Source: Tautonia sociabilis (GTDB lineage: Bacteria; Planctomycetota; Planctomycetia; Isosphaerales; Isosphaeraceae). From it: DNA of 64,000 nt. The position numbers and the translations under genes were made by a program. Below the pieces are notes generated by a model that was given only the letters and a program-made list of their open reading frames with translations, was not told the DNA's origin and ran no database searches. Location of the stretch: positions 1 to 64,000 of the forward strand of contig NZ_RYZH01000040.1 of NCBI RefSeq assembly GCF_003977685.1, written 5' to 3'. How positions within the stretch are numbered: the first letter of the stretch is position 1; every line of letters starts with the position of its first letter. Positions 1 through 64,000 of the stretch are shown here, one piece after another.

Positions 1-89
1 AAGCTGCGTCGGGCGACGACCTTGAGCTGATCGTCGAGGACGCACAGGACGATGGTCTTCTTGTGGAGGTCGATGCCGACGTGGTGCAC
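1..89 (-). CDS. IS110-family transposase, N-terminal fragment cut by the window edge
   Basis: Only the first 29 codons are present. The start is GTG at 89, with a GGAGG ribosome-binding site about 7 nt upstream. The peptide contains GIDLHKK followed by a hydrophobic strand, which is the opening of IS110-type (DEDD, RuvC-like) transposases; the Asp of GIDLH is the first catalytic acid. The rest of the protein lies left of the window, so it cannot be said whether the element is intact. The roughly 260 nt to its right hold no gene and may include the element's end; IS110 elements usually lack clear terminal inverted repeats, and none is seen. Confidence 0.75.
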   Translation of the reverse strand, partial: MHHVGIDLHKKTIVLCVLDDQLKVVARRS

Positions 90-348
90 GGGAGTCCTCC
101 GGTTCGGTGGGGCAGGAGTTCGGTTCTGCACCTCCAGTCTTCCACCGGCTCGGGGCCCCGGGCCCCGTCGGCTCGACCTCCCCTCTCATAGTTTCAATGG
201 ACACCGCGATTTCTTTGACAGGTCAACAGGTTCCGTCAATCGGCCCCAGCGCACCGAAGGCGCACCGACCGCGTCGATGCCGGCGCACCGGTCGCCGTCC
301 GAGTGTCGTCCTGGACGCGCGTCGCGTGCCGAGCCAGGCGCCCGGGGA

Positions 349-1344
349 TCAGTTCCAGGGGAGGCGAGACCGGGTCGACCAGTACTCCTCGGGAGGCTCG
401 GCCAGTTGGGCGAGGGCCTCGTCGGCGAGGGGATCCCAGGGGACGGCGAGGGCCCCCAGGTTCGATCGGAGCTGCTCCACCGTCGCCGCCCCGCTCAGGA
501 CCACGTCCGCCCAGGGGAGGGCCAGGGCGGCGGCGAGCGCGAGGGCGTCGAGGGTCGTGCCCAGCCGATCGGCGGTCTGCTCCAGCACGGCTCGGGGGGG
601 GGCGAAGGTCGGGTCGTCGTTTCGGCTAGTCAGCCGGCCGTTGGCCAGGGCTTCCTTCACGATCACCCCCAGGCCCATCGACCGGGCCTCGGCCAGCCTC
701 GGGCCGATGGAGGATTCCAGGAGGTTCCAGGTGGCCTGGACCACGTCGAACAGCCGGGCGCCGTCGACCTCCGTGTCGAGTGCCCGCGACAGCGTCTCCC
801 CCTGCCGGGGGCCGGACAGGGACAGGCCGATCCGCATCCCGTCTCCTTTCAAGCGGGCCAGCTCGGCCAGCACCGCCGGGTCATCGAGAACGCCGCTCTC
901 CAGGGTGGCGGAGTGGATCTGGTACAGGTCGAGGTGTCCGCCCAGGATGGCCCGGCTCTCGGCTCACTGGCGGCGGAGGTTCTCGACCGAGTGGTCCTTC
1001 ACCTCGTGCCGGTCGGCGTCGACCCGCCAGCCCGCCGTGTAGACGTATCCCCACTTCGAGCCGATCGTCACGTCCTCCGGCCCGATCCCCCGGCGAGCCA
1101 GCCAGGCCGAGAGGAACGCCTCGGCCCTCCCGTAGGACCGGGCGGCGTCGACGTAGCGGACGCCGGCCTCGAAGGCGTCGTCGAGCACGGCGAAGGCGAG
1201 GGCCTCCATCGCCGACTCGTCCCGACCGGCCTCCAGGTCGTCGGCGTGACCGAGGTTGATGGAGCCCGGCCGGCCGAGCGCCGCCAGCCCCAGCCCGATC
1301 CGGGAGACGACCAGGCCCGAGTTCCCCAGGGTGACCGTGTCCAT
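349..1344 (-). pseudogene. Aldo/keto reductase interrupted by an in-frame TGA
   Basis: The gene starts at ATG 1344 and resembles aldo/keto reductases that use NAD(P)H to reduce aldehydes or ketones. The first 126 codons carry the usual N-terminal strand (TLGNSGLVVSRIGLGLA), the Asp and Tyr of YVDAARSYG, and the Lys of IGSKWGY. Translation then meets TGA at 964-966. The same frame continues without another stop to 349 and encodes the rest of the barrel, including LDLYQIHS with the expected His. Joined, it is about 330 codons, a normal length. One transition (CGA to TGA) would explain the stop. It could be a true pseudogene or a sequencing error; selenocysteine is unlikely because the position is not catalytic. 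Confidence 0.8.
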
Positions 1345-1478
1345 CTCCCCCTCGCTCGTGACTCCGATCCGGGAGGGCCGCCCCCCTCACCCTCGCCGGC
1401 ACACTCTATCCGAAGGGGCCTCGCCCTGGTATGCCGTTGCTCGATCCGAGGTCGCCAAACCCCGAGGAGATGCCCGAG

Positions 1479-2366
1479 ATGAAGTCCATCCCGATCGGAT
1501 CGCTGGTCTACGAGTTCACCCGGCATCTGGAGCCCCGCGCCCGGATCGAGCCGGGGGAGACGCTGGCCGTCTCCAGCGAGGACGCCCTCTCCGGCCAGAT
1601 CCGCACCGATGCCGACCGCCGGGACAAGGTGGCCATGCCCTTCGGCAACCCCCTGAACGGGCCGATCTGGGTCGAGGGGGCCGAGCCGGGAGACGCGCTG
1701 GCCGTCACCATCCACGAGATCCGCCCCGCGATCGGCCAGTGCGCCACCCGCACCGCCGACCCGAAGCAGCTCTGCGAGTGGCTCGGCACCGACTGCCCCC
1801 ACGGCACCCACGTCTGCAAGATCGAGAATGGGTTGATCCACTGGGGAGACGGCATCACCATCCCCTACGCGCCCATGCTCGGCTGCATCGGCACCGCCCC
1901 CGACTGGGGAGTCCCCTCCACCGCCCCGGCCGGCCCTCACGGGGGGAACATGGACCTCATCGAGGTCTGTCCCGGCAACACGGTGGTCCTCCCGGTGTTC
2001 GTCCCCGGCGGCTATCTCTACCTGGGAGACGCCCACGCGGCCATGGGGCACGGCGAGCTGTCGGCCACGGGCCTGGAGATGCCGGCCGAGTCGATCATCA
2101 CCGTGAACCTGCGCAAGGGGCTCCGCATCCCTGGCCCCCGGATCGAGGCGCCCGATGAGATCATGGCCGTCGCCACCGGCTGTCCGATGGAGCGCTCCAC
2201 CGCCGAGGCGTTCGCCCGACTGATCCTCTGGATGGAATCGGACTTCGGCTGGGACCGCTGGCGGGCCTACGACATCCTCACGCACGTCGCCCGCATCTCG
2301 GTCGGCTACTACGGCATCGGCACCGTGGCCGCCAAGATCGAGCGGCGTTACCTCGGCGGGGGCTGA
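1479..2366 (+). CDS. Acetamidase/formamidase family protein
   Basis: This 295-residue protein matches the FmdA/AmdA family, which hydrolyses formamide or short amides to ammonia and the acid. Visible family features are the N-terminal beta strands with GPIWVEGAEPGDAL, the glycine/histidine-rich PAGPHGGNMDL segment and the GYLYLGDAHAAMGHGE block, which in the family contributes metal and active-site residues. The ATG at 1479 is chosen because GAGGAG lies 9 nt upstream; the in-frame ATG at 1470 abuts that site and the one at 1431 has none. Its 3' end overlaps the convergent serine hydrolase by 19 nt. The true substrate is unknown. No amide transporter or urease genes are nearby. Confidence 0.85.
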   Translation: MKSIPIGSLVYEFTRHLEPRARIEPGETLAVSSEDALSGQIRTDADRRDKVAMPFGNPLNGPIWVEGAEPGDALAVTIHEIRPAIGQCATRTADPKQLCEWLGTDCPHGTHVCKIENGLIHWGDGITIPYAPMLGCIGTAPDWGVPSTAPAGPHGGNMDLIEVCPGNTVVLPVFVPGGYLYLGDAHAAMGHGELSATGLEMPAESIITVNLRKGLRIPGPRIEAPDEIMAVATGCPMERSTAEAFARLILWMESDFGWDRWRAYDILTHVARISVGYYGIGTVAAKIERRYLGGG

Positions 2367-3898
2367 TCGGAGCCGTCCGGCTCGTCGTCTCCCGAGGCAT
2401 CCTCCTGCCGAGACAGATCGACCCAGTAGGGCAGGGCGAAGTAGCCCAACGCGAACGCTCGGGCCACCCCGGTGAGACGATCGCCGCGGCGGTCCAGGTG
2501 GAACTCGATTGTCGTCGGCCCGTGGTAGTAGGGCTGCGTCCGGAAGGTCCCGACCACATGGCCGACCAGCCGATCCCCCTCGACCGAGAGGCTGACCAGG
2601 CGCCTGGGCGGCTCGGAGCCGAAGGCGACCCGGGCGGAGTCGGGGGCCTCGACCTCCAGCCTCACCGGCAGGTCCCCCCGGTCGGGATCGGCCAGGAGGC
2701 CGGCCCAGGAGCCGATCCAGTCGTCGGGGGCTCCCTCGGTCGGATCCGGGGCCTCCTGCCCGGTCGGATCGGGGGGGGGCGGCGGCTCTCCCGGCCCGAG
2801 GTCGAGCGCATCGGTGATCCGGTCGGCGATCGCTCCGGTGACGTCGAAGCCGTCGCCGTTGCGGAGGACGATGACCGCGGCCTGATCATCGGGGTACAGT
2901 TTCACATACGTCGAGACGCCCGGCATGCCTCCGCTATGCGAGAGGACTCGGCGCCCGATGTCGGTCCCGACCGCCCAGCCGATCCCGGTGCCGGAATCCG
3001 GGGAGCGGCGGCCGGTCAGCTCCCGCATCTTCCGGGCCGCCTCCTCGCTCAGCAGCCGGACGCCGTCCAGCGCTCCGCCGTTCAGGTGGAGCAGGGCGAA
3101 GCGGGAGAGGTCGTTGGCGCTGCTCCAGATGGTCGAGGCGCCGGGGTGGTCGAAGTCGTAATGCCCGACCGGTACGAACCGGCCCCCCACGTCCCGGGTG
3201 TAGGGGACGGCGGCGTCGGCCTCCAATCCCGGCCGGACTCGGTTGGAGGTGCGGGTCATGCCGATCGGGTCGAAGACCTCCCGTTCCATGAACTCCGGCC
3301 AGGGCGTCCCGGAGACGACCTCGGTGATGTAGCCGAGGATCCCGAAGCCGAGGTTCGAGTACTCCCAGGCCGACCCCGGCGGCTTCGAGGCGAAGCCGTA
3401 CCGTCGGATCGTCTCGTCCATGGGCGGGGGCCGGTGGCCGTCGTAGAAGAACTGGTAGTGCAGGGGGAGGCCGGAGGTGTGGTTCGCCAGGCGGCGGACG
3501 GTCATCGCGTCGGCCGAGCCGAGCGGAGCCCGGAGCGTCTCGCCGGGGAGGTAGCGGTTGGCCGGGGCGTCGAGGTCGACCAGGCCGCGATCGACCAGGA
3601 CCATCAGGCCGGTCGCCGTGATCGGCTTGGAGACGGACGCCAGCCAGTAGATCGAGTCGGCGGAGGCGGCCGTCCCGGCCTCCAGGTTGGCGACGCCGAA
3701 CCCCTCGGCCCAGACGACCTCGCCGTCTCGGACGACCGCGACCGCAACCGACGGCGAGCGGCCCTCAGCCACCTGGGCCTCGATGAACGCCCGGGGCTCG
3801 GCGAACTCCGGGGGGGCCGGGATGTCGACGCCCCGGACCGGGGCCGTCGCGAGGAGGGCCGATCCGAGCACCAAGAGCCGGACTCGGGAAAATGGCAT
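2348..3898 (-). CDS. Secreted serine hydrolase, class C beta-lactamase family
   Basis: The 516-residue product begins with a Sec signal peptide (hydrophobic stretch at about residues 7-22). The three motifs of the beta-lactamase/penicillin-binding fold are all present: SVSK at 88-91 with the nucleophile Ser88, YSN at 180-182 and HSG at 320-322. The catalytic domain ends near residue 365. After a proline-rich linker, the last 130 residues look like the beta-barrel domain often found at the C-terminus of these esterase/peptidase-like enzymes. It is more likely a peptidase or esterase than an antibiotic resistance enzyme. It stands alone, 75 nt downstream of the DUF1501 gene on the same strand. 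Confidence 0.88.
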   Translation of the reverse strand: MPFSRVRLLVLGSALLATAPVRGVDIPAPPEFAEPRAFIEAQVAEGRSPSVAVAVVRDGEVVWAEGFGVANLEAGTAASADSIYWLASVSKPITATGLMVLVDRGLVDLDAPANRYLPGETLRAPLGSADAMTVRRLANHTSGLPLHYQFFYDGHRPPPMDETIRRYGFASKPPGSAWEYSNLGFGILGYITEVVSGTPWPEFMEREVFDPIGMTRTSNRVRPGLEADAAVPYTRDVGGRFVPVGHYDFDHPGASTIWSSANDLSRFALLHLNGGALDGVRLLSEEAARKMRELTGRRSPDSGTGIGWAVGTDIGRRVLSHSGGMPGVSTYVKLYPDDQAAVIVLRNGDGFDVTGAIADRITDALDLGPGEPPPPPDPTGQEAPDPTEGAPDDWIGSWAGLLADPDRGDLPVRLEVEAPDSARVAFGSEPPRRLVSLSVEGDRLVGHVVGTFRTQPYYHGPTTIEFHLDRRGDRLTGVARAFALGYFALPYWVDLSRQEDASGDDEPDGSDQPPPR

Positions 3899-3973
3899 CG
3901 TTCGATCGATCCTCGAAGGACGCTTCCGGCCGCCGGAGGCTCCGGGACCCGGCGGCCGGGGAAGGACAGGGGA

Positions 3974-5437
3974 TCAGGCCGGCGGCGGGGCCTGGAGGAT
4001 CTCTCGGATGATCCGGGCCGGGCGGCCGTCGGTCAGATGATACTCGCGTCCGTTGGCGTGGTAGGCAAGACGCTCGTGGTCGAGGCCGAGCAGGTGGAGG
4101 ACCGTGGCCTGGAAGTCGTTCGGGGTGACGACGTCCTCAACGGCCCGGTGGCCGACCTCGTCGGTCGCGCCGAACGTCGTGCCGCCCTTGATGCCGCCGC
4201 CGGCCATCCAGATGGAGAAGCCCTGGCCGTTGTGGTCTCGGCCGGCGTTGTCGTCGAGCGCCCCCTCGGTGACGGGGAGGCGACCGATCTCACCTCCCCA
4301 GTGGACGATCGTGGTGTCGAGCAGCCCGCGTTGCTTGAGGTCCTTGACCAGGGCCGCGGCGGGTCGGTCGGTGCGCCGGCAGATGGCGGGCAGGGTCGAC
4401 TTGATGGAGCTATGATTATCCCAGGGCTGGCCGCCGAGGAACAACTGGACGAAGCGGACGCCGCGCTCGACCAGGCGTCGGGCGATCAGGCAGCGGGTGC
4501 CGTATTCCCTCGTCTCGTCGTGGTCGAGCCCGTACAGGCGCCGGATGGACTCGGGCTCTTCCGAGACGTCGAGGGCCTCCTTGGCGGCGGTCTGCATCGA
4601 GGCGGCCAGCTCGTAGCTCCTGATGCGCGTCTCCAAGTCGGCCTCGCCGGGGTGGCGTTCGAGGTGGCGGCGGTTGAGGCGGTCGAGGAAGTCGAGGTTG
4701 CGGTCCTGGACCGCTCCCCGGGCGGAGGGGGGCGGGTCGAGGTTGAGGATGCGGGGCTCCTTGGGCCGGAGGACGGTCCCCTGGTAGAGCGGCGGCATGA
4801 AGCCGCTGGACCAGTTGTGCGTGCCATCGACCGGGTGGCCTTCCGGGTCGGAGAGGACCATGTAGGCCGGCAGCTCGCGCGACTCGCTGCCCAGGGCATA
4901 GACGATCCAGCTCCCCATCGTCGGCCGCCCGGTAACGCCAGCGATGCCGCCGTGGAAGTATCGGATCGAGACCTCGTGCCCGTTGTGCCCGGTGTGCATC
5001 GACCGGATGACGCACACGTCGTCAACGATGCCGCCAAGCTCCGGGAGCAGTTCGGAAACCTCGGTGCCGCACTCCCCCCGCTTCGAGAATCGCCAAGGGG
5101 AGCCCAGCAGCGCCTTGGTCGCCCGATTGACGAAGCTGTAGACGACCTCGCCGCCGTAGTCCTTCCCGTGCAAGCGGGAGAGTTCGGGCTTGGGGTCAAG
5201 CAGGTCGACGTGCGAGGGCCCGCCGTGCATGAACAGCGAGATCATCGCCTCGGCCTTCGGGGCGAACATCGGGGGCCGGGGATCGAGATTCAGCGGCAGG
5301 TTCTCGCCCGGTTTCCGCGGGGTCTCGGCCAGCGCGCCGTCCCGCTCCAGGAGCGAGGCCAGGGCCAGCGCACCGACGCCGAACCCGGTGTTCGCCAGCA
5401 GAGAGCGGCGCGTCCATCGCGGGAATTCAGTCGACAT
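3974..5437 (-). CDS. DUF1501 (sulfatase-fold) exported protein
   Basis: This 487-residue protein has a twin-arginine type signal (arginines at 10-11 followed by a hydrophobic stretch) and then the planctomycete DUF1501 domain with an alkaline-phosphatase/sulfatase-like fold: MHGGPSHVDLLDPKP near the start, HTGHNGHEVS in the middle and DHNGQGFSIWMAGGG near the end. The biochemical role of the family is not established. Its ATG lies inside the last codons of the DUF1553 gene upstream (11-nt overlap), so the two are almost certainly co-translated. This DUF1553-DUF1501 pairing is typical of planctomycetes and is thought to act outside the cytoplasm. Confidence 0.9.
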   Translation of the reverse strand: MSTEFPRWTRRSLLANTGFGVGALALASLLERDGALAETPRKPGENLPLNLDPRPPMFAPKAEAMISLFMHGGPSHVDLLDPKPELSRLHGKDYGGEVVYSFVNRATKALLGSPWRFSKRGECGTEVSELLPELGGIVDDVCVIRSMHTGHNGHEVSIRYFHGGIAGVTGRPTMGSWIVYALGSESRELPAYMVLSDPEGHPVDGTHNWSSGFMPPLYQGTVLRPKEPRILNLDPPPSARGAVQDRNLDFLDRLNRRHLERHPGEADLETRIRSYELAASMQTAAKEALDVSEEPESIRRLYGLDHDETREYGTRCLIARRLVERGVRFVQLFLGGQPWDNHSSIKSTLPAICRRTDRPAAALVKDLKQRGLLDTTIVHWGGEIGRLPVTEGALDDNAGRDHNGQGFSIWMAGGGIKGGTTFGATDEVGHRAVEDVVTPNDFQATVLHLLGLDHERLAYHANGREYHLTDGRPARIIREILQAPPPA

Positions 5438-8057
5438 ACAGGAACTCGTTGGAGCTGAGGAGTTGATGACACAGGTGCGTCAGGGCCGACCGCTCCCGGC
5501 CTCCCTCGGACTCGGACTCGGACTCGGCCGGGTCGACCGCCTCGATCTGGTCGGCCACGAAGGCGAGCGCCAGGTCGAGTTCGTCCGGATCGATCGGCCG
5601 CTGGTAGGCCAGGGTCCACGCCCGGGCGATCATCTGCGGGATCGTCGCGCCCGAAGGCCCCCGGAAGGCCCCGTCCGCGTTCCATTCGTCCGACCCGATT
5701 CGGTCGGTCGCGAAGTCCGCTGGCGTCTCGGAGAGGAGCCGGTCGGCCATCGCCTGCGCCTCTCCGACGAGGAAGTCGCTGTTCATGAGCGTCAGCGCCT
5801 GAGGGGCGGAGGTGCTGGGCGACCTTCGGTCGCAGTTGACCTCCATCACGGGGGCGTCGAACGCGGTCAGGAACGAGACGGGGCGGCTGCGGCGGACCTG
5901 GAGGTAGATGCTGCGGCGGGGGGAGTTCCCCTCCGGGACCGCCTGGCCGACGGCGTCCTCCGACACCGGCACCGGAGGGCCGAACGGTGTGAGGTCGAGC
6001 CGGCCGCTGACGGCGAGGATGCGGTCGCGCAGCGCCTCGGCGTCGAGCCGGAGGACGGGGAAGCGGCCATAGAGAGCGTTGTCCGAGTCGATCGCGTCGT
6101 GCGACGGATTTCGGCGGGAGGACTGGCGATAAACGGTCGACGTCATGATCAAGCGATGCATCCGCTTGAGGCTCCAGCCCTGGCGGACCAGCTCGGAGGC
6201 CAGCCAGTCGAGCAGCTCCGGGTGGGTCGGCCGCCGGCCGAGCACGCCGAAGTCGCCGGGGGTGTCGACCAGGCCCCGGCCGAAGTGGTGGAGCCAGATG
6301 CGATTGGCCAGCACCCGGCCAACGAGCGGGTGAGTCCCGCTGGTCAGATCGCGGGCATAGGCGAGGCGGCGCCCGGAGGTGGGGAGGTCGGGATCGTCGG
6401 CCGGCAGCTCCAGGCGCTCCCCCTGAGGGGCGGCGATGGTCAGGCCGCCGGGGCCAACCGGATCGGTCGGCTGGCGGTGGTCGCCGCGGTGAAACAGGCG
6501 AGTCTCGGGCAGGATGCCGGGGACCTCGTCGAGCACGCTCACGAAGTCCTCGACCGGCTTCTCGGCGCGCTTCGCGGCCACGGCGTCGCGATCGGCCTTC
6601 AGCTCGTCGGCGGCCTTCTGGTTGTAGAGGTAGAGGGTGCCGGCGTTGACGTTGACCTTCGGGTGCGCGGCGAGCAGGGCCTTCTGCTCCTCGGTCCGAT
6701 CGCCGGGGGGGGTGGAGTTGGCGGTCCGGAGAGCGTCGCGCAACTCCTCGGGATAGCTCTCCAGGACCTTCTCCAGCTCTTCGGCGATGAAAGCCTGGGT
6801 CTTCTCAGCGACCGCCTTCTGAAGCTGCTGGGCCTCGGCCTCGATCGCCTCGGCCCGGGCACGCTGCTCGTCGGTCATCAGCGAGACGAGCCGCTGGCCA
6901 GGGCGACGCCAGTGCTGGGGGTCGAGCGCGGGCTCGAAGACGGCTCGAAGGCGGTAGTAGTCGGCCTGGGGGATGGGGTCGTAGCGGTGGTCGTGACACT
7001 GGGCGCAGCCGACCGACAGGCCCAGCAGCGCCGATCCGACGACTTTCAGCGCGTCGGCCACCACCTGGTTCGAGGCCAGGGCCTCGTCGGGCGCCCCGGT
7101 CGAGGTCGTGTCGGGGACATTGCGGAGGAAGCCGGTCGCGGCCAGCGTGTCGACCTGCTCGGGGGAGAGGTCCTTCCAGGGCCGGGGAACCAGCTCGTCT
7201 CCGGCGAGCTGCTCGACGATGAAGCGGTCGAGCGGCACGTCGGCGTTCAGAGCCCGGATCACATAATCGCGATACTTGTACGCATACGGGCGCGGGGTGT
7301 CCTCCGATCCATTCCCGTCGGAGTCGGCGTAACCGGCGACATCGAGCCAGTGCCGGGCCCAGCGCTCCCCGTAGCCCGGGGAGTCGAGCAGGCGATCGAC
7401 CATCCGTTCGTAAGCGTCCGGCGAATCGTCGGAGAGGTAGGCGTCGATCTGCTCCTGCGAAGGGGGGAGGCCGGTCAGGTCGGCGCTGGCGCGGCGGAGG
7501 AGGGTCAGCCGGTCGGCCTCGGGAGCGAAGTCGAGCCCGTGCTCCTGGAGCCGGGCCAGGACGAACGCATCGATCGGCGTTCGGACCCGATCCGAGGGGA
7601 CAACCGAGGGCGGCTCGGGGCGTCGGATCGGCTGGAAGGCCCAGTAGGAGCGATCCTCCTCGGTGATCCCAATGCCGGGAGGCAGCGACTCGGGCTCGTC
7701 GCGCAGGGTGGGCGCCCCGGCGGCGATCCAGCGCTCGATGATGGCGACCTGGTCGGCCGGCACCTTCTTCTCGCCAGGAGGCATCTCGCCGTCCTGGAGC
7801 CGGAACAGCAGGAGGCTGTCGGCCGGATCCCCCGGGACGATCGACGGCCCGCTCACGCCTCCCCGCTCGGTGAAGCGGCGGAGGCGGAGGTCGAGGCCTC
7901 CCTTCAGCTCCTCCTCACCGCCGTGGCAGTCGAGGCAGTACGCCTTGAAGATCGGCCTCACGTCCCGCTCGAACGTCGGGGGGTCACTCGCCCCCGTCTC
8001 CCCTCCCGACACGGCGAGGAGCAATGCGACCGCCGACCGGAGCCCCACACTGATCAT
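5427..8057 (-). CDS. Planctomycete cytochrome c (PSD1) / DUF1549-DUF1553 protein
   Basis: The start is placed at ATG 8057, which has GGAGGGGAAGG just upstream and opens directly into a Sec signal peptide; the frame is open further upstream but without a plausible start. The mature 876-residue protein begins with a haem-binding domain (CLDCH at 41-45, distal Met in DGEMPPGEKK), then DUF1549 (DRLLDSPGYGERWARHWLD), a second cysteine motif CAQCHDH, a charged coiled-coil insert, and a C-terminal DUF1553 (VLANRIWLHHFGRGLV). The tail carries a short Glu-Ser repeat from a GGACTC triplication. Such proteins are abundant in planctomycetes and presumed to be periplasmic, but no function is proven. It overlaps the DUF1501 gene. 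Confidence 0.92.
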   Translation of the reverse strand: MISVGLRSAVALLLAVSGGETGASDPPTFERDVRPIFKAYCLDCHGGEEELKGGLDLRLRRFTERGGVSGPSIVPGDPADSLLLFRLQDGEMPPGEKKVPADQVAIIERWIAAGAPTLRDEPESLPPGIGITEEDRSYWAFQPIRRPEPPSVVPSDRVRTPIDAFVLARLQEHGLDFAPEADRLTLLRRASADLTGLPPSQEQIDAYLSDDSPDAYERMVDRLLDSPGYGERWARHWLDVAGYADSDGNGSEDTPRPYAYKYRDYVIRALNADVPLDRFIVEQLAGDELVPRPWKDLSPEQVDTLAATGFLRNVPDTTSTGAPDEALASNQVVADALKVVGSALLGLSVGCAQCHDHRYDPIPQADYYRLRAVFEPALDPQHWRRPGQRLVSLMTDEQRARAEAIEAEAQQLQKAVAEKTQAFIAEELEKVLESYPEELRDALRTANSTPPGDRTEEQKALLAAHPKVNVNAGTLYLYNQKAADELKADRDAVAAKRAEKPVEDFVSVLDEVPGILPETRLFHRGDHRQPTDPVGPGGLTIAAPQGERLELPADDPDLPTSGRRLAYARDLTSGTHPLVGRVLANRIWLHHFGRGLVDTPGDFGVLGRRPTHPELLDWLASELVRQGWSLKRMHRLIMTSTVYRQSSRRNPSHDAIDSDNALYGRFPVLRLDAEALRDRILAVSGRLDLTPFGPPVPVSEDAVGQAVPEGNSPRRSIYLQVRRSRPVSFLTAFDAPVMEVNCDRRSPSTSAPQALTLMNSDFLVGEAQAMADRLLSETPADFATDRIGSDEWNADGAFRGPSGATIPQMIARAWTLAYQRPIDPDELDLALAFVADQIEAVDPAESESESEGGRERSALTHLCHQLLSSNEFLYVD

Positions 8058-8172
8058 CCTTCCCCTCCGGGTTTCGGCCCCTGGCGGCCGATCGGGAGGC
8101 CGAGGGCCCTTCGGCCTCCCGGTCGCCCCAGCCCGGGCGCCCCTGGCGGCGCCCCTGTTGAATTCTTGCACA

Positions 8173-8188
8173 ACAACCGGGCGGTTGT
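8173..8188. promoter_or_regulatory. Perfect 7-bp inverted repeat upstream of the DUF1553 gene
   Basis: ACAACCG and CGGTTGT are separated by GG, about 116 nt upstream of the DUF1553 start. It could be an operator for a dimeric regulator or a small RNA hairpin. No regulator gene is adjacent, so the role is only a guess. Confidence 0.2.
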
Positions 8189-8306
8189 CAGCCCCGTTCC
8201 GGCGTTCCGGTTGGATCGGGGGTCGGGAAGCGGGGCCCGCCCGGGTCGTCGAGGGAAGGGGGGCGATCCAGGCCCGGTCCTCGGGGACCGGGGGATCGGG
8301 GAGCGG

Positions 8307-9416
8307 TCAGGGGCCAAACCGCCAGCCGTCGGCGTCGACGGTGACGACCGTGTGGCCCTGGCAGCGGTCGTACAGTTCGTGCATCTCGGGGATCGAATCG
8401 AAGAACCCGACAATGTGGGCGGCGCTGAAGACGTCGCCGGCCCGGGTGGGTCGGCCGTGGATCTCCTCGATCATCACGATGATCCCGCCGGGGCGCTGGC
8501 TGCACCAGGCCTCGTAGACGACCTCTGGGTCGAGGGTCAGGCCGGCCAGCCAGGGGCCATCGGCGCCGGTTTCCGGGTCTCGGAGGCGGTAGGCTCGAAT
8601 GAACGACGAGGGGGTGCGGTGGGTATCCCGGCGGTAGCCGAACTTCAGGTCGGGGGGGAAGGGGGAGAAGAACTCGGAGGAGGGGATGCGGACCCCGTCC
8701 GGGCCGCCGAGGTAGCTGAGGTAGATCTCGCTGAAGGTGTCGCCGCGGTCGTGCCGGATGCAGCCGGGGGTGTCGTTGCGGAGGAACAGCTCGGGGGAGT
8801 CGTTCGCGCTTTCAACCCGGTCCATCAGCACGAAGTACCGCGCCCCTTTCGGGAAGACGACCAGTTGGGTCCAACGCGAGCCGGGGGTTCGGCCGGGGGC
8901 GGCGTACTCGAAGCGGTAGGAGGTGCGGACGGCAACGAAGTCTTTCCCGCGGATGACCTCGGGCTGGACGGGCTTCATGCGGTGGCAGAGTTGAGGACCC
9001 TCGACCATCCGCTTGCGGTGGCTGCTGCCGTGGGCCATCAGGGCGTATTCGCGGCGGGCTGGATCCGTCTCGTTCTCGAACCAGGTGTAGCGGCCGACGC
9101 CGTGGCCGTCGGGGGCGAAGACCTGCTCCTGCCAGGCCTCATCGCTGCCGGGCTCCATCAGCCAGTCGATGACCATCAGGCCGTCGCCCGCTTCTCGGAA
9201 GCCGGTGGTCTTGTCGAGAAAGGAGCCCTTCTCGATGCCGGTCATCCAGTGCTTCGGGTCGCGCTTGGGGATGGTGGCGGCGAGGAGGTCGGTTTCGATG
9301 GTGATGGCCCGGTCGTCCTCGGTGACGGTGACCCAATCGTCGCCGACGTCCTGGGCCAGGACGATCGGCGAGCAGAGCAACAGGAAACCGGCGGCGGGCA
9401 GGACGGTCGAAGACAT
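8307..9416 (-). CDS. Secreted protein of unknown function
   Basis: The 369-residue product starts at ATG 9416 with GAGG 8 nt upstream. A Sec signal peptide covers about residues 1-21, ending at VLAQ. The mature part is rich in aromatic and charged residues and appears to be mostly beta-structure (for example RYFVLMDRVES and GGIIVMIEEIHGRP), with three cysteines. I recognise no named domain. The overall look (periplasmic, beta-rich, several WxxL-type strands) recalls exported carbohydrate-handling proteins, but this is impression only. It is transcribed alone between the DUF1553 gene (249-nt gap) and the divergent CDF gene (281-nt gap). Confidence 0.75.
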   Translation of the reverse strand: MSSTVLPAAGFLLLCSPIVLAQDVGDDWVTVTEDDRAITIETDLLAATIPKRDPKHWMTGIEKGSFLDKTTGFREAGDGLMVIDWLMEPGSDEAWQEQVFAPDGHGVGRYTWFENETDPARREYALMAHGSSHRKRMVEGPQLCHRMKPVQPEVIRGKDFVAVRTSYRFEYAAPGRTPGSRWTQLVVFPKGARYFVLMDRVESANDSPELFLRNDTPGCIRHDRGDTFSEIYLSYLGGPDGVRIPSSEFFSPFPPDLKFGYRRDTHRTPSSFIRAYRLRDPETGADGPWLAGLTLDPEVVYEAWCSQRPGGIIVMIEEIHGRPTRAGDVFSAAHIVGFFDSIPEMHELYDRCQGHTVVTVDADGWRFGP

Positions 9417-9697
9417 AGAAGGACCTCGATCGGTCGGGAGGCCAGCCCGGTCGGCCTCGATCGGCCGGCCCCCGGGCTTCGAGGGGCCATGCTATCCGAC
9501 CGAGGATCGAATCAAAACGCTCACCCGGGGGGCTCCGCCTCGCCGGCCCTTCCCCAATTGGCTTGGCGGAGGGAAGGTCGTCTGGGGATTCCTCACCCGG
9601 GAGGAGCCCCTTGGATCCGCGAGGGCTCGTGTGGTTCGATGCCAGGGAGCCGGCACCGCCGGCAGTCAGGCCGAGCGACCCGGGGGAGGACCGACTA

Positions 9698-10603
9698 ATG
9701 CCGCATTCGCATGACCTCGGGACGGGCCAGCACGGCCGGGCCTTCGCGGTCGGGGTGGCGCTGAACGTCGCCTTCGTTCTCGTCGAGGCGGGGTTCGGGC
9801 TCTGGGCGAACTCGCTGGCGCTGCTGGCCGATGCCGGGCATAATCTGAGCGACGTGATCGGCCTGCTGCTGGCCTGGGGAGGCGCCGCGCTGGCGAGGAT
9901 CCGGCCCACGGAACGGCATACCTACGGCTGGAGGGGCTCCTCGATCCTGGCCGCGCTGTTCAACGGACTGATTCTGCTGGTGGCCGTGGGAGGGATCGCC
10001 TGGGAGGCGATGCGTCGGCTGTTCGAGCCGGTGGAGCCGGCCGGGCTGACGATCGTCGTGGTGGCGGCTGTTGGGGTCGTCATCAACACCGCGACGGCGC
10101 TGCTGTTCCTCAAGGGCCGAGAGCGGGACCTCAACATCCGGGGAGCGTTCCTGCACATGGCGGCCGACGCGGGGGTGTCGGTCGGCGTGGTGGTCGCGGG
10201 GCTGGGGATCCGGTGGACCGGATGGGCGTGGATCGATCCGGCGACCAGCCTGGTCATCGCGGTCGTGATCTTCTCGGGGACGTGGGGCCTGTTGCGGGAG
10301 TCGTTCAACCTGGCGATGCAGGCCGTCCCGGAGGGGATCGACCCGAAGGCGGTCCGCTCCTACCTCGAAGGGATCGAGGGGGTCGAGGACGTGCACGATC
10401 TGCACATCTGGGCGATGAGCACAACCGAGGTCGCCCTCACCGCCCACCTCCTGAAACCGGGATCCGGCAGCGATGACGACGACGAGCTGCTGTCGAGGAT
10501 CGGCGCCGGGCTTCATGACCGATTCGGCATCGAGCACGCGACGATCCAGGTGGAGCGTCGCCCTCCCGGGGTGTGCGGCCAGGCCGGCCAGGGGGCGGTG
10601 TGA
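9698..10603 (+). CDS. Cation diffusion facilitator, metal/proton antiporter (CzcD/ZitB-like)
   Basis: This 301-residue inner-membrane protein has six predicted membrane helices and the CDF metal site: Asp, His and Asp in LLADAGHNLSD (helix 2) and His and Asp in HMAADAG (helix 5). A cytoplasmic ferredoxin-like domain with HDLHIWAMS follows. A short histidine-bearing N-terminus (MPHSHD) precedes helix 1. ATG 9698 is used because GGGGGAGGA lies upstream; the frame is open earlier but looks non-coding. The family exports Zn, Co, Cd or similar divalent ions using the proton gradient. It converges with the TolC-like gene (27-nt gap), fitting a metal-resistance locus. Confidence 0.9.
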   Translation: MPHSHDLGTGQHGRAFAVGVALNVAFVLVEAGFGLWANSLALLADAGHNLSDVIGLLLAWGGAALARIRPTERHTYGWRGSSILAALFNGLILLVAVGGIAWEAMRRLFEPVEPAGLTIVVVAAVGVVINTATALLFLKGRERDLNIRGAFLHMAADAGVSVGVVVAGLGIRWTGWAWIDPATSLVIAVVIFSGTWGLLRESFNLAMQAVPEGIDPKAVRSYLEGIEGVEDVHDLHIWAMSTTEVALTAHLLKPGSGSDDDDELLSRIGAGLHDRFGIEHATIQVERRPPGVCGQAGQGAV

Positions 10604-10630
10604 TCCCCCCCCCGAGGTCCCTCCCGCCGA

Positions 10631-12178
10631 TCAGGGGAAGATCCGAAGGCCGACGACGGTGTTGAGCCGGAGCGTGGCCCGCCGGTGACGGACCAGGGAA
10701 TCGCGGTACTGGCGGGCGATCTCGTTGTAGGAGCGGAGGGCTTCCAGGTAGGAGATCAGATCGCGCTCGCCCGATCGGTAGAGCTGCTCGCTCGTTTCCA
10801 GGGAGGTCCGAGCGCCGGGCAGGATCTCCTCCTCCAGCCTTCGGACGGACTCGGCCGTGACGACGTAGGCCCGCTCGGCGCGACGGACCTGGGCGACGAC
10901 CTGGCGCTCGAGGTCGGCGAGCTGGAGCTTTGTCTGATCGACGGTGTGGCGGGCTCTCCGGATGTTTCCCTGGTTGCGATCGTAGATCGGGAGCGGGATC
11001 GTCAGGCCAATGGCCCAGGAGGTGTGGGATCCGTTGCTCCCCAGGGGATTGATGGGATCCTGATACGTGTACGGTTGGTAGAGTAGGAAGACGTCCTGGA
11101 AGCGGTTCGCCTCGGCCAGCCGAACCTCGGCACGGGCCCGCTCGACGCCCAACCGGAAGGCGGCCAGGTCGGGGCGGGTGGTGAGGGCCATCTGGATCAG
11201 CTCGTCGGAAGGGGGCAGGGGGGCGTCGGGAGGCTGGAGCGCCCCCCGGAGCTCCAGGAAGTCGGACTCGGCCGGGGGGAGGTTCAGGAGGACGCCCAGC
11301 GTGCGACGGGCGTCGATGGACGTCTCCTCGGCTTCCAACAGGGCGACCTCGGTACTGTCCCGGAGGATCTCGACGCGGCTGACGTCGGCCTGGACGGCGG
11401 CCCCCTGGTCCCGGAGCGCCTCGGTGGCCCGGAGGAGCTCGGCGAGGCCGTCGAGGCTCGCCCTCAGGTATCGGATCGTCTCCCGGGCGGCCAGGGCATC
11501 GAGCCAGGCGGTGTAGAGGTTGTCGACCTGGAGGCGGACCGCGTCCTGGAACTGGGCCCCGACGACGTCCTTGGCCCGGACGGCGACCTCGGTCCGGCGC
11601 CGCCACTTGCCGTTCAGGTCGATGGGGTGGGTGATGTTCAGGTCGTACTGCGTTGGCCCGGCCTCATTGGCGAGACTGCCGTAGGGGACGAACTGGGTGT
11701 CGAAGTAGAGCAGGGGGTTGGCCCAGAGGCCGGCGGTGAGCACATCGGCCTCGGCCTTGGGGATCTCCAGCGCCTTGGCCTGGAGCTCCAGGTTGGCCTG
11801 CAGCAACAGGTCGATCGCCTGATCGAGGGTCAGGCCGTCGGGAGGCCCCTCGTCCTCGGCGGTGACGGGGACGTCCAGGCGACCGTAGATGGGAAGCCCG
11901 GCCTCGGGGAGGGCCGGAGGGAGCTGGAGTCCGCCCCCCTGCTGGGCGTCGAACGGCTGGCCCGGCCGGGTGATCCCCTGGGGCACCCGAGGGACGCTCG
12001 GGCCGGTCCGGCCGCCGAGGATCTCCCGCTGCTCCCCGGGGCCAGCCCCGAGGGCCCGGCCTCCGGAGCCGGGGGCCTCCCCCAGCAGCGAGCCCCCAGA
12101 ACCAGGCGATTGGGCCGCCGCCGTCGCGGGGGCGACGACGATCGCCAGGATCGCCGAGAATCGGATGATGGGCTTCAC
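10631..12178 (-). CDS. TolC/CzcC-family outer-membrane efflux protein
   Basis: Start GTG 12178, with GGAGG about 10 nt upstream, opens into a signal peptide ending at ATAAAQ. The 515-residue protein then has a Gly/Pro-rich linker of about 90 residues and two outer-membrane-efflux repeats: helices around LTLDQAIDLLLQANLEL, and a second copy near QMALTTRPDLAAFRLGVERAR. The second half contains the WAIGLTIPLPIYDRNQGNIRRA segment typical of CzcC-like proteins. It would form the outer-membrane channel of a tripartite pump. No membrane-fusion or RND gene lies next to it, so its inner-membrane partner must be elsewhere. It follows the response-regulator gene on the same strand after 383 nt. Confidence 0.88.
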   Translation of the reverse strand: MKPIIRFSAILAIVVAPATAAAQSPGSGGSLLGEAPGSGGRALGAGPGEQREILGGRTGPSVPRVPQGITRPGQPFDAQQGGGLQLPPALPEAGLPIYGRLDVPVTAEDEGPPDGLTLDQAIDLLLQANLELQAKALEIPKAEADVLTAGLWANPLLYFDTQFVPYGSLANEAGPTQYDLNITHPIDLNGKWRRRTEVAVRAKDVVGAQFQDAVRLQVDNLYTAWLDALAARETIRYLRASLDGLAELLRATEALRDQGAAVQADVSRVEILRDSTEVALLEAEETSIDARRTLGVLLNLPPAESDFLELRGALQPPDAPLPPSDELIQMALTTRPDLAAFRLGVERARAEVRLAEANRFQDVFLLYQPYTYQDPINPLGSNGSHTSWAIGLTIPLPIYDRNQGNIRRARHTVDQTKLQLADLERQVVAQVRRAERAYVVTAESVRRLEEEILPGARTSLETSEQLYRSGERDLISYLEALRSYNEIARQYRDSLVRHRRATLRLNTVVGLRIFP

Positions 12179-12561
12179 GACAATTGGCCTCCCTGCCGGG
12201 CGGAGGGGGGTCGCCGAGCGTCCTGCCGGCGACCGAGGGTCCGATCGTGCCCGCCGCCTCTCCCGTTCCATCGTCCGGATCGCCGGTGGAGTCCCCGGCT
12301 CGTCGGGATCGGGCCGGGATTCGGCCGGTACCACCGGCACGACCGGCACCTCCGGCCCCCTCCCGGCTCCCGTCGCCCGACCCGAGGGGGCGGGATGAGG
12401 CAGCGTCATGCCGGGATCCGCCGATCGCGGATCCGCGGATCCAAGGAACCCCGGGCAGGCCTGGGTCGTCTCGACCCCGGCACCGGGGACCGGGGTCGAC
12501 CCTCGACCTCCGCTCCCCCTGCCCAACGGTCGACCATCCCGCTCGCGGCCGGTGCCGAGGA
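12179..12561. other. Gap between the response-regulator and TolC-like genes
   Basis: No gene is seen in these 383 nt. A hairpin GATCCGC/GCGGATC with a 5-nt loop lies at 12415-12433 within a cluster of GGATCC-like words, and CCGGCAC-type repeats occur near 12330-12350. A perfect sigma-54 promoter (GG and GC spaced by 10) upstream of the TolC-like start was looked for and not found; CGGCAT with TGC near 12410 is one base short. Confidence 0.5.
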
Positions 12562-13971
12562 TCAGCCGATCCCGTACCGATTCAGCTTCTGCCGGAGCGT
12601 CGCGCGGTGGATGCCGAGGACCCGGGCGGCCCGGGCCCGGTTGCCCTGGCATGCCTCCAGCACGGCTCGGAGGACGTGAGGCTCGGCGAGGCCAAGGAAG
12701 CGGTCGTACAGATCCGACGCTCCCGGGAGGCCGCGGAGTTGCTCGGCTTCCCGACGCGCCCAGTCGGAGAGCCGGGGCCCGACGTCGTTGGGCCCCGGCC
12801 CGTCCGGGTGGTCCGGGCCGGCGGCCGGGGGGGGTGGAAGGTGCTCGGGCTGGATCGTGCGGCCCCGGGCGACAATGGCCGCGTGCTCGACCGCGTTGCG
12901 CAGCTCTCGGATGTTCCCTGGCCAGGGACGGGATTTCAGCTCCTCCAGCGACCTCGGCCCAAACCGCAGCCCAGAGGCCTCCGGTGTCCGGGCCGATCGG
13001 AGGAAGTGCTCGGCCAGCTCGGGGATGTCCTCACGCCGGTCTCGGAGCGGAGGGAGGTGGATCGGGAAGACGCTGAGCCGGAAGAACAAATCCTCGCGGA
13101 ACTGGCCCGATCGCATCAGGTCGCCCAGGGGGCGGTTCGTCGCGGCGACGATCCGGATGTCGGTCGGGCGGGGGCGGGCGTCGCCCACCGGGGTGATCTC
13201 GCGATGTTCCAACGCCCGGAGCAGCTTCACCTGGAGGGGGAGCGGCACGTCGCCGATCTCGTCGAGGAGCACCGTCCCGCCCGAGGCCAGCTCGAGCAGC
13301 CCCTTGCGGTCCTGGTCGGCGCCGGTGAACGATCCCTTGAGGTGGCCGAACAGCTCGCGCTCCACCAGGCTGGGGCTCAGGGCCGCCAGGCAAACAGGCA
13401 CGAACGGGCCTCCCCTCCGGGGGCTGTGCCGGTGGATCGCCCGGGCGACCAGCTCCTTCCCGGTGCCGCTCTCTCCGGTGATGAGCACGGGGACATCGGC
13501 CGGAGCGACCAGCGCGATCCGCTTGAACAAATCCTGCATCGCGGGGGAGCTGCCGATGATCGTCCCTTCGCGGTCCTCCTGAGAAGGCCCCGGGGCGAGC
13601 GTCCGACGATGGCGAGACTCCAGGGCCCGAGAGACGACGGCGGAGGCGCGGTCCAGGTCGAACGGCTTGACCAGGTAGTCGAAGGCGCCCCCCTCCATCG
13701 CTCGGACGGCGGTGTCCAGGCTGCCGAAGGCGGTGATGATCACGATGGGAGCGGGGCCGACCCGGTCTCGGAATTCGGGAAGCACCGAGAGGCCGTCCTT
13801 GCCGGGCAGTCGGACGTCGAGCACGACGGCGTCGACCGGGTCGCCCTCGGCCAGGCGGAGCCCCTCCTCAGCCGTCGAGGCGACGGCGACGTCATGCCCC
13901 TCGTCGGCGAGGAACTCTCGGAAGGCGAAGCAAATGCTCGGCTCGTCGTCGACAATCAGGATGCGGCTCAT
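12562..13971 (-). CDS. NtrC-type sigma-54-dependent response regulator
   Basis: The 469-residue protein has the three classical parts. Receiver: acidic pair at 8-10, phospho-acceptor Asp52 in VVLDVRLPG and Lys102 in VKPFDL. AAA+ activator domain: Walker A GESGTGKE at 166-173, a GSFTGA loop at 213-218 (a mild variant of GAFTGA, which contacts sigma-54) and Walker B at 231-240. C-terminal FIS-type helix-turn-helix (NRARAARVLGIHRATLRQKL). The ATG at 13971 overlaps the kinase stop in ATGA, so the two are translationally coupled. With a CDF exporter and a CzcC-like gene downstream, a ZraR-like role in metal stress is a reasonable inference. Confidence 0.93.
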   Translation of the reverse strand: MSRILIVDDEPSICFAFREFLADEGHDVAVASTAEEGLRLAEGDPVDAVVLDVRLPGKDGLSVLPEFRDRVGPAPIVIITAFGSLDTAVRAMEGGAFDYLVKPFDLDRASAVVSRALESRHRRTLAPGPSQEDREGTIIGSSPAMQDLFKRIALVAPADVPVLITGESGTGKELVARAIHRHSPRRGGPFVPVCLAALSPSLVERELFGHLKGSFTGADQDRKGLLELASGGTVLLDEIGDVPLPLQVKLLRALEHREITPVGDARPRPTDIRIVAATNRPLGDLMRSGQFREDLFFRLSVFPIHLPPLRDRREDIPELAEHFLRSARTPEASGLRFGPRSLEELKSRPWPGNIRELRNAVEHAAIVARGRTIQPEHLPPPPAAGPDHPDGPGPNDVGPRLSDWARREAEQLRGLPGASDLYDRFLGLAEPHVLRAVLEACQGNRARAARVLGIHRATLRQKLNRYGIG

Positions 13972-15410
13972 CGCGTCTCCTTCCCAGCCGGCCCGGCGAG
14001 GGGAATCGCCAGGCGAAATCGCGTCTCGTCCCGCTCGCGCCCCCAGGAGAGCGAGCCCCCGTGCCGGGAGGCCACCTGGTGGGCGAGGGCCAGTCCCAGC
14101 CCCACCCCCTCGGGCTTCCCCGAGACGAACGGCTCGAACAGGGTCCCGGCCAGTTCCGGGGGGGGCCCGGGCCCGGTGTCTCCGACCTCGAGGACGGCCT
14201 CGTCTCCCTCTCGTCCCGCCTCCAGCCGGACCTTGCCTCCCGGCCCAGCCGCCTCGATGGCGTTCAGGGCCAGGTTCAGGGCCGCGGCCCGGAGCCCGGC
14301 CTCGTCGGCCACCACGGGGAGGGGCCCCAGGCCGTCCTGGAGGGAGACGGCGACCTTCGCGTGCTCGCCGGCCGGGCCGACCAGCAGGGCGACGTCTCGG
14401 AGGATCGCCCCCAGGTCGCAGGGCCCGGCCGCTCGCTGCTCCACCCGGCCCAGCGAGAGCAGGCCGCGGACCTGCTCCTCGGTGATCGTCAACTGATGCA
14501 GGGCGATCTCCAGCGAGCGGTCTCCCGGGGGGGCCGGGTGCCGCTTCAGGTGGAGCTGAATGCTCATGCGGGCCCCCGTCAACGCGTTCCTGAGCTGGTG
14601 GGCCAACCCGGCGGCGAGCTGGGCGAGCAGCCGGGCACGCTCGGATCGTCGGATCGTCTGGCTCATCTCCGAGAGCTGGAGGCACATGGCGTTAATCGAC
14701 CGGACGAGATCGGCCACTTCGTCCCGCTGCCGGCCCGGATCGAGCCCCTCGAACTCCCCCGCCGCGATGCGGGCGACCTGACGCTCGACCCGACGGATCC
14801 GGCCGCCGATCCGGTGCGCCACCCAGCCGCTGACCGCCGCCATGACCGCCAGCGCTCCTCCCCCGAGCAGCAGCGGAGGAGAGGCGGCCTCTCTCCTCGC
14901 CTGCCGCCAGCTCGACTCGGGATAGAGGACCAGCAGCGACTCGGCCCCGCCCCTCCCCGAGGCCGGGAGGAGCACGGCGAGGTAGCTCCCCTCCCCCAGC
15001 CGAACCGTCGGCGCCTCCCCGATCGCGTCGAGGCGGGTCGCCTCGGCCGGCAGCGTGCCGAGGCTCGGGAGCCTTCCCCTCGACCCGGGGACGCTCGAGG
15101 CCGACGGCCGGCCGTCGGCCGCATACGCGACGAACTCGGCCCCGGAGAGCCCCCGCATCAGGGCCAGCACCCCCGGCGTGTAGGGGAAATTCGCCCTCCC
15201 CAGCGACTCCACCACCCCGGCGAGGCGGTCGACGACCTGGCGCTCCGCGCGCCGGGCGGCCAGGGTCGCCGTTGCCAGGGTGATCGCCCCCACGGTGACA
15301 GCCTGGATGAGGATAATCGGGATCAGGATCTGGGCTCGGATCGACCGCCGCACGCCGGGGGTCCTGGAAGCGTCCGCGGAGGGCAAGGGTGGACACGAAA
15401 TCGCCTGCAT
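13968..15410 (-). CDS. Membrane sensor histidine kinase, partner of the NtrC-type regulator
   Basis: From ATG 15410 the product has 480 residues. A first membrane helix (about 27-50) and a second (about 178-200) flank a periplasmic sensor of roughly 125 residues. A HAMP linker runs from about 200 to 250. His271 in GLAHQLRNALTG is the phospho-acceptor, followed by the N box (NLALNAIEAAG), the G1 box (EVGDTGPG) and the G2 box (GVGLGLALAHQVASRHGG). Architecture and partner resemble ZraS/NtrY-like kinases. No strong ribosome-binding site is seen, so the exact start is uncertain. It diverges from a DUF1559 gene across 159 nt. Confidence 0.9.
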   Translation of the reverse strand: MQAISCPPLPSADASRTPGVRRSIRAQILIPIILIQAVTVGAITLATATLAARRAERQVVDRLAGVVESLGRANFPYTPGVLALMRGLSGAEFVAYAADGRPSASSVPGSRGRLPSLGTLPAEATRLDAIGEAPTVRLGEGSYLAVLLPASGRGGAESLLVLYPESSWRQARREAASPPLLLGGGALAVMAAVSGWVAHRIGGRIRRVERQVARIAAGEFEGLDPGRQRDEVADLVRSINAMCLQLSEMSQTIRRSERARLLAQLAAGLAHQLRNALTGARMSIQLHLKRHPAPPGDRSLEIALHQLTITEEQVRGLLSLGRVEQRAAGPCDLGAILRDVALLVGPAGEHAKVAVSLQDGLGPLPVVADEAGLRAAALNLALNAIEAAGPGGKVRLEAGREGDEAVLEVGDTGPGPPPELAGTLFEPFVSGKPEGVGLGLALAHQVASRHGGSLSWGRERDETRFRLAIPLAGPAGKETR

Positions 15411-15569
15411 CGGTGATCGAATCGCCGCTTTAAGACCCAGGAGACGCAGGCCCCGACATCGCAAGCCGTTTCGACCGTTTATTCTACGCCGAACCAAACC
15501 CAGGGGCACGAATCTTGCCAAGGGGCAGAGGCGATTGTCCCGTTCCATGGCAGCCGGAGCCATTGATCC

Positions 15570-16634
15570 ATGACCCAGCGACGCGGATTCACCCTCATCG
15601 AGTTGCTCGTGGTGATCGCCATTATCGGCATTCTGATCGCCCTGCTGCTGCCCGCGGTTCAGGCGGCTCGGGAGGCGGCGAGACGGGCGCAGTGCATCAA
15701 CAACCTCAAGCAACTAGGACTGGCCCTGCACAACTACAACGACACGATCGGCACGCTGCCCCCAACGCTGGTGCTCATCGGGACCAGCCCCACCAACGTC
15801 TTCTGGACCAATAGCTTCGGCGCCCACCCGCGCATCCTTCCCTTCGCCGAGCAGGGGACCATCTTCAACAGCCTGAACTTCGACGTGGACATGTATTCCT
15901 CCGGAGGCCAGAACCGGACGGCCACCAGCGTCTACATCAGCCTGCTGGTCTGCCCGAGCGAGGTCAGGCCGGACTTCACGCACAACGTCGGCGGACGGAT
16001 GAACGTCTGCAACTACGGGTTCTGTGAGGGGGACTGGTTCGTCTGGGGAGGCGCCGGGTCGAACATCCCGAACCGGTCGGCCTTCGGCCCGAACAGGTCG
16101 AGGCGACTGGCCGAGTTCCGGGACGGGCTGAGCAACACCCTCTGGATCTCCGAAGGGAAGGCGTACACCCCGTATTATCGAGACTGCACCGGGGACGGGA
16201 CGCTCTCGAACTTCGGCCCGGGGAAGACCTACGACGCCAGCAACGTCCCCCCGCCGACCGCCGACCCCTACACGGTCGCCCCCGAGTACCGCGGCGGGTG
16301 CGCCCTGCGAGACGGCTCGAGCGAGGGGGGGCACGTCGAGTGGGTCGAGTCGGGGGTGCACCACGCCGGCTTCACGACCGCCTGGCCCCCGAACAAGCGG
16401 ATCCAGGGCGGGCCGAACGGGGAATTCGCCGAGATCGACCTCAACAGCCGTCGAGAGAAGATTGGGGGGATGAGCTTCGCCGCGATCACCGCCCGCAGCT
16501 ACCACCCTGGCGGCGTCAACGCCCTGTTCGGCGACGGCTCCGTCCGCTTCATCAAGGAGTCGATCGACGGCTTCACCTGGCGAGCCCTCGGGACCGTTGC
16601 CGGCGGCGAGGTCGTCAGCGCTGACGCGTACTAA
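15570..16634 (+). CDS. DUF1559 pseudopilin-like protein
   Basis: The 354-residue protein opens with a type IV pilin/type II secretion prepilin signal (RRGFTLIELLVVIAIIG), with cleavage expected before the Phe and a Glu at mature position 5, followed by the hydrophobic helix and the family block AVQAAREAARRAQCINNLKQ. The large DUF1559 domain follows. The end carries the H-x9-DG motif (YHPGGVNALFGDGSVRF) and finishes with EVVSADAY. Planctomycetes encode many such proteins; they are thought to be exported and surface-associated through the pseudopilin pathway, but their role is unknown. It is transcribed alone. Confidence 0.93.
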   Translation: MTQRRGFTLIELLVVIAIIGILIALLLPAVQAAREAARRAQCINNLKQLGLALHNYNDTIGTLPPTLVLIGTSPTNVFWTNSFGAHPRILPFAEQGTIFNSLNFDVDMYSSGGQNRTATSVYISLLVCPSEVRPDFTHNVGGRMNVCNYGFCEGDWFVWGGAGSNIPNRSAFGPNRSRRLAEFRDGLSNTLWISEGKAYTPYYRDCTGDGTLSNFGPGKTYDASNVPPPTADPYTVAPEYRGGCALRDGSSEGGHVEWVESGVHHAGFTTAWPPNKRIQGGPNGEFAEIDLNSRREKIGGMSFAAITARSYHPGGVNALFGDGSVRFIKESIDGFTWRALGTVAGGEVVSADAY

Positions 16635-17178
16635 TCCCGGATCGATCGGATTGCCGCCCCGCACCGAGTCGGTGGCCGGGCCCGTCCCCCTCCGAGACTG
16701 CCGGAGGGATCGGCTCCGACCACCGACCTGCGATCGAGGGTGATCGGCCCGATCTCGGCTCCCGGGGAGTCCGGCGAAGGGGAACCCTCGGGCTCGGCGC
16801 CGTCCTCCGGATCGGGCTCCGACGCGAGCGATGGGAGGGCCTCTCGGAGCTGGTCGCGTGACGAACGTCTTGCCGAGGCTCGTCGTGTCCTCAGAGTCCT
16901 TGCTCTGAAGATGATTCCTCCCCCGCCGGGCGAACGTCCGCTCCAACCGATGGCGGAGCGGGATGGGCGAGGACGACGTTCTACCCGGCTCCTTCGCCCG
17001 AGGCTCCAGACGGCGTGTGGTTCTCGGGCACAGCGACGCGATCCACCCGGCAATCCTGGCTGAGCCGACAGACGTCTGGCAGGCGCGACTGAACGTTCTT
17101 TAAGCGGACGATCCTGGCGACCCACGAGGCCAGGTACGCATTCGGCGGATGAGCCCGGGATTCCTTCCAGACGAGAGG
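16635..17178. other. Gap with no recognisable gene
   Basis: These 544 nt lie between the convergent DUF1559 gene and pyrF. Frames are open on both strands, but none has a recognisable product, a convincing start or consistent codon use. No RNA gene or clear terminator was recognised. Confidence 0.5.
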
Positions 17179-18117
17179 TCAGGCCCGCAGTTTGCCCATT
17201 GGAGTGTGAGCGGCGAGGTCCTCGACCATTTCTCCTACGGCGGCCGCGACGGCGCCTCGCCAGTCGTTGCCGAAGCGTTCGCGGAGGTCGGGCCGTTCGA
17301 AGGCGAAGAGAATCCCTCTCGAGCAGTTGACGACCGCTCCCAGGCCGTCCGCGTTGCAGCCGGCGGCGACATCGGCCGCGGTGCCCCCCTGGGCGCCGTA
17401 GCCGGGGATGAGAAAGATCACCCCAGGCATCGCGGCCCGAAGCTCGGCGAGCTGCTGGGGATAAGTCGCCCCCACGACGGCACCGAGCGCGCTGTAGCCC
17501 GATTCCCCCCGGAGCGGCTCCGCCCACTCGACCAGGCGATCGGCGACATGGCGGTAGACCGGCTTGCCCTCGGCGATGAGGTCTTGAAAGTCACCCGCCG
17601 ACGGGTTGCTTGTCCGCACGAGCACGAACAGCCCTCGGCCGCGCTCGGCGGCCACCTTGGCGAAGGGAACGATGCCGTCGCTGCCGAGATACGGGTTGAT
17701 CGTCAGGGCGTCTGCCTCCCATGCCGGCCCTTCGGACTCGTTGCCGGGCGGCTGGCCGAGGTACCCCCGAGCATAGGCCTCGGCCGTCGAGCCGATGTCG
17801 TTCCGCTTGCCGTCGATGATGACGAACAGCCCGCGTCGTTTCGCCTCGGCGGCGTTCTCGTGCAGGGCGAGCACCCCCTCGGGGCCGAACTCCTCGAAGA
17901 AGGCCGACTGAAACTTCACGGCAGGCACGAGGCCGGCCACCACATCGATCAGCTCCGAGCCGAAGGCCCGGATCGCTCCGGCAATCCCGGCGCGGTCCTT
18001 GGCAAAGCGATCCCGGATCTCGGCCGGCAACTGCGCGGGCCTCGGGTCGATTCCCACGACCACGGCATTCCCCCTGGCTCGGATCCGGCTGATGAGTCGG
18101 TCGGCGGCGTTCGTCAC
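17179..18117 (-). CDS. pyrF: Orotidine 5'-phosphate decarboxylase, type 2
   Basis: This 312-residue enzyme makes UMP from OMP in pyrimidine synthesis. It matches the longer type 2 (mycobacterial/planctomycete-like) subfamily: VVVGIDPRPAQLP near the N-terminus, the catalytic Lys/Asp block IIDGKRNDIGSTAEAYA and the phosphate-binding end FLIPGYGAQGG. The start is set at GTG 18117, preceded by GGAG and GAGGGG; the upstream frame is open but runs through a tRNA gene and is not coding. No other pyrimidine genes are adjacent. A good plus-strand promoter overlaps its 5' region and faces the opposite way. Confidence 0.92.
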   Translation of the reverse strand: MTNAADRLISRIRARGNAVVVGIDPRPAQLPAEIRDRFAKDRAGIAGAIRAFGSELIDVVAGLVPAVKFQSAFFEEFGPEGVLALHENAAEAKRRGLFVIIDGKRNDIGSTAEAYARGYLGQPPGNESEGPAWEADALTINPYLGSDGIVPFAKVAAERGRGLFVLVRTSNPSAGDFQDLIAEGKPVYRHVADRLVEWAEPLRGESGYSALGAVVGATYPQQLAELRAAMPGVIFLIPGYGAQGGTAADVAAGCNADGLGAVVNCSRGILFAFERPDLRERFGNDWRGAVAAAVGEMVEDLAAHTPMGKLRA

Positions 18118-18145
18118 GATCCCCTCGCTCTCCTGACAGGCCGCA

Positions 18146-18173
18146 TTGACAGGGCCCGGGAATTCCCTAGAAT
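18146..18173 (+). promoter_or_regulatory. Sigma-70-type promoter pointing to tRNA-Pro
   Basis: TTGACA at 18146-18151 and TAGAAT at 18168-18173 are separated by 16 nt: a consensus -35 box and a 5/6 match -10 box. The next gene on this strand is tRNA-Pro, about 125 nt past the expected transcription start. The site lies just upstream of the divergent pyrF start. Confidence 0.6.
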
Positions 18174-18303
18174 ACAGCCACGGATTCGGTTGCATCCTAG
18201 GGTTCGCCACCCCGCTTGGCCAGCCGGCCAACCCCGCGAACCCCGACGGCGGATGCCGGGTCTGCCGATTCCTCCCCGGCTTCGGCCGGGTCGCGATCGG
18301 GAT

Positions 18304-18378
18304 CGGGGCGTAGCGCAGCCTGGTTAGCGCGCCTGCTTGGGGTGCAGGAGGTCGGCCGTTCAAATCGGCTCGCCCCGA
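18304..18378 (+). tRNA. tRNA-Pro, anticodon GGG
   Basis: A full cloverleaf can be drawn by hand. The acceptor stem CGGGGCG pairs with CGCCCCG, the D-stem is GCGC/GCGC, and the anticodon stem CCTGC/GCAGG closes the loop TTGGGGT, giving GGG at 34-36. The T-arm contains TTCAAAT and the discriminator base is A. CCA is not encoded. It reads the proline codon CCC (and CCU by wobble), one of the commonest codons in this genome. A consensus-like promoter lies about 130 nt upstream. Confidence 0.95.
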
Positions 18379-18573
18379 CTTTTCTCAACTCCCGCCGATC
18401 CTCCCAGATCGGCACCAGTTCGACCGGCGGTCGACGCGGCCATCAACCCTCCGAAGATCGGTCGTCGACCGGTTCCGAGGCGGAGCCGCGTCATCCCACA
18501 AGCCCGCCCGCCCGCTCGCCTTCCCGGGCATCCCGAGGAGTCTTCCCGCGCCGAGCTGCGTCGGGCCCTTCGG

Positions 18574-19785
18574 TCAGGGAGAATCGGGGGAGGAGGGAAG
18601 AGCGGGGATCGGGTGGGAGAGCGCGGCCAGGCCCTGGAGAGCGGGCGGGCAGTCGGGCTGAAGGGCGAGGGCGGCCTGGAAGCTCTGGCGGGCGAGCTCG
18701 ATCTCGCCGGCCTCGAGCGCCTCGAGGCCGAGCCGCCATCGGGGCTCGGGGTCGTCGGGGTTGGCTTGGATCTGGTCGGTCAACTCGTGCATGCGGGCGA
18801 TCCGGGCCACCAGGTCGCGGTGCCGGGCCGAGGTGGCTTGCGATCGCTCGGAAAAACCGGCGGCGGCCTCGGCCAGGGCGAGGAAGTTCAGCGCGGCGGG
18901 ATCGTTCGGGGCCAGCCGGACGGCGTCCTCGGCGTCGGCCAGGGCGAGGTCGGCTCGGCCGAAGGCCCGGTGGATGCGAGCCCGGGTGAGGAGGGCGTCG
19001 GAACGGCTCGGGTCGATCGCCAGGCAGCGGTCGGCATAATCGAGGGCGTGCTCGGGTTCTCCCCGAGCCAGCGCGAGGAGAGCGGCGAGGGCCAGGGCTT
19101 CGGGGTCGTTCGGCCCCTGCCGGAGGGCCGCCTCCAGGTGGGGGGTCGCCGTGTCGGCGTCTCCCGACGCCACGAGGGCCCGGATCAGGCCGATCCGGGA
19201 GTCGCGGTCCCCGGGGTGAAGCTCGAGCGCCCGGGCATAGGCGTCGGCGGCCTCGGCCGGCCGGTCGAGGATCATCAGGACCTTCCCGGTGGCAAACCAG
19301 GGGCGGAAATCGGCCGGGTCGATCTGGGAAGCCAGCCGGAGCAGCTTCAGACCGCGATCGGTCTCGCTTCGGCTGAAGTAGATCGCCGCGAGGACCTTGG
19401 CCGCCATCGGCTGCACAGGGCCGACCCGCAGTGATCGCTCGAGCGTCTGGCGCGATTCCTCGACGCGATCCAGGGCAGCCAGGGCCATTCCCCGAACCGT
19501 GAGGGCTTCCGCCAGCAGCGGGCTCGATTCGTCGATCGGCCCGACGACGTCCAGGGCGCGATCCGGCCTTCCAAGTTCCAGAAGAGCGCGGCCCCGACGG
19601 ATCGCGGCCTCGTCGCGCCGATGGGCTTCACGGAGGGAGTGCTGGCGGACGAGGGAGAGCCCGCCACCGAGCAGGGCGACCAGAAGAGCCGAGATGAGCC
19701 CGAACACCAGGAGCCGTCTCCGCCTCTCCGGGTGATCGGGGGCCCCGGGTCCGGAACGGGGAGGGAGCGTCTTCGTCTGATCCAT
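18574..19785 (-). CDS. Membrane-anchored TPR protein
   Basis: From ATG 19785 the product has about 403 residues: a short basic cytoplasmic tail, one membrane helix (LLVFGLISALLVALLGGGL) and then at least eight tetratricopeptide repeats, for example around ADAYARALELHPGDRDSRIG and ALDYADRCLAIDPSRSDALL. TPR arrays bind other proteins; no enzyme domain is present. A TTG at 19911 would add 42 residues, but neither start has a good ribosome-binding site. It begins 129 nt after the stop of a DUF1559 gene on the same strand and may be co-transcribed with it, a pairing that could mean a role in handling exported proteins. Confidence 0.8.
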   Translation of the reverse strand: MDQTKTLPPRSGPGAPDHPERRRRLLVFGLISALLVALLGGGLSLVRQHSLREAHRRDEAAIRRGRALLELGRPDRALDVVGPIDESSPLLAEALTVRGMALAALDRVEESRQTLERSLRVGPVQPMAAKVLAAIYFSRSETDRGLKLLRLASQIDPADFRPWFATGKVLMILDRPAEAADAYARALELHPGDRDSRIGLIRALVASGDADTATPHLEAALRQGPNDPEALALAALLALARGEPEHALDYADRCLAIDPSRSDALLTRARIHRAFGRADLALADAEDAVRLAPNDPAALNFLALAEAAAGFSERSQATSARHRDLVARIARMHELTDQIQANPDDPEPRWRLGLEALEAGEIELARQSFQAALALQPDCPPALQGLAALSHPIPALPSSPDSP

Positions 19786-19914
19786 GAGCGGTCGGTCGAC
19801 GGGAATAAACCCGGGCCGGCGGGAGCCGGGAGCACCCGCCAGCGCGAGGGGAAATCGGAGCGGCCGGAGCGCGACGGCCAGGGTGTTGCCGGCCGTCGCG
19901 TCCGGTCGCAAGGA

Positions 19915-21045
19915 TCAGTACTGGTCCGAGGAAACCACCTCGCCCACATCCCGGGTGGCGATCGCCCAGATGACCTGGCGGTTGGTGCTGCTCTTGATGA
20001 ACCGCACGGAGCCGTCGGCGAAGGCGACGTTCGCGCCTCCGGAGTGGTAGCTGCTCGGGTTGATCATGCCCGGGCCGTCGAAGTCGCCGCCCCAGGAGAG
20101 CATGTTGCAGTTCGGGTAGTTGGAGTTCGGCGGCAGGAGCATGGTGCCGAGCGTCCAGCCGAGTTGCCCCTCGAGCCAGCTTCGGCCAAGGCCGCTCTTG
20201 TTGTTGTTCGTGTTGAGCGTGGCCGGGGCGGCGCCGGCGCACGCCTGGAGGAAGTCGTCGAAGACGCCCGCCCCGGCGGGCATATTGTTATTGACATGGT
20301 TCCACTCGCCAATCCCGCTGGGCCGGGAGGCGCGGAGGTTGATCACGTCCTGAATCGAGAGCTTCGATGCCTGGAAGTCGCCGGTGCGCCACTCGCTGAA
20401 GGCGACGGTGTTGCTGGTGCCGTCGAGCACGTCTCGAACACCGATCGGCTGGCTCGCGTTGTGGGTCATGAGCATGAAGAGGCCGTTCGGGTTGGCTGTC
20501 GACCACGGCGAGATGCTCGCCCCCACCGAGGCGAAGTAGTTGTTGCCCGGGTAACGCTTGGAGCCCGTCCAGGAGCCGAAGCCCCAGTAGTTGCCCACCG
20601 GCAGCGGCGACGAGGGGCAAAGGAAGGTGTTGATCCTGGTGATCGCGGCGGTGGCCTGGAACGGGCCGGACATCGCTCCTTCATCTTCCTGGGCGGTGGT
20701 GTAGAAGTTGAACGCGTTGTAGACGTTGTTCAACTCCAGGAAGGGCATGAGCATGATGTGCGGGCTCCAGGCGCCCCAGCCCGAATCGCAACAAATCTCC
20801 AGATTTGGATAACGCGTGCCCGGATACGACCCGGGATAGGACCCGTTGGCCGATTCGTAGTTGGCCACCGCGAGCCCAAGCTGCTTGAGGTTGTTGGTGC
20901 ACTGGGAGCGGCGCGCCGCCTCGCGCGCCGCTTGCACGGCCGGCAGGAGTAGGGCGATCAGGACGCCGATGATGGCGATCACCACCAACAGCTCGATCAG
21001 AGTAAAACCCGAGCGTCGTCGCTCGGGGCGGAATGAATGCCACAT
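19915..21045 (-). CDS. DUF1559 pseudopilin-like protein
   Basis: This 376-residue member has the prepilin leader (RRSGFTLIELLVVIAIIG), the AVQAAREAARRSQCTNNLKQ helix, the DUF1559 body and the H-x9-DG motif (YHSGGANVAFADGSVRF), and ends EVVSSDQY. The ATG at 21045 follows a strong AAGGAGG site. The middle is rich in Asn, Gly and aromatic residues, as is usual in the family. A small lipoprotein gene lies 276 nt upstream on the same strand, and a TPR gene follows. Confidence 0.93.
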   Translation of the reverse strand: MWHSFRPERRRSGFTLIELLVVIAIIGVLIALLLPAVQAAREAARRSQCTNNLKQLGLAVANYESANGSYPGSYPGTRYPNLEICCDSGWGAWSPHIMLMPFLELNNVYNAFNFYTTAQEDEGAMSGPFQATAAITRINTFLCPSSPLPVGNYWGFGSWTGSKRYPGNNYFASVGASISPWSTANPNGLFMLMTHNASQPIGVRDVLDGTSNTVAFSEWRTGDFQASKLSIQDVINLRASRPSGIGEWNHVNNNMPAGAGVFDDFLQACAGAAPATLNTNNNKSGLGRSWLEGQLGWTLGTMLLPPNSNYPNCNMLSWGGDFDGPGMINPSSYHSGGANVAFADGSVRFIKSSTNRQVIWAIATRDVGEVVSSDQY

Positions 21046-21321
21046 GGGGCGAATCCTCCTTCACGTGTGAAGCGATTGGTTCGAGGCTGATCCCGGCTAT
21101 CCCGATGCCCACTGGTGTGAACTGGGCGGCCGGAGCGTCAGGTCGATCATGAGATCCGCTCGAGTCGCGGCGCCGCCGCCCCCCCTGAGGTTGGCGTCGG
21201 TGCGCTCGCATCACGATCTCCGATCGATACATGACGATACGATTCGATCCGACGCGGGGGCATGCCCCTCCGATTCCATCCGATCGGAAGGGCCGGCACC
21301 AACGTCAGTCAGAGACCAGGC

Positions 21322-21567
21322 TCAGCGCCCGAGCCCCTGGCTCGCGTTCATCTTCTCCATCGCCTCTTGATAATCGGGGTTCGAGCCGTACTCATAAGAC
21401 GTGCCATCGGGCCCCTTCATCTTCGGAGGCGCGGGCGTGGTCGGCGGGGGTTCGTACGGCGGCGCCTCGGCGATCTTGGGATTGCCCGAGCCGCAGCCGA
21501 CAAGGAGCCCAGCCGCGGCTGCGACCGGGAAAAGAAACAGGACGCGAACGGTTTTCATGAACCTCAT
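21322..21567 (-). CDS. Small proline-rich lipoprotein next to a DUF1559 gene
   Basis: From ATG 21567 the product has about 81 residues. A lipoprotein signal ends in the lipobox LVGC, giving lipidated Cys25. The mature peptide (about 57 residues) is Pro-rich (APPYEPPPTTPAPPKMKG) and then polar, ending in NPDYQEAMEKMNASQG. An ATG at 21558 is also possible. It has no enzyme motif. It lies upstream of, and on the same strand as, a DUF1559 gene. A second small lipoprotein accompanies another DUF1559 gene at 27.3 kb, so these may work with the pseudopilin-like proteins. Confidence 0.75.
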   Translation of the reverse strand: MRFMKTVRVLFLFPVAAAAGLLVGCGSGNPKIAEAPPYEPPPTTPAPPKMKGPDGTSYEYGSNPDYQEAMEKMNASQGLGR

Positions 21568-21872
21568 AGGGCGATTTCCCCGGACACAGCCGAGTTCTGC
21601 TCCGAGCGCACTCGGAGCGGACGAGTCATGCAAGGCCCGGGAACCCGGGCGAGAAGATGGCTCTCCGCCGGCCGGCGCGTTATAGAAGTATCGTGCGCTG
21701 GAAGACCTGTGGATGCACGACCAAGGTCGATCGGATACCGATCGTGTAGGCTAACGCCTCTTGCCCGACCAGTACACCATTTTTTCTTTTTCCCCAACAA
21801 GAAGTTTGGCACTGAAGGGCACGCGAGCACGCCTGCTTTTCGCGCCGATGCACTCATGAACGAGGTCGTGCC
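21568..21872. other. Divergent intergenic region with T-rich tract and hairpin
   Basis: No gene is seen. A perfect inverted repeat CGATCGG-ATA-CCGATCG lies at 21728-21744, and a T-rich stretch (T6, C, T5) at about 21779-21791, unusual for this GC-rich DNA. TGGCAC with GGC at 21807-21820 resembles a sigma-54 promoter but its spacing is one base short. Confidence 0.4.
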
Positions 21873-22745
21873 ATGACCGACAGCACCAGCCGAGACCATC
21901 AGACAGCCCCAGACACGGGAGGCGGTCCCCCGCCGGCCCCGGAGGGGCACGGTGACGGGCCTGGTCCCCGGCCGGATCCGGGTGCGCCCCGGGGGCTGCT
22001 GGCGTGGACCCTGGGGTTGGCCACGCTCGCCGGCCTCGTCACGGCGATCGGTGTCGAGTTGTCCTACGCCTCGGCGAAGTCAGACCTGCGGGAGGGCCCG
22101 TTCAACCCGAAGTTCGAGGGGAACGAGCCCCCTGGATACGAGCAGATGGGGAACTACGAGAAGAGAGACGCGATCGTCGAGTTCGAGTTGCGGACCAAGC
22201 CCCCCGCGGAGGTGAAGAACTCGGCGCTGGCCAACGGTCTGCTCGGGGCGCTGCTCGGGGCGGCGATGGGCCTGGGGGCGGGGCTGTCCCGGCGATCGGC
22301 CCCCTTGGGGCTGAAGGCGGCCGCGGTCGGGCTGGTCGTGGGGGGGGTCGCGGGGGCGGGAGCGTCGGCGGTGATGGGGCCGGTGTTCTTCCGCTTCCTC
22401 ACCCCGGAGTCGGGCCTGGGCTTGCCGTTGATGACGCACGGGGTCATCTGGGCGATGGTCGGGCTGGCGGGAGGGTTGGCCCTCGGGATCGGGCTGGGGG
22501 GAGGGGCTCGGCTGCCTTCGGCCCTGGTCGGCGGCCTGATCGGGGGAATCGTCGGGACGTTCGTGTTCGAGGTCATCAACGCGATCGCCTTCTCCGACGT
22601 CCGGGTCTACGAGCCGCATCCCACCGCGGCCGGCCCCCGGATCTCGGCCTGCCTCAGCGTGGCGATCTGCGTCGCCCTGTTCGCAGTGCTCGCGCTGCGG
22701 GAGCGGCCCAAACCGACGACGCCAGCCCACCCGATGGCCGACTGA
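21873..22745 (+). CDS. Glycine-rich polytopic membrane protein of unknown function
   Basis: This 290-residue protein has a Pro/Gly-rich cytoplasmic N-terminus of about 40 residues and five or six membrane helices full of Gly and Ala (for example GLLGALLGAAMGLGAGL and LVGGLIGGIVGTFVFEVINA). A soluble loop between helices 1 and 2 contains FNPKFEGNEPPGYEQMG. No catalytic motif or family could be recognised. It is 103 nt upstream of the TPR-UnbV gene on the same strand, so it may belong to the same transcript as that gene and the multiheme cytochrome. Confidence 0.72.
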   Translation: MTDSTSRDHQTAPDTGGGPPPAPEGHGDGPGPRPDPGAPRGLLAWTLGLATLAGLVTAIGVELSYASAKSDLREGPFNPKFEGNEPPGYEQMGNYEKRDAIVEFELRTKPPAEVKNSALANGLLGALLGAAMGLGAGLSRRSAPLGLKAAAVGLVVGGVAGAGASAVMGPVFFRFLTPESGLGLPLMTHGVIWAMVGLAGGLALGIGLGGGARLPSALVGGLIGGIVGTFVFEVINAIAFSDVRVYEPHPTAAGPRISACLSVAICVALFAVLALRERPKPTTPAHPMAD

Positions 22746-22848
22746 TCGGCGCCCGGTCTCGGGCGCCCGGCGTTGACCCGGGGGGACGCCCCTCGGAGAA
22801 TCGAGGGGCGAGATATCGGGTCAATCTCCTGACCGGTCGAGGTTCGTG

Positions 22849-25752
22849 ATGCGAGGACGGCGTCGGCGGCTCGCGCTTGCGGCGGTCGCGCTGGCCCTGG
22901 TGGCCGGGGCCCTGGCGGGGCTCGACGCCCTCCGGGTCCGGGGCGAGCTCCGGGCCGCCCGAGCGGAGCTGGCCCAGGGCCGAGTGGCAACGGCGCGGGA
23001 CCGCCTCGCCGGGCTCTCGGCCAAGCGGCCTGGCGCCGTCGGCGGCGCGGTCGACTATTGGCTGGGGATCTGCGAGTCGATTCGGGGACGCCCCGACGCG
23101 GCCCTCGACGCCTTCGGCCGAGTGCCTGTCGGCTTCCCGTTCGACCCGGTCGGCGCCTTCCATGAGGCCAGCGCGAACCTGCGACGAGGTCGGCTCCGGC
23201 CCGCCGAGGATCGCCTCGAACGCCTGCTGCGCCGGGGGAGCGGCGGCCTCGACGAGGCCCGAGACCTGCTCCGGCGTCTCTACGTCATCCAGGTGCGGAT
23301 CGACGATGCGATGGACCTGATGCGGTCGTCGCTCGGGACGAGTCGCGACCCGCTCCGGCTGCTGAAGGAGCTGGCCGACCTGGGGCGCGGCAGCCTTCCG
23401 CTCGACGGACTGGCTCAGACCCTCGAGCAGGCCGGCCGGATGGCCCCGGAGGACGACCGGGTCTGGCTCGGCCGAGCGCGGCTCGCCATGCTCCAGGGGC
23501 GATGGGAGGAGGCCGACCACTGGCTCCTCCGCTGCGAGCAGGCCGACGCCGACCCCCCGATCTGGCGGGCCCGGCTCGACTGGGCCCTGGGCGCCGGACG
23601 TCCCGAGGCGGCGGCCGCCGCGATCCGACGGCTCGGGCCCGATCGCCTCGACCGCGCCGAGATCCTGGAGCTGCGCTCCTGGTTCGCCGAGCGAGCCGGA
23701 GACGAAGAAGCGGAGCGCCGTTCCCTGGAGCGGCTCCTTCAGGTCGATCCGGCCTCGACCCGGGCGCTGGAATGCCTCGCGGCGATCGCCGGAAGCGCCG
23801 GCGAGGAGGAGGCGGCGGCGGGCTATCGGGAGCGGAAGGCCGTGCTTGACCGGAACCTGGAGCGCTACCGCTGGCGACTCCAGGATCCGAACGCCCTCCG
23901 GGCCCCCGACCAGGCGATGGAGATGGCCCGGCTGGCCGACGCGATCGGCCTCCGGGAGGAGGCGCTCGCCTGGTGCGACCTGGCCCTGGCTTCGGCGCCG
24001 AGGCTCCCGGCCGCGCTCGAGCTGCGGGCTCGGCTCGACCGCCCCGCCTCCCCCGAGCCGGACGACGGGGGGGAGTCCTGGGGTCGGCTGCTGGAGCTCG
24101 CCGACCGGGTCCCCCCGACTCGCGACGAGGAGCCGTCTTCCCCCGTCCGGTTCGAGGACGACGCGGATCGAGCCGGCCTCTCCTTCACTTACGAGAACGG
24201 AGAGACGCCGTACCGCCGGCTCCCGGAGCCGCTCGGCGGCGGCGTCGCGCTGCTGGACTTCGACGGCGATGGCCTGCTCGATGTCTTTGCCGTCCAGGGC
24301 GGGGCATTTCCCCCCGAGCCCGGCTCCCCTTGCCGAGACCGCCTCTTCCGCAACCGAGGGGACGGCACCTTTGAGGACGTCTCCGAATCCTCCGGCATCT
24401 CCGAGTTCGCCGGAGGGTACGGGCTCGGTGTGACGGTCGGCGATATCGACAACGACGGGCATCCCGACCTGTTCCTCACCCGATGGCGATCCTACGCCCT
24501 CTACCGGAACCGGGGGGACGGCACCTTCGAGGACGCGACCGAGGCCGCCGGCCTGGGCGGCGATCGCGATTGGCCCACCTCGGCGGCGTTCGCCGACCTG
24601 GACGACGACGGCGATCTCGACCTGTACGTCTGCCACTACGCCGCCTGGGACGAGCGCCGCCCCCGCCTCTGCCGGGACGAGGCGACGGGGGTCTACATCT
24701 CCTGCAACCCGCTGGAATTCGCCGCCCGGCCCGACCACCTCTTCCGCAACGACGGCGGGCGGTTCGAGGACGTCTCCCCGTCGGCCGGGATCGTTGACCG
24801 AGACGGCCGGGGCCTCGGGGTCGTGGCCGCCGACCTCGACGACGACGGCCGAGTCGATCTCTACGTCGCCAACGACATGACCGCGAACGTCCTCTGGCGG
24901 AATCTCGGAGGGATGCGGTTCGAGGACGTCGCCGAGGAGGCCGGGGTGGCCGGCGACGCCGGGGGAGGGTTCCAGGCCGGCATGGGGGTCGCCGCCGGCG
25001 ATCTCGACGGCGATGGCCGCATCGACCTGGCCGTGACCAACTTCTTCGGCGAGTCCACCACCTACTACCGCAACCTCGGGGGCGGCCTCTTCCACGATAG
25101 CACCAACCGGATCGGCCTGGAGGCCGTCAGTCGGTCCCTGCTCGGTTTCGGGCTGGTGATGTTCGACGCCAACAACGACGGCCTCCTCGACCTTGCCAGC
25201 GCCAACGGTCACGTCAGCGACTACCGCCCGAACTTCCCCTACACGATGCCCACGCAACTGCTGCTCGGCGGCCCCGGGGGACGGCTCGTCGACGTCACCC
25301 ACCGCGCCGGCCCCCCCTGGGCGGTCCCTCGCATCGGCCGAGGGCTGGCGGCCGGCGACCTCGACAACGACGGCCGGATCGACCTGCTCCTGCTGAGCCA
25401 CAACCAGCCGATCGCCTACCTCCACAACCAGACCCAGGGCGGCCACTTCGTCGGCTTCCGGCTGGAAGGGCGGGACTCAAACCGAGACGCCGTGGGAACC
25501 CGGGTCGTCGTCCGGGCCGGCGGCCGATCCTGGGTGGCCGAGCGGGTGGGCGGGGGCAGCTACCAGTCGGCGTCCGATCCCCGGATCCACCTGGGGATCG
25601 GCAAGGCAACGGTCATCGACGAGGTCGAGGTGTTCTGGCCCTCGGGACACGAGGACCGCCTCCGCAATCTCCCGGTCGACTCCTGGTACCTGATCCGCGA
25701 GGGCGCCGCAGGGGCCGATCGGATCGGCCGTGATCGACCTCCCGACAGCTGA
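22849..25752 (+). CDS. TPR plus FG-GAP (VCBS) and ASPIC/UnbV protein (CRTAC1 family)
   Basis: The product has 967 residues. A signal anchor (about 8-25) is followed by some 370 residues of TPR-like helical repeats. A beta-propeller region then holds seven calcium-binding FG-GAP loops of the type DxDxDGxxD: DFDGDGLLD, DIDNDGHPD, DLDDDGDLD, DLDDDGRVD, DLDGDGRID, DANNDGLLD and DLDNDGRID. The C-terminal ASPIC/UnbV domain contains RDAVGTRVVVRAG and VEVFWPSG. ATG 22849 has GAGG upstream; a GTG lies one codon earlier. The family is exported and common in planctomycetes with no settled function. The multiheme cytochrome gene follows immediately. Confidence 0.9.
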   Translation: MRGRRRRLALAAVALALVAGALAGLDALRVRGELRAARAELAQGRVATARDRLAGLSAKRPGAVGGAVDYWLGICESIRGRPDAALDAFGRVPVGFPFDPVGAFHEASANLRRGRLRPAEDRLERLLRRGSGGLDEARDLLRRLYVIQVRIDDAMDLMRSSLGTSRDPLRLLKELADLGRGSLPLDGLAQTLEQAGRMAPEDDRVWLGRARLAMLQGRWEEADHWLLRCEQADADPPIWRARLDWALGAGRPEAAAAAIRRLGPDRLDRAEILELRSWFAERAGDEEAERRSLERLLQVDPASTRALECLAAIAGSAGEEEAAAGYRERKAVLDRNLERYRWRLQDPNALRAPDQAMEMARLADAIGLREEALAWCDLALASAPRLPAALELRARLDRPASPEPDDGGESWGRLLELADRVPPTRDEEPSSPVRFEDDADRAGLSFTYENGETPYRRLPEPLGGGVALLDFDGDGLLDVFAVQGGAFPPEPGSPCRDRLFRNRGDGTFEDVSESSGISEFAGGYGLGVTVGDIDNDGHPDLFLTRWRSYALYRNRGDGTFEDATEAAGLGGDRDWPTSAAFADLDDDGDLDLYVCHYAAWDERRPRLCRDEATGVYISCNPLEFAARPDHLFRNDGGRFEDVSPSAGIVDRDGRGLGVVAADLDDDGRVDLYVANDMTANVLWRNLGGMRFEDVAEEAGVAGDAGGGFQAGMGVAAGDLDGDGRIDLAVTNFFGESTTYYRNLGGGLFHDSTNRIGLEAVSRSLLGFGLVMFDANNDGLLDLASANGHVSDYRPNFPYTMPTQLLLGGPGGRLVDVTHRAGPPWAVPRIGRGLAAGDLDNDGRIDLLLLSHNQPIAYLHNQTQGGHFVGFRLEGRDSNRDAVGTRVVVRAGGRSWVAERVGGGSYQSASDPRIHLGIGKATVIDEVEVFWPSGHEDRLRNLPVDSWYLIREGAAGADRIGRDRPPDS

Positions 25753-25822
25753 TCGCTCCCCGTGTGAGGAGATGGTTCCTCGCCCCCCGTTCCCCGACCG
25801 CGTCCCGACCGGGCTCCTCGTC

Positions 25823-27019
25823 ATGAGCGATCCGCGATCGAACCGGCCTTCAGCGTTCGTGATCCTCGCGGCGTCGGCCCTGCTCGGGCTGGCCGGGCTT
25901 GGGCTCTGGATGACGATGACTCCCCCTCCGGGAGAGGAGGCCGACGACACTGGCCAGGTTGTTCTCTCGGGAGGACCGACCCGGGCGGAGTTCGCCGGTG
26001 CCGATGCCTGCATCGACTGCCACCCCGGCGCTCACGCCTCCTTCACCGGGTCGGGACACGCCAGGACGATCCGGCCGGCGGGACAGCGTCGGCTCGCCCG
26101 GGAACTGGACGGCCGGACGCTGGCCGATCCCGAACGCTCGGAGGTGACCTGGACCTATCTGCTCCAGGATGGCCTCCTGTTCGCCGATCGGGCCGAGGGG
26201 GGCCGTCGGGAACGCATCCCGCTCGACTTCGCGCTCGGTTCCGGCCACCACGCGACGACCTTCGTCACCGTCACCAACGCCGATCCAGCGCATCCGACCG
26301 CCCTGGAGCACCGCTTGACCCACTTCGCCGACGGGACCTTCAGCGTCACCCCCGGCCAGCGGGCGGGAGACGGCCTCGGCCGGGGGGGGCGGCTCGGGCA
26401 CGAGATGGATTCCGAGGAAATGCACAAGTGCTTCGGATGCCACTCGACGCTGACCTCGGCAACCGGGTCCCACGTGCTCGACGTGGCCTCGATGATCCCG
26501 AACGTCTCCTGCGAACGCTGCCACGGCCCGGCCCGAGCGCACGTCGAGGCGCGACGCCGAGCAGAGGAGGGACCGGCCCTGCGGTTCGGCCTCGAGCGCT
26601 GGACGGTCGAGGAACAGCTTGAACTCTGCGGGACCTGCCACCGACACCCAAGCAACGCCCCTCCGGGCATCATCCGGCCCGACAACGTGCAGCTCGCCCG
26701 CTTTCAGCCCGTCGGCCTGATGCAGTCGCCCTGCTTTACCGAGGGAGATGGCACGCTCAGTTGCCTGACCTGCCACGATCCCCACGCCCGAGCCCGATCA
26801 TCCCCCATCTTCTACGAAGCGATCTGCGCGAGCTGCCACGGATCGAATCCGACCCCGCCCCCGACTCCCGGACCACCGGCCGGCTGCCTGGACTGTCACA
26901 TGCCCAAGGTTGATTCCGGCCAGGGGGTCCGATTCACCGACCACTGGATCCGGATCCGGGACCTGGACGGGCGGACAGGCCCGTGCACCAGGCCCTCGCC
27001 TGAGGCGGCGGCGGAATAG
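25823..27019 (+). CDS. Multiheme c-type cytochrome with seven CxxCH motifs
   Basis: From ATG 25823 the protein has 398 residues: one N-terminal membrane anchor (about 11-30), then CIDCH (63-67), CFGCH, CERCH, CGTCH, CLTCH, CASCH and CLDCH. Each would bind one haem c outside the membrane, so up to seven haems are expected. Spacing recalls cytochrome c554/DmsE-type electron-transfer proteins. The frame is open back to 25730, where an ATG would overlap the UnbV gene; the chosen start keeps the anchor near the N-terminus, but no clear ribosome-binding site decides it. Closeness to the UnbV gene suggests co-expression and a periplasmic redox role. Confidence 0.88.
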   Translation: MSDPRSNRPSAFVILAASALLGLAGLGLWMTMTPPPGEEADDTGQVVLSGGPTRAEFAGADACIDCHPGAHASFTGSGHARTIRPAGQRRLARELDGRTLADPERSEVTWTYLLQDGLLFADRAEGGRRERIPLDFALGSGHHATTFVTVTNADPAHPTALEHRLTHFADGTFSVTPGQRAGDGLGRGGRLGHEMDSEEMHKCFGCHSTLTSATGSHVLDVASMIPNVSCERCHGPARAHVEARRRAEEGPALRFGLERWTVEEQLELCGTCHRHPSNAPPGIIRPDNVQLARFQPVGLMQSPCFTEGDGTLSCLTCHDPHARARSSPIFYEAICASCHGSNPTPPPTPGPPAGCLDCHMPKVDSGQGVRFTDHWIRIRDLDGRTGPCTRPSPEAAAE

Positions 27020-27326
27020 GGGGGCACTCCATGCCCCAACCGAGAAATCGGGGGCGAATCGACCATCCAGCGGGACTGCCTGGCTTCCGAAAGCCCTTGA
27101 GGATTCTCGGACTTCCAGCGATCGTCCCGAGCCTCCGGAACGGAATCGGAGAAAGGACGTCCCGGTTTCGAGGAGCGTCGTGCCCCTTACCTCAGACCAT
27201 CCGATTCGTCCTCGAACGGCGATCGATCCTTGGCAAGTCGGTTTGGGATCCGGGCAAGCTCCCCGAGGACCCGGGGCCTGGAGAGAAGCGCTACCCCCCG
27301 GGGAGCGGTTCGAGCTTGCGGGGTCG
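27020..27326. other. Gap with no recognisable gene
   Basis: These 307 nt separate the convergent cytochrome and small-lipoprotein genes. No product, RNA gene or obvious terminator hairpin was recognised. Confidence 0.5.
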
Positions 27327-27578
27327 TTACTGCGAAAACTTCGGTCCCTTTCCACCAGGCGTCTCAACTTTCGATCCGACGCCTTGTTCCGCCTCGACGC
27401 TGGCCGAAAGGTCAACCATACCGCTCTCACCGGAGACGCCCGCGCCGAGCGGGGCGGTGGCCTCACCGCCACCGGAGGAGCAGCCCACGCCGGCGATCAG
27501 ACAGCCGGAGAGAACGAAGCAACCGAGCAGTTGGGGGGTGGCCCGACGCTCGACGAGTTGACTGAAAACGTTGGACAC
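27327..27578 (-). CDS. Small lipoprotein downstream of a DUF1559 gene
   Basis: The 83-residue product starts at ATG 27578. A lipobox LSGC gives lipidated Cys26, preceded by a hydrophobic stretch. The mature part is Gly/Ser-rich (CSSGGGEATAPLG) and ends with a basic GGKGPKFSQ. No enzyme motif is seen. It lies 145 nt downstream of the DUF1559 stop on the same strand. It is not similar in sequence to the lipoprotein at 21.3 kb, but size, lipobox and neighbourhood are the same. Confidence 0.7.
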   Translation of the reverse strand: MSNVFSQLVERRATPQLLGCFVLSGCLIAGVGCSSGGGEATAPLGAGVSGESGMVDLSASVEAEQGVGSKVETPGGKGPKFSQ

Positions 27579-27723
27579 GATGGGCTCCTTGGTGGATCGG
27601 GAGCGATCCTCAGCGATCGCTCCGGATCGTTTCCGGATCGTTGCTGCAAGGCATCACGAACGTCGAGCCGGCCGCGAGAAGGTCGCGGGCCGGCCCGACC
27701 GGGAGTTGACTCAGGCTCGACGA

Positions 27724-28809
27724 TCAGTAGGCATCAGCACTGACGACCTCGCCCTTCTTGCGGGTCGAGATGCTCTGGTAGACGCCCGAGCGGAAGGTCG
27801 CCGGGTTGTTGACGACGTAGGTCGTCGTCCAGAACCCGAGGTTGGCGGTGCCGAGGCCCACCGGAAGCTCGGTGCTCGGGTCGATCCGCCAGGAGTCGAC
27901 CGTCTCCTTGATGAACCGCACGGAGCCGTCGGCCATCGCGAAGTTGGCACCGCCGGGGTGGAAGCTCGAGGCGGACATGATGTGCGCGTCGGCCCAGGCC
28001 CCCTGAGGCTCGTAGGGAGGGATCGACTTGTAGGCGTTAATTGGATACATTGAGGTGATCATGGTGTCGCCATAGGCGCCGGAGGTCCACCAGCCCCAGT
28101 CGCCGGGAGGCGCGGTGGCGCCGGGCAGCTCGAGGATGCCGTTGGCGTGCTCGCCAAACATGATGGTGTTGCTCAGACCATCCCGGATATCGGCGAAGGT
28201 GACCGCGCTATGGACGGAGAACAGCCCCGTCTGATTGGCCTTGACGTTGCCGAACTGGGAGTGGGTCAGGCCGTTGGGAAAGCCTGGTCCCGGGGGCAGC
28301 TGATAGGTGTTGTTCGGCCAGGTGCCGGCCATACCGGCGTAGCTGGTATGGGCCATCTTGGGGTAGGCGGCCGACGAATGGTCGCTCAGCTGGCCGGCGG
28401 TCGGGTCGCTGGGGCAATAAAACGTGGCGACCGCGGTGGCGTGAATGGTGATGTTCTGGGGCTCGAACATATTCACATTAAAGTTGATCGCGTTGAACAA
28501 CGCGACCTGCTCGATATAGGGCAGGAAGCCGGGCATCATGCCGTGCAGCGAGGTGACGTAGCCCGGGGTGCTGGCCCAGCCCCAGCGCATTCCGGCGGGC
28601 AGGGTGGCCCAGGAGTCGACATAGTTGTGGGCCGCCAGGGCCAGTTGCTTCATGTTGTTCGTGCATTGGGCGCGGCGGGCGGCCTCCCGGGCGCTCTGCA
28701 CGGCCGGCAGCAGCAGGGCGATGAGCACGCCAATGATCGCGATGACGACCAGCAGCTCGATCAGCGTAAAGCCGCGGTCGTGGCGGTGACGGGCCTGGGG
28801 ACGAGTCAT
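27724..28809 (-). CDS. DUF1559 pseudopilin-like protein
   Basis: The ATG at 28809 (AAGAAGG upstream) begins a 361-residue protein with the prepilin leader HDRGFTLIELLVVIAIIG, the AVQSAREAARRAQCTNNMKQ helix, a DUF1559 body and the H-x9-DG motif FHPGGANFAMADGSVRF. It ends EVVSADAY, identical to the last eight residues of the copy at 15.6 kb. The frame is open well upstream of the start but that part is not conserved family sequence. A small lipoprotein gene follows. Confidence 0.92.
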   Translation of the reverse strand: MTRPQARHRHDRGFTLIELLVVIAIIGVLIALLLPAVQSAREAARRAQCTNNMKQLALAAHNYVDSWATLPAGMRWGWASTPGYVTSLHGMMPGFLPYIEQVALFNAINFNVNMFEPQNITIHATAVATFYCPSDPTAGQLSDHSSAAYPKMAHTSYAGMAGTWPNNTYQLPPGPGFPNGLTHSQFGNVKANQTGLFSVHSAVTFADIRDGLSNTIMFGEHANGILELPGATAPPGDWGWWTSGAYGDTMITSMYPINAYKSIPPYEPQGAWADAHIMSASSFHPGGANFAMADGSVRFIKETVDSWRIDPSTELPVGLGTANLGFWTTTYVVNNPATFRSGVYQSISTRKKGEVVSADAY

Positions 28810-29435
28810 GGATGAAACCTTCTTCACGAGAAGTGGGAAATGAGAGGACCTCACGGTGCGGGGATCGATGACGCGGAGAGGTTGAGGGCGTATGCGATGC
28901 CCGAAGAAGAGGCCGACACGCCGTTGAGGTGGCATTCGTTCCGTCCCGTCGCGAGTCGCGCCGATTCGAGGCGGCGAGGTGCACGGTCGAGGAGGACGAT
29001 CAGTTGGCCGATCCTCAGTCGAGGTGCCGGACTTCAGCGGTTCGGACGGTGCCGGATCGTGGATCGGGCGGTGGAAGGCATGGCCGCATCGGCACAGGAG
29101 GAACGGTCCGGGAGCCGATGCGGCCGGCGACTCGGAGTGCCCGGGTCTGTGACCCGACGTGCGCAGACTCATGGAAACGGCAGCCTGGACGATACGCGAT
29201 CATCCGAGGCGAACCAATTCCGTTCTCACAATTGCGTGTCTTAGCCGCGCTGTCAAGTCCAGTTCCCCGCAACTTCACTTGAGCCGCCTCCTTCCGACTC
29301 GCCACCGGTTCTCCCCCTCGATCGGCCTTCCGGTGGTCCGGATTTGCGGATCGGTGATCTCGGGCGCCGCGATTCGGCCCGGATCGGGCCCGGATCATGT
29401 TTCCTGGAATCGACGCGGTACCCGATCGGAACGGG
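28810..29435. other. Long leader region between a DUF1559 gene and a glycosyltransferase
   Basis: No gene is recognised in these 626 nt, of which the DUF1559-proximal part may be its leader. A consensus -35 box TTGACA occurs on the minus strand at 29251-29256, but the hexamer 17 nt downstream (AATTGT) is a poor -10 match, so no promoter is called. Confidence 0.45.
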
Positions 29436-30659
29436 TCAGCGGGCCCCGGGGCGGTGAGCGGCGATGACCTCCTCGAACAGCGCGACCATACGATCGAGGC
29501 AGGGGCCGAGCCGGTAGTGCTGCCGGACGTGCTCGGCGGCGTTGCTCCCGAGGTGGCCGAAGGCCTCGGGCCTCTCGAGCACGCCGAGGGCGGCCTCGGC
29601 GAGGCCCTCGGCGTCGAAGAAGTCGACCAGCAGGCCGGTCCGGCCGTGCTCGATCACCTCGCGCACCGGGGCGGTATCGCTGGCCACGATCGTCGCGCCG
29701 CAGGCCATCGCGTTCAGCAGCGACCAGGACAGGACGAACGGAACGGTCAGGTAGAGATGCACGTCGCTGATCGCGAAGAGGGTCGCCAGCTGGTCGGGTG
29801 GAATGCGCCCGAGAAACCGGAATCGGGAGAGGTCGTACTCGTCCCGGGAGAGGACCCACTCCTTGAAGGACGCCGAGCCGGTGTGCCGCTGATCGCCGCC
29901 ATAACAGACGCGGTCCTCTCCCGCGATGACGACCATCACATCTGAGCGACGCGAGACGATCCGCCGGGCGGCCTTCATGAAGATGTCGAAGCCTCGCATC
30001 GACTCCATGCCCCGGGTGGCATAGGTGACGACCTTCATCCCCTCGGGGATCGTCTCCCCGGCAACGACCCGAGGAACGCCGGGACGAGGGCGCCAGAACT
30101 CGGTGTCGATGCCGTCGAAGATCACCTCGACCTTCTCCCGGTACTCGGCCGGCAGCTGCGAATGCTGAAACCGGGTGGGGCTGTAGCCGCGATCGCAGTT
30201 GTGCAGATCGAGCAGAAGCATGGCGTTGCGCGCCCGGCTGCGCAATCGGTCCAACTCCTTGGGCGGGAAGTCGGGGCGGAAGTCGAGGTCGGAGCCGTAG
30301 GCGTGATAAAAGTATTCGAAGTAGTTCACAATTGGACAATCATACAGATCCCTCAGAAAGAGCGTCGAGCCGAACCCGGAATGGCCGACAACCAGGTCGG
30401 GGCGGAGGTCGGGGCGGGCCTTGAGGGCCTCGAAGACGGCGTGAGCGTTCCAGACGGAATTCTCGAACGTCCGGGAGCAATAATGGTTCTGCGCCGTCGC
30501 TCCCCCCTTCCTGGTAAACTGGACCAGTTCGATCCGGTTGACCCGGCCGCTCGGCTTCTCCGACACGAAGGTGCAGCGCCAGCCCTCGCGCCGGGAGAGC
30601 CGGTCCGCGACGTGGCCGAACTGCGCGGGGAAGTTCGGATGGACGAACAGGACGTGCAT
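29436..30659 (-). CDS. Glycosyltransferase family 4
   Basis: The 407-residue protein has the GT-B layout: an N-terminal domain beginning MHVLFVHPNFPAQFGHVADR, and a C-terminal nucleotide-sugar domain with FRFLGRIPPDQLATLFAISD and the donor-site stretch MACGATIVASDTAPVREVIE. It should transfer a sugar from an activated donor to a lipid or glycan acceptor in the cytoplasm; donor and acceptor cannot be told. The ATG at 30659 has GGAGG 9 nt upstream. No other polysaccharide genes are adjacent. It diverges from the SLOG-family gene across 71 nt. Confidence 0.9.
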   Translation of the reverse strand: MHVLFVHPNFPAQFGHVADRLSRREGWRCTFVSEKPSGRVNRIELVQFTRKGGATAQNHYCSRTFENSVWNAHAVFEALKARPDLRPDLVVGHSGFGSTLFLRDLYDCPIVNYFEYFYHAYGSDLDFRPDFPPKELDRLRSRARNAMLLLDLHNCDRGYSPTRFQHSQLPAEYREKVEVIFDGIDTEFWRPRPGVPRVVAGETIPEGMKVVTYATRGMESMRGFDIFMKAARRIVSRRSDVMVVIAGEDRVCYGGDQRHTGSASFKEWVLSRDEYDLSRFRFLGRIPPDQLATLFAISDVHLYLTVPFVLSWSLLNAMACGATIVASDTAPVREVIEHGRTGLLVDFFDAEGLAEAALGVLERPEAFGHLGSNAAEHVRQHYRLGPCLDRMVALFEEVIAAHRPGAR

Positions 30660-30730
30660 TGCGGCCGACCTCCAGGGCTCGACTCGAGCCGGATCGCGAC
30701 TCCCCGATCGCTCCGGGGACCTTCCTCACG

Positions 30731-31321
30731 ATGCTGCGCAAGGTGATCACCGGAGGCCAGACCGGAGTCGACCAGGCGGCCTGGCGTGCCGCCCTCGCCG
30801 CCGGCCTGAGCACCGGGGGCGCGATGCCCCGGGGCTTCCGGACCGAGGACGGCCCCCGTCCCGAGTTCGCCGCACGCTTCGGGGCGGTCGCGATCGCCTC
30901 GGAGGACGTGGACGACCGCACCCGGGCCAACGTGGCCGCCGCCGACGCCACGCTCATCTTCGCCGACGATCGCTCGGGGCCGGGGACCTTGCTCACCGTC
31001 TCCGAGGCCCGATCCTCGGGGAAGCCGATGCTCGTCGTCCCTCCCGATCCCGGCGATGATCCCGGAATGCCGGGCCGGATCGCCTCCTGGCTGCTCAGCC
31101 AAGCGGTGCGGGTCGTCAACGTCGGGGGGGATCGCGAGTCGACCCGACCGGGGATCGGGGATCGGGTCGAGCGGGTGCTGTCGGCGGCGTTCCTCCTGGC
31201 ATCGGGGAGGGCGGTCGAGGAACCGACCCTCGACCGGCTGGCCCCCGAGCGCCTGCGGCCAGGCCATGACGCTCCTCGATCGGGGGAAGGACGTCGGTTG
31301 CGGGAAGGTGCGTCCGACTAG
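30731..31321 (+). CDS. cpYpsA-related SLOG-family protein (annotated as putative molybdenum carrier)
   Basis: The 196-residue product begins MLRKVITGGQTGVDQAAWRAAL, the signature of the family described as putative molybdenum carrier proteins (cpYpsA, Rossmann-like SLOG fold), followed by GGAMPRGFRTEDGP and the phosphate-loop-like DRSGPGTLLTV. Such folds bind nucleotides or nucleotide-derived ligands; the molybdenum label is traditional and weakly supported. The last 40 residues after EEPTLDRLAPERL are Arg/Gly-rich and could be non-family sequence. ATG 30731 is chosen because the family N-terminus starts there. It is divergent from the glycosyltransferase. Confidence 0.82.
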   Translation: MLRKVITGGQTGVDQAAWRAALAAGLSTGGAMPRGFRTEDGPRPEFAARFGAVAIASEDVDDRTRANVAAADATLIFADDRSGPGTLLTVSEARSSGKPMLVVPPDPGDDPGMPGRIASWLLSQAVRVVNVGGDRESTRPGIGDRVERVLSAAFLLASGRAVEEPTLDRLAPERLRPGHDAPRSGEGRRLREGASD

Positions 31322-31365
31322 GCTCGGGGGCATTGGTCCGTACCGCCGGGGACATTGCCAGCCGC

Positions 31366-37077
<5,712 letters not shown>

Positions 37078-37183
37078 TCATCACTCCTGGGGAAACGGCC
37101 CGATCGGGGAGGGGTTGCGGGGGAGGGCTTGGGTAAGCCGGCGTCGGGGGCTCTCAGACCGAGGGGCGCCGAAGGGGGTCCGG

Positions 37184-37215
37184 GATGTCCCGGACGTTGG
37201 GGCGTTCGGGACATC
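37184..37215 (-). terminator. Hairpin 45 nt downstream of the lactonase gene
   Basis: GATGTCCCGGACG pairs with CGTTCGGGACATC (13 bp with one wobble pair) around a 6-nt loop. Its position suggests termination or 3'-end protection of the lactonase mRNA. There is no T-run, so classical factor-independent termination is not certain. Confidence 0.35.
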
Positions 37216-37259
37216 GGGAGCAGCCCTCGGGCGGGGAGTCGGCGTCTCCCCGGTGGGAA

Positions 37260-38546
37260 TCAGCGGGCGGGCTGGACCTGGGAAAGGTCAAGGAAGGTGA
37301 CGCAGGAAGGATTCCCGACCGGGGCGTAATGGCCCGAGAAGGTGAGGAGGCCGGAGTCGGGGTCGACGAGGAAGACGGCGATGTGGTCGGCCCGTTGGTT
37401 GCAGACGAAGAGGAAGCGGCCGGAGGGGTCGAAGGAGAAGCTGCGGGGGTAATCGCCTCGGGTCCATTCCTCTCCGACGTAGGAGAGCGTGCCGTCGTCC
37501 CCGACGGCGAAGATGCCAATGCTGTCGTGCAGGCGGTTGCCGGCGTAGACGAAGCGGCCGTCGGCGGAGACAAGGACGCCGGAGCAAAAGTTGCTGCCGG
37601 CATAGCCGGGGGGAAGGGTCGAGATCGTCTGGCGGTCGGAGAGGCGGCCGGTGTCGGGGTCGTAGTCGAACAGGACGAGGGTGGAGCCCTCCTCCTGGAT
37701 GGAGTAGAGCCAGCGCCCGTTGGGGTGGAAGTCGACGTGGCGGGGGCCGTCGCCGGGGGGAAGCGCGACGAAGGGGGGGTCGTTCGGGGTCAGGACCCCC
37801 CGCTCCTCGTCAAACCTCCAGGAGTAGATCCGGTCCAGCCCGAGGTCGACATGGAGGACGAAGCGGCCGGAGGGGTCGGAGCGAATGATGTGGGCATGGG
37901 TACGGTCATGACCGCTGATGGCGAAGCTGCCGGGAGGGGCGTGAGTGGCCCGGGTCGGGCCGATGGGCCCTTCGTCGCGGTGGACATCGCTGGCCTCGCC
38001 GAGTCGGCCGTCCTGGAGAACCGGGAGCACGGCGACGGCGCCGCCGAAGTAGTTGGCCACGAGTAAGAAGCGGCCGGAGGGGTGGAGGCTGATGTAGGTG
38101 GGCCCGTCCCCTCCGGAGGGCACGGTGTTCAGGGGGGTCAGGCCGCCGTCGGCCGGATCGACGGCAAAGGCGGTGACGGTGCCCTGGCGGTCCTCCCCCT
38201 CGCCGACTCGGTCGGTCTCGTTGGCGGAATAGAGCCGGGAGCCGTCGGCATTCAGGGCCAGGTGGCTGGGGCTGGTGCCCATGCGGACGACGCCGGCGGG
38301 CTCCAGGGCGCCGGTTTGGCGGTCGACCCGGAAGCGGTGGATCCCCAGGCCGTTGCCGGGAGGAAGGTCGACCTGGGTGGGCAGGACGTCCTTGAGCGGG
38401 GAGCTGAAGGTGCCGACGTAGGCGATCAGCGGGGCGTCTTCCTGGGCCGATCGCGCCCGGGAGGGGGTGCCCCTCAGCGAGGAGGCCCCCGCCAGGGCGA
38501 GGGAGGTGGAGAGGAAGGAGCGTCGGGACGGGTGTCGATCGGTCAT
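37260..38546 (-). CDS. Lactonase-family beta-propeller (6-phosphogluconolactonase-like), Tat-exported
   Basis: From ATG 38546 the protein has 428 residues. The N-terminus [19 protein letters not shown] is a twin-arginine signal, so it is exported folded. The mature part starts [11 protein letters not shown] and repeats the propeller blades of the lactonase family ([55 protein letters not shown]). Cytoplasmic Pgl-type members hydrolyse 6-phosphogluconolactone; because this one is exported, another lactone or a non-enzymatic role is more likely. It diverges from rpsL across about 450 nt. Confidence 0.88.
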
Positions 38547-38994
38547 GGAGGTCCGGCCTCGTCGTCGTCCGGTGGGTGGGGGCGAGTCGGACCCGGCGAG
38601 GAGACCACCGCCGGGAACTTCCGGACCGCAATTCGACACCGAAGGGACGGCGCTGTCGAGGAGGTCGCGGTGGAATCCAGCCGACCCGGACCGACGCCGG
38701 CGGTCGAGGTCCGACCGGCCCCCCCCGATCGATCGTGCTCCGACCGGACTCCGATCGAGGTCGGTGCGATCGGCTCGGCCGAGGAGGCGATCGACGGTGA
38801 TCCAGTCCCTTGACAGGGGAGGGGCTCCCGTTAGACTGGTTGTTTTGCCGCATCGGCGTCGGCGCGGGGGATGCGCCCTCGGCGCGAGGCCGCCCGGTGT
38901 GGAGACGGATCATCCCGAAGCGCCGCCGGAGGGCCGTCCCCCTCGACCGGCCGGGATCGGGGACGCCCGAGGATCGCCAGGACGACGGACGCCA
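38547..38994. other. Divergent region between the lactonase gene and rpsL
   Basis: No gene is seen in these 448 nt. The rpsL promoter (38810-38837) and a leader of about 150 nt are the only recognised elements; no riboswitch was recognised in the leader. Confidence 0.5.
38810..38837 (+). promoter_or_regulatory. Sigma-70-type promoter of rpsL
   Basis: TTGACA (38810-38815) and TAGACT (38832-38837), spaced by 16 nt, give a consensus -35 box and a 4/6 -10 box about 158 nt upstream of the rpsL ATG. It is the best promoter match on this strand and sits where one is expected. Confidence 0.6.
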
Positions 38995-39396
38995 ATGCCC
39001 ACGATCAATCAGCTCGTCCGCAAGCCGCGGAAGCAGCAGTACACCAAAACGAAGTCGCCGGTGCTCGAGGCCAACCCGTTCAAGCGGGGAGTCTGCCTCC
39101 AGGTCAAGACGATGACGCCGAAGAAGCCGAACTCGGCGCTGCGGAAGGTCGCGCGCGTGCGGCTCTCCAACGGCAAGGAGATCACCGCCTACATCGGCGG
39201 CGAGGGGCACAACCTGCAAGAGCACTCGATCGTCCTGGTCCGGGGCGGCCGGGTCCGTGACCTGCCGGGTGTGCGCTACCACATCGTCCGAGGCGTGCTC
39301 GACGCGCTCGGCGTGGCGGATCGCAAGCAGGCCCGCTCGAAGTACGGCGCCAAGGCCAAGGCCGCTCCGGCCGCCAAGGGCGCCCGGAAGAAGTAA
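38995..39396 (+). CDS. rpsL: 30S ribosomal protein S12
   Basis: The 133-residue product starts [15 protein letters not shown]. It keeps the decoding-centre loops: [17 protein letters not shown] and [17 protein letters not shown]. The streptomycin-contact lysine of KKPN is wild type. The C-terminus has an extra basic Ala/Lys tail ([15 protein letters not shown]). rpsG follows after 229 nt. The usual next genes, fusA and tuf, are not here; fusA is 23 kb away on the other strand. Confidence 0.97.
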
Positions 39397-39561
39397 GGCG
39401 GACGGCCGAGGGCCGAGGGCTGATGCCGGAAGGCTGATGCCGGGGGAGAGCGGGTGAGGACGGCGGGGAATGCCGTCGGGGCCTCCCGGCCTCCGGGGAA
39501 GGCCCGCCGTCCCTCGACCCGAGCACGCACGATCCCCGGCCTCGATCCGAACCCCGCATTT

Positions 39562-39594
39562 CGATCCGATCCGATCCGATCCGACCCGATCCGA
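39562..39594. repeat. CGATC tandem repeat in the rpsL-rpsG spacer
   Basis: Six copies of a 5-nt unit CGATC (one with CGACC) plus a partial copy, about 32 nt upstream of the rpsG start. Confidence 0.7.
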
Positions 39595-39625
39595 GTCGCC
39601 TCCGCTTAACGGAACCGAACCGACC

Positions 39626-40099
39626 ATGGCCCGCAAGTTCACCGCCAGCAAGACCCAGCTCCGGCCGGACCCGAGGTTCGGCTCGAAGCTGGCCAGCAAG
39701 TTCATCAACTGCCTGATGTACGACGGCAAGAAGAGCGTCGCCCAGCGCGTCTTCTACGATGCCACCGACCTGATCCAGAAGCGGCTGCCGGACATCGACC
39801 CGCTGGAGGTCTTCGTCCGGGCGGTCGAGAACGTCATGCCGGTCATCGAGGTCCGCTCGAAGCGCGTCGGCGGTGCCACGTACCAGGTGCCGATGCAGGT
39901 GAAGAAGAACCGGCAGCAGACGCTGGCGATCCGCTGGATCCTGATGGCCGCCCGCGAGAAGAAGGGCCGGCCGATGCACGTGAAGCTCGCCGACGAGCTG
40001 ATCGCCGCCTTCAACCGCGAGGGCGCCGCCATGAGCCGCCGCGAGAACGTGCACCGCATGGCCGACGCCAACAAGGCGTTCTCCCACTTCGCCTGGTGA
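39626..40099 (+). CDS. rpsG: 30S ribosomal protein S7
   Basis: The 157-residue product starts [20 protein letters not shown] and contains [37 protein letters not shown] and [20 protein letters not shown], the typical S7 blocks. It binds the 3' domain of 16S rRNA and starts assembly of the small-subunit head. It sits downstream of rpsL but with a long, repeat-bearing spacer. Confidence 0.97.
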
Positions 40100-40514
40100 G
40101 CCCACCCCCCCGGTGAGATCACTCCAGGGCGACCGGCCGGACGCGGCCGATCGCCCCTCCTCCTGCCCTCCCGGTCTCCCCTCATCGCGAGCCCGGGAGG
40201 CGCGGAGCGCAGGAGTGCCCACCCCTTCTATCGAAGGCTCCTCCCGGCGCTGGAAGACGTCCAAGGAGTTCTTCGCCCTGCCCGACGGCGGGATCCACCA
40301 CGACCTGGATGACCCGGGTGATCGCCACCCGGTCCCGGACGATCTCGGTCGACCGGCCCCATGCGGGACCGGAGCTGGCAATCGGGCTCAGCGAGGGGTC
40401 GGCCGAGCGGTTTCTGCCTGGTTTCCGGAGCCCGTCTCGCCGCGACTTCGAGTCGTCGGACGTTGACGATGACGAGGGGGCCCGGCCGGTTCTCGAGGGG
40501 AGGGAGGCCGGTCG
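40100..40514. other. Region with possible frameshifted coding remnants (minus strand)
   Basis: No intact gene. On the minus strand, codon use looks coding first in one frame (about 40390-40600, containing PLVIVNVRRLEVAA) and then in another (about 40250-40345, containing EIVRDRVAITRVIQVVVDP). This suggests a decayed or frameshifted continuation of, or neighbour to, the proline-rich gene ending at 40515. Confidence 0.35.
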
Positions 40515-41135
40515 TCACGCCCGACATGGGGACGGGAGAGGACCGCTCGAGGGGCCGAACGTCGAGGTCGGAAGCGAAGGCCGTTCCCCTCCGACGGCCG
40601 GGCCGTTCACGGGCGGGGACGGGCGGATCGCGGGCGCCTCCGGAGCCGCGGGGGGCTCGGACGAAGGAGGAGCGGGAACGTCGGGGGCGGTTGGCGGAAC
40701 GGTCGGGACCTCGACCTCCGGCGGGGGAGGGGCCGCCTCGGTTTCGGCCGGGTTCAGGGTCGGGACTGGGGAATGCGGCGGGGGAGCGGATTGCCCGGGG
40801 AGCGTCTGGGTTTGGGGGGCGACCCGAGTCGAATCGGGGGGGAGAGCGAGAGGCCCGACGGGGAGGCACGGGATCGGGCCCAGACCGGGGACGACGCCCG
40901 CCCAGCCGGCCGGGAGGGGGGGGATGCCGCTCGTCAGGCCGATCGGGACGAGCGCTCGGCCCAGCGTCGGGGAATAGTGGGGGCAGGCGGTCCCCGGATA
41001 GGAGTCGGACACCATCGGGTTGCCGGGAGCGATCGTGAATCGACCCGGCCCGGCGGGGACCGAGGGGGGCGAGGGCTGCGCCGAGGCCGCCGAGGTGATG
41101 ACCAGAGCGGCGGCGAGGGCTCCGAGGACGCGCAT
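40515..41135 (-). CDS. Secreted proline-rich protein of unknown function
   Basis: The ATG at 41135 has AGGAG 9 nt upstream and opens a Sec signal peptide ending at TSAASAQ. The 206-residue protein then has a short domain with two cysteines (TACPHYSPTLG, LGPIPCLPVGP) and a long Pro/Ala/Glu/Val tail (EVEVPTVPPTAPDVPAPPSS), a low-complexity linker typical of cell-envelope proteins. No family is recognised. Codon use changes near 40620, where another frame looks more coding than this one, so the true C-terminus may differ. Confidence 0.6.
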   Translation of the reverse strand: MRVLGALAAALVITSAASAQPSPPSVPAGPGRFTIAPGNPMVSDSYPGTACPHYSPTLGRALVPIGLTSGIPPLPAGWAGVVPGLGPIPCLPVGPLALPPDSTRVAPQTQTLPGQSAPPPHSPVPTLNPAETEAAPPPPEVEVPTVPPTAPDVPAPPSSEPPAAPEAPAIRPSPPVNGPAVGGERPSLPTSTFGPSSGPLPSPCRA

Positions 41136-41389
41136 CGGGTTGGGCTCCTGGATACGAGGGACGCGGCGATCGGCCGGTAGGAGGAAGGCGAATTGGCCAC
41201 TTGCCCGGAAGGCCCAGGCCCCATCGGGATCGCCTGGGGCGCTCGGCGATCGGTGCAAAGGACACCCCCTCCTGAACGGCGACTCGGCCAGAGTCTCTCC
41301 AAGCCTACCCTTCGATCGCGAATTTGGGCGGGGATGAGGAATCGAAACCGACGTGGCCGGAACGAGTCGGGCGCGGTAGGCTCGCCTGT

Positions 41390-42358
41390 ATGATGGAATC
41401 GAGCGATCCCAACCGCCCCGAAGGCCCGAGCGATCGGCGTCCCCGGCCGGAGCCGCCGATCGACTTCGGCGCCTCGTTTGTCGTCACCGCCGACGTGGGC
41501 CGGGTTGTTCCGGTGTCGCCGACGCCGGTCCCGACGGGCCGGGACTCGGCCTTCTCCCCGATCTCCCCCGTGCCGGTGTCTCCCCCGCCGGCCGCGCCGG
41601 GGACGGTCGGCGAGCTGCCGCCGTTCGAGTTGAAGGCGCTGCGGATCGTCGAAACCGGCTGGGGAGCCGGCTGGCGGCTGCGGGAGGCCCCGCCAAGACG
41701 GCCCTGGATGGACGAGCACACGCACGCCTACCATTGCCTGCCGCTGGTGGTGGCGAACCAGTGGGGCTGGGAGGTGCTCTGCCCGACCGACGTCCGAGTG
41801 ACGTGGGACGGGTCGCCCGACCTGACCGGCCTGGTGGTTGAGGTGGCCCCCCAGTTCCCCCCCGCCGTGAAGAGCCAGTTCGGCCGGGGGATCCTCACGT
41901 TCTCTCCCCCCTGGCTGTTCCGGACGCCGCCGGGCTGGGACCTGCTGGCCAAGGGACCGGCCAACCGCTGGAAGGAGAACTGCGTCCCGCTGGAGGGGAT
42001 CATCGAGACGTGGTGGCTCCCCTATACCTTCACCTTCAACTGGAAGCTCGTCGCCCCGGGTTCCGTCTCGTTCGAGGAGGGAGAGCCCCTCGGCCAGCTC
42101 GTCCCGATCCCCCACCCCACGTTCGCCGGGGCCAAGGCCGAGGAGGTCCCGCTGGAGACCGAGCCGGAGCTGGCCTACCAGCTCTCCTGCTGGCGGGACG
42201 AGCGCCGACGCCGAGCTGGCCAGCGGAATCAGAACCACCTGATGTACCGCAAGGCGCAGGACGTGAGGGGCCATCTCGTCCGCGTTCCCGTGCCGCCGAT
42301 CGGCCCTCGGGACGGGTCGGAGGGGAAGGAGCAGGCCGATCCCCCGGGCAGGTCGTGA
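41390..42358 (+). CDS. DUF6065-like protein
   Basis: The 322-residue protein (ATG 41390, or the adjacent ATG 41393) has a variable Pro-rich N-terminus of about 75 residues and then a conserved domain with PRRPWMDEHTHAYHCLPLVV, ANQWGWEVLCPTDV, RGILTFSPPWLFRTPPGWDL and LPYTFTFNWKL. This pattern agrees with what I remember of DUF6065 proteins, whose function is unknown; some occur near natural-product genes. The C-terminal part has LSCWRDERRRRAGQRNQNHL. It is divergent from the proline-rich gene and convergent with the winged-helix gene. Confidence 0.72.
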   Translation: MMESSDPNRPEGPSDRRPRPEPPIDFGASFVVTADVGRVVPVSPTPVPTGRDSAFSPISPVPVSPPPAAPGTVGELPPFELKALRIVETGWGAGWRLREAPPRRPWMDEHTHAYHCLPLVVANQWGWEVLCPTDVRVTWDGSPDLTGLVVEVAPQFPPAVKSQFGRGILTFSPPWLFRTPPGWDLLAKGPANRWKENCVPLEGIIETWWLPYTFTFNWKLVAPGSVSFEEGEPLGQLVPIPHPTFAGAKAEEVPLETEPELAYQLSCWRDERRRRAGQRNQNHLMYRKAQDVRGHLVRVPVPPIGPRDGSEGKEQADPPGRS

Positions 42359-42486
42359 GGCTCACTGCCGACCGAGGCGAGTGGGTGAACCCGGCCGACC
42401 GCTTCGTGGAAGGAGATCCGAACCTCCTCAGCGCCTCTGGGCTGCTGGCGCTGGCCTCGGTGCGTTCGGCCTGCTGATCGGGACGC

Positions 42487-42918
42487 TCACGGCGGCAGAT
42501 CGCCTGGGGAGCGCGCGTCGAGCAGCGAGAGGAGGGTGGACACCTCGAGCTGAGCGACGAGCGGGTGGCGGAGCCGGCGGTCGGAGTGGAGCTGGTAGCG
42601 GTTGCGGCGGCCGACCCGGACGCTGGTGATGTAGCCTTCGTCCTCCAGGTCGCGAAGGACGAGCTGGACGGCCCTCCCGGAGATGCCGACTTGCTCGGCG
42701 ATGTCCCGGATCAGCGCATCGGGCTGTCGCCAGACACAGAGCAAGACCTGGGCATGGGTGCTCAGGAAGGTCCAGGCCCGCTTCGACGGTCCCGCCGGGG
42801 GACGCTCGGCGTCGCCGGGACCGCCGACGGATGAATCGTGGTCGTCCAAGGGGAGTATCACTCGTCGTCGAGCAGGGGAGACGGCCCCGCTCGGAACGAC
42901 CCGGAGGGGACGTCGCAT
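42487..42918 (-). CDS. Winged helix-turn-helix transcriptional regulator
   Basis: The 143-residue protein has a disordered N-terminus of about 45 residues and then a winged-helix DNA-binding domain. Its helices contain THAQVLLCVWRQPDALIRDIAEQVGISGRAVQLVLRDLEDEGYI and its wing SVRVGRRNRYQLHS, similar to MarR/ArsR-type regulators. No ligand-binding domain is present. A TTG two codons before ATG 42918 is also possible. Targets are unknown; the divergent HIT gene and convergent DUF6065-like gene are the neighbours. Confidence 0.82.
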   Translation of the reverse strand: MRRPLRVVPSGAVSPARRRVILPLDDHDSSVGGPGDAERPPAGPSKRAWTFLSTHAQVLLCVWRQPDALIRDIAEQVGISGRAVQLVLRDLEDEGYITSVRVGRRNRYQLHSDRRLRHPLVAQLEVSTLLSLLDARSPGDLPP

Positions 42919-43013
42919 CGCCAAGGATCCTGCCAGGGCCGTCGGTCAGGATCAAGGGCCGATCCGGCCCTCCCGTTCGGGGACCGGACCGGACGGGAAC
43001 GGAGGGGAGGGGA

Positions 43014-43454
43014 TCAGGAGGAGGACGAGGCGGGGCCAAGGGCGGCGGCGATGCGAAGGCGCATGCGCTCGAGTTCGTCGCCGTCGTAGGAGTCGTGCGG
43101 CCAGGGCCAGCGAACGGCGTCTCCCCGGAACCGGGGGATGATATGCCAGTGGACGTGGTGGACGGTCTGACCGGCCACCTCGCCGTGGTTGACGATCACG
43201 TTCAGGCCCTCGGCCCCCGTGGCCTCCCGGACGGCCCGGCAGAGGCGAGGGAGCAGCGCGCCGACGTGGGCCGAGGCGTCGTCGGGAAGCTCGGAGAGCG
43301 TGGCGGCCTCGACCTTGGGGATGACCAGCACGTGTCCCTTGTTGACCGGCCCGATGTCGAGGAACGCCAGGGCGCCGTCGGTCTCCAGGACCTTGGCCGA
43401 GGGGATCTCTCCCCGGAGGATCTTGGCGAAGACGTTCTGGGGGTCGTAGGCCAT
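43014..43454 (-). CDS. HIT-family hydrolase (histidine triad)
   Basis: This 146-residue protein starts MAYDPQNVFAKILRGEIPSAKV and carries the histidine triad HHVHWHIIP near residue 100. The middle His acts as nucleophile on nucleoside phosphoramidates or similar. It resembles Hint/HinT-type bacterial HIT proteins. A long hairpin separates it from rplQ upstream, so it probably lies outside the ribosomal operon. Confidence 0.93.
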   Translation of the reverse strand: MAYDPQNVFAKILRGEIPSAKVLETDGALAFLDIGPVNKGHVLVIPKVEAATLSELPDDASAHVGALLPRLCRAVREATGAEGLNVIVNHGEVAGQTVHHVHWHIIPRFRGDAVRWPWPHDSYDGDELERMRLRIAAALGPASSSS

Positions 43455-43546
43455 GATCGGGACTCCCGGCCGGGGCGGGGGAGGGACTCCGCAATCAAGC
43501 GGGAGGGGAGACAGGAGATCGAGGCGATCATACCCCTCCGGAGTGC

Positions 43547-43593
43547 CGCAGGCGGAGGGCAGGGGATCGGTTTCCCCTGGCGCTCCGCCTGCG
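43547..43593 (-). terminator. Long hairpin after rplQ, likely end of the ribosomal operon
   Basis: An outer stem CGCAGGCGGAG/CTCCGCCTGCG (11 perfect pairs) encloses an inner stem CAGGGGA/TCCCCTG (7 pairs) with a 6-nt loop. It lies 70 nt past the rplQ stop and 93 nt before the HIT gene. No T-run follows, so it may stop transcription with help or protect the mRNA 3' end. Confidence 0.5.
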
Positions 43594-43662
43594 ATGGTTC
43601 CGGATGGGATCGGACGCGATGCGAGACGAGGCGACGCGAGCCGCTTGCCGCTGCCGAGTCGA

Positions 43663-44121
43663 TCAGGCGCCGGAGGCGACGACCTCGGGCTGGACGGTCT
43701 GGGAGCGGACCGGCTCGTCGGCGGGGATGAGCTGGATGATGGCCATCGGTGAGCAGTCGCCCTGGCGGCGGTGGGCGAGCTTGAAGATGCGGGAGTAGCC
43801 GCCGGGCCGCTCCATGTAGCGAGGGGCGATCTCGAAGAAGAGCTTGTAGGCGATGTCCTTGCGGGTGAGGACGGTGAGGCTGCGGCGGAACTCGGCCAGC
43901 GGCAGCCGGTCGGCCTTGTCGCCGCCGAGGGCCTTCTGCCGGCGGATGCCGCGGACGGCCAGGGTGATCAGCTTCTCGGCGTAAGGCTGAAGTTCCTTCG
44001 CCTTGGCCTGGGTCGTTTTGATCTGCTCGTGCTCGAAGAACGAGGTGGCCAGGTTGCGCAGGAGCATCCGACGATGCTCAGGGGAGCGCTTGAATTTTCG
44101 TCCGGCTTTGCGGTGACGCAT
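43663..44121 (-). CDS. rplQ: 50S ribosomal protein L17
   Basis: The 152-residue product starts MRHRKAGRKFKRSPEHRRML and contains LATSFFEHEQIKTTQAKAKE, both diagnostic. The C-terminus is about 25 residues longer than in E. coli and acidic (RSQTVQPEVVASGA). It is the last gene of the alpha operon, 118 nt after rpoA; that spacer carries a modular inverted repeat. Confidence 0.96.
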   Translation of the reverse strand: MRHRKAGRKFKRSPEHRRMLLRNLATSFFEHEQIKTTQAKAKELQPYAEKLITLAVRGIRRQKALGGDKADRLPLAEFRRSLTVLTRKDIAYKLFFEIAPRYMERPGGYSRIFKLAHRRQGDCSPMAIIQLIPADEPVRSQTVQPEVVASGA

Positions 44122-44133
44122 GACTTGGGTCCC

Positions 44134-44234
44134 GGTAGGCGGTCGGCTAGAGGCGGTCGGCAGGGGGGGGGAACGGAGGCGAGCGACCGCGCGGGTTCGA
44201 CGGCCGACGGGCTAGCGCCTCCTGCCTCCTGCGG
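44134..44234. repeat. Modular (7-nt) inverted repeat between rplQ and rpoA
   Basis: The left arm (44134-44164) is made of 7-mers such as TAGGCGG-TCGGCTA-GAGGCGG-TCGGCAG. The right arm (44202-44234) is the imperfect reverse complement (GGCCGACGGGCTAG, CCTCCTGCCTCCTG). Similar arms occur at 51.4-51.5 and 57.5 kb. Confidence 0.55.
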
Positions 44235-44239
44235 TCCAA

Positions 44240-45238
44240 TTAGCGGCGGGCGACGTCCATCCCCAGGTCGAGCCCGATCTCCTGGAGCTTGGCGCGGACC
44301 TCCTTGAGGGTCGTTTCGCCGAAGTTGCGGACGCCGAGGAGCTGGTCCTCGGAGCGGCTCACGAGGTCCCGGACGCTGGTGATCCCCTCGCTTTCGAGGC
44401 AGTTGGTGGCGCGGACGGAGAGCTCGAGCTCGGCGAGGCTCATGTTCAGCTTGCGCTCGGTTTCCATATCGACGCCGCCGCCGTAGCCGCTTCCCTCGAA
44501 GGCGCCGGAGCCGTCGGCGGGGAGGCCGGGGCCGGGCTCGTAGTACTGGACGAAGGGGTTGAGGTGCTTGCGGAGGATCTTGGCGGCCTCGACCAGGGCC
44601 ATCTCGGGGTTGATGGTCCCGGTGGTCCAGATCTTCATCGTGAGCATGTCGTAGTTGGTGCGTTGACCGACGCGGGTGTCCTGCACCTTGTACTCGACGC
44701 GGATGACGGGGGTGAAGATGGCGTCGATGGGGATGGCGCCGATCTCCAGGTCATCGGTGTGCCCCTCGGCGGCGGGGCGGTAGCCTCGGCCGTTTTCGAC
44801 GATCATCTCGATGTGCAGCGGGACGTCGTCGGTGAGGGTGCAGAGGATATGGTCGGGGTTGATGACCTCGACCGACTCGTCGTGGAGGATGTCGGCGGCG
44901 GTGACGACCCCCCGGCGGTCGCGTTCGATGCGGATGGTGCGCGGCCCGTCGGAGTGGTTCTTGACGACCAGGCCCTTGAGGTTCAGCACCAGGTCGGTGA
45001 TGTCCTCGACCATCCCGGGGATGGTGGAGAACTCGTGCTGAACACCCTGGATCTTGATCGTCGTGACGGCGCTGCCTTCGAGGCTGGAGAGCAGCACTCG
45101 GCGGAGGCTGTTGCCGACGGTGTGGCCGAAGCCGCGCTCGAACGGCTCGATGTGGAATTCGCCGAAGGTATCGGAGAGGGTCTCGCGGTTGCAGATGACC
45201 CGGCTGGGCAGTTCCAGGCCTCGCCAACGGATGCGCAT
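44240..45238 (-). CDS. rpoA: RNA polymerase alpha subunit
   Basis: This 332-residue subunit has the N-terminal dimerisation/assembly domain ([26 protein letters not shown]) and the C-terminal domain that binds UP elements and activators ([38 protein letters not shown]). A Gly/Ser-rich linker joins them. Length is normal. It lies between rpsD and rplQ as in most bacteria. Confidence 0.98.
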
Positions 45239-45257
45239 GGTTGAATCAGGCTCCCAA

Positions 45258-45375
45258 ATTCACCGCAGAGGACGCATCGGTGATGGCTGGCGGATGGGCG
45301 AAGGCGGCGGGAGGGGGCCCGTCGCGATCGCCCGGGGGGTCGGCCTCGGCGTCCTCTGCGTTCTCCGCGGTGAAT
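45258..45375. repeat. Modular (9-nt) inverted repeat between rpoA and rpsD
   Basis: The left arm (45258-45276) reads ATTCACCGC-AGAGGACGC-A. The right arm (45349-45375), in reverse complement, is ATTCACCGC-GGAGAACGC-AGAGGACGC, that is, the same plus one extra 9-nt unit. The arms are separated by about 72 nt. Confidence 0.65.
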
Positions 45376-45425
45376 CCCCGTCCCGAAATCGAAGGCGATC
45401 GCGGCGGCCGGCGGCCGGGCCGGGA

Positions 45426-46055
45426 TCAGCGGCTCAAGAGTTCGACGATCAGCTGCGGGGTGACCGGCAGCGAGACGTCCTGGATGGTGGGCAGTCGGCT
45501 GACTCGGGCCTCGGCCGGGTCGGTGGAGGTGCGGTCGAGCCAGTCGGGGACCGGGGGCATCCCCTCCATGCTCAGGGCGCCGGCGACCAGGCGCTGGGAC
45601 TCCTCGCGCGGCTTGACCTTGATCTCGTCGCCGGGCTTGACGAGGTAGCTGGGGATGTCGGTCTTGCGGCCGTTGACCAGGATGTGGCCGTGGCGGATCA
45701 GCTGGCGGGCGGAGGGCCGGCTGACGGCGAAGCCCAGATGGGTGACGACGTTGTCGAGGCGGCGCTCGAGCAGGGCCATGAGCACGTCGCCGGTGTTGCC
45801 GGGACGGCGGCTGGCCATCTCATAATACCGGCGGAACTGGCGCTCGAAGACGCCGTAATACCGCTTGACCTTCTGCTTCTCGCGCAGCCGGATCGAATAC
45901 TCGCTGGGCTTGCCCCGGCGATATTGCTGCTGGCCGGGGGGGCCGTCGCGGCGCTCGATGGCGCACTTGGGGGAGTCGCAGCGCGCGCCCTTGAGGAAGA
46001 GCTTGATCCCCTCGCGGCGGCAGAGCCGGCAGACCGGTCCGATGTGGCGTCCCAT
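45426..46055 (-). CDS. rpsD: 30S ribosomal protein S4, zinc-binding form
   Basis: The 209-residue protein has an N-terminal zinc site of four cysteines (CRLC at 9-12 and CDSPKC at 26-31) and the S4 RNA-binding domain (LERRLDNVVTHLGFAVSRPS, ARQLIRHGHILVNGRKTDIPS). It nucleates small-subunit assembly and in many bacteria represses its own operon. It is 187 nt upstream of rpoA and 106 nt after rpsK. Confidence 0.97.
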   Translation of the reverse strand: MGRHIGPVCRLCRREGIKLFLKGARCDSPKCAIERRDGPPGQQQYRRGKPSEYSIRLREKQKVKRYYGVFERQFRRYYEMASRRPGNTGDVLMALLERRLDNVVTHLGFAVSRPSARQLIRHGHILVNGRKTDIPSYLVKPGDEIKVKPREESQRLVAGALSMEGMPPVPDWLDRTSTDPAEARVSRLPTIQDVSLPVTPQLIVELLSR

Positions 46056-46161
46056 GATCCTCGATTCTCAACCAGATACGAGTCCGTGCCGAGCGATTGT
46101 GTCCCGATCGATCGACCGTCCGTCCGCGAGGGGCTCGGGCCGGCTCCGATCCCTCCGGCGG

Positions 46162-46542
46162 TCAGACCCGGCGCTTCTTCGGCGGCCGGCAGCCGTTGTG
46201 GGGCAGCGGGGTCACGTCCTCAATCGCCTTGATCGACAGGCCGGCGGCCTGCAGGGCGGTGATGGCGCTCTCGCGGCCGGAGCCGGGGCCCTTGACGCGG
46301 ACCTCGACCTCCTTGACCCCGAACTTGGTGGCGGCCGAGGCCGACACCTCGGCGGCGCGCTGGGCGGCGAAGGGCGTGCTCTTGCGGCTGCCCTTGAAGC
46401 CGACCGTGCCGCTGGAGGCCCAGCAGAGCGTGTCGCCGTTGGGGTCGGTGATCGTCACGAGCGTGTTGTTGAACGTCGCCTTGATATGAACGACCGCGCG
46501 GCTCACATTGCGGCGGGTCTTCCGCTTCTTGGCCTTGGCCAC
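46162..46542 (-). CDS. rpsK: 30S ribosomal protein S11
   Basis: The start is GTG 46542, giving 126 residues beginning [20 protein letters not shown]; the family N-terminus and a GGAG about 11 nt upstream support it. It contains [20 protein letters not shown] and ends [13 protein letters not shown], as expected. It lies between rpsM and rpsD. Confidence 0.96.
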
Positions 46543-46744
46543 CGCTGGGCTGCTCCGCTGTTCGGGGATCCTGGGGGCGAGTCGACGCCGGCCGGTCTGC
46601 CGGTCGATCCGGTGGATGGAACGAACGCGCCCGGCGATGGCCGGGCGGGCGTCCCCCCTCGGACGGCTCGGCCGGAGGGAGGGGGGATGGGGTTCGAGCC
46701 GGGAGGCCGGGACCCTCGCGAGGAGGAGCCCAGCTCGGGCCGGC

Positions 46745-47128
46745 TCAGCGCATGTCCTTGACGCCCTTCTTGCCCGCGACGGTCTTGCGCGGGCCCTTGC
46801 GGGTGCGGGCATTGGTCTGGGTCCGCTGGCCGCGGACAGGCAGGCCGCGGCGGTGCCGCAGGCCGCGGTAGCAGTTGATGTCGCGCAGCCGGGCGATGTT
46901 CTGCTGCACGACGCGCTGCAACTGGCCCTCGACCGTGTACTCGTTGTCGAGCAGCGTGATCAGTTTGGCCAGCTCGTCGTCGGAGAGGTCCCGGGCCCGC
47001 TTGTCAGGGTCGATCCCGGTGCGCTCGCAGAGCTGGTCGGCCAGGAACGGGCCGATGCCGTAGAGATAGCGCAGCGAGATCCGGATCTTCTTGTCGTTGG
47101 GGATGTCGACGCCCAGGATACGAGGCAT
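46745..47128 (-). CDS. rpsM: 30S ribosomal protein S13
   Basis: The 127-residue product starts [21 protein letters not shown] and has the conserved [20 protein letters not shown] segment; the basic tail reaches into the tRNA sites. It follows rpmJ by 45 nt, the classic alpha-operon order. Confidence 0.97.
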
Positions 47129-47173
47129 CCGTCCTGTTCCTCCGGGGAGGCTGGTGCGGCCGAGAAGGCCGGC

Positions 47174-47290
47174 TCAGCCCTGCCGCTGCTTGTGCTTGGG
47201 GTTGGCCTTGCAGATCACGTAGACTCTGCCCCGCCGCCGTACGATGATGCAGGCGTCGCAAATTCGCTTGACGCTCGATCGGACCTTCAT
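47174..47290 (-). CDS. rpmJ: 50S ribosomal protein L36, zinc-binding form
   Basis: A short gene from ATG 47290 to TGA 47174 encodes 38 residues beginning [20 protein letters not shown]. The zinc ligands Cys11, Cys14, Cys27 and His33 are all present, so this is the metal-binding (C+) form. Size and position (just before rpsM) are exactly as expected. infA, often the previous gene, is missing. Confidence 0.96.
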
Positions 47291-47920
47291 CGCTCCAGTC
47301 CCGTCTTCTGCTGACGTTCGCGTCCCGAGCCCTGCCTGGGGCTCGCCGGCGCGAGGGGATGCCGGTCGACCGGCGCGCGCCGCGGACCGGGGGGGAATTC
47401 GACTACTGTACCGAGAGAGTCGGGCCGAAGCAAGCCCTTCGCGTCTGGAGAAACGGGACGACTCCCGAGGGGAGGAGGCCGTTGGGGGAGATCGGGCTGA
47501 GCGCCCTCCCGCGCGCGGCCCGGCCGACCGGCGACGGATCGAGCCGTCGGGAAGGGCCTCGAGCGAGGGAGGGGGACCGGGCCGTCGGCTCGGCCGATTG
47601 ATTGGTCGATCAGCGGGGCTTCAGGGGAGGGCCTTCCCACGGGAAGTCGAATGGATTCCCGGAGCAGTCTGCCGAGATCGTGGCGGTCAGGGTGGACTGG
47701 ACGTTGGACTCGGGGGGATGAGGTTCTCCATCGGCCGCATGGTCGGTTCGCCGTCCCCGATGATGGTTCGGAGCGGCTCGCCGGACGGAACGAGGGAAGA
47801 GCTCTTCACCGTGTCGATCCGATCCGCGACGGGGCCCGCCTTGGCGGAGAGGTCGTCGGGCCCGTCTCGGATCAATCTCAGGGCCGGGGCAGAGCCGTCG
47901 CGGGCGAGCTGCGGCGTCGG
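47291..47920. other. Unusually long gap between map and rpmJ
   Basis: These 630 nt lie within the ribosomal operon, where infA is often found. No infA is seen in either strand. A possible small gene is at 47687-47875. The half nearest rpmJ (47291-47640) shows nothing recognisable. Confidence 0.5.
47687..47875 (-). CDS. Possible small protein following map (uncertain)
   Basis: A TTG at 47875 would give 62 residues with strongly coding-like third positions, including DRIDTVKSSSLVPSGEPL and GDGEPTMRPMENLIPPSP. The same frame is open all the way back to the map stop codon (78 codons in total), so it could also be a lost or read-through extension of map. No ribosome-binding site or known family was recognised. 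Confidence 0.3.
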   Translation of the reverse strand: MIRDGPDDLSAKAGPVADRIDTVKSSSLVPSGEPLRTIIGDGEPTMRPMENLIPPSPTSSPP

Positions 47921-48730
47921 TCAATCTTGGTCCGGGGGCAGGGTGAGGATGCGGGGGCCGTCCGGGGTCATGGCGACGGTGTGCTCGAAGTGGGCGGCGG
48001 CGCGGTTGTCCTTGGTGACGATCGTCCAGCCGTCGGCGAGGGCCTTGACGTGCTTGGTGCCGAGGGCGACCATCGGCTCGATGGCCAGGACGATGCCGGG
48101 TTCGAGGCGGATGTCGTTGCGGCGGAGAGCCTTGCTGACGAAATTGGGGACCTGCGGCTCCTCGTGCATGTCTCGGCCGATGCCGTGGCCGACGAACTTC
48201 TCGATGACGTGCATCCCCTGGCTCTTGACGTAGCGTTCCATCAGACCGGCGACCTCGGACCAGTACTGGCAGCGTCCCATCGCTCGGATGGACAGGTCGA
48301 GGGTCTCTTGCGTGACCTGGAGGAGCTTCCTGTGCTCCTCAGAGACCGCGCCGATCGCCAGGGTGATGGCCGAGTCGCCGCACCAGCCGTTGAGGCGGCA
48401 GCCGGTGTCGATGGAGATGATGTCCCCCTCCTGGAGGGGGCGGCGGTTGGGGATGCCGTGGACGACGGCGTCGTTGACGCTGGCGCAGATGACGGCGGGG
48501 AAGGGGCGGACCCCCTTGGTAGGGCTGGGGTAGTTGAGGAACAGAGGGGTGGCGTCGTGGCGTCGGAAGATCTCGGCCACGGCGTCGTTGAGCTCGGCGG
48601 TGGTGGCCCCGGGCACGGCCAGCTCGCGAACCCGGGCGAGGGCCTCGGCGACCACCTTGCCGGCCTCTCGCATGAGGCCGATCTCCCGGGGGCTCTTGAG
48701 CTTGATGATCGATCGGCTGGGGCGGAGCAT
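47921..48730 (-). CDS. map: Type I methionine aminopeptidase
   Basis: The 269-residue enzyme removes the initiator methionine from new proteins. The five metal ligands are visible: two Asp in IISIDTGCRLNGWCGDSAIT, His in GHGIGRDMHEEP, Glu in VLAIEPMVALG and Glu in AAHFEHTVAMTPDG. It follows secY after 43 nt. Adenylate kinase, normally between them, is absent. Confidence 0.96.
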   Translation of the reverse strand: MLRPSRSIIKLKSPREIGLMREAGKVVAEALARVRELAVPGATTAELNDAVAEIFRRHDATPLFLNYPSPTKGVRPFPAVICASVNDAVVHGIPNRRPLQEGDIISIDTGCRLNGWCGDSAITLAIGAVSEEHRKLLQVTQETLDLSIRAMGRCQYWSEVAGLMERYVKSQGMHVIEKFVGHGIGRDMHEEPQVPNFVSKALRRNDIRLEPGIVLAIEPMVALGTKHVKALADGWTIVTKDNRAAAHFEHTVAMTPDGPRILTLPPDQD

Positions 48731-48773
48731 TGGGGAGAGCCCTCCGGGGGCGATCGGCGAGTGCGAGCGGGGA

Positions 48774-50171
48774 TCAGCGCCGGGTCATCAGGCCGCTGTA
48801 GTTCCGCATGATCAGGTGGCTGTCGATCTTCTGCACGAGGTCCAGACAGACTGAGACGACAATGAGCAGGCCAGTGCCACCGAGGAACTGGGTGATGATC
48901 GGGTCGACGCTGGTGCCCGCCTGGGCCAGGCCGGCCTGGACTAGGGAGGGAATGACCGCCACCAGGCTGAGGAAGGCGGCCCCGACGTAGGTGATCCGCA
49001 GCATCACCTTCTCCAGGTACTCGGCCGTGCGGCGGCCGGGCCGGTAGCCGGGGATGAAGCTGCCGTAGTCCTTCAGGTTATCGGCCATGTCCTTCGGGTT
49101 GAAGGTGATGGCCGTCCAGAAGTAGCAGAAGAAGTAGATCAGCCCAATGTAGAAGACCGTGTAGATATAGCCCTGGCTCTGAAAGGCATCCAGGCCGCTC
49201 TCGAAGAAGCGGGCGAGGCCCTGCTGCCATCCGGCGGCGTCCTCGCTGGTCAGCCAACCGGCGGTGCCCCGGGCCAGGCCCTGGAAGATGAAGTAGGGGA
49301 ACATCAGCAGGCTGGAGGCGAAGATGATCGGCATGACGCCGGCCTGGTTGACCTTCAGCGGCAGATACTGCCGGGTGCCGCCGTAGACCCGGCGTCCCCG
49401 GACGTGCTTGGCCGACTGGGTCGGGATCCGCCGCTGGCTCTCGGTAATGGCGATCACCCCGACGATCACCGCGATGAACAACGCCAGGAGCAAGGCGGTC
49501 ACAATCAGGCTGTAGGGCTTCTCGGCGTCGCCGGTGAGGCGGGGGGTGAAGCCGGCGGCGAGGTAGAACAGGGCGTCGTCGGCTCGGGCGAGGATGCCGG
49601 CCATGATCAGAAGGCTGATGCCGTTGCCGATGCCGTACTCATCGATCTGCTCGCCGATCCACATCAGGAAGATCGTCCCGGTGGTCATGATCAGCACGCA
49701 GATGAAGCCGTAGGGGAAGAAGGCTTTGTACGGGGCCGGGATGAAGTCGAGGGTCTGGACGAACCGGATCCACATGGCCGACTGGCCGAGGCAGATCAGA
49801 ACGGTTGCGTATCTCGTATATTCGTTGATCTTCTTCCGGCCGCTCTCCCCCTCTTTCATGAGGGCCTCGAGCTGAGGGACGACGCTGCCGAGGAGCTGGA
49901 AGATGATGGAGGCGGAGATGTAGGGCATGATGCCCAGGCCGAAGATCGTGCTCATGCCGATCTGGGTGCCGCCGAACATGGCCGCCAGGCCGAGCACCTT
50001 GCCGAAGGCCTGCTGGCGGATCGATTCCTGCCATTCGGCCAGGGCCGACTGGTCGACGATCGGCAGCGGGATGTAGAAGCCGATCCGATAGATGGCCAGG
50101 AACATGGCCGTCATCAGGATCTTGCGCTGCAGCTCGGGCACCTTGAAGAAGATCGTGATCAGCTTCTGCAC
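48774..50171 (-). CDS. secY: Preprotein translocase subunit SecY
   Basis: From GTG 50171 (AGGAG upstream) the protein has 465 residues and ten predicted membrane helices. It starts MQKLITIFFKVPELQRKILM and includes the plug and helix 2 (MFGGTQIGMSTIFGLGIMPYISASIIFQLL), RYATVLICLGQ, and the cytosolic loop RRIPTQSAKHVRGRRVYGG that contacts SecA and ribosomes. It is the pore of the general secretion pathway. It follows rplO after 252 nt. Confidence 0.97.
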   Translation of the reverse strand: MQKLITIFFKVPELQRKILMTAMFLAIYRIGFYIPLPIVDQSALAEWQESIRQQAFGKVLGLAAMFGGTQIGMSTIFGLGIMPYISASIIFQLLGSVVPQLEALMKEGESGRKKINEYTRYATVLICLGQSAMWIRFVQTLDFIPAPYKAFFPYGFICVLIMTTGTIFLMWIGEQIDEYGIGNGISLLIMAGILARADDALFYLAAGFTPRLTGDAEKPYSLIVTALLLALFIAVIVGVIAITESQRRIPTQSAKHVRGRRVYGGTRQYLPLKVNQAGVMPIIFASSLLMFPYFIFQGLARGTAGWLTSEDAAGWQQGLARFFESGLDAFQSQGYIYTVFYIGLIYFFCYFWTAITFNPKDMADNLKDYGSFIPGYRPGRRTAEYLEKVMLRITYVGAAFLSLVAVIPSLVQAGLAQAGTSVDPIITQFLGGTGLLIVVSVCLDLVQKIDSHLIMRNYSGLMTRR

Positions 50172-50423
50172 GGCAGGACGGCTCCTGTGCGCTTCGGGGC
50201 GGGGCGGGGCGTCGGCGATGGGCGGGGGGCCGGCGCGTCGCGTCGCGGTCGAGTCGGGCAGGGCGACCCTGCCTTCGAAAGAGGAGGGGCAGGCCCGCCG
50301 GTCGGGGGAGCGGGGGGCTCGGACCGGCACCGGCCCGGCGTCGGTCGAGCCCCCAGGACATTCGGACGCCCGTGGAAGCGGATCTCGCCGCGATTCGAGC
50401 CGGCGGGGGGGGGTGGCCCGCGG

Positions 50424-50873
50424 TCAGACGACCTCGATCGAGCCGCCGGCGGTGGTGATCTTCTCGACGGCGGTCTTGCTGAACTTCTGGGCCTTGACGG
50501 TCAGCTTCTTGGTGAGGGTGCCGTCGCCGAGGATCTTCAGGCCGTCGTCGTGCCGCCCCTTGACCAGGCGCTTGGCCCGCAGGATGGCCTCGTCGACGGT
50601 GTCGCCGGAGTCGAAGAACGCCTCGAGCAGGTCCAGGTTCAGGATGGCGAAATCCTTCTTGAACCTTCCGTTGGTGAACCCCCGGGTGGGGACTCGGCGG
50701 ATGATCGGCATCTGGCCGCCCTCGGCCAGCGGGTGCTGCTTGTACCCCTGGCGGGAGGAGTGGCCCTTGTGCCCCTTGGTGCTGGTCTTGCCGTGACCGG
50801 AACCGGGACCCCGACCGACTCGCTTGCGTTTCTTGTGTTTGTGGATGCCTTCGTGGACGTCGTGAAGCTGCAT
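50424..50873 (-). CDS. rplO: 50S ribosomal protein L15
   Basis: The 149-residue product has the basic Gly-rich N-terminal tail (KRVGRGPGSGHGKTSTKGHKG, then EGGQMPIIRRVPTRGFTN) and the globular C-terminal domain ending KTAVEKITTAGGSIEVV. It lies 20 nt after rpsE; rpmD (L30), usually between them, is missing. Confidence 0.97.
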   Translation of the reverse strand: MQLHDVHEGIHKHKKRKRVGRGPGSGHGKTSTKGHKGHSSRQGYKQHPLAEGGQMPIIRRVPTRGFTNGRFKKDFAILNLDLLEAFFDSGDTVDEAILRAKRLVKGRHDDGLKILGDGTLTKKLTVKAQKFSKTAVEKITTAGGSIEVV

Positions 50874-50893
50874 GATCGGCCACCTATCGGGGT

Positions 50894-51379
50894 TCAGAGG
50901 GCGACGCCACGGAGCCGGGCGACTTCTTCCTTCGTGCGCAGTTGCTGCAGGCCGTTGATGGCGGCCTTGACCAGGTTCAGCTTGTTGGTGGAGCCGATGC
51001 TCTTGGTCAGGATGTCGGTGATGCCGGCCGCCTGGACAACGGCTCGCACGGCGCCGCCGGCGATCACGCCGGTACCGGGGCTGGCCGGGAGCATGATGAC
51101 CTTGGCGGCGCCGAAGCGGCCGACGACCGGATGCGGGATGGTGCCGCCCCGGGTCTGAATGCGGGTCATCCGCTTGTGGGCGTCCTTGACTCCCTTCTCG
51201 ACCGCCGGCGGGACCTCGTTGGCCTTACCGTAGCCCCAGGCGACTTGGCCCCGGCCGTTGCCGACAACCACTAGGGCGTTGAAGCTGAAGCGGCGGCCGC
51301 CCTTGACCACCGCGGCGCAGCGGCGGATGGACACGACGCTTTCGGTCCACTCGCCGCGGTCTCGACTATCGCTGGACAC
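50894..51379 (-). CDS. rpsE: 30S ribosomal protein S5
   Basis: The GTG at 51379 has GGAGG 6 nt upstream and gives 161 residues. Diagnostic parts are [41 protein letters not shown] and [18 protein letters not shown]. It acts in decoding fidelity and mRNA unwinding at the entry channel. Confidence 0.97.
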
Positions 51380-51398
51380 GCTGATCCTCCGGAGTGAA

Positions 51399-51542
51399 GT
51401 AGGCAGTCGGCGGTCGGCACGAGGCAACAGGAGGGGGAACCGGGCGGTGATTGGACGAGGGTCCGGATCGGAGAACGGGCCCTGCGGGGGGATCGGCCCG
51501 GTTCGGCCGACTGCCGACCGCCTGCTGCCTCCTCGCTCCTGA
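51399..51542. repeat. Modular (7-nt) inverted repeat between rpsE and rplR
   Basis: The left arm (51399-51434) reads as TAGGCAG-TCGGCGG-TCGGCAC-GAGGCAA-CAGGAGG. The right arm (51508-51542) is its approximate reverse complement (CCGACTGCCGACCGCC, TGCTGCCTCCTC). It fills most of the spacer. Confidence 0.6.
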
Positions 51543-51545
51543 TCG

Positions 51546-51923
51546 TCAGAAGGACAGGCCGGCCTCGCGGGCGGCGTCGGCCAGGGCCTGGATGCGGCCG
51601 TGATACTTGTAGCTTCGGCGGTCGAAGCAGACCTTGTCAATACCGGCGGCCTTGGCCCGCTCGGCGATGAGCTTGCCGATCAGCGCCGCGGCGGCCTTGT
51701 TTCCGCCGTAGCCGTGCTCCTGGCGGAAGGACGGCTCGACGGTGCCCGCGGCGGCCAGAGTCTTGGCCTCGTCGTCGTTGATGATCTGGGCGTAGATGTG
51801 TTTGGAGCTGCGGAAGACCGCCAGTCTCGGCCGCTCGGTGGAGCCGTGCAGCTTCTTGCGGACGTGCCGCTGACGGCGGAGCCGCTGCCCCTGGACGTGC
51901 AGTCGGTGGTTCTTGCCCTTCAC
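51546..51923 (-). CDS. rplR: 50S ribosomal protein L18
   Basis: The GTG at 51923 has AGGAG 8 nt upstream and gives 125 residues beginning [20 protein letters not shown]. It contains [26 protein letters not shown] and ends [21 protein letters not shown], as in the family. It binds 5S rRNA together with L5. Confidence 0.96.
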
Positions 51924-52151
51924 CTTCGTTCTCCTGCTCCGGGCCGTGTGGGCAGCCGATGCCGACCGGCCACCCGGGCCTCGTGGATCAGCGCTCTGCG
52001 GCAAGCGGACTGGGATCGGCGCGTCTGGGGAGTGTGGACGGGAGGCCGGTGGGAGCTGGCCGTTCGGGACCGCTCCCGACTTCCCCTGTTCGGATGATGG
52101 AACCCTGGCCGTGGCCAAACCGCTTGCGATCACTTCCCGACGGTTGCTGTG

Positions 52152-52700
52152 TTACTTGCCGAACGCCTTGCCGGCCTTGCGGCGGACCTGCTCGCCCTCG
52201 TAGCGGATGCCCTTGCCCTTGTAGGGCTCGGGGGGGCGGACGCGGCGGATGCGGGCGGCGAATTCGCCGACGGCCTGCTTGTCGGCGCCGGTGATCTGGA
52301 TGTGGGTGGCGTCAGGGACGGTGACGGTCACACCCTCGGGGGCTTGCATCAGGATCTGGTTGGCGAAGCCGACCTGGAGGTTGACGGCATTGGCTCCCTT
52401 GAGCTGGGCCTGATAGCCGACGCCAACGATCTCCAGGCGCTTGGTGTACCCCTCGGTGACCCCCTTGACCATGTTGGCGATGAGGGTACGGGTCAGGCCA
52501 TGCAGGGCCTTGTTCATGCGCTCGTCGTCGGGGCGCTCGACGCGGATCTCTTTGGCGACGGCGTCGTGAGTGACGCGCATCTCCTCGCGGAAGGAGAAGG
52601 AGAGCTTCCCCTTGGGGCCCTCGACCTGGATGGTGGAGCCGTCCAGGGAGATCTTCACGCTGTCGGGCACGGGGATCGGCAGGCGACCGATACGGGACAT
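52152..52700 (-). CDS. rplF: 50S ribosomal protein L6
   Basis: The 182-residue product starts MSRIGRLPIPVPDSVKISLD and contains LIANMVKGVTEGYTKRLEIVG and the C-terminal RRVRPPEPYKGKGIRYEGEQ. It lies 46 nt after the L5-S8 reading frame. Confidence 0.97.
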   Translation of the reverse strand: MSRIGRLPIPVPDSVKISLDGSTIQVEGPKGKLSFSFREEMRVTHDAVAKEIRVERPDDERMNKALHGLTRTLIANMVKGVTEGYTKRLEIVGVGYQAQLKGANAVNLQVGFANQILMQAPEGVTVTVPDATHIQITGADKQAVGEFAARIRRVRPPEPYKGKGIRYEGEQVRRKAGKAFGK

Positions 52701-52746
52701 GGGTTCGGGCTCCGGTTCGGGGCGGTCGTCGGGGGGAGGGGGGGGG

Positions 52747-53139
52747 TCAGTAGACCAGCGCCAGCACCTCGCCGCCGACCTTCTCGGCGCGGGCGCGGCG
52801 GTCGCTGAGGATCCCCTTCGGGGTGCTGAGGATATGGATCCCCATGCCGCCCTGGACCGGCTTCAGCTCGCGATAGCCACGATAGATGCGGCGCCCCGGC
52901 TTGCTGACGCGGTCGATCCGGGTGATGACCTTCTCGCCGTTGGGGCCGTACTTCAGGTTGACCCGGAGGGTGCGGGCCGGGACGGTGTCGATCACCTCGA
53001 AGTCCCAGATGTAGCCCTCGTCCTTGAGGGCCTGGGCGATGCCGGCCTTCTCGTTGGAGAGCGGCATGTCGACGATCGGCTTCTCGATCCGCACGGCGTT
53101 GCGGATGCGGGTGAGCATGTCGGCGATCGGGTCGGTCAT
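52747..53139 (-). CDS. rpsH: 30S ribosomal protein S8 portion (alternative internal start)
   Basis: If translated separately, S8 would start at ATG 53139 (or the preceding ATG 53142), giving 130 residues, the same length as in E. coli. It shows [14 protein letters not shown] at the N-terminus and [21 protein letters not shown] near the C-terminus. It is listed separately because the junction upstream is a homopolymer and the fusion is unproven. Confidence 0.55.
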
Positions 53140-53715
53140 CATGGCGGGGGGGCCGGCGACGCCGCGCTGCTGGCCAGGCTTGCGGTAGGGCATGCCGAAG
53201 GCTCGGAGCAGCTCTCGGGCCTGGTCGTCGTTGCGGGTGGTGGTGACGATGGTGATGTCCATCCCGAGGGTGTGGGAGATCTTGTCGGCCTCGATCTCGG
53301 GGAAGACGACCTGCTCGGTGAGGCCGAGGGTGTAGTTGCCGTTGCCGTCGAAGCTGTTGGGGTTGACGCCGCGGAAGTCTCGGATGCGAGGCAGAACGAG
53401 GTTGATCAGGCGGTCGAGGAACTCGTACATCCGCATGCCGCGGAGGGTGACCTTGCAGCCGATCTCGTTCCCCTCTCGGAGGCGGAAGCCGGCGATGGAC
53501 TGTTTGGCCTTGGTGATGACCGGCTTCTGGCCGGCAATCCGCCCCATGGTCTCGACGGCGGCCTCGAGGATGGACTTGTCCTGGGTGGCGCGGCCGACGC
53601 CCATGTTCAGGACGATCTTCTCGAGCTTGGGGATCGCCATGACATTGGTGATCCCGTACTTCTCGGCGAGTGCCGGGGCGATGGTCGTGCGGTACTCTTC
53701 AAACAGGCGGGCCAT
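52747..53715 (-). CDS. rplE-rpsH: Ribosomal proteins L5 and S8 in one continuous frame (fusion or frameshift)
   Basis: One open frame of 322 codons encodes a complete L5 (from [20 protein letters not shown] to [11 protein letters not shown], about 178 residues), a 13-residue linker rich in Gly, Gln and Pro, and a complete S8 starting [18 protein letters not shown] and ending EVLALVY. No stop separates them and rpsN is missing. The junction contains seven C in a row on the coding strand (53146-53152). Removing a single C would end L5 at a TGA overlapping the S8 ATG, the usual ATGA coupling. So this may be a true fusion, a slippage-regulated site, or an indel error in the sequence. S8 has no clear ribosome-binding site of its own. 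Confidence 0.85.
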
Positions 53716-53892
53716 CGGGATCGGTCCTCAGGCCGACGGCGCGGGCCCGGGAGTGGTGCCCGTATGCCGGCGGGTCGGGAGAAGGGTGGAGGGGGATGCC
53801 GGGTTCGAGAACCTGGCTCCCGAGGGGGGGGGTCGGCTAAAGCGTCCCCTCGGTGATTCGACGATGGACGCGGGCGGAGGCCGGCGCCCGGA

Positions 53893-54246
53893 TCAGCCCC
53901 CGGCCTTAGCTCGGGAGGGCTTGGGGGGGCCGAGGGTGCCGAGGCCGGAGTCGCAGCGCTTGCAATGCCGCTCCTTCTGGCCGTTGTCGAGGATGCGGTA
54001 GCCGACCCGGGCGGGGCCGTTGCAGGTCGGGCAGTAGAGCATGACGTTGGAGGCGTCGATCGGCATCTCCTTGGAGAGCCGGCCGCCCTGGGGATTGCGC
54101 TGACTGGGACGCACGTGCTTGTAGACGAGGTTGACGCCCTCGACGACGATTTTGCCTTTCGCGGGGAGCGTCCGGAGGACCTTGGCTCGGGTCCCCTTGT
54201 CGTCCCCGGTGATGACGACGACTTCGTCGTTGCTTCGGACCTTCAT
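53893..54246 (-). CDS. rplX: 50S ribosomal protein L24
   Basis: The 117-residue product has the KOW start (MKVRSNDEVVVITGDDKGTR) and VNLVYKHVRPSQRNPQGG. The C-terminal extension carries two cysteine pairs, CPTC and CKRC, forming a likely zinc ribbon seen in some bacterial L24 proteins. It precedes rplE by 177 nt. Confidence 0.96.
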   Translation of the reverse strand: MKVRSNDEVVVITGDDKGTRAKVLRTLPAKGKIVVEGVNLVYKHVRPSQRNPQGGRLSKEMPIDASNVMLYCPTCNGPARVGYRILDNGQKERHCKRCDSGLGTLGPPKPSRAKAGG

Positions 54247-54310
54247 GACGCGCTCTCCGGCCTGCTAGGGGCCGAGTCTCGGGACAAGTCGGGCGGGGGG
54301 CCGGATCGGG

Positions 54311-54691
54311 TCAGACCACTTCGGAGGCCAGGCTGATGATCTTCATGAACTGCTTGTCGCGCAGTTCTCGGGCGATGGCGCCGAAGATGCGGGTGCCGCG
54401 GGGCTCGTTCTCCTTGGAGATGAGCACGCAGGCGTTGCGGTCGAAGCGGACGTAGGAGCCGTCGGGGCGTCGGGTTTTGAATCGGGTGCGGACGACGACA
54501 CAGCGGACGACGTCGCCGGCCTTCACGTCGCCCCCGGGGGAGGCCTTCTTCACGCTACCGATGAAGACGTCTCCCAGGCCCGCGGTGCGCCGCTTGTACC
54601 GGGAGGCGCTGCCGCCGAGGACCTTGAAGCACATCACTTCCTTGGCCCCGCTGTTGTCGGCCACGTCGAGCCGGGTCTGCATCTGGATCAT
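54311..54691 (-). CDS. rplN: 50S ribosomal protein L14
   Basis: The ATG at 54691 gives 126 residues starting [20 protein letters not shown], the family N-terminus; upstream codons in the frame are not conserved. [12 protein letters not shown] and [16 protein letters not shown] complete the identification. It forms part of the intersubunit bridge region near L19. Confidence 0.96.
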
Positions 54692-54850
54692 CGTCGAGAA
54701 CCCTGTCACGGTCGCGGCCGCGGTCCCCAACGATCGCCGGCGGCCCACGAGTCTCCGGAGGATGGTTTCTGGATCACATCGAGGCGATTGGGGGCCGGAG
54801 TCTGCTGGCCCCCCTGCCTTCCCCGGTGGTCAGGGGAGGGAACGGGCGGG

Positions 54851-55225
54851 TCACTCGGCGGGAGGAGGGTCGCTCTGGGCCTGACCCTCGGCGGCGGCGA
54901 TGCGGGCGTCGGCCTCCTCGTGCGCGGGGGCCTTGCGGAGGATGCGGACCAGCCGCCAGCGCTTCTGCTTGGACAGCGGCCGGGTCTCCATGATCTCGAC
55001 CAGGTCGCCGACGCGGGTTTCGTTCCGCTCGTCGTGGACGTAGCAGATCGTCCGCCGCTTCATGTACTTGCCGTACTTCGGGTGCGGGACGAGGCGGGAG
55101 ACCTCGACCCGTCGGGTCTTGTCCATTTTGTCGGAGGTGACCGACCCGATCTCGACCTTGCGACGGCCTCGGGGCCGAGGTGTCGGCGGGGTCTTGGCCG
55201 GGTTGGTCGGCGTCGGCTGGCTCAT
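54851..55225 (-). CDS. rpsQ: 30S ribosomal protein S17 with both ends extended
   Basis: The S17 core is clear (IGSVTSDKMDKTRRVEVSRL, then GDLVEIMETRPLSKQKRW). The protein is 124 residues against about 84 in E. coli: a Pro/Thr-rich N-terminal extension of roughly 28 residues and an acidic Ala-rich C-terminal tail are added. ATG 55225 is used; a TTG lies two codons earlier. Confidence 0.93.
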   Translation of the reverse strand: MSQPTPTNPAKTPPTPRPRGRRKVEIGSVTSDKMDKTRRVEVSRLVPHPKYGKYMKRRTICYVHDERNETRVGDLVEIMETRPLSKQKRWRLVRILRKAPAHEEADARIAAAEGQAQSDPPPAE

Positions 55226-55298
55226 TGTCAACTACTTGCTATCCGGGGAGGGATCGGGTCGAGTCTGGGAACGGTCGGGCGGGAGGGGACGGGCCGGT

Positions 55299-55508
55299 TC
55301 AGGCGCCGGCCTCGGCCTGGAGCTGGCGTTGCCGCAGGATGGTTTTGATCCTGGCGATCTCGCGCTTGGCCTTGAGCACCTCGCTGGGCGCCTCGAGCCG
55401 CTCGGTGGTGCTTTGCAGGCGGAGCCGGAAAAGCTGCTCCTGGGTCTCCTTGAGCATCAGGGCGAGCTGCTCGTCGTCCTTCTCGCGGAGTTCGGCGGGC
55501 TTGGTCAT
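55299..55508 (-). CDS. rpmC: 50S ribosomal protein L29
   Basis: The 69-residue two-helix protein has ELREKDDEQLALMLKETQEQLFRLRLQ and EIARIKTILRQRQ. It lies at the tunnel exit with L23. A 9-nt tandem repeat fills the spacer before it. Confidence 0.95.
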   Translation of the reverse strand: MTKPAELREKDDEQLALMLKETQEQLFRLRLQSTTERLEAPSEVLKAKREIARIKTILRQRQLQAEAGA

Positions 55509-55529
55509 CGCGGGGGTCCTGGATTCGTC

Positions 55530-55565
55530 GGCCGGCGTGGCCGGCGTGGCCGGTCTGGCCGGCTT
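55530..55565. repeat. Four-copy 9-nt tandem repeat between rpmC and rplP
   Basis: The unit GGCCGGCGT is repeated four times with changes in the last two bases of copies 3 and 4 (36 nt in total). Confidence 0.7.
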
Positions 55566-55569
55566 GGTC

Positions 55570-55980
55570 TCAGAGGGTCGGCCGGCGGGAGACGAACCGG
55601 CAGGTCACGGGCATCTTGTAGGCGACGCGGGCGAACGCGGCGCGAGCGCGGGACTCGGGGATGCCGGCGACCTCGAAGAGGACGGTCCCGGGCTTGACGA
55701 TGGCCGCCCAGTAGTCGACTTCGCCCTTGCCCTTACCCATCCGCGTCTCGGCCGGGATCGAGGTGATGCTCTTGTGCGGGAAGACGCGGATGTAGAGCTT
55801 GCCGCCGCCGCGGACGGCCCGGGAGAGGACCATCCGGCTGGCCTCGAGGACCTCGGCGCTGACGCGGCCGGGCTCGAGCGACTGGAGGCCGTACTCGCCG
55901 AAGGCGACGTAGTTGCCCCGGGTCGCATTACCTTTTACGCGACCTTTTTGGCTTTTTCGATACTTGACCCGCTTGGGCAT
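55570..55980 (-). CDS. rplP: 50S ribosomal protein L16
   Basis: From ATG 55980 the product has 136 residues (MPKRVKYRKSQKGRVKGNAT), exactly the E. coli length; ATGs at 55983 and 55989 are also possible. It contains GRVSAEVLEASRMVLSRAVRGGGKLYIRVFPHK and GKGEVDYWAAIVKPG. The first 53 nt overlap the 3' end of rpsC, in a different frame. Confidence 0.95.
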   Translation of the reverse strand: MPKRVKYRKSQKGRVKGNATRGNYVAFGEYGLQSLEPGRVSAEVLEASRMVLSRAVRGGGKLYIRVFPHKSITSIPAETRMGKGKGEVDYWAAIVKPGTVLFEVAGIPESRARAAFARVAYKMPVTCRFVSRRPTL

Positions 55981-56632
55981 CATGGCCATCGGTGCCGGCC
56001 TCCATCTTCAAGTAATCGCCCTGATGAACCCAGACTTTGACGCCGATGTGGCCCTGGGGCGTCTTGGCCTCGGCGAACCCGTAATCGACCTTCGCCCGCA
56101 GCGTGGAGAGCGGGATGGAGCCGGCGGCGGCCTTCTCGGTTCGGGACATCTCGGCCCCGCCCAGGCGGCCGGAGAGGCGAACCTTCACCCCCTTGGCCCC
56201 GGCGTCCATGGTGTTGTCCAGCGCCCGCTTCATGGTGCGGCGGAAGCTGGAGCGCTTCTGCAGCTGCTCGGCGATGTCCTCGGCCACCAGCTGCGCGTCG
56301 ATCTCCGGGCGGTTGACCTCGACGATCTTGATCTCGATCCGGCGGCCGGTGAGATCCTGCAGCTCCTCCTGGAGCTTCTCGACCTCGGCCCCCTTGCGGC
56401 CGATGATCACGCCCGGCCGGGCGGTGTGCAGCAGCACGACGACCGCGTCCCGAGTGCGCTCGATCTCGATCTTGGGGATGCCGGCGTAGCTGTAGCGCTT
56501 CTTGATGTACTGGCGGACCTTGAAGTCCTCGACCAGCAGGTCCTTGAATTCGGCCTTGCCGGCGTACCAGCGGCTTCGCCAGTCTTCCATCACGCCGATG
56601 CGGAAGCCGGTCGGATTGATCTTCTGTCCCAT
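55928..56632 (-). CDS. rpsC: 30S ribosomal protein S3
   Basis: The 234-residue product starts MGQKINPTGFRIGVMEDWRS and contains the KH-domain loop ARPGVIIGRKGAEVEKL and SGRLGGAEMSRTEKAAAGSIPL. Its last 18 codons, encoding a Lys/Arg-rich tail, overlap the beginning of rplP by 53 nt, far more than the usual few bases. Confidence 0.96.
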   Translation of the reverse strand: MGQKINPTGFRIGVMEDWRSRWYAGKAEFKDLLVEDFKVRQYIKKRYSYAGIPKIEIERTRDAVVVLLHTARPGVIIGRKGAEVEKLQEELQDLTGRRIEIKIVEVNRPEIDAQLVAEDIAEQLQKRSSFRRTMKRALDNTMDAGAKGVKVRLSGRLGGAEMSRTEKAAAGSIPLSTLRAKVDYGFAEAKTPQGHIGVKVWVHQGDYLKMEAGTDGHDAQAGQVSKKPKRSRKR

Positions 56633-56683
56633 GGGTCGGTCCGATCCTCGCTCGAGAGATGGCCGGGGGGGCGGCGGGTCCGG

Positions 56684-57085
56684 TTACGCTTCCTCGGCCA
56701 TCCGACGGGCGGCCTCGGGGCCGGCCAGGGCCGTCTCCAGGTCGGCCAGGCCGATGGTGATGTGGCAGCTCCGGCGCTTGATCAGGTGGGCCATGCCGCG
56801 GGCGCGGGGCATGAGCCGCTTGAACATGGCGGCGCCGTCCCCTCGGGCGTCGGCGACGATCAGGTCGCCGGGGTTGCGGACCCCCTGGTCCTCGGCGTTG
56901 GCCATGGCGCTCTTGAGCACCTTCTCGGTGTACCGGGCCCCGCGGTGGGGCAGGTACTTGAGGATCTGCATCGCCTCGTCGGCGTACTTGCCGCGGATCA
57001 GGTCCAGGATCTTGCGAACCTTGAGCACCGACATCCGGGCGAAGCGGTGCGAGGCCTTGTAGGGGTAGGGGCTCTGCGTCTTCAT
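56684..57085 (-). CDS. rplV: 50S ribosomal protein L22
   Basis: The 133-residue product includes ASHRFARMSVLKVRKILDLIRGK, SAMANAEDQ and the tunnel-lining loop region KRLMPRARGMAHLIKRRSCH. It is about 20 residues longer than in E. coli, mainly at the acidic C-terminus. Confidence 0.96.
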   Translation of the reverse strand: MKTQSPYPYKASHRFARMSVLKVRKILDLIRGKYADEAMQILKYLPHRGARYTEKVLKSAMANAEDQGVRNPGDLIVADARGDGAAMFKRLMPRARGMAHLIKRRSCHITIGLADLETALAGPEAARRMAEEA

Positions 57086-57096
57086 CGTCCTCGTCC

Positions 57097-57169
57097 CGTA
57101 GGGCCGGGGGGGCCGGCCATCGTCTCATCGCGTCGAGTTCGAGTGGCGGCCGGCGGCGCCGGCCCTACG
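57097..57169. repeat. Inverted repeat between rplV and rpsS
   Basis: CGTAGGGCCGG followed by a G-run and CCGGCC (57097-57118) is matched by GGCCGGCGGCGCCGGCCCTACG (57148-57169) in inverted orientation, with about 29 nt between arms. It fills most of the 101-nt spacer. Confidence 0.6.
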
Positions 57170-57186
57170 CACCGATCATCTCCCGC

Positions 57187-57462
57187 TTATCGCTTGCCCT
57201 TCGACTTGCCGCCGTGGCCGCGGAAGGTCCGAGTCGGCGAGAACTCGCCGAGCTTGTGCCCGACCATGTCCTCGGTGATGTAGACCTTCGTGAACACCTT
57301 GCCGTTGTGCACCTCGAAGTTCTTGCCGATGAACTCCGGCACGATGGTGCAGGCACGCGACCAGGTGCGGATCGGCCCGCGGGCGCCGCTGGCCTCGGCC
57401 TTCTCGACCTTCTCCAGCAGCCGCTCGTCGACGTAGGGGCCCTTCTTGAGCGATCGTCCCAT
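57187..57462 (-). CDS. rpsS: 30S ribosomal protein S19
   Basis: The ATG at 57462 gives 91 residues starting [20 protein letters not shown] and ending [18 protein letters not shown], with [19 protein letters not shown] in the middle. All are diagnostic. Confidence 0.97.
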
Positions 57463-57483
57463 GGCCTTGTCTTTCTCGCGGAA

Positions 57484-57580
57484 GGAGGCAAACGGCGGGA
57501 GGCAGGGGAGGCGGCGTCGGCGAGGACGTGGCGGGGGGGGGCCGGCCTGCCTGTCGCCGACGGTCTGCTGCCTACTGCCG
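57484..57580. repeat. Modular (7-nt) inverted repeat between rpsS and rplB
   Basis: The left arm begins GGAGGCA-AACGGCG-GGAGGCA-GGGGAGG. The right arm (57545-57580) in reverse complement reads GGCAGTA-GGCAGCA and then GGCGACA-GGCAGGC after one diverged 7-mer. A run of eight G lies between the arms. Confidence 0.55.
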
Positions 57581-57584
57581 GAAC

Positions 57585-58445
57585 TCAGATCTTCAATTGA
57601 CCGTAACGGACGCTCTTGCGGCGGCGGATGATCGCCGAGTTCGAGGGCTTGCGGCGCTTGCGGGTCTTGCCGCCCTTGGCCGGCAGGCCCTTGGGCGAGC
57701 ACGGGTGACGGCCGCCGGAGGTGCGGCCCTCGCCGCCGCCCATCGGGTGGTCGTGCGGGTTCATCGCGGTGCCGCGGACGTGAGGCCGGCGGCCGAGCCA
57801 GCGCTTGCGGCCGGCTTTGCCAAGGCGAATGTTCATGTGATCAGCATTGCCCACCGGGCCAATCGTCGCCCGGCACATGATGGGCACACGGCGGACCTCG
57901 CCGGAGGGCAGGGTGAGCTGGGCCCAGGTGCCCTCGCGGGCGGTCAGGGTGGCGCTGGTGCCGGCGGAGCGGCACATCTTGGCGCCGCCGCCGGGCTGCA
58001 TCTCGACGTTGTGCACGACCATGCCGGTGGGGATCTTCGCCAGCGGCAGGCAGTTGCCCAGCTTCGGCTCCGAGTCGGGCCCGCTGACGACGGTCATGCC
58101 GGCGGTCAGCCCCTCGGGGGCGATGATGTACCGCTTGGTGCCGTCCTCGTACCGGATCAGGGCGATGCGGGCCGAGCGGTTCGGGTCGTACTCGATGTGG
58201 GTGACCTCGGCGGGCTGGCCGTCGCGATCGTTGCGCTTCCAGTCGATGATCCGATAGAGGCGCTTGTGGCCGCCGCCGCGGTGGCGGGCGGTGATGACGC
58301 CGTGGTGGTTCCGGCCGCCGGTCTTCTTCAGCGGCTCGGTCAGGCGCTTCTCGGGCTTCTTGTTCTTGTCGGTCAGCTCGGAGAAGTCGCTGACGGAGGC
58401 GTTGCGCCGCCCGGGGCTGGTCGGCTTGTAGACGCGGATGCCCAT
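57585..58445 (-). CDS. rplB: 50S ribosomal protein L2
   Basis: The 286-residue product starts [20 protein letters not shown] and has [42 protein letters not shown] and [19 protein letters not shown]. In the last block the second His of the E. coli DHPHGGGEG motif is Met, a change I also recall from other phyla. It supports peptidyl-transferase assembly and tRNA binding. Confidence 0.97.
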
Positions 58446-58568
58446 GACTGTCTCTTCCCTCGGCCCGCCGGGGTTGCGACGGGGACCCGTTCCGATGAAT
58501 GATGGCCGATGACCGAATGAACCCGATGACCGCCCGCCGCCGGGGCCGCCGTCACCGGCCGCCGATCA

Positions 58569-58895
58569 TCAGAAGAAGTCGATGCGGTAGTCGTCCTTCA
58601 GCTTGACGATGGCCTTCTTCCAGTTTTTCGTGCGGCCGACCTTGAGGCGATAGCGCCGGGCGACGGCCTTGCGGTTTTGGGTCCGGACGTCGTCCACCTT
58701 GACGTCGAAGAGGGCCTCGACGGCCTCCTTGATCTCGGTCTTGGTGGCCAACGGGTTGACCTCGAAGGTGTAGGCGTTGTGCCGCTCGGCGACCTGGGTA
58801 GCCTTCTCGGTGATCAGGGGGCGGAGGATCACCTGATAGGGCTCCAGCTTCGGCCCGGGCCGCTCGTACTGGGGGGGGCGTCGGAGGGTAACCAT
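58569..58895 (-). CDS. rplW: 50S ribosomal protein L23
   Basis: The 108-residue product has EPYQVILRPLITEKATQVAER and EIKEAVEALFDVKVDDVRTQNRKA. L23 forms the docking site for trigger factor and SRP at the tunnel exit. It follows rplD after 53 nt. Confidence 0.96.
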   Translation of the reverse strand: MVTLRRPPQYERPGPKLEPYQVILRPLITEKATQVAERHNAYTFEVNPLATKTEIKEAVEALFDVKVDDVRTQNRKAVARRYRLKVGRTKNWKKAIVKLKDDYRIDFF

Positions 58896-58948
58896 GACGG
58901 ATCAGGACCTCGGGGGCGTTCGATGGAGTTCCGGGCCGGGAACCGTGG

Positions 58949-59695
58949 TCAGCCGGCGGCCGCGGCGGCCTCGACCTCGGGGCGGCGGCGGACCTTCTCC
59001 TTGACCCGTTCCTTGAGGGTGGCCAGGGCCTCGGGGGTGAGGATCAGGTAACGCTGGCGGAGGATGTCGTAGGTGTTGAACTCGGCGACCGGGGCGACCT
59101 TCACGCCGGGGATGTTCCGGGCGGCTTTGTAGACGCTCGGGTCGTGCTCGGCGGTGCCGAGGAGCACCTTGCGGCCGTCGAGGGTCCGGCGGAGGGCGTC
59201 GCGCTTGGACTCCCCGTCGACGGGCTGGGCGGTGTCGGGCAGGTCGGGTCGGCGGATCGAGCGGAGGACCCGGGCGACCTCTTTGGTCTTGGGGGTCGCG
59301 CCGAGGTCGAGGCCGGTGAGGACGATCGCCTGGTTGTCCTGGAACTTGGAGAGGACGGCCATGCGGATGGCCAGCCGGACGGCCTTTTTGGGGAGGCGGT
59401 AGGAGTAGTCTCGGTTGCGGCGGGCGAAGGCGACGCCGCCGCCGACGCGCTTGTTGGTCCGCTTGGCGCCCATCCGGGCGTTCCCGGTCCCCTTCTGCCG
59501 GTACATCTTCTTGGTCGAGCCGGCGACGTCGGAGCGGCCCCGGGTATTGACCGTGCCGACCCGGCGGTTGGCCAGGTGCATGAGCACCACGTCGTGGAGC
59601 AGCTGTTTGTTGATCGCGCCGCCGAAGTCGGCTGGATCGATGGACTCCTCGCCCACCTGCTCGCCGGACGTGTTGTAGACGGGGATGGTCAGCAT
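58949..59695 (-). CDS. rplD: 50S ribosomal protein L4
   Basis: From ATG 59695 the product has 248 residues, longer than the 201 of E. coli. It starts MLTIPVYNTSGEQVGEESI and has the tunnel loop (STKKMYRQKGTGNARMGAKR) and LPKKAVRLAIRMAVLSKF. The extra length is spread through the C-terminal half, which ends in an Ala-rich tail. Confidence 0.96.
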   Translation of the reverse strand: MLTIPVYNTSGEQVGEESIDPADFGGAINKQLLHDVVLMHLANRRVGTVNTRGRSDVAGSTKKMYRQKGTGNARMGAKRTNKRVGGGVAFARRNRDYSYRLPKKAVRLAIRMAVLSKFQDNQAIVLTGLDLGATPKTKEVARVLRSIRRPDLPDTAQPVDGESKRDALRRTLDGRKVLLGTAEHDPSVYKAARNIPGVKVAPVAEFNTYDILRQRYLILTPEALATLKERVKEKVRRRPEVEAAAAAG

Positions 59696-59808
59696 CGTCT
59701 TTGATCCATGCAGGCGGTCGACCGGCCGGCCGGGCAAGCGATCGCGGTCGGGCCGACCGGGCCGATCCCGATCGGGGATGGGCCGGGTCTCGAATTCCGA
59801 TCCGATTC

Positions 59809-59821
59809 TGTGTGTGTGTGT
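59809..59821. repeat. (TG)n microsatellite in the rplC-rplD spacer
   Basis: About six TG units in a row, flanked on both sides by CCGATTC-like words. The 276-nt spacer holds no gene. Confidence 0.6.
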
Positions 59822-59971
59822 CCGATTCCGAGCCGCGCCGCCGGGGAGGGAGGGGCGGGTCGTGGGGTCCCGGCCGCGACGGCGGGGCCGATCCGGCGGG
59901 GGTGGCGGGCCGAGCCGCATCGCCGAGGCGGGAAGCGGGCCGGCCGGTTCGATCCGATGCGGGCGGCGCGA

Positions 59972-60604
59972 TCAGACGGCGTTGGTCTGGCGGACGATCA
60001 CGAAGCCGCCGTTGTGGCCGGGCACGGCGCCCCGGACCAGCAGCAGGTTGTTCTCGGCGTCGACGCGGACGACCTTCAGGTTCCGGACCGTGATCCGGGC
60101 GTTGCCGTACTGGCCGGGCTTGCGGACCCCCTTGAAGACGCGGGCGGGGTCGGCCGAGGGGCCGCTGGAGCCCGGATGCCGGTGCATCCGCTGCACGCCG
60201 TGGGTGGCCCGCAGGCCCCGGAAGCCATGCCGCTTGACGACGCCCGTGTAGCCACGCCCCTTGCTGGTGCCGATGACGTCAACGCGCGGGATGTCGGCGA
60301 AGACGTCGACCTTCAGGGTCGTTCCCTCGGACACGTCGACCGGCCCATCCTGACGGATCTCGCGGATGAACCGCTTGGGCTCGGCATCGACCTTTTTGGC
60401 GTGGCCGCGCTCGGCCTGAGAGGCATTCTTGCGCTTTTTGTCCGCGAATCCAAGCTGCAGGGCGTGATAGCCGTCGCGCTCGGCGGTCCGGACCTGCAAC
60501 ACCGTGCAGGGGCCGCACTCGATCACGGTCACGGGGACGACGGTGCCGTCCTCCTGGAAGAGCTGGGTCATGCCGACCTTGCGACCCAGTAACCCGACGT
60601 TCAT
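59972..60604 (-). CDS. rplC: 50S ribosomal protein L3
   Basis: The 210-residue product starts [20 protein letters not shown] and has the long loop reaching the peptidyl-transferase centre ([36 protein letters not shown]). It ends [17 protein letters not shown]. Confidence 0.97.
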
Positions 60605-60818
60605 CGCTTCGCTTGCTCCGTCGCTCGAAATCCAGAGGATCGGGGCCCACCCGCGCGACCGACAGCCTTCCCCCGGCCGACGGTCCGACGACACGAGAAC
60701 GGGCACGAGTCGCCCTCGAGCCACCCGTGCCCCCGTGCTGCCGCTCCCCCCCTGGACCGCATCCGCCTGCCCACCGAGGGAAGCAGACGCAAGAGGGATC
60801 CGCGGTTGCGACCCTGGC

Positions 60819-61142
60819 TCAACCCCCGGCGGGGCCGGCCTTGATCTTGATGTCGACGCCCGCGGGCAAGCTGAGCTTGTTCAGAGCGTCGATGGTCTTG
60901 TTGGTCGGCTGCACAATGTCGATCAGCCGCTTGTGCGTGCGGATCTCGAACTGCTCCCGCGACTTCTTGTCGATGTGCGGGGAGCGGAGGACGGTGTAAC
61001 GCTCGATGCGCGTCGGCAGGGGGATCGGCCCGTGGACGATCGCCTCGGTCCGCTTCGCGGTGTCGACGATATCTTTCGCCGACTGATCCAGGATGGTGTG
61101 ATCGTACGCTTCCATCCGGATCCGGATGCGTTCGTTGCTCAT
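60819..61142 (-). CDS. rpsJ: 30S ribosomal protein S10
   Basis: From ATG 61142 the product has 107 residues: [49 protein letters not shown] and [30 protein letters not shown]. It is the first gene of the S10 cluster; tuf, often just upstream, is absent. A promoter lies about 105 nt upstream. Confidence 0.97.
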
Positions 61143-61464
61143 GCCCGCCACGGGTCGATATCCCTCATGCGCTCGTGCGAACCGCCGACGCTCGCTTGTC
61201 TCGGCGATCGAACAGAGTTGTGCAACCAAACTCGGGGAAAGTGAGATGCTATCCGAGGGGGGGGTCGGCCGTCAATCGGGTCGCGCCGATTTTCTCGCCT
61301 CGTTCCTGGATTTCCCGGGCTCCACAGTGTCGGTTGGAGGGGGAGCGGGATGGAGTCGTCGGGGGGCCGGGAGGGGGATCGCTCGGCCCGGCTCCCTGGC
61401 AAGGCGGGTCCGATGGCCCCGCGGCGGGCGGTCTTCGGACAAGCGTCGGATGGGAGGAGACGGC
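61143..61464. other. Leader of the S10 operon and 3' region of the sialidase gene
   Basis: No gene is seen. The promoter at 61246-61275 is the only recognised element. A run of eight G lies within its spacer. Confidence 0.5.
61246..61275 (-). promoter_or_regulatory. Sigma-70-type promoter of the S10 operon
   Basis: On the minus strand TTGACG and TAGCAT are spaced by 18 nt (5/6 and 4/6 matches). Transcription would start about 97 nt before the rpsJ ATG. Confidence 0.5.
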
Positions 61465-62658
61465 TCAATCGTCGCCCAGGTCGGGGGGGATGCCGTCGAG
61501 GGTTCGGAAGTTTTCGATGCGGTGGAAGGTCATGAAGTTGGCGTCGTGCTGGTTGTGGGCGCCTCCGAGGCCGTCGTCGAACGCGGTGCGGACGACGGCG
61601 ATGAGATCTTCTCCCTCGAAGAGCCAGTCGACGTACTGGAAGCCGTGGTGCTCCACGTCGGGGTGGTGGAGGACCACGGCGCGGACCTCCCAGTCTCTCA
61701 GGTTGGTCGAGGCGACCAGGGCCAGGGTGTTTCGAGTGCGGCCGGGCTGGCCGAGGTCGAACCGGGGAGGGACCCAGTTGGTGAGCGACCAGTAGCACTG
61801 GGTGCGGGGATCGTAGCGGACGGTGAACTTCTTGGCGCCTCCGGGGAAGCGGATGAAGTCGGCCTCGGGGTCGAAGGTGGCGGCGTTGCCGTCCTCGGAG
61901 ATGTGGACGAGGGCGGCGAAGCCGGCCTCGGGCTTGGTATCGACTCGGAGGAGGTCGACGATCTGGCCGTCGGGGGTGACGACGGCGTTCCCCTCCAGCC
62001 AGCCGCCGAACATGCCGTCGAGCCAGGAGCGGTCGGAGCCGAGGGGTCGGGAGACGGTCCAGCTCTCGGCCCGGAGCAGGTCGGCGTCGACGGGGGCGGA
62101 CATCATGAAGGCGCGGAAGTGCTCTCCCCAGCCGCCGGGGCCTTCGGCATCTTCCATCGCCCTCCAGATGCGGCCGTTGTGCTCGACGACGGGCACGGGG
62201 GCGCAGTGGAACCGCTGGCCGGGCAGGAGGAGGCCGGAGGAGGAGTCGACGGGGGAGGTCCAGGAGAAGCCCCGGTCGTCGGATCGTCGGATGACCGTCT
62301 CGCCGTACTCTCGGCTGGTGCCCATGAGATAGAGGGCACCGCGATGGAAGAAGAGGGTGGACCACCATTGCCCCTTGATGACGGCGATCCGGGTCCAGGA
62401 GGCCCCCCGGTCCTTCGAGGCGAAGACGACGGTCGTGTCCCTGGTGCTGCCGGGGCCGAAGAAGTCGTGCGAGGCGACGTACATCCCTCCCGGCAGGGCG
62501 GCGATGCTCGGGGAGCCGATGTACTGTCGGCTCGACGCGGGGCTGTGGTCGATCACCACCCCGGGGACGAGGGCACGGTCGGGCTCCGGCCGATCGTCCG
62601 GGGCGGGGGAGGCCGTCGTGATGAGGATCGGGAGCAGGAGCGGTCCAAGGGAAGTCAT
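61465..62658 (-). CDS. Secreted sialidase (BNR-repeat) family protein
   Basis: The ATG at 62658 has AGGAGG 8 nt upstream and opens a Sec signal peptide (about residues 1-18). The 397-residue protein has the six-bladed sialidase fold: an FRIP-like start ([20 protein letters not shown]) and two Asp-boxes, SKDRGASW and SDDRGFSW. Family members cleave sialic acids or related sugars, but many planctomycete copies are uncharacterised exported glycan hydrolases. It lies between fusA and rpsJ, where tuf would be expected, on the same strand. Confidence 0.85.
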
Positions 62659-62996
62659 CAAGAGAATCCTCCTGGGTCGTCCCGGGCTCACGATCCGCCC
62701 GGAGCGGGCTCGGCGGCCGGCTCGTCCTGGAGGCGGAGGGCCGGGGAGATTCGATCGCCGGCCAGGACCGGGAGGACGTCGCGTTTGGCGGGGGACGAGG
62801 ATGAGGGGATCGGTTGGGGACGAGCCCTCGCCGCGAGGCCTCGTCTCGGGGCCGAGGCCCCACACGGCGGCCGCGCCGGGTCGGTCATCCTCGACGATCC
62901 TGGCGTTGCGGTCGAGGGCCGAGTCGGCCGAGCTGGGGGCGGGGTCGGTCGCGGTGGCCCCTGATCGGTGCTCCTGCTCCGATCGATCGGGCCCGG
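62659..62996. other. Spacer between fusA and the sialidase gene
   Basis: These 338 nt contain no recognisable gene, RNA or terminator. The sialidase gene's promoter, if separate from that of fusA, must lie here, but no good -35/-10 pair was found. Confidence 0.45.
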
Positions 62997-64000
62997 TCAT
63001 TCCTCTCCGATCAACTTCTTGAGCATGGCCTCCGGGGCCGGAGCGTATTCGAGGGGCTCCATGGTGTAGCTGGCTCGTCCCTGGCTGAGGCTGCGGACGT
63101 CGGTGGAGTAGCCGAACATTTGCTCGAGCGGGGCTCGGGCATCGACGACCCAGAGCTTGCCGCGCTGGTAGGTGCGGTCGATCAGGGCTCGGCGGGAGGA
63201 GAGGTCCCCCGTGACGTTGCCGAGGAATTCCTCGGGGGTGACGACCTCGACCTTCATGATTGGTTCCAGGAGCACGGGGCCCGCCTTCTCCAGCGCCTTG
63301 TTCAGGGCGTCGGTGGCCGCGAAGCCGAAGGCCAGCTCGCTGGAGTCGACCTCGTGGGTCTCGCCGTCGATGAGGGTGACCTTGAGGTCTACCAGCGGGT
63401 AGCCGGTGACGCCGCCGCTCTTGGCGTCCTCTCGGATGGCGGCCTCGACGGCTCGGACGAACTGGGCGGGCACGTCGTTGGGCTTGGCCTTGTTGACGAA
63501 GCGGACGACCGGCGCTCCCTTGGGCTGGGGCTCGGGCTCCAGGTCGATGGTGATCTTGGCGTAGAGGCCCGAGCCGCCGGTCTGGCGGATGCACTGGCCG
63601 TGCACCCCCTTGACGGCCCGCTGGATCGTCTCTCGGTAGCTGACGCGGGGCTTGCCGACGCGGACCTGGAGCTTCAGGTCGCGGAGCATCTTGTTCTTGA
63701 TAATCTCCAGGTGCAGCTCTCCCATGCCGGAGATGAGCGTCTCGCCGGTTTCCTCATCGAACTTGTAGGTGAAGGTCGGGTCCTCGCGAGCCAGCGCCGC
63801 CAGGGCCTCGGCGAGCTTGTTCTTGTCGGCCGAGCTGACCGGCTCGATCGCCATGCTAATGACGGTTTCGGGGAACTCGATCCGCTCCAGCAGGATCGGG
63901 TGTGCCGGGTCGCACAGCGTATCCCCGGTGACGGACTCCTTCAGGCCAACCACTCCGACGATGTCGCCGGCCAGGGCCTGGTCGATCTGCTCGCGGTCGT
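62997..64000 (-). CDS. fusA: Elongation factor G, C-terminal part (5' end outside the window)
   Basis: The last 334 residues of EF-G are present, from [19 protein letters not shown] in domain II through domains III-V ([56 protein letters not shown]) to [13 protein letters not shown]. It drives ribosomal translocation with GTP. The G domain lies beyond position 64000. rpsL and rpsG, its usual neighbours, are 23 kb away on the other strand. Confidence 0.95.

Follow-up and report, generated by a model that had tools for sequence, protein, structure and literature searches.

Introduction

In the bacterial spc operon, rplE (ribosomal protein L5) and rpsH (S8) lie between rplX (L24) and rplF (L6) and are separated by rpsN (S14), in the order rplX-rplE-rpsN-rpsH-rplF. 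L5 belongs to the central protuberance of the large subunit and S8 to the body of the small subunit, far from each other. Several described systems bear on this part of the operon. In Escherichia coli, an S8 repressor site lies at rplE in the spc mRNA and a second S8 site in helix 21 of 16S rRNA, and known S8 sites pair at positions 596 and 644 (PMC4176348). In other bacteria, zinc-less paralogs of S14 are known to have displaced the zinc-binding form (PMC11580457, PMC8866557). Translational coupling occurs at overlapping stop and start codons without a Shine–Dalgarno (SD) sequence (PMC9955659), and tethered subunits have been obtained in an engineered ribosome, Ribo-T (PMC6389949, PMC6718428). 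No report of a fusion of L5 with S8, or of rplE with rpsH, was found in the open-licence PubMed Central literature, the listings of which were partly surveyed; in PMC1175954, the wording L5-S8 refers to concatenated alignments.

Here we describe the rplE-rpsH junction in a stretch of 64,000 nucleotides from the planctomycete Tautonia sociabilis (hereafter the window). The assembly to which it belongs (G000) comprises 6,760,005 bases in 133 contigs and holds one match to S8.

L5 and S8 in a single reading frame

On the minus strand of the window, a single open reading frame of 322 residues (53715..52747) spans L5 and S8 without an intervening stop. Pfam places Ribosomal_L5 at residues 24-80, Ribosomal_L5_C at 84-177 and Ribosomal_S8 at 195-322, all above cut-off, and one frame crosses both complete domains in the deposited record. 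The features of the locus, in the direction of transcription, are as follows.

53893..54246, minus strand: rplX (L24), upstream neighbour, named from its translation
53143..53715, minus strand: rplE (L5), which supplies residues 1-191 of the fused frame with the L5 tail counted in, from Pfam and from the congeners, in which L5 stops after ..QRAG
53153..53164, minus strand: possible trace, CGGCGTCGCCGG, of the left arm, CCGCCTCGCCGA, of the congeners' rpsH leader hairpin, from alignment; in GC-rich DNA it may be due to chance
53146..53152, minus strand: run of seven C at the joint, read directly; one C fewer would bring L5 into the TGATGA frame
53136..53141, minus strand: TGATGA in the +1 frame, overlapping the ATGATG of S8, read directly; the stop that L5 would use with six C
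52747..53142, minus strand: rpsH (S8), residues 192-322 plus the stop, with the start ATGATGACC that relatives also have, from Pfam and relatives
52152..52700, minus strand: rplF (L6), downstream neighbour, named from its translation

The joint reads GGC CCC CCC GCC ATG ATG ACC on the coding strand, and the seven-base run at 53146-53152 (G on the plus strand) leads directly to the S8 start. As recorded, no L5 stop overlaps that start. Removal of one C would change the L5 frame to CCC CCG CCA TGA TGA, with a stop that overlaps the S8 ATGATG. An earlier, sequence-only reading of this DNA had described two complete proteins with no separating stop, a C7 junction on the coding strand and a TGA overlapping the S8 ATG upon deletion of one C, all of which the present analysis bears out. 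It had also proposed a linker of 13 residues; the linker is shorter, because only seven residues, GVAGPPA, are specific to the joint relative to the congeners' ..RKPGQQR-AG-stop. Two genes brought together by random collapse of the intervening DNA should share a frame about one time in three, and the frame relation alone is, on this reasoning, not improbable.

The junction in relatives

In three congeners L5 ends ..QRAG-TGA and is separate from S8, the distance from the L5 stop to the S8 start being 148 nt (G001), 163 nt (G003) and 139 nt (G002, an assembly of 9.4 Mb in 6 contigs); the fused frame is not kept in these relatives. The junction in the window lacks nearly the entire congener-type spacer together with the L5 stop, a loss found only in G000 among the four genomes of the genus. 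All four share the same context at the start of S8, CCCCGCC-ATGATGACC, and L5 ends in GGCGTCGCCGG in the window where the congeners have GGGCCGGCTGA. The sequence-only reading would have been undermined by relatives with separate genes and a junction free of homopolymers. The genes did prove to be separate, but the junction is not homopolymer-free, as the S8 leaders of the congeners also finish with four or five C before GCC-ATGATG.

Beyond the genus, no fused L5-S8 frame was seen in any of the 111 other locus rows holding both genes (113 in all, two of them the window itself; the 111 include places fetched twice). In a survey of the class (297 genomes, 294 with a match), a stop-free match over both proteins occurred only in G000 among the matches listed, which are the best matches, such that a very diverged fusion could be missed. 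Outside the class, the frame survey covered the best 80 of 583 loci.

S14 outside the operon

No rpsN lies between L5 and S8 in the operon of the window. The sequence-only reading was right to call the gene missing there, but its absence is not specific to this junction, since all four genomes of the genus carry S14 elsewhere; rpsN loss as a special trait of the fused junction is ruled out. S14 is found between L5 and S8 in 39 of the 43 family genomes with an S14 match. The four exceptions are the genomes of the window's genus, and all other Isosphaeraceae with S14 (39/39) keep it in this interval. Each genome of the genus has one S14 match, which in G000 lies outside the operon at G000:C64:42767-42925 (L002) and corresponds to a protein of 89 residues, counted from its likely start. 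CxxC pairs are absent from the S14 of G000 and of G002 (L163 likewise lies outside the spc operon and has none), and two such pairs are present in all 11 S14 loci inspected from other genera of the family. From this difference we conclude that the zinc-type rpsN of the operon was replaced in the genus by a zinc-less S14, before and apart from the appearance of the fused joint. The single match per genome speaks for a replacement rather than for a second copy serving under zinc starvation.

Elsewhere in the class, both proteins fall in one close-set match with one stop in G170 and G052, and with two stops in G069 and G050. In G170 (L254), G069 (L255), G050 (L256) and G052, L5 adjoins S8 with stops kept and no room for rpsN; these are apparently separate losses of rpsN from the L5-S8 interval.

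A leader hairpin ahead of rpsH

Most spacers of the family contain a repeated pattern ahead of S8, CCGNCGCG-CCGAC ... GTTACC-CGCGNCGG. Pairing was assessed on 26 of 32 distinct leaders (alignment A3, which leaves out L098, L032, L024, L012, L025 and L052). Dropped before the 32 were L001, L003, L007, L008, L009 and L015, in which no element was seen, and every locus with S8 below 71% identity. Standard pairs account for 94.4% of cells in the hairpin and for 89.3% in shuffles (0/500 as high), six of its pairs vary on both sides (0/500 shuffles reach the covariation score) and slid versions of the structure pair in 28-50% of cells; these figures, which describe a covarying stem, lean in favour of the pattern because it was already known when alignment and structure were picked.

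A covariance model built from the alignment (R1) matches in 37 of 45 family genomes (L004:2113-2196, L005:2127-2211, L006:2111-2188 and 34 further genomes). By coordinates, 36 matches lie directly upstream of S8, and that in G029 overlaps the S8 match only since the latter extends into the leader; two weak second matches occur elsewhere in family genomes. At E up to 0.01 the model has no match anywhere in G000, in G009, in G037-G040 (one genus, although G038, whose locus L022 is in the alignment, visibly retains a version of the pattern), or in G028 and G044, genomes in which S8 itself was not found. Since G009 and G037-G040 also have no match, G000 is not alone in the family in having lost the hairpin, although no other genome of its genus has. 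The best score in the window is 16.5 bits (E 0.067) at 1201-1262, distant from S8. Among 28 loci searched at E up to 0.1, six family loci match and the 22 others, which belong to other groups by identity, do not.

A known Rfam leader was rejected: searches of ten loci returned no family, the single hit, to a human lncRNA region, being below the gathering score. In 16S numbering (reference sequences from G001 and G002), the core of the hairpin has the G597-C643 pair and A642 in 26/26 leaders and U at 641 in 22/26. Positions 596/644 are C/C in 25/26 and C/U in 1/26, unpaired, and the triple 595-(596-644), with 596 and 644 paired, is not formed. The hairpin is a candidate S8 autoregulatory leader; it resembles a ribosomal-protein leader outside the matches of Rfam here, with S8 as its likely ligand. 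We found no report of it in the literature surveyed, mostly listings together with the main text of PMC7247131, which treats twenty ribosomal leaders and there mentions neither rpsH, uS8 nor planctomycetes; this does not prove the element unpublished.

Probable spacer collapse and translation of S8

In the window, the pairing energy between the 25-nt leader of S8 and the 16S tail is -1.7 kcal/mol, the weakest among the leaders compared. The same leader scores -3.0 to -8.6 kcal/mol in 27 relatives (27 of 28 loci returned values, L018 being missing, and some of the better scores stem from stretches off the usual SD spacing), and the leaders of ten other genes in the window score -4.0 to -9.3 kcal/mol. 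Judged by pairing with the 16S tail, no SD-like stretch precedes S8 in the window, and the second gene of the pair has no strong start signal of its own. We reject an SD-led start of S8 within the fused frame as the main route, since the S8 leader is the one that pairs worst with the 16S tail, and S8 therefore seems dependent on ribosomes arriving from L5.

Because the hairpin and the SD-like stretch before S8 are both lost, the collapse of the L5-S8 spacer looks real, and the C run is not the sole change at the junction. With spacer, hairpin and SD-like stretch gone, production of S8 must rely either on coupling to L5 or on fusion with it. The sequence-only reading had named the right set of candidates (fusion, slippage or indel), but it captured the overall situation in part, the loss of spacer and hairpin having escaped it.

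Reliability of C runs in the assembly

Reading frames on both sides of C/G runs were compared across 1.34 Mb of the G000 assembly, runs without clear flanking frames and runs between opposite-strand genes being excluded. The frame is kept at 155 of 157 runs of length seven, at 44 of 46 of length eight (the breaks lie near a gene end in L203 and at a NusG-like gene in L233) and at 10 of 12 of length nine (the breaks lie at the S8-L6 gene boundary of the window and in accC, L228). In the congeners, 7/7 (G001), 5/5 (G003) and 49/52 (G002) runs of length seven keep the frame, two of the three breaks in G002 being near a gene end, and all 30 runs of length eight or more, combined, do so. At length seven the break rate of G000 is not raised relative to the congeners (2/157 versus 3/52, 0/7 and 0/5), and the assembly is not clearly worse than G002. 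As 155/157 runs keep the frame, miscounts of C7 in G000 amount to at most about one in a hundred. Comparison of the window with G001, G003 and G002, which contributed 30, 32 and 31 matching reading frames, respectively, revealed no split gene.

At least one gene elsewhere in the assembly is broken by a C-run indel. The biotin carboxylase gene accC (G000:C115:7600-8929) is split at a C9 run (L228:8313) into two pieces that hold consecutive parts of the same Pfam domains. It is the only accC-type gene of G000, other matches to the model being a 1167-residue frame of a longer carboxylase and two weak ones. The gene is whole and above the model cut-off in all three congeners, and in two of them the position of the break has no long C run. 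accC is expected to be essential; because it is nevertheless broken at a C run, the break points to an error in the record, although a real mutation is possible. For the indel proposed by the sequence-only reading, the evidence is therefore divided: accC speaks in its favour, but the runs of length seven that keep the frame and the intact genes of the window do not.

Both length-seven breaks of G000 are on one stretch, at two G7 runs 1.5 kb apart (L217:13196 and L217:14692, on G000:C92), where they hit an ABC transporter ATPase and a Ser/Thr kinase-like gene; either the genes have decayed or the assembly is of poor quality there. The C8 break at L233:8165 (G000:C130) falls in the N-terminal part of its NusG-like gene. 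The 16S of the assembly is one piece of 291 bases, and the sequencing method used for the strain was not found in the open-licence literature.

Explanations of the fused frame

The account that we favour, and consider probable, combines a stop-start overlap in the cell with a one-base miscount in the record. rpsN would have left the spc operon in a step common to the genus, and the remaining L5-S8 spacer would have been deleted with the rpsH leader hairpin and the SD-like stretch of S8, so that L5 and S8 abut. With six Cs, L5 would end in the cell at the TGA overlapping the S8 ATGATG, and S8 would be coupled to it, being translated behind L5 by termination and reinitiation; the fused frame would presumably stem from over-counting the C run by one base. 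We favour this account because the genes are separate in the congeners and unfused in the 111 other rows, because G000 alone reads through among the matches listed for 297 genomes, because S8 without its own start signal needs ribosomes from L5, because accC is broken at C9 in the same assembly and because the overlap required is one C away. A stop-start overlap is also the expected, ordinary outcome of spacer collapse, and an uncut L5-S8 tie is expected to be harmful. Against a miscount we count the 155/157 C7/G7 runs that keep the frame, the lack of any split gene in the window relative to G001, G003 and G002, and the accC break, which could be a real mutation. A C7 miscount rate of about 1% weighs against an error in the record, yet real fusions are rarer still (0/111). 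The weights that we attach to the several readings are judgements, not computed odds.

That the seven Cs are real, and that L5-S8 is a natural fusion born of the deletion of spacer, hairpin and start signal, with S8 made only via the L5 frame (released by slippage, cut out or left as a subunit tie), is possible but doubtful. One form of this would make the C7 a slippage site, at which ribosomes (+1 on CCC CCC G) or RNA polymerase often drop one C; L5 would then end at TGATGA and S8 restart there, with some fused product made as well. CCC-C runs can promote +1 shifts. At this joint the run immediately precedes the S8 start, a +1 step leads to two stops, S8 lacks an SD-like stretch and other C7 runs in G000 keep the frame. 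We nevertheless hold slippage to be rather unlikely: conservation does not support it, since the run of the congeners is shorter and lies in the leader, not in coding sequence. In the other form, a fusion protein, all S8 would be made as a C-terminal extension of L5 and would afterwards be released by cleavage or remain attached, and then either link the two subunits or leave every large subunit with an S8 dangling from it. This would agree with a record that reads through, a single S8 in the assembly and the missing SD-like stretch; it is decidedly unlikely given that none of the 111 other rows is fused, that no more than seven residues separate S8 from the point where L5 usually ends, although the two proteins sit far apart, and that L5 tails across the family vary and end near the position of the joint anyway. 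Least credible of all is an assembly artefact, in which the assembly passed over a GC-rich spacer with its hairpin and the organism itself keeps the L5 stop, leader and S8: the segment missing relative to the congeners does hold such a hairpin and the assembly is fragmented (133 contigs, a 16S piece of only 291 bases), but the end of L5 is altered too, GGCGTCGCCGG replacing GGGCCGGCTGA, which simple omission of the spacer seen in congeners would not produce, and R1 finds no match in G000 at E up to 0.01.

Significance and comparison with known systems

A real fusion would provide a protein bridge of natural origin, or a joint controlled by slippage, linking components of both ribosomal subunits. 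Even without a real fusion, the locus illustrates an operon spacer decaying stepwise, with S14 out, the hairpin kept in three species and lost in the fourth, and the loss by S8 of its own start signal as a further step. In the literature surveyed, mostly listings, we found no report of an rplE-rpsH junction that lost rpsN, the leader hairpin and the stop in successive steps, and in this respect it appears new.

Compared with the bacterial spc operon, L24, L5, S8 and L6 are in the usual order and strand; the differences are that rpsN is out of the operon throughout the genus and that the L5-S8 spacer is gone in G000 alone of its four genomes. As in zinc-less S14 paralog systems, the S14 of G000 and G002 has no CxxC pairs, but with one S14 match per genome it is a replacement rather than an additional copy. 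The family hairpin shares with the helix 21 S8 site the G-C pair, an invariant A after 641, mostly U641 and two pairs above; it differs in the unpaired C/C or C/U at 596/644 and, from the E. coli spc site, in preceding rpsH instead of lying at rplE, and it is lost from the genome of the window. Coupling at an SD-less stop/start overlap would fit the translation of S8 if the run has six Cs, whereas the deposited record meets no stop. An uncut L5-S8 fusion would tie the subunits as Ribo-T does, but Ribo-T is designed and joined through its rRNAs, whereas the L5-S8 tie would be natural and made of protein.
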